Part shown: one piece after another, positions 1-24,102 of the stretch
How the letters are laid out: every line of letters begins with the position of its first letter
Position numbering within the stretch: the stretch's first letter is position 1
From: a virus
IMG/VR virus record: IMGVR_UViG_3300012920_009044
Location: 1-24,102 of that record
Direction: 5' to 3' (one strand)
DNA: 24,102 nucleotides
The notes under the pieces: model-generated
Told to the model about the DNA's origin: nothing
What the model saw: the letters and a program-made list of their open reading frames with translations, nothing else
The model's database searches: none
Program-made: the position numbers and the translations under genes

Positions 1-95
1 GAAACATTTAAATACCTTGCTGCTGCTCTGTTAGACTTAGTTTTATTCATAGCAGCCAAAATCATCTCTTTAGTTAATGGTTTTGGTCTAGGCAT
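1..95 (-). CDS. N-terminus of HTH-like phage protein (cut by window edge)
   Basis: An ATG at 95..93 overlaps the stop of the preceding gene (TAATG) and opens a frame that runs off the window, giving 31 complete codons. The visible protein begins MPRPKPLTKEMILAAM and continues with KSNRAAARYLNV. An arginine/lysine-rich start followed by an 'NRAAARYLNVS'-type helix looks like the first part of a helix-turn-helix, where residues 22-31 would be the helix that recognises repeated or DNA motifs. I recall similar N-termini on small proteins of marine T4-like phages, but this is family memory and not a search result. The function of the rest cannot be seen. The coupling to the upstream zinc-ribbon gene suggests co-translation. 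Confidence 0.6.
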   Translation of the reverse strand, partial: MPRPKPLTKEMILAAMNKTKSNRAAARYLNV

Positions 96-376
96 TAATC
101 TGGGTTTATTATGGTAAGGGGTCCTTGTAAATTATTATCTTCTTTATTTTCTTCTATTCTATCAAAATTAGGAGTATTTAATCCTTGATATTGTTCATAT
201 TGTTCTTGAGTTACAATTTGAATATCATTCCAAGTATGATCACCTGTACCATTTACAGTATTAATAACTCTATAAGGAGATGTATCAGAGCACCTGACAC
301 ATTTTTTGTATCCAAATTTTTCAAATCTTAACTTAGGCATATCGCCTTTACATTTTATACATTGTATCATTTCCAT
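95..376 (-). CDS. Small zinc-ribbon protein, conserved phage orphan
   Basis: A 93-residue protein with two CxxC pairs, C6-x2-C9 and C26-x2-C29, spaced as in a zinc ribbon, followed by a polar, probably disordered C-terminal half (many N, D, E, Q). There is no catalytic motif. The zinc ribbon suggests a nucleic-acid or protein-binding accessory role, and nothing more specific can be supported. A second ATG at residue 3 could be the true start. Neither has a clear Shine-Dalgarno, so the longer form is given. It follows the 144-residue orphan by 21 bases and its stop overlaps the start of the HTH-like gene to its left. Confidence 0.65.
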   Translation of the reverse strand: MEMIQCIKCKGDMPKLRFEKFGYKKCVRCSDTSPYRVINTVNGTGDHTWNDIQIVTQEQYEQYQGLNTPNFDRIEENKEDNNLQGPLTIINPD

Positions 377-397
377 AACTTATAATTACACAACTTC

Positions 398-832
398 TTA
401 AAAAGATGTAAGAGGAGGTTCATCTCCTGTTCTATATCTTCCTTTTATTTGTTTCCATAACTTTTGAGGAGTATCAAGAATATATTTTTTTCCATCTTCA
501 TCTTCTAAATACTCTATTTCTCCATTTTCATCTTTTCTATTAAAAACATACCAAATAATTAATTCAGTAGCTGATTCTCCATATAAAAATCTAAAACTAT
601 TTTCAACAACAAACCATAAACCATCATTTACTTTGTTTAAATCTATACCTGCTGTTTCATATACTTTATTTTCCATTTCAAATGTTTCATCTAACTTTTG
701 AATGAATAAACAAAATACCTTTTCTTCAGTAGCATCAATGTTATCTTTGATTTTTACTTCAGATCCTAATATTCCTTTAAATAAATTTTTTAAATCATCA
801 CCCCAAGGATCATTTATATCTTTTTTTGACAT
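398..832 (-). CDS. Hypothetical phage protein, 144 residues
   Basis: Function not recognised. The protein is acidic and soluble, with no signal peptide or membrane segment. The centre (about residues 37-100) is rich in aromatic residues and looks like a compact globular domain (FCLFIQKLDETF, LWFVVENSFRF, ELIIWYVF). The tail holds an acidic stretch (ENGEIEYLEDEDG) and then a basic helix (QKLWKQIKGRYR). It starts one base after the stop of the 52-residue gene upstream, so it is probably translated from the same message. Clean ATG, stop and tight spacing on both sides make it a credible gene. Confidence 0.6.
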   Translation of the reverse strand: MSKKDINDPWGDDLKNLFKGILGSEVKIKDNIDATEEKVFCLFIQKLDETFEMENKVYETAGIDLNKVNDGLWFVVENSFRFLYGESATELIIWYVFNRKDENGEIEYLEDEDGKKYILDTPQKLWKQIKGRYRTGDEPPLTSF

Positions 833-833
833 A

Positions 834-992
834 TTATACTTCTTCTACATTAAATAACTCTAAAAAATGTTCAATACTTAATTTCTTTTTAGATGCAGCT
901 TTTTCAATTGCCTTATGTTTTGTATTGGCTTTAATTTTTCCAACTGCTTCTTTAGATGAATCTGATATGAAATAGTATTTGTATTGGGTCAT
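834..992 (-). CDS. Small orphan protein, 52 residues
   Basis: A 52-codon frame fills exactly the space between the 111-residue and 144-residue genes. Its ATG (992..990) overlaps the upstream stop as ATGA, and its TAA (836..834) ends one base before the next ATG. The protein begins MTQYKYYFISDSSKE, has a lysine/alanine-rich middle helix (KHKAIEKAASKKK) and ends in an acidic amphipathic helix (EHFLELFNVEEV). No known domain is recognised. The perfect fit in a chain of overlapping genes, plus credible amino-acid composition, is the evidence that it is real. Its charge pattern would suit a small binding or adaptor protein, but that is only a guess. Confidence 0.6.
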   Translation of the reverse strand: MTQYKYYFISDSSKEAVGKIKANTKHKAIEKAASKKKLSIEHFLELFNVEEV

Positions 993-1324
993 AATTTATC
1001 TATTAATTTTTTTATTTGATTGCATTTTTCAAAATCTTCATCTTTAACATATGGTTCCATAACTTTATTTAATACACTTTTAAAGTTTTTTCTTTCTAGT
1101 TCTATAATTAAGGACAAATTAAATATATTGAAAATTTCTATCTTTTCCAAATTATTTTCTAAGGCAAACTCGATTTCCTCTAACGTACGTTTTAATATAA
1201 AAGATTTGAATTGATCACTTGAAGCTAATTCATCTAAATCTTTTTTAGTATTATAAGTAATTTCTATTGGAGTTACCTCTCTCTCTTTATCTTTATTCAT
1301 AGTAAGGTGTATTTGAGGGTTCAT
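989..1324 (-). CDS. Hypothetical phage protein with UVR-like C-terminus
   Basis: A 111-residue, mostly helical protein. The last 15 residues (DFEKCNQIKKLIDKL) resemble the UVR helical-hairpin motif of UvrB/UvrC, which is a protein-protein contact element; one such motif does not imply excision repair. The rest (DLDELASSDQFKSFIL, then two charged helices) is unrecognised. I have the impression of related orphans in marine T4-like phages but cannot verify it. Its stop overlaps the 52-residue gene's ATG (ATGA). It lies 12 bases after the last glycan-cassette gene, so it marks the left border of that cassette. Confidence 0.55.
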   Translation of the reverse strand: MNPQIHLTMNKDKEREVTPIEITYNTKKDLDELASSDQFKSFILKRTLEEIEFALENNLEKIEIFNIFNLSLIIELERKNFKSVLNKVMEPYVKDEDFEKCNQIKKLIDKL

Positions 1325-1336
1325 GTTATAAATATT

Positions 1337-2074
1337 TTAAAAAATTTCTCTATAAAAATTATTATTAGGAATCATTATGTTATTTATATCATTTGCTATC
1401 TTTCTAAAATAATCTTGTCTATCTTTTCCACTAATTGGGTAATTAACTGTTAAATTGTCTTCCCTAATGTATGCTATATAAAGACATTCAATATGGTCTT
1501 GTAGTATATCTTCTTTTTTATTAGTTTGAATCCAAGCTTGTAATCTCCATAAATAATCAGTATCCCCTGAGAATTTAGTATTATCAAAATACCCTATAGT
1601 ATCAAAAGCTTTTCTAGTGTAAAACGCAATGCCATCACTAGGATGTATTCTTGGTTTCCCATTTTCAATGTCTACTTCTCCTGTTGAATAATGAACTCTT
1701 GCAGCTGTAGTTTTTGATCCTATTATTTTTGGGTTATCTTTAAAAAATTTAATAAGTTTTTCAAACCTTTCAACATCTGATACATCATCCCCATCATGGA
1801 TAGTGAAATAATCCCATTCTTTATCTGCAAATAGTTCTAATCCTCTATTTCGGGTGTAATAGCATCCTCTATTTTTATCATTTTTTAATACAGTTACATT
1901 ATTTAGATGTTCATATGATTTTGCTATTTTGTATGAATTATCAGTAGAACAATCATCAATTAAAACTAATTCAAAATTTTTATAGGTTTGTTGAAGAACA
2001 CTTTCAATTGCACCTTCTAAATATTTTTCTACATTATATATAGGGATTATTACTAGTATTTTTTTATTATGCAT
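1337..2074 (-). CDS. GT2-family glycosyltransferase (GT-A fold)
   Basis: Predicted to transfer a sugar from a nucleotide-sugar donor to an acceptor. The 245-residue protein shows the whole GT-A layout: the entry strand IIPIYNVEKYL (residues 9-19), the nucleotide-binding IDDCSTDNS (39-47), the metal-binding DxD-type motif DGDD (94-97), and the acidic motif GDTD followed by a tryptophan (170-176) at the place of the usual catalytic-base ED motif. Family knowledge gives the fold and the inverting mechanism but not the sugar. There is no membrane segment, so it should act in the cytoplasm. It overlaps the upstream transferase gene by 8 bases and is the last gene of the cassette. Confidence 0.88.
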   Translation of the reverse strand: MHNKKILVIIPIYNVEKYLEGAIESVLQQTYKNFELVLIDDCSTDNSYKIAKSYEHLNNVTVLKNDKNRGCYYTRNRGLELFADKEWDYFTIHDGDDVSDVERFEKLIKFFKDNPKIIGSKTTAARVHYSTGEVDIENGKPRIHPSDGIAFYTRKAFDTIGYFDNTKFSGDTDYLWRLQAWIQTNKKEDILQDHIECLYIAYIREDNLTVNYPISGKDRQDYFRKIANDINNIMIPNNNFYREIF

Positions 2075-2783
2075 TTTTAACTGTTCTCCAACCCTTTTTA
2101 ATTTGTTCTTTAACTATATAATTTCTTAATGGTGTATGGTTTGTTTTTTTAAATGAGGCCTTATCATCATCACCAAATTCTCTTACTGTACTCCCCCATA
2201 TTTCTTGGTTATTAATAGGATGAGGTGGAACTATAGTTTTAATATTTCCATATTTTTGACATAAATAAGAAAATTGCATATCTTCCCCATTATCCCAAGA
2301 AATAGGTTCTTCATACCACATATACTTTAACCACTCTTTTTTTAAAAACCAAGCATGACCTACTAAGTCAACCTCATAGGGTTCTTCATTATTAATTCCA
2401 TGTGCCCAACCTACTTTATAATGGTCTTGATAATTGTCAGAATTTACTACAACTCCTGAGCATCCTAATATTCCTGGGTTAGTTTCCATTGTTTTTAAAC
2501 AACTTTCAAACCATTTGGGGCCTGGGATTGTATCATCATCAAAAAAAGCTACATATTCTGTTTGAGCTAGTAAAGCAAAAGCAAACCTTCCATGAAATTT
2601 ATAATTATGGTTATTTGTTGATACCTTTACTCCTAAACCTGATAAATCATATTGAGGTTCATTTTCAGGTTTATTATACCATACCCAAATATCATTGGAT
2701 TTCACGGTTTGGTTTTGAATTGATTCTATTTGTTTCTCTAAGTATTCAGGCCGTTTATAGCAATTTAATACAACTGTAATCAT
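2067..2783 (-). CDS. GT2-like glycosyltransferase
   Basis: A 238-residue GT-A-type transferase that is clearly not a close copy of its neighbour. The entry strand is VVLNCYKRPEYL (residues 4-15), the metal site FDDDT (81-85), and the late acidic motif WDNGED (163-168) fits the catalytic-base region. The sequence after FDDDT (PGPKWFESCL) is typical of a group that transfers hexoses in surface-glycan clusters. Donor and acceptor are unknown. Its ATG overlaps the stop of the epimerase gene (ATGA), so it should be made together with that enzyme, which suggests ManNAc or a derived sugar as a possible substrate (inference). Confidence 0.85.
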   Translation of the reverse strand: MITVVLNCYKRPEYLEKQIESIQNQTVKSNDIWVWYNKPENEPQYDLSGLGVKVSTNNHNYKFHGRFAFALLAQTEYVAFFDDDTIPGPKWFESCLKTMETNPGILGCSGVVVNSDNYQDHYKVGWAHGINNEEPYEVDLVGHAWFLKKEWLKYMWYEEPISWDNGEDMQFSYLCQKYGNIKTIVPPHPINNQEIWGSTVREFGDDDKASFKKTNHTPLRNYIVKEQIKKGWRTVKNA

Positions 2784-3751
2784 ATTATACTTTTTATTTT
2801 AAAACTAGATTTACCATCTCCATAAGGACATGATGCATCAATATAATAATTTTCTATTAATTTTCCAAATTCAGATTCTAGTTTGTTAGGAGAAGAACAT
2901 AAATGTAAATGTCCTGTTTCTATAGCTTCAGGACGTTCTGTTGTTTCCCTACATACTATAACTTTTTTATTGAAGAAACTACCTTCTTCTTGTAGTCCCC
3001 CACTATCACTTATAACTAATTTACATTTAACTAATATATCTAATAATTCAGGATGTGATAAAGGTTTTACTACATTTATATTTTTAAGTAAATGTTTATG
3101 TTTTTGAACATTTGGGTTAGGGTGTAGAGGTAAAATAAATTCTAAATCAGGATTATTTTTAGCTAATTTGTCAACTTCTTTAAACCATTGATCCATCCAA
3201 TGATGATTTTCTCTTCTGTGTAAAGTGATTAATACTTTATTAGTGTATTCACATTTATCTTTATAAGGTAATAAATTATCTAACACTGTATTTCCTACTA
3301 TATAATTTATACCATTTGTTTTTTCTTTATATAAGTTATCAGATGATAATTGGGTTGGACAAAAATTTACATCTGATATTCTTGATATCATTTGTCTGTA
3401 TCCTTCTTCAGGATAAGGATGATCTAAATTATAACTCCTAAGACCTGCTTCTAAGTAATAAATTTTCTTTTTTCTATTAAAAGCGGCTACGGCACAGGCA
3501 AAGGCAGATGCTGTATCTCCTTGTACTAATACTGAATCAAATTTTCCTTCAGGAAATTGAAGAAGACAATCACTAATTAATTGGTCTAATCTATTAGAAT
3601 TGTTTCCAATAGTTATTTTATAATCTACTGGAATGTCTTTAAGTAAATCTGGGTGTTGACCTGTAAATAAAAGTTGATAGTTATCTAATACTTTTATTAA
3701 AGGTCTAATTTTAAGCCATTCTGGGCGGGTTCCAAAACAAAGTAACATCAT
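2780..3751 (-). CDS. wecB: UDP-N-acetylglucosamine 2-epimerase (WecB-like)
   Basis: Predicted to interconvert UDP-GlcNAc and UDP-ManNAc in the cytoplasm. The order of family motifs is intact: FGTRPEWLK (residues 6-14), QGDTASA (77-83), EAGLRS (100-105) followed by PYPEEGYR (111-118), HRREN (177-181), LHPNP (208-212) and SDSGGLQEE (247-255). Further on, a TERPE segment matches the UDP-binding part of the fold. At 323 residues it is shorter than the roughly 370-380 usual for bacterial WecB. The missing length seems spread over loops, and no key motif is absent. It overlaps both neighbours by ATGA. ManNAc-type sugars are common in bacterial surface polysaccharides, so this is a supply enzyme for the nearby transferases. 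Confidence 0.9.
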   Translation of the reverse strand: MMLLCFGTRPEWLKIRPLIKVLDNYQLLFTGQHPDLLKDIPVDYKITIGNNSNRLDQLISDCLLQFPEGKFDSVLVQGDTASAFACAVAAFNRKKKIYYLEAGLRSYNLDHPYPEEGYRQMISRISDVNFCPTQLSSDNLYKEKTNGINYIVGNTVLDNLLPYKDKCEYTNKVLITLHRRENHHWMDQWFKEVDKLAKNNPDLEFILPLHPNPNVQKHKHLLKNINVVKPLSHPELLDILVKCKLVISDSGGLQEEGSFFNKKVIVCRETTERPEAIETGHLHLCSSPNKLESEFGKLIENYYIDASCPYGDGKSSFKIKSII

Positions 3752-4176
3752 TTATATTCTTTTATTAAATCGCTACAAATAGCATAACAATTATTTAAAT
3801 TACCTTTATATCCAAGCTCGGGCAATACACATATACTATTATAATATAAGGTACTTTTAGGATGAGTCCAAATAAACCCTCTAGAAGTTAGAGTATAACC
3901 ATCATTTTCATGCCAAAATGAATGAATATCCTTTCTTAATCTCATGTAGTATAATGCATCTCCATTTTTAGCGTGGCACCAAAGTTTATTATTGACAAGA
4001 TATTCTATATTAATTTTATATTTAGGGTTATCATGTCCTAGAAAAAACCCATTATCATACCAAACATCAACTTCGACGTCATAACCCAATTCAATAGCAC
4101 GATTTATATATTTAGGTGAATTTTCTAAATCAGGTTGTTTTCCATTAATATTACCTCTATGCGCTATAAATTTCAT
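3748..4176 (-). CDS. Short GDPD-like phosphodiesterase domain
   Basis: The start is that of the glycerophosphodiester phosphodiesterase (PI-PLC-like) fold: AHRG (residues 5-8), ENSP (18-21), EVDVW (35-39, the ExD metal ligands) and LGHD (46-49, second catalytic His). So both catalytic histidines and the acidic ligands are present. The protein has 142 residues against about 230-250 for a usual GDPD, so the barrel cannot be complete in the ordinary form. The second half (KLWCHAKN, HSFWHEND, YTLTSRGFIW) reads as a conserved mini-family I associate with glycan gene clusters, not as decay. Possible roles are hydrolysis of a phosphodiester in a glycan or removal of glycerol-phosphate. No signal peptide is visible. 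It abuts its FkbM neighbour (TAA directly followed by ATG). Confidence 0.7.
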   Translation of the reverse strand: MKFIAHRGNINGKQPDLENSPKYINRAIELGYDVEVDVWYDNGFFLGHDNPKYKINIEYLVNNKLWCHAKNGDALYYMRLRKDIHSFWHENDGYTLTSRGFIWTHPKSTLYYNSICVLPELGYKGNLNNCYAICSDLIKEYK

Positions 4177-4794
4177 TTATTTATTTTTTATATAAAAAGC
4201 GTCTCCCCAAGTTCCCCCAGCCCATGAAGTTTCCACTCTATTAAATTGATATTGGTTTAAATAATCATCAAGTTCATTAATCATTCCGCAGTTTTCATAA
4301 ACCTCCGCTCTGTTAACTTCAGTCATTATAACATCTATATTATTTAATAAGTTAGATGCTCCCTTAAGTACTTCATATTCATACCCTTGACAGTCCATAT
4401 ATAAAAAATTATATTTATCTTTTTCAATAATTACGTCATCTAGTCTAACAAGATCTACTTCAACTTCGTTTTCAAACCTAATATGTCGATATTGATCTAA
4501 ATGTAATTTAGGTTTAAGTATGGAACTGGAACCTTGATTATAATTATCAACATACATAGTAACTTTTTTAGTATCATTACCTAATGCTTTATTAATTAGT
4601 TTAATATTTTCATTGTTTGGTAACTTTGACTCCATTATTTGAAAAACTTCGGGTTGAGGTTCAAACCAAACTTGATTATTAATACCTAACTCTAAGTAGG
4701 TATTATATTCTTCTCCATAATGGCCTCCACAATGAATTGCACCATTAATATTTAGGTTATATTTTTTAACTATACCTTTTAGATCTAAAATCAT
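4177..4794 (-). CDS. FkbM-family methyltransferase (1 of 3)
   Basis: A SAM-dependent O-methyltransferase of the FkbM type, 205 residues. Motif I is HCGGHYGEE (residues 21-29), the strand-2 acidic residue lies in WFEPQPE (43-49), and the family signature DCQGYEYEVLKGA (134-146) holds the acidic and glycine residues that define FkbM. FkbM enzymes of surface-glycan clusters methylate sugar hydroxyls, and the acceptor here is unknown. It follows the second FkbM gene by 3 bases. The three FkbM proteins in this window differ strongly from each other, so they are probably separate acquisitions with different targets and not recent duplicates. Confidence 0.85.
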   Translation of the reverse strand: MILDLKGIVKKYNLNINGAIHCGGHYGEEYNTYLELGINNQVWFEPQPEVFQIMESKLPNNENIKLINKALGNDTKKVTMYVDNYNQGSSSILKPKLHLDQYRHIRFENEVEVDLVRLDDVIIEKDKYNFLYMDCQGYEYEVLKGASNLLNNIDVIMTEVNRAEVYENCGMINELDDYLNQYQFNRVETSWAGGTWGDAFYIKNK

Positions 4795-4797
4795 ATC

Positions 4798-5532
4798 TTA
4801 AATATTTTTATTAACATAAATAGCATCTACTTCAGTATTCCCTCCTACTAGGGTAGAACTTATACATTTAAAATCAGAAAGAATAAGATCTAATTCAGGC
4901 TTAATAATAGCTCCTTCATATAAAGGAACATTCCCTACTTCTGTATTTATAACTTGGATTGAGTTTAAATACTTACCAAAACTTTCAAATACTATTTTTT
5001 CGGCCCCTTGAACATCTACCCAAGCAATATCTATTTTTTTAATGTTTTTTTCTTGTAACCATTCAGATAATACAATTGAATCTACTTCAACTTCTTTTTG
5101 TAACCAACTTCTACTTCTATGATGGTTTGTAGTTTTTAATAAAGAACTAGCCCCTATATTACCATTATATACTTCATAAAATTTAGTGGCACCTTTACTA
5201 TTATTACAAGCATAATTATAAACTTCTATGTTTTTGATATTTTTTACATTATTAGCAGTATAATCAAAACTACTTTTAACAGGTTCAAATGTATATACTT
5301 TAGCATTTGGGAACCATCTATTAAATTCTAAACTTTGACATCCGTCTCTAGAACCTATATCTAATATAACTTCAACTTTTGAAAAATCAATAATAGGCGT
5401 AATTATATCTATAAGAGGTTTTGTTAATATTCTAGTGCATAACCCATCCTGGTTGCTAAAAGCACCATTTTTAAATTCCTCTTCAGTAAATGAATTTTTA
5501 GTTATTTCTTTATTTTTATTTATTAATTCCAC
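4798..5532 (-). CDS. FkbM-family methyltransferase (2 of 3)
   Basis: A 244-residue SAM-dependent methyltransferase. Motif I is LDIGSRDGCQS (residues 57-67), the strand-2 acid lies in FEPVK (82-86), and the FkbM signature is WVDVQGAEKI (171-180). An N-terminal stretch of about 50 residues precedes the Rossmann fold. The start is GTG (5532..5530). No in-frame ATG lies close downstream and the GTG is one base after the stop of the WavE-like gene, so it fits translational coupling. The likely role is O-methylation of a glycan residue or nucleotide-sugar product made by the neighbouring enzymes. Confidence 0.83.
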   Translation of the reverse strand: MELINKNKEITKNSFTEEEFKNGAFSNQDGLCTRILTKPLIDIITPIIDFSKVEVILDIGSRDGCQSLEFNRWFPNAKVYTFEPVKSSFDYTANNVKNIKNIEVYNYACNNSKGATKFYEVYNGNIGASSLLKTTNHHRSRSWLQKEVEVDSIVLSEWLQEKNIKKIDIAWVDVQGAEKIVFESFGKYLNSIQVINTEVGNVPLYEGAIIKPELDLILSDFKCISSTLVGGNTEVDAIYVNKNI

Positions 5533-5533
5533 T

Positions 5534-6127
5534 TTATTTAATTTTTATTTTATTTACATATGTTGAGTCTGTATTATATGTTGATAGTTTAATATTACGT
5601 TTAATCCAAAATAAATCATTATCTTTATTTAAATTTTTACCAAAGAAGTTAAATTTTTCTATGGGGAAATTTTTTAATATATGGTTAGTTAGTAATTCTT
5701 CAGAATATTCTCCTACTGTTTTTGATAAAGACCAACATTGTAACATATCATCTGTTTCACCTTCCATTATATAATCCACAAAATAACCATACCTATGGGT
5801 ATGCCAAAAAATAAAATTTAAATTATCTTTGAATAACAAAAGAAATTTAGATAAATTAAGAGGAATTATGTCACTCCTACATTTAATTACCCTATCATAA
5901 CCTAATTCTTTGGCTTTTAGTATTCCCTGTAATGTGCTTTTTTTTTGTAAGGCTAGGTTATATGTACCCTTATCTTTAGGTATTTCTGAAAACACACAAG
6001 TATCATTTTTAGTGTATTTGTTTTCTTCGCCTACCCAAGTAGACCAAATTATATCTATGCCTTTCCAAGCTTCTTTAAGCTCAGACACATAATTTGAAGG
6101 GCCTTGTATTATAACTGCTCTTTCCAT
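5534..6127 (-). CDS. WavE-like glycosyltransferase
   Basis: A 197-residue protein matching the WavE lipopolysaccharide-synthesis family in motif order: IIQGPS (residues 6-11), IIWSTWVGEE (26-35), a QKKST/ILKAKELGYDR block, and IKCRSDIIP (82-90), where the RSD supplies the acidic residue expected at the metal/nucleotide site. WavE was named from the Vibrio cholerae LPS core locus, and its members are glycosyltransferase-like with poorly defined chemistry. The C-terminal half is unassigned. It is soluble, with no membrane helix. It starts 12 bases after the cupin gene, so it is part of the same message. Confidence 0.7.
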   Translation of the reverse strand: MERAVIIQGPSNYVSELKEAWKGIDIIWSTWVGEENKYTKNDTCVFSEIPKDKGTYNLALQKKSTLQGILKAKELGYDRVIKCRSDIIPLNLSKFLLLFKDNLNFIFWHTHRYGYFVDYIMEGETDDMLQCWSLSKTVGEYSEELLTNHILKNFPIEKFNFFGKNLNKDNDLFWIKRNIKLSTYNTDSTYVNKIKIK

Positions 6128-6139
6128 GTTATTTTCTTA

Positions 6140-6469
6140 TTATTTAACATTTATAATGTACTTGTCTTTTGGTTTATTTTTTGTTTTTACACAAACTATT
6201 TTACAGTCTTCTAAAAATTCTTGGTCAGATATTTCATAAGGTTCAATTGTAAATATATCTCCTGAAACTAATGTTTTACCATGCATGGTCATTTTTCCTT
6301 CAATTAAAACATTTACCTCTGTAATTTCTTTATGATAGTGCCATTCCCATTTTTCTCCTTTTGGATGTACTCTATAACATACCTCAACTTCACTATTTTT
6401 GTATGCAGAAGGTTCAAAATTACCAAAGAACCACCCTTGTTTCATATCCTTTAACTTAAATATTCTCAT
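6140..6469 (-). CDS. Single-domain cupin protein
   Basis: A 109-residue one-domain cupin. The metal-binding motif is G38-x5-H44-x-H46-x4-E51 (WEWHYHKEITE), and the second cupin motif around SGDIFTIEP lacks an obvious histidine, so metal binding may rest on three ligands. Members of this superfamily in sugar clusters act as sugar isomerases/epimerases or as binding modules. Which one applies here cannot be told. The start is taken at ATG 6469, which overlaps the preceding TAA as TAATG. A frame extension seven codons longer (to 6490) would overlap the neighbour by 22 bases and adds no domain sequence. Coupling to the nucleotidyltransferase-HAD gene suggests both work on the same sugar. Confidence 0.8.
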   Translation of the reverse strand: MRIFKLKDMKQGWFFGNFEPSAYKNSEVEVCYRVHPKGEKWEWHYHKEITEVNVLIEGKMTMHGKTLVSGDIFTIEPYEISDQEFLEDCKIVCVKTKNKPKDKYIINVK

Positions 6470-7569
6470 TACAATCCATATTTTTCCCAATCTGTTTCGT
6501 TGAATCCACTGTTCGTTACAACATTAATTGACAACGCCCTATCAAATGAGACCTGTGTTATTTTATCGTTAATTAAAATTCTATTACCATTACCTACCCC
6601 CATAATTAATTGATCATAGGGTATTGCTAATTCTTCTAAAAATTTTTCAGTGACTTTTCTAGCTGATTCTTTTCTTCCAGTCATGAGAATGATTTTATGA
6701 CCCGTAGAATCCCATTCATCTATTTTTTCCCTAACGCCTGGTAGTATTTCGGGTTTTTCATTTAATCTAGAGTACTTATGAATATGCTTAAGTATTGTTC
6801 CATCAATATCACAAATTAATGTTTTCAGCTTATCTTTATTATATTCTCTTTTTCTTCCTATATATAAGTTCAAATCACTTGGTGTTCCTACTGGGATATA
6901 TTGATTTTCTCCTAGATGATAAACTTTTATATCTTTACCCTTTTTTATTAAAGAGTTATATGTTGGAGCTACATAGTATTCATTCTTATATCTTATATCG
7001 TTTTTTATCATATCTTCAACAGAATCTACAAAGTCAGAACCTTTCTTCCAATAATGTAAGCCTATTAATGCAGTATCTGATATAACATCTTTTTCTACTA
7101 TCTTTTTAGCTTTATCGTTTTCTCCTAATTCTACAAAACTATTTTTTGGATCTTTTGAGGTATATGTCACAACTGCTCCATCCATCTTTCCCTTAATAAA
7201 ATTCTTAAAAAGAGTAGAGTCCCATTCCATTAACTGATCACAATTTGTGATTATTAATTCATCAGAATTATTTATATAATCTTTTGCTATTAGACAAGTT
7301 TCAGCAGAACCATTTGTTATTTTATCTATTTCTAATATTATACAATTTGGAGATATTTCTTTGAGGGTCTTTCTTAACTTTTTATTGTTAGAATCATTTT
7401 CGTATTTTCTGGTAACGAAAATATGCCTTCCTTCTAAATTTAATGTTGACATAGCCTGTTTAATCATTGGTTCACCATCTACTTCTATTAAAGGTTTTGG
7501 AACCTCATACCCATTAATTTTGAACCTCGACCCTTCCCCAGCCATTGGTATTAATATATTTAATTTCAT
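6469..7569 (-). CDS. Nucleotidyltransferase-HAD phosphatase fusion
   Basis: Two enzymes in one 366-residue chain. Residues 1-240 are a sugar-phosphate nucleotidyltransferase: AGEGSRF (10-16), PKPL (24-27), GSAET (87-91), metal-site NCDQ (109-112) and NEYYVAP (196-202). Residues 248-366 are a HAD phosphatase: nucleophile motif DIDGT (254-258), motif II MTGR (296-299) and a late LINDK motif. The likely scheme is dephosphorylation of a sugar bisphosphate plus NTP-dependent activation, as in heptose or KDO pathways where these activities are separate proteins; the real sugar is unknown. The start at 7569 is chosen because GGAG lies nine bases upstream and the protein then begins MKLNILIPMAG, as family members do. 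A start at 7584 would bury that site. Confidence 0.85.
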   Translation of the reverse strand: MKLNILIPMAGEGSRFKINGYEVPKPLIEVDGEPMIKQAMSTLNLEGRHIFVTRKYENDSNNKKLRKTLKEISPNCIILEIDKITNGSAETCLIAKDYINNSDELIITNCDQLMEWDSTLFKNFIKGKMDGAVVTYTSKDPKNSFVELGENDKAKKIVEKDVISDTALIGLHYWKKGSDFVDSVEDMIKNDIRYKNEYYVAPTYNSLIKKGKDIKVYHLGENQYIPVGTPSDLNLYIGRKREYNKDKLKTLICDIDGTILKHIHKYSRLNEKPEILPGVREKIDEWDSTGHKIILMTGRKESARKVTEKFLEELAIPYDQLIMGVGNGNRILINDKITQVSFDRALSINVVTNSGFNETDWEKYGL

Positions 7570-7578
7570 TAAATTTTT

Positions 7579-7582
7579 CTCC
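7579..7582 (-). promoter_or_regulatory. Ribosome binding site GGAG deciding the fusion-gene start
   Basis: GGAG on the minus strand with nine bases (AAAAATTTA) before the ATG at 7569. This is one of very few textbook Shine-Dalgarno sites in the window. It decides between the ATG at 7569 and the one at 7584, which overlaps the site itself. Confidence 0.6.
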
Positions 7583-7600
7583 ATATTTCTCTTGTTGATG

Positions 7601-8275
7601 TTATTTATCTTCTTTAAAAATAGTAATTAACTCTTTATTATATTCTTTATAGTTCCATTTACCTTTTACTACTGCTGAAGCAATATAAGGGTAAATTTTA
7701 TTATCCCAATGATTATTACCTCTCTTTAAACCTTCATTATATCCAAAGCAACTTATATATTTAAATATAAGTGATGATTGCATAGCATTTTTTTCAAATT
7801 CCCATATAGTATTACCTGGTGTGTTTGAATATATTTCTTTTAATGTTTTAACTTTACATATTGTTGGTTGTATAGTAAAAAATAAGTTATTAGGATTAAA
7901 ATATAAAAATTTATGAAATGGAGTATCTAATAGATTATCTCCATTTCTTAATAATTTAATTAAATGCACTTTATTATTACTAACTAATTCTTCAAATTCA
8001 TATAATATATCTAAATTAGGTTTATCATATAAAAACATATCTTCATGATGGAAAATAATTACTTCTTCATCATCCATTTTATCTAAACATGATGCTACTC
8101 TTTTAGTATAAATTAAATCATCATCATACTTTATTAACTCATAGTCTTTCCTAATATTTTCCGTACTATTAACAAATATTACTTTTTCAAAATCAGATAA
8201 ATAGTTATCAGTTTGATTATACCAATACTTCCATACCCAATTTACATCTGAGTGAGTGTATACTACAATTTTCAT
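7601..8275 (-). CDS. Putative glycosyltransferase, unassigned family
   Basis: A 224-residue soluble protein. The N-terminus (MKIVVYTHSDVNWVWKYW) looks like the first strand of a GT-A fold. A block ending IIFHHEDMFLYD (about residues 74-85) has the place and character of a donor/metal-binding acidic motif, where HED would stand for DxD. The C-terminus (YPYIASAVVKGKWNYKEY) resembles a conserved ending I associate with putative transferases of surface-glycan loci. No family can be named with confidence. The start is the ATG at 8275, which overlaps the upstream TGA as ATGA. The longer reading from a TTG at 8287 is less likely. Its position in the middle of the cassette supports a glycan role. Confidence 0.6.
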   Translation of the reverse strand: MKIVVYTHSDVNWVWKYWYNQTDNYLSDFEKVIFVNSTENIRKDYELIKYDDDLIYTKRVASCLDKMDDEEVIIFHHEDMFLYDKPNLDILYEFEELVSNNKVHLIKLLRNGDNLLDTPFHKFLYFNPNNLFFTIQPTICKVKTLKEIYSNTPGNTIWEFEKNAMQSSLIFKYISCFGYNEGLKRGNNHWDNKIYPYIASAVVKGKWNYKEYNKELITIFKEDK

Positions 8276-9003
8276 TCCCATATGCAAGTTTTATTTAAAG
8301 TAGACCCCCCACTTAAATATCCTCTAGTATGTCCTAGTTGCAATAAAGGATCTAATGTAGAACCTATATCTAAATAAGTGTTATTAGGAAAGTTTTTAAA
8401 TAATTTATAGACTAAAATATTACCAAAAGGACCAGCACAAAATAAAAATAATTTATTTTTTATTTGGTTTTCTTTAATCCATAACATTAATTCTTCAATT
8501 AAAGAAAAATCATTTTTATAAGCATTTGTACCTATCCTAAAATCTTTAATTACATTAAAAGGTAAATTGTTTAATTTAGCTTTATGGTTGCATATTAATA
8601 TTACTTCATAATTAGAATAAAGAGGGATAATTGATTTTACATAGTAAGAATAATTAGAATTAACAAATATATTTGCCCATGTAAGATTACTTTCTTTTTG
8701 ATAAGAATTTTCTTTCATCCATTTAAAACTTTCATCTCCCATACAGCACTTACATCCTATGCCTACATAATAATTAGGATGTTGGAATTGAAATGATTCT
8801 ATTAGTTGATTTCTGGGGAGAACATCTGTAGTATCGTTAGGATCATACTTAAATTCACCATTTGCTTTAGAAAGAATATCAATATACTGACCTGCTAATA
8901 TTTTGAATTCACCATCAGCATATTTACTAAAAGCAAAATGTTTTTTATTTTTTAATAAATTACAAAAATATTCTAAGTCTTTAGAAAAATTTTTTAATTT
9001 CAT
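8272..9003 (-). CDS. GT-D-like (DUF1792-type) glycosyltransferase
   Basis: A 243-residue protein. Near the N-terminus is FAFSKYADGEF (residues 23-33), which matches the FxRxGDGE-like signature of the GT-D (DUF1792) fold, where the DxE pair (D30, E32) binds metal and UDP. The C-terminus has FCAGPFGNILVY and then YLDIGSTLDP, which matches the GP..G...Y.L and LDIG elements of the same family. GT-D enzymes are best known from streptococcal glycoprotein glycosylation (third glucose transfer). The ATG at 9003 is used because it overlaps the upstream TGA (ATGA). A TTG 21 bases earlier gives a longer frame without supporting features. The assignment rests on motif memory and needs a profile search. 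Confidence 0.6.
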   Translation of the reverse strand: MKLKNFSKDLEYFCNLLKNKKHFAFSKYADGEFKILAGQYIDILSKANGEFKYDPNDTTDVLPRNQLIESFQFQHPNYYVGIGCKCCMGDESFKWMKENSYQKESNLTWANIFVNSNYSYYVKSIIPLYSNYEVILICNHKAKLNNLPFNVIKDFRIGTNAYKNDFSLIEELMLWIKENQIKNKLFLFCAGPFGNILVYKLFKNFPNNTYLDIGSTLDPLLQLGHTRGYLSGGSTLNKTCIWE

Positions 9004-9641
9004 AATATATACATTGAATTGCAAAAATCTGAGTAGTCTAATTTATATCCAAATTCTTTTAACATGTTTTCAGTTTCTTTTAACCCTACATGTTCATGTT
9101 CTACAAACATATGTGTAGGTAAAACTTTACAACCTTTCATCCCTTCTATAACTTTTAATTCCATTCCTTCTACATCTAAAATAAATAAATCAATATTTTT
9201 AATATTATATCTTTCAATTAACTCTTTATAGGTTATACATTCAATTTCTGATTCTCTTAATTGAATCCCCATCTGGTATAACTGGGTATAATGTTTTTCG
9301 GTATGTTGAAAAGAGCCATTACCCCAACCTGCATATCTTGTTGGGTCTTCTACTGTATCATCTCTAAAAACAAATTTACCTGGTTCATGGAGTAATCCTT
9401 TATTAAGATTTAGAAATGAGTTAGGACGATTTTCAACTAATTTTTTATATTTGTCAGGAGAAGCCTCCATATTAATGCCTTTCCACCCCATAAATTCCTC
9501 AAAAAACTTACATGAAGATAAGTTAAACCCATCTGCGGCTCCACATTCTATAAAAAATCCATCTTTTTTATTAAGGAAATAATTTAAATGAAGAAATCTA
9601 TCTACTTGATTTCCTGCTATATTTTGTCCATAGTATCTCAT
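9000..9641 (-). CDS. FkbM-family methyltransferase (3 of 3)
   Basis: A 213-residue SAM-dependent methyltransferase. Motif I is FIECGAADG (residues 30-38), an acidic strand-2 end follows in NMEASPDK (57-64), and the FkbM signature is LDVEGMELKVI (155-165). IECGAADG is characteristic of a branch often found in phage and marine bacterial clusters. The last part (THMFVEHEH) may contribute to the active site. Its ATG overlaps the stop of the GT2 gene and its TGA overlaps the start of the GT-D-like gene, so all three are coupled. A transferase-methyltransferase-transferase order suggests stepwise building of a methylated oligosaccharide (inference). Confidence 0.85.
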   Translation of the reverse strand: MRYYGQNIAGNQVDRFLHLNYFLNKKDGFFIECGAADGFNLSSCKFFEEFMGWKGINMEASPDKYKKLVENRPNSFLNLNKGLLHEPGKFVFRDDTVEDPTRYAGWGNGSFQHTEKHYTQLYQMGIQLRESEIECITYKELIERYNIKNIDLFILDVEGMELKVIEGMKGCKVLPTHMFVEHEHVGLKETENMLKEFGYKLDYSDFCNSMYIL

Positions 9642-10282
9642 ATTTTTTCTTTTAAAGTATTATCAGCTTTTTGGTATCTTTTAACTTGAGATAATTGTTT
9701 ATCAATTGTTTTAGGATGTAATAGACACCATTCTTCAGATAAAGGTAAAGAAACAAAGGTTTTATACCCAGATACCATTCCATGAATTTTTTGTCCTGAC
9801 CACTTTATAGATGGATCATTCTTATAAATTCTTTTTTGGGAGTCTGGGAAATTAACCCAACCTTTTTCATTAACTCTCCATCCCCACTTTTTAATATATT
9901 CATCAGTTAATCCACTAACTGTGTTTATTCTTGGAACTAAAATTAAATCTACTGGATTGGATTTTAATATTTCTTTTATATTTTGTAAAAGAAATGATTG
10001 TGGGATTTCATCTGCATCTATCTGGAATATGTAGTCACCTGTACATTTTTCACCTAGATAATTTTTGTATTCTAAATAGTTATCATAAGCTTTATTAAAA
10101 GGGTAATAAGAAATATAATTTTCATACAATTTTAATACTTGTTTAACTTCATTAGTTACTCTATTTTGATCATATACAACTACAATTTCATCATTAATAT
10201 CAATATTATCTTTTAAGTGTTTAATAAGGATTTCTATTTGTTTATCCTCATTCCATACTGTAAGTCCATAGCTTATTTTCAT
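9638..10282 (-). CDS. GT2-family glycosyltransferase
   Basis: A 214-residue GT-A transferase. The entry strand is SYGLTVWNED (residues 4-13), and the metal site QIDADEIP (87-94) holds a DxD motif. A tryptophan-rich acceptor region follows (IKKWGWRVNEKGWVNF) with HPKT near the end, like the WaaE/KdtX type that adds glucose or heptose to LPS inner core. The specific sugar is not knowable here. The ATG at 10282 is four bases after the SDR stop. A longer frame from 10315 would overlap the SDR gene by 29 bases and adds a stretch with no homology-like features. Confidence 0.85.
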   Translation of the reverse strand: MKISYGLTVWNEDKQIEILIKHLKDNIDINDEIVVVYDQNRVTNEVKQVLKLYENYISYYPFNKAYDNYLEYKNYLGEKCTGDYIFQIDADEIPQSFLLQNIKEILKSNPVDLILVPRINTVSGLTDEYIKKWGWRVNEKGWVNFPDSQKRIYKNDPSIKWSGQKIHGMVSGYKTFVSLPLSEEWCLLHPKTIDKQLSQVKRYQKADNTLKEKI

Positions 10283-10286
10283 AATT

Positions 10287-11246
10287 TTAATTTGGTAACA
10301 TTGTTTTATAATCATTAATAGTTTTACTTAAACCTTCTGCTAATTTAACTTTAGCTTCCCATCCTGTGTATTTTTTAATTTTGGATGAATCCAAATATTG
10401 GTGAGAAATTTCTGGGAAATCTTTTTCTTGATAATTAATTGAAAGATTAGGATTAATTTCATTTAATATTGCTCCTACTAAAGATTTGATTGAAACTATT
10501 TCATTACTTCCTATGTTAAAAGCTTCACCTGCTACTTTATCAATATTTTTAATTAAACTTAAATAGGCATCTACTGCATCTTCAATATATAAAAATTCTC
10601 TAGTAGACAATTCACTTCCTTTCCATATTAGTGGTGGTTTATTTTGTAAAGCTAATTTAATGTTATTAGGTATTACTCGTGACATATTCATATCTCCCCC
10701 ACCATATAAATTTGAACATCTTGTAACAAATACTGGGAGATTGTAATTAGTATAATATGAACGTGCTATTAAATCAGTACATGATTTAGATACTTCATAA
10801 ATCCCTTTTCCTCCCATATTATAATCTTCCAAATATGGTACTTTACCACTTCCATAAGCTTTATCTGAGCTACTAACTGCTATTGCTTTTATTTTATACC
10901 TTCTAGCTTCTTCTAATATATTTACAGTTCCCATTATATTAGTTTCAAATGCAAGTCTTGGATTAGGTTGACATTTTTTTACTTCAGATAGAGCAGCTAA
11001 ATGAAATATTGTATCAAACTCATATTCATTAAATAATAACTTAACAAAATTAGAATCACATATATCTCCTTGAATTAAATTTATCTTATGAAAATTATAA
11101 TGATCTTCTAACCCTAAAAATTTTAAGGATGTTTTTTGTTTGATGTTTAAAGTGATTATTGTAATGCTTTCTACTTGATCTAATATACGTTTTGTTATAT
11201 AGGATCCTAAAAATCCAGTTCCCCCAGTTATTAAAACATTCTTCAT
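10287..11246 (-). CDS. NAD-dependent sugar dehydratase/epimerase, CDP-glucose 4,6-dehydratase-like
   Basis: An extended SDR enzyme of 319 residues. The NAD-binding GGTGFLG is at 8-14, the active-site region SSSDKAYG at 125-132 and the catalytic Y150-x3-K154. The later NLYGGGDMN (179-187) together with a VIPN segment follows the RfbG (CDP-glucose 4,6-dehydratase) pattern more closely than that of RfbB or GalE. The expected product is a 4-keto-6-deoxy nucleotide sugar used for dideoxy or branched sugars. The nucleotide specificity is inference. It is the first cassette gene after a 36-base gap that holds a promoter candidate, so transcription of the left half of the cassette may start here. Confidence 0.85.
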   Translation of the reverse strand: MKNVLITGGTGFLGSYITKRILDQVESITIITLNIKQKTSLKFLGLEDHYNFHKINLIQGDICDSNFVKLLFNEYEFDTIFHLAALSEVKKCQPNPRLAFETNIMGTVNILEEARRYKIKAIAVSSSDKAYGSGKVPYLEDYNMGGKGIYEVSKSCTDLIARSYYTNYNLPVFVTRCSNLYGGGDMNMSRVIPNNIKLALQNKPPLIWKGSELSTREFLYIEDAVDAYLSLIKNIDKVAGEAFNIGSNEIVSIKSLVGAILNEINPNLSINYQEKDFPEISHQYLDSSKIKKYTGWEAKVKLAEGLSKTINDYKTMLPN

Positions 11247-11265
11247 ATCTTTTTTTTATAAGGTA

Positions 11266-11294
11266 AATATACAAAATTAATTTTAATTTTCCAC
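11266..11294 (-). promoter_or_regulatory. Promoter candidate before the SDR gene
   Basis: On the minus strand GTGGAA (11294..11289), a 17-base spacer, and TATATT (11271..11266), then 19 bases to the ATG at 11246. The -10 and spacing equal those of the other candidates in this window. The -35 is weak and lies in the end of the upstream gene. Assigned by pattern only. Confidence 0.35.
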
Positions 11295-11756
11295 AGGATT
11301 TTTAAACATACCAATACATTCTAATGCATCCATAAAATCTTTTTCTTCAAATTCTTTTATAGTATCCATATCCATTCTCCATTTATAATATTCTCCTTTT
11401 TTATTAGGTATTGGATATTTTTCTTTTTCTTCATCTTTAACAGGTACTGCTTGTACCGCAGCCCATTTCCAATTATCACCATTAGGACCATTAGCAAATA
11501 TCATTCCTTTTTCTGGTAGATTAATTGTTGTTGGCATCCAAATTATCCCTTCTTCATCTTCACCCATTAATTCTTTATATAAATTAGGAAGTAATTCCAT
11601 TTGTTCTTCAAAAAATAATTCACCTTTTTTCATTAAAGAATTAGATTGAAAACCACAACCATAACAAAAATAATTTTTAATGTTTTCATTTACTTCAGTT
11701 ACATAACATGCATCTGATCCACATCTTTTACATTCTGTTAAACTATCTACATTCAT
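11283..11756 (-). CDS. Conserved phage zinc-ribbon protein
   Basis: A 157-residue protein with an N-terminal zinc ribbon, C9-x2-C12 and C31-x2-C34, followed by a distinctive conserved-looking body: WMPTTINLPEKGMIFANG, WKWAAVQAVPV and GEYYKWRMDMDTI. I recognise this pattern as a conserved orphan of marine T4-like phages, but no function is established to my knowledge. It is soluble, with no catalytic motif that I can name. It sits inside the glycan cassette, coupled to the GT4 gene before it (ATGA), and does not look like a sugar enzyme. It may be a core phage gene around which cassette genes were inserted. Confidence 0.75.
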   Translation of the reverse strand: MNVDSLTECKRCGSDACYVTEVNENIKNYFCYGCGFQSNSLMKKGELFFEEQMELLPNLYKELMGEDEEGIIWMPTTINLPEKGMIFANGPNGDNWKWAAVQAVPVKDEEKEKYPIPNKKGEYYKWRMDMDTIKEFEEKDFMDALECIGMFKNPVEN

Positions 11757-13048
11757 GCTTCTACTTTTTTAAGTTTAGGTAATTTAAGTTTAGGCAGTTC
11801 TAACTCTACTTGTTTTGGAAATTCTGGGGTTGATTCTGATAAGATTGATCCAATATCAGATTTCATTTTTTCAAATGAAAAATTAGTTCTACTTACATAC
11901 CCTTGTCTATTAGCTAAATTTTTATATTTCTTGTAGTTATCAAATACGTCATTTAAGAAAAACCCTACATTTCCTAAATCAACATCAAACCATTTAGATC
12001 CTTCTACTATCCATTCATTTCTAGCTGATACATCAACATCATTTAGCCTTCCCCCACATAAAGCTGTAAATTCTTGATTTAAAAAATCTATATGACCAGA
12101 CCAATTAGTACTAATAATAGGTTTATTTACTAAACTAAACTCTAATAAGGGTCTACCATATCCTTCACCTTTAGTTAAATTAACCATTGCCTTTACTTTT
12201 GGATGGTTATATAACTCACTCATTTCTTTATTTGTAAATTCCCCATGAAGTAAGTAAATATTAGGTAATTTTCTAGATGGAACAGTTTTTTTAATCTCAT
12301 GGATCTTTTTTAATATTTCTCTTCTATCCATATATGAAGAACCAGCACCACTACATTTCATAATAAGAGCAGGTACTTTTTTCTTATTTTTAAAATTTTC
12401 TAAAAATGATTTAACTAATAATCCTACATTTTTTCTATCATGTCCTAAGTTCCCCTGCATCCAATGTCCTACAAATAAATAAGCAAAACTTTCTGGGATT
12501 GAGTTTATATCTTCATATAAATCTTCACTATTAAATTCTTTATGAGGTTTATATAATTCTAAATTTGCCCCCTCAATTAACACTTTTATGGGTTTAATAG
12601 ATTTTAATTCAAATTCTTGACCTGTTTGTTTATTTTTACCATTAAAAGATGCATGATCAAAAACATCTTTTGAATGTTTAGAAGAAACTAGATTTAAATC
12701 CATTTTATTTAGACCTTCAATCCATTTAGGATTTGGAACCGTAGTTTCAATCCCTGCAGTTAATCCTATATTATATTTTCCTATTGGGTTAAATTCACTA
12801 GGTATAGTATGCTGACACCAAATATCAGGTTGTTCATTTAGTTGATTACCTTCAATAAAATGTTTTTTTAGAAATTCCCATTCAGGGTTGTCATCAATAA
12901 AACCCCAAGGACAATTTCCCCACATTTGAGGTAATATTTTAACTTCATACTTATCTAATTCTATTAAAGCTTTAACAAAATCTCTTGCTCTAGCTCCATA
13001 CCCACTATAAGTATCAATTGGGCAACTTATGTAAAATGTATTTTTCAT
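11753..13048 (-). CDS. GT4-type glycosyltransferase (GT-B fold)
   Basis: A 431-residue retaining-type transferase with two Rossmann domains. The N-terminal glycine-rich loop is TYSGYGARAR (residues 13-22). The C-terminal donor-binding domain carries KGEGYGRPLLEF (293-304), the E-x7-E motif of GT4, followed by NWSGHIDF, which contacts the donor phosphate in the family. The last 20 residues are a lysine/proline/leucine repeat (PKL units), probably a flexible basic tail. Donor and acceptor are not predictable. The start overlaps the stop of the second GT4 gene (TAATG), so the two GT4 enzymes are made as a pair and may act in sequence. Confidence 0.88.
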   Translation of the reverse strand: MKNTFYISCPIDTYSGYGARARDFVKALIELDKYEVKILPQMWGNCPWGFIDDNPEWEFLKKHFIEGNQLNEQPDIWCQHTIPSEFNPIGKYNIGLTAGIETTVPNPKWIEGLNKMDLNLVSSKHSKDVFDHASFNGKNKQTGQEFELKSIKPIKVLIEGANLELYKPHKEFNSEDLYEDINSIPESFAYLFVGHWMQGNLGHDRKNVGLLVKSFLENFKNKKKVPALIMKCSGAGSSYMDRREILKKIHEIKKTVPSRKLPNIYLLHGEFTNKEMSELYNHPKVKAMVNLTKGEGYGRPLLEFSLVNKPIISTNWSGHIDFLNQEFTALCGGRLNDVDVSARNEWIVEGSKWFDVDLGNVGFFLNDVFDNYKKYKNLANRQGYVSRTNFSFEKMKSDIGSILSESTPEFPKQVELELPKLKLPKLKKVEA

Positions 13049-14484
13049 TAATAAATTAAATTATGATTTAATGTTCTTGTTTTATATTCGTTACTATTTA
13101 AAAATTCATACCTTTCTCTAGGTTCCCAAGTTTTAAATAACTTATCAGTATATTCAATAAATCTTTTACCTTGATGTTCTGCTGTAAATCCTGCTTCATC
13201 TGATAGAGCCCATTCCCTTCCTTTAGCTCCTTTGGATTTTCTTTCTTCAGGAGATAAATCATATATTTCTCTAATTCTATCAGCAGCATCTTCTGGTTTG
13301 CATCTATCATCCCAAATATATGGCGTTATAGGCGAACCTTGAATCGATCTACACGCAGGAAATACTGGAAATGCCCATTCACCATGAGATTTATATTTAC
13401 CTGTATTATTCGAAGGTACTTGAGGAGAAGGTGTAAACCATTTGCCATTTTCATCAATAAATCTCATTTGATCTTGCATTCCTCCTGTAACATTAGCTAT
13501 AATAGGAGTACCTGTTAACATACTTTCAGTTAATGCTAATCCCCATCCTTCATTAGAAGTAAGTAAAATAGTAGCATCAGACATATTATATAAAACAGAC
13601 ATTTGTTCTGGGGATAAACGACCATCTACAAAACGAATATATTTTTCCCAATCATCTCCAAATAAATACTCACATACTGCTTTTAAATCAGTTCCATTAT
13701 TATCTGATATTTGGGTTTTGAGTAAAAAACAACATTTTTCAGCTTTTTCTTTAGGTAGGGAATCTAAGAACATTTTATAAGCCCATATAGTATCAGATAT
13801 TTGTTTTCTTCTAATATTTCTAGAGTTAAAAAATAATACAAAATCAAATTCATCATTCCTAAAAATTTGTTTTTTCATTTCAGATAATACCTTATTATCT
13901 TGAGATAAAGGTTTAAAAATGTCTTCATTAAGACCATGAGGTAAATATTCTATAATTTTATTTTTAGCTTTATCCCCTAAAACAATTTTATTTATATTTA
14001 CTGTTTGCTTAGAAATACCATATAAAGCATCACATGATTCATAAAAATTTTCATTATATTGAGGTGCAGGATAATCATCCCAAATATTAAGATATATAAT
14101 AGGAATATCTTTTCTTATTTCATTTTCAATCTGAAATGCCCACATAAAATATCTTGGATCTGTAATGAATAAAATAGCATCTGGTTTTTCTCTCTTCATC
14201 ATATCTCTTAAAATTCTAGAATCACCATATCCATCTGTAGGATATAATATTACTGATGCATCTTTAATACCATATTCTTTATCAAGTGAATCTGATAATT
14301 CTATTATTTTACCTTTATCTGGGTGTTTTACAGCACCTGCTATTTGACACCAATTATAATGGTGGCAAGTTTTTAAAACTATTTCTTTTCCTACATGAGC
14401 TATACCAGAATGAACTCTAATATCATCACATAATAAAAGTATTTTTTTTCTTTTATCTTTTTCAATAAAACCTTCTTTTACCAT
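13048..14484 (-). CDS. GT4-type glycosyltransferase (GT-B fold)
   Basis: A 478-residue GT-B transferase. The N-terminal domain has the loop VHSGIAHVGKEI (residues 24-35). The C-terminal domain has LFFNSRNIRRK (217-227) and the E-x7-E motif NEGWGLALTES (311-321), then NVTGGMQDQM (331-340). It diverges strongly from its neighbour, so this is not a recent duplicate. After residue 340 an unusually long insert (HGEWAFPVFPACRS and around) replaces the short family ending. It is the first cassette gene after the ribbon-helix-helix protein, four bases downstream, and probably the first transferase translated. Confidence 0.85.
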   Translation of the reverse strand: MVKEGFIEKDKRKKILLLCDDIRVHSGIAHVGKEIVLKTCHHYNWCQIAGAVKHPDKGKIIELSDSLDKEYGIKDASVILYPTDGYGDSRILRDMMKREKPDAILFITDPRYFMWAFQIENEIRKDIPIIYLNIWDDYPAPQYNENFYESCDALYGISKQTVNINKIVLGDKAKNKIIEYLPHGLNEDIFKPLSQDNKVLSEMKKQIFRNDEFDFVLFFNSRNIRRKQISDTIWAYKMFLDSLPKEKAEKCCFLLKTQISDNNGTDLKAVCEYLFGDDWEKYIRFVDGRLSPEQMSVLYNMSDATILLTSNEGWGLALTESMLTGTPIIANVTGGMQDQMRFIDENGKWFTPSPQVPSNNTGKYKSHGEWAFPVFPACRSIQGSPITPYIWDDRCKPEDAADRIREIYDLSPEERKSKGAKGREWALSDEAGFTAEHQGKRFIEYTDKLFKTWEPRERYEFLNSNEYKTRTLNHNLIY

Positions 14485-14488
14485 ATAC

Positions 14489-14683
14489 TTATATTTTTTC
14501 TAATTCTAAATTTGTGTGATTGCTAATTTGTTTTCTAAATTCTTCATCTGTAAGATATAAATAAATTGCTCTATCGGCAAGTTTTTGGAAAGAAAACTTT
14601 CTTCTTACACATTGAATTTTAAACTCTTCAAATAAATCACTTTTAACTTTTACGCTTGTTAGTGTCATTTCTTTATTTGCCAT
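14489..14683 (-). CDS. Small ribbon-helix-helix-like DNA-binding protein
   Basis: A 64-residue protein with an MTLTSVKVKSDLFEEFK start (a beta strand of alternating residues, then a helix) and a second helix FSFQKLADRAIYLYL. This is the ribbon-helix-helix layout of the Arc/CopG type, which binds DNA as a dimer through the strand. Such proteins are often autorepressors. It is the first gene of the block leading into the glycan cassette and sits after a 34-base AT-rich gap, so control of the cassette is a reasonable guess (inference). T4-like phages carry several proteins of this size, so other roles remain possible. Confidence 0.6.
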   Translation of the reverse strand: MANKEMTLTSVKVKSDLFEEFKIQCVRRKFSFQKLADRAIYLYLTDEEFRKQISNHTNLELEKI

Positions 14684-14717
14684 TTTTATTTATTTTTATA
14701 TATGTAAATACATATTA

Positions 14718-15671
14718 TTAAACCCTATTTTTTGTACCAGGACATAAATCATCTCCAAGATACGGACAAAACCTACAATTATTAGGATTAGCTAAACTAG
14801 GTTTAAAAGCTTTTTGGTTATATTCATTTCCAATAAAAACATCCTTTATAAAATCATTTAAAACTTTAGTTGCTTTGTTAATAGTAGTTTTTCCATGTGA
14901 TGGAGTGAAGTGTTGTATTCTTTTTTGTGGGTAATCTCCATCTTCATATATTTTTCTTCTAACTATAAAAAACTCAATATCAATATTTTTTTCTGGGATT
15001 CCAAATTGTTCTGCAAAAAATTTCTTATATAATACTAATTGATAATGCTTAATAGCATTCTTATTAGATCGAGCCCATTTACCCCACCCATTAGTAGATG
15101 TTTTAATATCATAAATTGTAAATTTATTTAGTGTTTCATTATATGTTACAACATCAAGATATCCTTGAAATTTCACTTTTTGAAACATTTTATTAGGTTT
15201 TACTACAATAGGAATTTCACAACCTACTAAAAATGTACCTCTTTTACTAAATGTTTTTCCTTTATGTTTCTTAAAATAATTTATTATATTTTCTCCATCT
15301 TGGTAAAATTCTTGAAGTTCTCCATCTTTGAAAAAATGAACACTTTTATTTTTTTCATAATCAGATAAATAATTTTCTTTTAATCTTGATTTAAAAAAAC
15401 CTAAAATATCTATTCTATCAGCAGCTGCTCCACTTTGTTCATACATTATATCTAAGTAATGTTGAAGAGCTTCATGTAAAGCTTTTCCAAATACAGCATG
15501 CATACTAGGTGTAAATATTTTATGGCCATCTCTGTATTGTAATGACCATCTGTGGGCACAGCTATCATACATTGAAAGTTGAGAGAATGAAATATTCTTC
15601 TCAGTAGCGTAATTGAGTGCTTGAGGTGTATAGTTTTGAATTTCCTTTACTATTTTAGGAATTTTCCTCAT
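14718..15671 (-). CDS. PD-(D/E)XK nuclease, Cas4/AddB-like, with Fe-S cysteines
   Basis: A 317-residue RecB-family exonuclease. The motifs run in order: FGKALHEAL with H66 (residues 62-70), GYLDVV with D173, YDIKTS with D188-x-K190, and the QxxLY motif at Q211. Cysteines C38, C299, C302 and C310 match the one-plus-three arrangement that binds a 4Fe-4S cluster in Cas4 and AddB. There is no helicase domain, so it is a stand-alone nuclease. In phages such proteins are placed in recombination, DNA processing or host DNA breakdown. It abuts the Nmad1-like gene with no spacer, and the nearby replication genes fit a DNA-metabolism role. Confidence 0.82.
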   Translation of the reverse strand: MRKIPKIVKEIQNYTPQALNYATEKNISFSQLSMYDSCAHRWSLQYRDGHKIFTPSMHAVFGKALHEALQHYLDIMYEQSGAAADRIDILGFFKSRLKENYLSDYEKNKSVHFFKDGELQEFYQDGENIINYFKKHKGKTFSKRGTFLVGCEIPIVVKPNKMFQKVKFQGYLDVVTYNETLNKFTIYDIKTSTNGWGKWARSNKNAIKHYQLVLYKKFFAEQFGIPEKNIDIEFFIVRRKIYEDGDYPQKRIQHFTPSHGKTTINKATKVLNDFIKDVFIGNEYNQKAFKPSLANPNNCRFCPYLGDDLCPGTKNRV

Positions 15672-16064
15672 TTACTTTTTCCATTTATTACGTCCAACTA
15701 ATAAACCAATTATACCATAATTAGCTACATCTAGAAACGTGTCTTCCATTCCTTCACCTTTTACAAAACTTTTTCCATTTACTAATAAATTTCTTAATCT
15801 GGATACTTTATCTGTTAATCTAATTGCTAAACCTGTTAGTGAAAATTTTTTATCATTTTCTTTAGTTAAATCTCCACCTAATGAAATATTTTGTAAACCA
15901 TAATCCATATGTTTACGAGCAAATGTTTCATACATTTCATCAGTAATTTTTTTAAATTCTTTAGCTAATTCAGGGTACTCACTTACAAAAAGTTCAAGTG
16001 TATCTTCTATTTCAAGTCTTTGTTCTAAATCATGACCTGAACAAGGTGGTACTGGTTTTTTCAT
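15672..16064 (-). CDS. Nmad1/DUF1599-domain protein
   Basis: A 130-residue protein that follows the Nmad1 (DUF1599) pattern: ARKHMDYGLQN (residues 49-59), then RLTDKVSRLRNLL (82-94) and MEDTFLDVANYG (106-117). The domain was named from its neighbourhood with nucleotide- and base-modification genes in phages, and its biochemical role is not firmly established. The aspartate-, lysine- and arginine-rich motifs suggest nucleotide binding. It overlaps the upstream 74-residue gene by ATGA. Its presence raises the possibility that this phage carries modified bases, though no base-modifying enzyme (thymidylate-synthase-like or hydroxymethylase) is visible in this window. Confidence 0.75.
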   Translation of the reverse strand: MKKPVPPCSGHDLEQRLEIEDTLELFVSEYPELAKEFKKITDEMYETFARKHMDYGLQNISLGGDLTKENDKKFSLTGLAIRLTDKVSRLRNLLVNGKSFVKGEGMEDTFLDVANYGIIGLLVGRNKWKK

Positions 16065-16285
16065 ATTAATTCTTTAGTTGAAAAATATTTTTCTATTGCT
16101 TCTAATCTATCATCTGCTTCAGCTAATAAATTTAATGCTTCTGTTGCATCAGCTAAAAAATCATTTGCTGTGTGATCACCTATTCCAACTGCTTGATTTT
16201 CTAATAAATCTAGAGCCATTAATGCTTTTTCCTTATCAGCTAAAGCTTGAGTTTTTAGGGCGGATATTACTTTACTTTTTTTCAT
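16061..16285 (-). CDS. Small helical orphan protein, 74 residues
   Basis: The protein is nearly all helix, with alanine- and leucine-rich heptads (ALADKEKALMALDLLE, ATEALNLLAEADDRLEAIEKY), so it is probably a coiled-coil or helical bundle. The beginning is basic (KKSKVISALKTQ) and the rest is acidic. No function is recognised. ATGA overlaps on both sides make it part of a tightly coupled chain running from gp62 to the PD-(D/E)XK nuclease. A structural or adaptor role next to the replication genes is only a guess. Confidence 0.6.
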   Translation of the reverse strand: MKKSKVISALKTQALADKEKALMALDLLENQAVGIGDHTANDFLADATEALNLLAEADDRLEAIEKYFSTKELI

Positions 16286-16434
16286 ATTTTCATTACTATC
16301 TGGTAGGCTTTTTCGTATATTTCTTCTAGAGATAAATTAGGGTGTTGTTCTTTTTGATTTTTTATTTCTTCAAACATTTTGTGTCTTTGTCCATGCTCTT
16401 CAGCACTGTAAAGCAATTCTTCTAATTTACTCAT
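16282..16434 (-). CDS. Small orphan protein, 50 residues
   Basis: This 50-codon frame exactly bridges gp62 and the 74-residue gene. Its ATG (16434..16432) overlaps the gp62 stop as ATGA, and its TGA overlaps the next ATG as ATGA. The protein is charged and helical (MSKLEELLYSAEEHGQRHKM at the start, LSLEEIYEKAYQIV at the end) and recognised by no family. Two perfect overlaps and a coherent composition are the evidence. Without it the spacing here would be the only gap of its size in this block. Confidence 0.65.
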   Translation of the reverse strand: MSKLEELLYSAEEHGQRHKMFEEIKNQKEQHPNLSLEEIYEKAYQIVMKI

Positions 16435-16844
16435 TTATATATCTTTTTAATTTCTTTATCATCAATTCCCATTTCGGATAATATAAGTTTTATCTCTTCT
16501 GGGGGTAGGATATGAATATAATGATTTGCTTCTGCTAATCCACACTCAAAATATCTAGATATATATTCTATTAATTCTTGTTTTTGTGTTTTATTTTGGT
16601 TTTTAATATATTTTAACCAAATTTTTTTCTTAGGAATAAGCTGTCTATAAATGTTATATATTTGTTTCTTACTTTGTGGGTTAAGTTTTTGGACATAATT
16701 TACTATTTCAACATAACCCACATACATAGACAAATAACGATGCATCATGTAAGAATTCCATTTTTCCCAAGATTCTTCAGGAATATCCTCAACTGGTCTT
16801 TTAGTTAATGTTATCTCATTTAACCAATCAAAGATATTTTTCAT
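16431..16844 (-). CDS. 62: Clamp-loader small subunit, gp62-like
   Basis: In T4 the gp62 protein binds a gp44 tetramer to form the clamp loader. This 137-residue protein (T4 gp62 is about 187) is assigned from its start and layout: FDWLNEITLTK (residues 5-15), a YMMHRYLSMY block (32-41), and PKKKIWLKYIK (71-81), as in the short gp62 of marine T4-like phages. No enzymatic motif is expected in this subunit. It is separated from gp44 by one 82-residue orphan, and the gp44 to gp62 order matches T4. The call relies on remembered patterns plus context, so a profile search should confirm it. Confidence 0.7.
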   Translation of the reverse strand: MKNIFDWLNEITLTKRPVEDIPEESWEKWNSYMMHRYLSMYVGYVEIVNYVQKLNPQSKKQIYNIYRQLIPKKKIWLKYIKNQNKTQKQELIEYISRYFECGLAEANHYIHILPPEEIKLILSEMGIDDKEIKKIYK

Positions 16845-17089
16845 ATTATATCATCCTTAAATTCTTCTCTTAATTCCTTAGGAAGTGTTTGTTCCAATAC
16901 TTTACCTGTTTCAGGATCATAAAATACTGGTATTGGTAAAATTGCATCTTCACTTGCACCTACTACAAATTTAGATACTTGTCTAAGAATTACTCCTTGT
17001 TGAAAAATCTTATTTCCATTTGGGGTTTCAATTGATGTAGTATTGTTTAAGTCTACATTTGGGGCAGCTTGCGCTTGATTTTGATTCAT
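16841..17089 (-). CDS. Hypothetical protein between gp44 and gp62
   Basis: An 82-residue protein with a disordered glutamine/asparagine-rich beginning (NQNQAQAAPNVDLNN) and then an ordered part (GVILRQVSKFVVG, ILPIPVFYDPETGKVL). This is a beta-rich segment, and I know no family for it. It starts 11 bases after gp44 and overlaps gp62 by ATGA. Placement between the two clamp-loader genes suggests a role in or near the replisome, or an insertion tolerated there. Confidence 0.55.
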   Translation of the reverse strand: MNQNQAQAAPNVDLNNTTSIETPNGNKIFQQGVILRQVSKFVVGASEDAILPIPVFYDPETGKVLEQTLPKELREEFKDDII

Positions 17090-17100
17090 GTTTGTGTTTT

Positions 17101-18015
17101 TTATTTTATTTCTATTATTTTAGCTATTGCAGCCATTATGTTTATTTCTTTATCTATTCTAAATTGAGAATGATATGAATATTCGTTTAAATATATTGTA
17201 ACTAATCCTTCATTCCCAGAAGCATAAATACTAGCTTTATCATAAAGGAATCTATATAATTCCTCAAAATCTTTTACATTTGAATTTAATATAATTTGTC
17301 TAATAGTTCTCCAATTAGGTTTAGATTTCTTTAATTCATCTAATACTTCATTCATATAATTATTTGAAACTATTACAGACTTATCTAATACTAATTTTTT
17401 ATCCTTAATCGATAATTGTATAGTATTTAACATTTTTCTTATGTCTGGGTAATGAGTATTAACTATATCTACAAGAGCATCTATATCCCAACCTTCTCCT
17501 ATTTCCTCAATTAAGATTTTATTTAAATGTTTTGCTACTTCTTGTTTACTTGGAGGTATTACCTTTAATACTTGACATCTGGATTGTAAAGGATCTATTA
17601 TTCTTTCTATATAATTACACGTCATAATAAAACGTGTTGTTCTTGAAAATTTTTCAATTACATTTCTTAGCGACGCTTGCGCTTGAATTGTAAGGAAATC
17701 CGCTTCATCGAGGATGACAACTTTAATCTGTCTAAACGAAGCAGCACTTGAGAAGTTCGTGACCTTATCCCTAATAGTTTCAATACCCCGTTCATCTGAA
17801 GCGTTAATGTATAAGTAGTCGCAGTCCAAATTATTGACAATAAGTTTAGCGAGAGTAGTTTTCCCTGTACCAGCAGGACCATAAAAAATGAAGTTTTGTA
17901 TATCATCTTGATCTAAATAACTTTGTATTTGCTTTTTAATATGTTCGTTTCCTACATATTCATCTAATACTTTTGATCTATATTTTTCTACTAAAAGTGA
18001 ATGGTCTTTATTCAT
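17101..18015 (-). CDS. 44: Clamp-loader ATPase subunit, gp44 (RFC-like AAA+)
   Basis: The ATPase that opens the sliding clamp and loads it on primed DNA with gp62. The 304 residues carry the RFC signature set: VEKYRSK (9-15), Walker A GPAGTGKTT (46-54), Walker B VVILDEAD (99-106), sensor 1 TCN (132-134) and the arginine-finger motif SRC (145-147). Length is near T4 gp44 (319). Codon use changes inside the gene: from about 17665 to 17880 G- and C-ending codons (GTC, ATC, CTC, GCG, TTC) are common, unlike the ends of the gene and its neighbours. A promoter candidate ends six bases before the ATG, which would give a leaderless message. Confidence 0.93.
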   Translation of the reverse strand: MNKDHSLLVEKYRSKVLDEYVGNEHIKKQIQSYLDQDDIQNFIFYGPAGTGKTTLAKLIVNNLDCDYLYINASDERGIETIRDKVTNFSSAASFRQIKVVILDEADFLTIQAQASLRNVIEKFSRTTRFIMTCNYIERIIDPLQSRCQVLKVIPPSKQEVAKHLNKILIEEIGEGWDIDALVDIVNTHYPDIRKMLNTIQLSIKDKKLVLDKSVIVSNNYMNEVLDELKKSKPNWRTIRQIILNSNVKDFEELYRFLYDKASIYASGNEGLVTIYLNEYSYHSQFRIDKEINIMAAIAKIIEIK

Positions 18016-18021
18016 AGTGTA

Positions 18022-18050
18022 AATATATGAAATTTATTTTTGAATTCCAA
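18022..18050 (-). promoter_or_regulatory. Promoter candidate before gp44 (possibly leaderless)
   Basis: Minus-strand TTGGAA (18050..18045), 17-base spacer, TATATT (18027..18022), then six bases to the ATG at 18015. The normal start of transcription would fall on or next to the A of the ATG, giving an mRNA with no leader. Same -10 and spacing as the other candidates in the window. Confidence 0.35.
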
Positions 18051-18051
18051 A

Positions 18052-18324
18052 TTATATTCCTTGTTGAAATTCTCCATATAAAGAAAATGTTTTTGGTTCT
18101 TCAACTTTTATTTCTTCTTCAGATGTTTTTATGGCATATAACTTACTATTTAAAGGAGCTAATCTATATTCACCTTTAAACTTAGTTTGTTGGTGAAAAG
18201 CTTCTAATGCATCTGTAAGTGTTTTAAATACTTCTTTTTTTGGATCACCAACTAGTACCCACTGATCTCCAGGGGGTACTCTTTTGGCAATTAATTCATT
18301 GTGTTCAACTATCTTTGTATCCAT
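18052..18324 (-). CDS. Hypothetical protein after GroEL, 90 residues
   Basis: Not recognised. It is soluble, with a first part carrying PPGDQWVLVGDP (residues 17-28) and a helix (VFKTLTDALEAFHQQ), then a beta-like stretch (YRLAPLNSKLYAIKT) and an acidic tail (SEEEIKVEEPK). Its ATG overlaps the GroEL stop as TAATG, so it is co-translated with the chaperonin and could be a client or adaptor of it (speculation). The downstream gap to gp44 is 36 bases. Confidence 0.55.
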   Translation of the reverse strand: MDTKIVEHNELIAKRVPPGDQWVLVGDPKKEVFKTLTDALEAFHQQTKFKGEYRLAPLNSKLYAIKTSEEEIKVEEPKTFSLYGEFQQGI

Positions 18325-19922
18325 TAGAACATTCCATTTAATTGTGGTTGATTATTTTCTGATTCTTCTTCTACAACAACACACTCAGTTAATAATACAG
18401 TTCCTGCTACTGCAGCTGCATTTTCAAGGGCTGTTCTAGTTACTTTAAGTGGATCGATAATTCCATTTTCTTTGAAATCTACTACTTTATCTTTTTTAAT
18501 GTCATATCCTTTCCACTCTCCATCTGTAGATATTTCTCCATCTAGAAATTCTATTTTATCTTTAGTAATTCCTGCATTTTCTAAAATTTGTTTAAATGGT
18601 TTTGCACAAGCCATACGTACAATTTCTGATCCAATATTGTCTGTTGCTATGACTTTTCTTGCATTATATAGAGCAACTCCTCCACCAGGTATTACCCCTT
18701 CACTTAAAGCTGCTTGTGTAGCATTAAGAGCATCATCAACTCTATCTTTTTTCTCATTCATTTCAGTTTCATTAAATCCCCCTACATGAATAATAGAAAC
18801 ACCACCTACCATTTTGGCTAAACGATTTTGTAATTGCTCAGTTTCAAATGGAGTTGTTGAGTTATCTATTTGATTTGTTAGTTCATCTACTCTTTTATTT
18901 ATAGCTTCTTCTGTACCTTTACCATCAACTATAGTTGTTTTTGATTTTGAAATGGTTATAGCACGAGCTTCACCAAACCAATCCCAACTAAATTTATCTA
19001 ATTTCATTCCTTTATCTTTATCAAATACTACCCCATTTGTTAATGTTGCAATATCTTCTAAAATAAGTTTCCTTCTATCACCAAAGTCAGGTGCTTTTAT
19101 AGCACATACTTTTAATGTACCTCTAGCTTTATTTACAATTAAAGTAGCTAAAGCTTCATTATCAATATCTTCAGCAATAATAAGTAATGATTTATCAGTA
19201 GCTGATACTTGTTCTAAAATAGGTAATAATTCTTTTACTTGGGTAAATTTATGATCTGCAATTAAAATATAAGCATCTTTTAAAGTACAAGTCATACTAT
19301 CATTATCAGTAACAAAGAAATGAGATTTATAACCTCTATCTAATTGCATACCTTCAACAGTTTCTAAATATGTTTCTCCTGATTTGGATTCTTCAATATG
19401 AACAATACCATCTCTACCTACTTTTTTAATAGCAGTAGCAATTAATTTACCTACTTCAGGGTCATTATTTGCTGATAAAGTAGCTACTTGTTCTAATTGA
19501 TCTTCAGATGAGATATCTTCACTAATATTTTTTAATTCTTCAACAATTTCTTTTACAGAAGCATCAATATCTCTTTTAATTTGAACTGCATTTTTTCCTT
19601 CATTTAAAGCAGATAACCCACCATGAATCATTTCTCTAGCTAATAAAGTGGAGGTAGTTGTACCATCTCCTGCTTTATCTGCTGTTTTAATTGCTGCTTG
19701 TTTTACTAATTTAACTCCTGTTTCCTCAACAGGATCTTTTAAAGTTATACTTTTAGCTACTGTAACCCCATCCTTTGTTGATTTTACACTTTCATTTGGG
19801 TTTGATATTACAGCATTTCTACCGTTGGGTCCTAAAGTACAAACAACAGAATCAGCTAGGATATCAATTCCATTAACTAATTTTGATCTGCCTTCTTCTC
19901 CTAATTCAATAATTTTTGACAT
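18324..19922 (-). CDS. groEL: Group I chaperonin GroEL (phage-encoded)
   Basis: ATP-driven folding chamber, made of two seven-subunit rings in bacteria. At 532 residues it is near full length (E. coli 548). Key parts are present: GPNGRN (31-36, where hosts usually have GPKGRN), STKDGVTVAKS (48-58), nucleotide-binding GDGTTT (85-90), the catalytic aspartate D397 in RVDDAL (394-399) and GGG (413-415). The apical binding surface is conserved (DRGY 195-198, FF 202-203, ELLPILE 231-237, EALATLIVN 256-264). The usual glycine/methionine-rich C-terminal tail is missing, and the protein ends in a polar tail with NGMF. It lies nine bases after GroES with no Shine-Dalgarno. It probably folds phage proteins with its own GroES. 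Confidence 0.96.
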   Translation of the reverse strand: MSKIIELGEEGRSKLVNGIDILADSVVCTLGPNGRNAVISNPNESVKSTKDGVTVAKSITLKDPVEETGVKLVKQAAIKTADKAGDGTTTSTLLAREMIHGGLSALNEGKNAVQIKRDIDASVKEIVEELKNISEDISSEDQLEQVATLSANNDPEVGKLIATAIKKVGRDGIVHIEESKSGETYLETVEGMQLDRGYKSHFFVTDNDSMTCTLKDAYILIADHKFTQVKELLPILEQVSATDKSLLIIAEDIDNEALATLIVNKARGTLKVCAIKAPDFGDRRKLILEDIATLTNGVVFDKDKGMKLDKFSWDWFGEARAITISKSKTTIVDGKGTEEAINKRVDELTNQIDNSTTPFETEQLQNRLAKMVGGVSIIHVGGFNETEMNEKKDRVDDALNATQAALSEGVIPGGGVALYNARKVIATDNIGSEIVRMACAKPFKQILENAGITKDKIEFLDGEISTDGEWKGYDIKKDKVVDFKENGIIDPLKVTRTALENAAAVAGTVLLTECVVVEEESENNQPQLNGMF

Positions 19923-19931
19923 AGTTTTATT

Positions 19932-20249
19932 TTAAAATGGTAATTCTTTTTTTTCTTCTTCATTAGCAATTCTTGCTAATATTTGATTTTCAGGTCCTAT
20001 ATGATATTCTTCTCCTTCAAAATCTAATTTTGTAAATCCCATTGTAGGTAATACTACAATATCTCCTTCTTTTAATTGAGTAGGAATAAAATGACCCATC
20101 TGGGTTGTCATACCAGGACCAACTGCCATAACTTCTCCTTGTTGGTTTTTCTCTTTTCCAATATCAGGAACTACAATATTTCCAAATGTTTCTTCTTCGG
20201 ATTCTATTGGTTTTACTACAACAGCATTAAATAGTGCTTTTAATTTCAT
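19932..20249 (-). CDS. groES: Co-chaperonin GroES (phage-encoded)
   Basis: The lid of the GroEL chamber. It has 105 residues (E. coli 97) and the GroES layout: start MKLKALFNAVVVKP matching the family's first strand, mobile loop about 19-31 with the hydrophobic tripeptide I25-V26-V27 at the place of the GroEL-binding IVL, then GEVMAVGPG (38-46), EGDIVVLPTMG (61-71) and ILARI near the end (90-94). This is a true GroES and not the T4 gp31 type, whose loop and roof differ. It ends with an acidic/lysine tail. The gene is preceded by 63 bases that hold a promoter candidate. Confidence 0.93.
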   Translation of the reverse strand: MKLKALFNAVVVKPIESEEETFGNIVVPDIGKEKNQQGEVMAVGPGMTTQMGHFIPTQLKEGDIVVLPTMGFTKLDFEGEEYHIGPENQILARIANEEEKKELPF

Positions 20250-20265
20250 AACGTTTTTTTGGTTT

Positions 20266-20294
20266 AATATAATAAAAAGGAATCAATAAAACAA
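20266..20294 (-). promoter_or_regulatory. Promoter candidate before groES
   Basis: Minus-strand TTGTTT (20294..20289), exactly 17 bases, TATATT (20271..20266), then 16 bases to the ATG at 20249. Both hexamers and the spacer length are identical to those of the candidate before hsp20, and AGC precedes the -35 in both. This gives groES-groEL its own start in addition to read-through from hsp20. Confidence 0.5.
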
Positions 20295-20304
20295 GCTTAG
20301 GATG
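20292..20304. repeat. 13-base inverted repeat, copy 1 (after hsp20)
   Basis: CAAGCTTAGGATG on the plus strand. Its exact reverse complement lies at 20813-20825, so the pair encloses the hsp20 gene. This copy starts nine bases past the hsp20 stop and overlaps the -35 of the groES promoter candidate. Confidence 0.85.
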
Positions 20305-20312
20305 ACTTTCTT

Positions 20313-20753
20313 TTATTTTATTGTTATTGATTTTGTTGCAATTGCTTTTTCTGAAAAAGGAACTGATATAATTAATAATCCATTCTCCATCTTAGCATCT
20401 GCTTTTGATAAATTGAATCGGTTAACTACTTTATAACCGAAATTAAATGAACGTTTTGCGATTCCAGAGTAATAATACTCTCTATCATTAAAATGATCAT
20501 TTGGTTTTTCATAACTAATTCTTAAAACGTCTCCTTCGATGGTTAAACCAACATCTTTTTTAGTTAAACCAGTACAAGCTACTTCCAGATGAAGTCCATT
20601 TTTGTCTTCATAAACATCTACTGGATGTTTGAGCTTTACTGATGTTAAGGGATTGAAAGGTGCTTCGGTATCGAAGAAATTTCTGACTAATATGTCAAAA
20701 GGTGTGTGTAATTGTCTTGCTAGACCTGGGTCTATTTCTCTTAATAGTGTCAT
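20313..20753 (-). CDS. Small heat-shock protein Hsp20 (alpha-crystallin domain)
   Basis: An ATP-independent holdase that binds unfolding proteins and passes them to refolding chaperones. 146 residues: an N-terminal arm (1-42), the alpha-crystallin domain (about 43-133) with PVDVYEDKNGLHLEVACTG and KADAKMENGLLIISVP, the latter matching the conserved A-x-x-x-NG-x-L motif, and a short C-terminal extension with an ITI motif (143-145) that links subunits in oligomers. Hsp20 genes are common in cyanophages and other marine T4-like phages. Here it is the first of hsp20-groES-groEL and is less AT-rich than its neighbours, suggesting separate acquisition. A 116-base leader with a promoter candidate precedes it. 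Confidence 0.93.
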   Translation of the reverse strand: MTLLREIDPGLARQLHTPFDILVRNFFDTEAPFNPLTSVKLKHPVDVYEDKNGLHLEVACTGLTKKDVGLTIEGDVLRISYEKPNDHFNDREYYYSGIAKRSFNFGYKVVNRFNLSKADAKMENGLLIISVPFSEKAIATKSITIK

Positions 20754-20785
20754 AATTCGAAAATTTATGTTTTTAAATAATACTT

Positions 20786-20805
20786 AGCTCCCAACTTGGT
20801 GAGCT
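20786..20805. repeat. Palindrome in the hsp20 leader
   Basis: AGCTC and GAGCT flank CCAACTTGGT, which is itself nearly palindromic (CCAA-C-TTGG). In RNA this would be a hairpin with a one-base bulge, 33 bases before the hsp20 ATG. On the minus strand no T-run follows, so it is not an ordinary terminator for this operon. A regulator site or RNA switch is possible. Confidence 0.55.
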
Positions 20806-20812
20806 GTTTTTG

Positions 20813-20825
20813 CATCCTAAGCTTG
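20813..20825. repeat. 13-base inverted repeat, copy 2 (hsp20 leader)
   Basis: CATCCTAAGCTTG on the plus strand, exact reverse complement of 20292-20304. Read in the mRNA sense it is CAAGCTTAGGATG and would lie just after the expected transcription start of hsp20, about 60 bases before its ATG. Confidence 0.85.
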
Positions 20826-20833
20826 CAACGATA

Positions 20834-20862
20834 AATATATAAAAAAGAAAGAAAATAAACAA
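20834..20862 (-). promoter_or_regulatory. Promoter candidate before hsp20
   Basis: Minus-strand TTGTTT (20862..20857), 17 bases, TATATT (20839..20834). The start of transcription should fall near 20827, leaving a leader of about 75 bases that contains repeat copy 2 and the palindrome. Same hexamers and spacer as before groES. Confidence 0.5.
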
Positions 20863-20869
20863 GCTATTT

Positions 20870-21604
20870 TTAAAAATCTTCACCTACTTTTCTTACTATA
20901 AAATATTCACTTGTTGTGTTATCTGATGTGAAATTTAATTTCATTAAACCTGTACTAGTAAGATAAATTGTACCAGTATCCATATCTTTATTAGCATATA
21001 GAATAGATTTAAATAATTCTGAATTAAATGGCATTTTTAATCCTAATTCGTTTATATCACCTGGTAATTGATAAGTAATTTTACTATCAAATTCTTTTTC
21101 GTCCCCAAATATAAATTGGCATACATTGTCTCCATCTTCATTTGTAGTAGTTTCTATAAACATATTGTTTTCTTCTCCTAATGCCTTTTTAGCTTTAATT
21201 AAATTTTCTAAATCTTCTACTTCTACTTGTATTTTATTTTTCCATTCAGGAACATTAACAGTTCCTACTTTATCAATTAATAAAGGATCACCTAACCTAT
21301 ATGTTAAATTAAAATTAGGGTCTGATATTTTTAATTTAGTAGGGATTAAATGATTTTTTTCTAATTCTACTATTAAATCACCATTAGTAATAGAAATTAA
21401 GTTTTGTAATTTTTTAGTATCAAATACAGCTAAATCACAATCTTCTAATTCAAAACCAGTATGTTCGACATTTCCAATTACTTCTTTAGATGGATCCATA
21501 AAATCAATTAATATCGTTTTATTTTTGATACTCCAATTAACTGATTGAACTATACCTAAATGGTATTTATTTATTAAATTTTGTAAAACTAATTTATTTA
21601 TCAT
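20870..21604 (-). CDS. 45: Sliding clamp, gp45
   Basis: The ring that tethers DNA polymerase to DNA, a homotrimer in T4, where it also activates late transcription. 244 residues against 228 in T4. It has no catalytic motif. The assignment comes from the overall pattern (start NKLVLQNLINKY, SVNWSIKNKTILIDFMD, a DLAVFDTKKLQNLISI block, FNSELFKSIL, TIYLTSTGLMKL and the ending EYFIVRK) and from its place directly after the polymerase C-terminal gene, overlapping it by ATGA. Coupling of clamp and polymerase tail is notable because in T4 the polymerase C-terminus binds the clamp. Confidence 0.88.
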   Translation of the reverse strand: MINKLVLQNLINKYHLGIVQSVNWSIKNKTILIDFMDPSKEVIGNVEHTGFELEDCDLAVFDTKKLQNLISITNGDLIVELEKNHLIPTKLKISDPNFNLTYRLGDPLLIDKVGTVNVPEWKNKIQVEVEDLENLIKAKKALGEENNMFIETTTNEDGDNVCQFIFGDEKEFDSKITYQLPGDINELGLKMPFNSELFKSILYANKDMDTGTIYLTSTGLMKLNFTSDNTTSEYFIVRKVGEDF

Positions 21605-22539
21605 AAGTTAAAAAACATTTCTTTATAAGGATTTAAGTTTAATTGCCATTCCATATCACTATAAAAACCTTCTAATTTATTTAATAATACACTTTCAAAT
21701 ATTTTTTTCCTGTCAGCATATTCTTCAATGAATGTACGCATCTTATCTGGGTAATCCCACTCTAAAAGAGCAATTGCTTCAATATTATAAGGATTGTGTT
21801 TTAAATATATCCATTTAATTTTATCTCCTTGAGCTATTTCACTATGTGTTTTATGTAAATTCCAAAAACGTAATAAATCATTATATATAATAGTTGCTTT
21901 AACTGCAGCAGGAGCACCTTTACCTATTTTAGAAAATATTTCTCCTGATCTAGCTTTACGTTCAGTGTATTTATTTAATTTTTTTACCGAGGTTGGGTTA
22001 GCTAAATCAGATAAAGGGATTGTTCCATCTAATATTTCAGTTCTAAACTTTTTTACTTTATTGTCTAGTATTTCTTTATCAACTCCTTCTAAAGCACTTA
22101 AAACTAACTCTTCAAAAAATTTACCAAATTTAGGTGGAAAATTAGCCTTTTTAAATTCTAACCCTTTAATATCAAATTTATTTGTAGGAATACCTTCTTC
22201 CCTAGTAATATATTGAGTATATCTTCTAGTAGCTCTAATATAACCTGATCTTAATACACATTCATTTTTAAAATCAATTCTTTGATTTTCAGGGTTATAC
22301 TGATTAAATGATTGTTCTGTAATTTGTTTTAAAATAGGACCTACCATATCTTGACTTGCAGTAGCTAATTTTTCAACTAAATCATCTTTTTCCTCGTTTG
22401 ACATTTCATTAAAATTAGGATATAATTTTTTAAGAATAGGCTCAGCATGAAAATAATTACTATCAGTATCTATATAAACACAATAGTTGTTTTTTTCCTT
22501 ATCACAGATAAATTTAGGTGTATCTTCTAAATGTTTCAT
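21601..22539 (-). CDS. 43B: DNA polymerase family B, C-terminal part (split gp43)
   Basis: This part supplies polymerase motif C and the thumb. In 312 residues: YIDTDS (22-27, the two catalytic aspartates D24 and D26), TRRY (104-107, the KKRY-type primer-contact motif), FDIKGLEFKKANFPP (122-136, matching the T4 segment after KKRY), and a C-terminal end KEMFFNL that resembles the clamp-binding tail of T4 gp43. It has its own ATG overlapping the SET gene's stop by ATGA and 18 extra residues before the conserved block. It lacks the exonuclease domain and motifs A and B, which are on the separate upstream gene, so activity requires assembly with that product. Confidence 0.92.
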   Translation of the reverse strand: MKHLEDTPKFICDKEKNNYCVYIDTDSNYFHAEPILKKLYPNFNEMSNEEKDDLVEKLATASQDMVGPILKQITEQSFNQYNPENQRIDFKNECVLRSGYIRATRRYTQYITREEGIPTNKFDIKGLEFKKANFPPKFGKFFEELVLSALEGVDKEILDNKVKKFRTEILDGTIPLSDLANPTSVKKLNKYTERKARSGEIFSKIGKGAPAAVKATIIYNDLLRFWNLHKTHSEIAQGDKIKWIYLKHNPYNIEAIALLEWDYPDKMRTFIEEYADRKKIFESVLLNKLEGFYSDMEWQLNLNPYKEMFFNL

Positions 22540-22844
22540 TCAGTTGGATCGTATAAATTATAACATACTGTTAATTCCTCTCCTTCTTCTATGTCTGCAA
22601 GAGTAACTAAATGGTAATTATCTAAATGTTCTCTTAACCAACAATTAGGAGTATCTGAATGGTTAATGAATCCTCCTAAAGGTGTTCTTAAGAATCCATC
22701 TTCAAATTTATCTTCTTGGTAATGGGTCATACCTAATTCTAATTCAGAATCTATATCTCTAGTAGCAAATAATCCTAACCCTTCAATTTTAGAAGGTTTA
22801 ATTGTAACAAAATTTGGTAGTGGTTTATAATAGTTTTTTTTCAT
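22536..22844 (-). CDS. Minimal SET-domain protein (putative lysine methyltransferase)
   Basis: A 102-residue protein made almost only of SET-domain core: IEGLGLFATRDI (residues 20-31, the GxG SAM-binding motif), GGFINHSDTPNC (57-68, the NHS motif that forms the SAM pseudoknot) and GEELTVCY (88-95, in place of ELxxDY with the catalytic tyrosine). The middle SET-I insert is very short, so it is smaller than usual SET enzymes (about 130 residues). The start is the ATG at 22844, overlapping the previous TGA. A TTG two codons earlier is not needed. SET proteins methylate lysines, and the target here is unknown. It lies between the two polymerase halves. Confidence 0.85.
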   Translation of the reverse strand: MKKNYYKPLPNFVTIKPSKIEGLGLFATRDIDSELELGMTHYQEDKFEDGFLRTPLGGFINHSDTPNCWLREHLDNYHLVTLADIEEGEELTVCYNLYDPTE

Positions 22845-23101
22845 TTCCAATAATCGGGATTATGAGGTCTAGCAGGACTATCAATTTCACCCTTACTATT
22901 CCTCTGTTCATATTCATACTTCTTAATATTAAATACATTATCTTTAATTTTAAGCTTCCCCCCCTGTTTTAACATTTTTCTAAAATGTTGTTCTTCTTTT
23001 TCATTAAAATCTTTAGCTATTTCTAAAATTTCTTCTTTAGTCATTTGAACATCATTTAAAAAAATAGTATGTTCTCTTCTTATTGATTGTTTACTTAACA
23101 T
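22841..23101 (-). CDS. Orphan protein between polymerase halves, 86 residues
   Basis: Not recognised. It is charged and mostly helical in the first two thirds (TKEEILEIAKDFNEKEEQHF, then RKMLKQGGKLKIKD), with a polar tail ending ARPHNPDYWK. No nuclease motif (HNH, GIY-YIG, LAGLIDADG) and no zinc-binding cysteines, so there is no sign of a homing endonuclease. Its ATG lies inside the last codons of the polymerase N-terminal gene (overlap of seven bases, another frame), and its stop overlaps the SET start by ATGA. Confidence 0.6.
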   Translation of the reverse strand: MLSKQSIRREHTIFLNDVQMTKEEILEIAKDFNEKEEQHFRKMLKQGGKLKIKDNVFNIKKYEYEQRNSKGEIDSPARPHNPDYWK

Positions 23102-24102
23102 AATTCTAATTTTGTTTTATCTTCCATTACATCATTAAAAAATTCATTTATAGCTTTAGCCGAGTCTTGAATTAATCTTTGACCTGTTAAAGTAATTGAT
23201 TCTGCTAATAATATATTTCCATATCTAAAAACTCCAAGAGCAGTAGCACCATACAAACTATTTAGTAAAATTTTCATTGTATATTGTTTCATGTGAAGTT
23301 GAGCTGCTAGTTCTTTATTACCTGCTTTCTTAGCTTCTTTCATTTGATTTTTATACATAACTCTTTCATTAAACCATTTTTTTAGAATAGTTGAAAGTAC
23401 TGATTCAGTTTTAGAACTATACATAACACCATTTGCTGATATAGTCCATTTGTTTTTTTCAATATGGTATATTAAATCTTTAACTTTTAAGGGTTGTAAT
23501 ATTCCTTCTTTACTATTTTTATAACTAATAACATCTAATTCTTTATTAGGATCCATTTCTTTTAGATCAGATAAACTATATCTACAATTCCATACTTCTT
23601 TTCCTTCATAATTAACTTTTACTTCATCATATGGAATTTTAATTCTACCTACCATAGTTTCATTTCCTATATTTACAGTCATTATAATAGTAGGATATAG
23701 TGAGGTGAAATCTAAATCAAACATATGGTTATATATTCCCGCTTTAGGACAAAATAAATAACCACCTGCATATTGTTGTTCTACTTTTTTACCTTTTTTA
23801 GGTGGGATAATTCCTTTACCTAATAAATAAGCTGAAATGGCACCATCTTGGGTTTTAGTATTTGCATATACTTCTTCGTAATTATGTTTACCTTTATGAG
23901 ATAGATTTTTTACTAAAGAAACATATTCTAATTTTTTATCTAATTCAACTAATATCTCAACATCACGAAAGTTGTATTGAATAAATTTATCAATATCAGT
24001 TTCAAATAATCTATCTAAATTTCCCTCATAATCAACTTTCCCAAGTTTAACATATTTTTCTCCTATAGCTTGCAAACGCATTGAAGGTTCATCAGCCCAT
24101 GA
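23095..24102 (-). CDS. 43A: DNA polymerase family B, N-terminal part (split gp43, 5' end outside window)
   Basis: The frame is open to the window edge, so the true start is outside. Seven codons precede the first visible methionine at 24081 (residue 1 here). Present: exonuclease motif III Y36-x3-D40, YAGGY (104-108, the exonuclease-polymerase link), polymerase motif A DLDFTSLYPT (122-131, catalytic D124), fingers helix with R240, and motif B KILLNSLYG (270-278). The segment before motif A aligns well with T4 gp43 by eye. It ends in ELC and a TAA just where the loop to motif C begins, and motif C is on a separate gene 555 bases downstream. No frameshift joins them. Confidence 0.93.
   Translation of the reverse strand, partial: SWADEPSMRLQAIGEKYVKLGKVDYEGNLDRLFETDIDKFIQYNFRDVEILVELDKKLEYVSLVKNLSHKGKHNYEEVYANTKTQDGAISAYLLGKGIIPPKKGKKVEQQYAGGYLFCPKAGIYNHMFDLDFTSLYPTIIMTVNIGNETMVGRIKIPYDEVKVNYEGKEVWNCRYSLSDLKEMDPNKELDVISYKNSKEGILQPLKVKDLIYHIEKNKWTISANGVMYSSKTESVLSTILKKWFNERVMYKNQMKEAKKAGNKELAAQLHMKQYTMKILLNSLYGATALGVFRYGNILLAESITLTGQRLIQDSAKAINEFFNDVMEDKTKLELC

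Follow-up and report, generated by a model that had tools for sequence, protein, structure and literature searches.

How can a replicative DNA polymerase be encoded in two pieces, with motifs A and B on one gene, motif C on another and two further genes standing between them, and how does such an arrangement arise and persist? The question is posed by a virus record in IMG/VR, which we analysed over its complete length of 24,102 bp (hereafter the window). We argue that the locus probably encodes an obligate two-subunit gp43 that was split once in a permissive loop, was never healed, and is now a docking site for genes.

A polymerase divided in the palm

The locus is a run of minus-strand genes:

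23095–24102, minus strand: N-half of a family B DNA polymerase (gp43-like), with exonuclease motif III and motifs A and B
22841–23101, minus strand: P4, a conserved small replication-module protein of 86 residues; 7-base overlap of its start with the N-half stop
22536–22844, minus strand: SET-domain protein (Pfam SET, E=6e-11; phrog_28741, E=3e-21); ATGA overlap on each side, with P4 and with the C-half
21601–22539, minus strand: C-half of the DNA polymerase, with a new N-terminal tail, motif C (YIDTDS), the remaining palm and the thumb
20870–21604, minus strand: sliding clamp (gp45-like), by position and homology to the clamp-position gene of relatives, the name being given partly by synteny; ATGA overlap with the C-half stop
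17101–20753, minus strand: remaining conserved module of Hsp20, GroES, GroEL, a 90-residue gene and clamp loader gp44

A sugar cluster lies downstream of this replication module. The SET gene more likely starts at the ATG at 22844 (about 102 residues) than at the TTG at 22850 (104 residues), and the product of 22536–22844 has the SET signature motifs (GLGLFA, NHS..PN and GEELT.CYN).

A first-pass annotation had placed exonuclease motif III and motifs A and B on a gene ending at 23095, and motif C and the thumb on a gene starting at 22539. Its coordinates, frames and motifs are confirmed. The N-half carries exonuclease motif III (YNFRDVEIL), motif A (DLDFTSLYP) and motif B (KILLNSLYG); taken together, the two proteins have PolB motifs A, B and C. 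The N-half runs off the contig end and its 5' end is missing; the 3'–5' exonuclease domain is represented in the window by motif III, and exonuclease motifs I and II are carried by complete N-halves such as the 588-residue one of the close relative L002. Against PHROG 262 (gp43, 856 positions), the N-half matches positions 273–569 and the C-half 563–846.

The break could be placed on known structures, a check that the annotation had itself proposed for its claim that the palm is split in the loop before motif C. In searches against solved structures, the N-half aligns with T4 gp43 as far as residue 606 and a C-half profile aligns with RB69 gp43 from 607 to 898; the C-half as a single sequence (P0002) had no match in the same search, and the profile was needed. 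The N-half thus stops where the C-half begins, at about residue 606/607 of RB69 gp43, in the loop that leads from the motif B helix to the motif C strand. The C-half as modelled by AlphaFold matches RB69 gp43 (E ~1e-12, TMq 0.69, 309 columns), with low confidence for the first ∼20 residues of this chain modelled alone.

The C-half has a new N-terminus, whose family consensus is MKHLEDTPWWICD. Its mean conservation is 0.82 over 16 columns, against 0.745 for the C-half overall. Because the tail is more conserved than the C-half as a whole, a docking role for MKHLEDTPWWICD at the interface would fit.

Could RNA splicing, intein splicing or frameshifting rejoin the halves into one chain? We consider this very improbable. 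There are precedents, in that two relatives (L102 and L140) appear to have an intein insertion at PolB motif C and 43B of Aeromonas phage 25 contains a group I intron. However, no intron family or other RNA element was matched between 21500 and 24102, Pfam finds no intein domain in either half, and the C-half, which starts 23 residues ahead of DTDS, shows no intein motif. Moreover, the two genes between the halves have their own frames and start/stop overlaps.

The split recurs across a viral clade

Scans of viral contigs revealed an identical break in 135 related viral loci, 98 of them distinct, and not one re-fused polymerase among the 135. The arrangement seen in the window, which the first-pass annotation had implied to be singular, is one of many junction states within this clade. 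Its exact order (N-half, P4, SET, C-half) recurs in L048, L049, L051, L159 and L162, contigs of other samples, and L021 has P4, SET and a C-half that is 96% identical to that of the window.

This recurrence bears on the possibility, raised by the annotation, that the locus joins two phages in assembly, and equally on the reading that it is a decaying pseudogene. The record is a metagenomic contig with the N-half cut at its end, which leaves room for artefact. Yet the order is repeated in independent assemblies (L021 and the five loci above), the motifs are intact, dN/dS is low and synteny is conserved; the chance of an artefact or a pseudogene is negligible. Across the pairs tested, dN/dS for the N- and C-halves is 0.03–0.13, indicating purifying selection (0.13 for the N-half of the window compared with L002); P4 gives 0.145, and the SET gene gives 0.18 when compared with L021. 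Full motifs, purifying selection and stop/start overlaps at the junctions all bear out the view that both halves are healthy.

Because the window is this 24,102-bp record only, the absence of an intact gp43 has to be judged from relatives rather than from the window itself. Two 164-kb relative contigs are circularly closed, with 126-base end overlaps, and neither contains any family B polymerase other than the two halves. The intact gp43 elsewhere in the genome that the annotation had allowed for is therefore absent from both.

Two departures from the common pattern were observed. In L058 (∼4884–4970) motif C reads SDT*ADS, because six in-frame bases that include a TAA stop are inserted there; this could be an error, a dead copy or recoding. 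In L089–L091 and L013 the C-terminus of the N-half is extended at the junction by tens of residues.

Among the split contigs in genome collections, three fall in Flavobacteriales or Flavobacteriaceae bins and one in a Pelagibacter bin; this marine virus group probably infects Flavobacteria. Judged by GroEL, Flavobacterium phage immuto is the closest isolate (57%). We found no cultured phage with the split, and immuto has a family A polymerase there: its genome (11296–15635) is collinear over groES, groEL, a nuclease and glycosyltransferases, with the family A enzyme in the slot, a polymerase swap. Such swapping has been described in other phages (PMC11348598), and immuto is in line with it.

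Intact relatives and a proposed order of events

The annotation had suggested searching viromes for intact homologues and for the same split with other genes between, and both exist. One-piece genes are found in about 80 sister loci, which are related to Microcystis phage Mel-JY01. A single branch divides split from intact polymerases in the tree (SH-aLRT 99), with one state change and 86 split rows; the lineage of the window itself sits on a long branch (0.6–0.68).

Nearest to the split clade are L320 and L325, two independent assemblies with an intact gene of 889 residues. Their loop before motif C, counted by hand, is ∼42 residues, enlarged by ∼16 over the 25–26 of other intact genes and close to the 44–46 residues of the summed tails in split genes. 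These lengths suggest that the loop grew before the break. A tree with L320 added did not fix its exact place, and split monophyly was not rejected (AU p 0.39); L320 may instead be a re-fused gene. The polymerase reading frame of L320 (3258–5924) has an altered motif B, KILINSLCMATA instead of K..LNSLYGATA, which is unusual for an active PolB.

The intact relative L313 has the order polymerase, clamp, Hsp20, GroES, GroEL, P4, gp44. Since it shares the gene order of the module, its P4 is downstream of groEL and before gp44, far from the polymerase (which is truncated by the contig end). In the split clade the basal lineages have P4 in the junction and its loss is nested; parsimony on the tree gives six changes of P4 state.

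We propose the following sequence of events. In an ancestral one-piece polymerase, the surface loop from the motif B helix to the motif C strand would have become enlarged. The gene would then have broken once within this loop, most simply because P4 left its former place after groEL and inserted there. Parsimony suggests this role for P4, and the succession of the three steps (a longer loop, the arrival of P4, the break) is likewise our inference. Two proteins would be made from one operon by stop/start coupling and would assemble at the palm with no peptide bond between them, so that motifs A and C meet. The break would never have healed in this lineage, even after P4 departed, and the stop/start boundary would have become a site where whole genes come and go with the polymerase unharmed.

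A site where genes come and go

The contents of the junction vary widely. P4 alone occupies it in 31 of the 98 distinct loci, P4 with SET in 5 and P4 with other genes in 35; another gene without P4 is found in one, and in 26 there is nothing between the halves, mostly an ATGA or TAATG overlap. Many split loci were gathered with a P4 query, so these counts are biased and are not population frequencies. The largest inserts reach 3.1 kb and six genes. Sugar and LPS enzymes are prominent in the cargo, whose members include mannose-6-phosphate isomerase-type cupins, KDO8P/DAHP-synthase-type enzymes, transaldolase, RmlC, NAD-epimerase, glycosyltransferase, cytidylyltransferase, phosphomannomutase, tryptophan halogenase, methyltransferases, DUF6165, DUF2452 and GIY-YIG nucleases. 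Many inserts resemble the sugar cluster of the window.

Whichever gene is upstream, the C-half start keeps its closeness to it. In 79 of the 98 loci it overlaps the preceding stop (ATGA or TAATG), and in 95 the two are no more than 12 bases apart. This spacing is consistent with translational coupling across the junction.

The GIY-YIG genes bear on another origin, in which a GIY-YIG or similar homing endonuclease split the polymerase and was later lost, P4, SET and the others arriving afterwards; the resulting two-subunit enzyme would be the same. The first-pass annotation had noted that no endonuclease is present, which is correct for the window but not for the clade, as GIY-YIG genes lie within the same junction in L078–L080 and L232. 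Nuclease-associated splits are also documented, in Aeromonas gp43, Aeh1 nrdA and T4 topoisomerase (PMC2988022) and in the phage 25 record. However, the junction nucleases are on nested tips, whereas the basal split lineages have P4 alone, and we think a nuclease scar possible but unlikely.

A second alternative concerns persistence. In a constructive neutral ratchet, neither the split nor the turnover at the junction would bring a benefit, and fusion would have become hard or disadvantageous once an interface had evolved. Several lineages have only an ATGA overlap between the halves, and yet none is fused; the neo-N-terminal tail of the C-half is also strongly constrained. We rate this at slightly under an even chance. 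It leaves the repeated placement of cargo unexplained, and it is compatible with, rather than exclusive of, an obligate two-subunit enzyme that doubles as a gene dock.

What is P4? The annotation had called it an orphan, a label that no longer applies to a conserved family present on hundreds of contigs. No significant match was found in Pfam or PHROG, no relative among solved structures and no counterpart among annotated phages. Its model (pLDDT 76) matches no fold significantly; the hits lean weakly towards winged-helix proteins (E above 3), which was not counted as evidence. In closed genomes without P4 in the junction, P4 lies ∼7.7 kb upstream. P4 is in the basal junctions and is kept elsewhere in the genome after leaving them. 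It could conceivably be a third subunit of the divided polymerase or a factor in its assembly, with stop/start coupling through the inserted genes linking their expression to the subunit ratio, though we hold this to be doubtful. If true, the break would be put to use and not just tolerated, and the split would be a controlled assembly step as well as a protected dock for cargo genes.

Apparent inteins and possible recoding in relatives

Three relatives show signs of further interruptions. In L140 (5001–9100) a split intein appears to divide the family B polymerase at motif C, and an endonuclease-like gene stands free between the parts; this looks like a fractured gene of the split-intein kind. 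L102 (LR756508, 1984–6640) is a 484-kb phage in which both polymerase motif C and the gp44 clamp loader gene seem to contain inteins.

In L328 (IMGVR_UViG_3300042691_050060) the start of the N-half, at exonuclease motif II (3–120), resembles the C-terminal end of an intein (HN|CDYFDVPYL). Motif C of its C-half (1588–1700) is interrupted by 23 out-of-frame bases, AGT|TAG CCC TTCG GGG CAAGAAA AGT|GAC ACA GAT, in one contig only. T4 gene 60 is translated by bypass between matched codons, GGA TAGCCTTCGGGCTA ... GGA. The matched codons, UAG stop and UUCG hairpin of L328 resemble this bypass, and a hop would restore FIAYSDTDSIY.

Relation to known split enzymes

The annotation had likened the locus to Aeromonas 43A/43B. 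The likeness in kind stands: phages 25 and 44RR also have a T4-type family B replicative polymerase as two polypeptides from adjacent genes with an insertion between. The break position differs, since in phage 25 it falls before motif B (43A stops within the fingers and 43B starts ahead of KILINSLYG) and in the window between B and C. Phage 25 has a homing endonuclease gene between the halves and a group IA2 intron in 43B; the window has neither at its break, although some relatives have GIY-YIG genes. Variable cargo and a large clade are features of the window's group, unlike phage 25. According to the review PMC2988022, which cites Petrov et al. 2010, the phage 25 halves co-purify and are active. 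By analogy, the two proteins of the window are predicted to assemble physically and to be catalytically active.

T4 topoisomerase gp39/gp60 and Aeh1 NrdA are likewise essential phage enzymes split in a critical region with genes between and function kept (PMC2988022), but they are tied to mob endonucleases and are not known as growing cargo sites. PolB of Methanothermobacter thermautotrophicus also consists of two polypeptides (PMC7776575; Kelman et al. 1999). It shares with the window a family B enzyme on two chains, but is a cellular archaeal enzyme. Its break probably lies near motif C. Dassa et al. are said to have described, in 2009, fractured genes whose parts carry split inteins that splice; these too are broken genes with another gene between, whereas neither half in the window has a Pfam intein domain. 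The OM43 phages MEP401 and MEP402, which are Zobellviridae-like, are another near system. Set against the phage 25, archaeal and intein cases, the polymerase of the window would work like a known split gp43, but the place of the break, its likely cause and its evolutionary depth are different.

Within the literature searched, we found no description of the split in this clade. A split gp43 or PolB as such is already known; the clade-wide persistence and the variable cargo appear to be new.

Discussion

To our knowledge, earlier descriptions of split polymerases concern isolated examples close to a nuclease or an intein. In the present group, a diverse and widespread clade of viruses has kept its replicative polymerase cut through the active-site domain since their common ancestor. 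Its intact sisters show what preceded the split, the lineages without an insert remain unhealed after losing it, and the gap has become a gene dock inside an essential enzyme.

The result is a series found in nature, from short and long loops to splits that hold P4, cargo or nothing. This series suits tests of how an enzyme of one chain turns into an obligate complex, constructive neutral evolution being one of the routes, and the break offers natural split points for engineered split polymerases.
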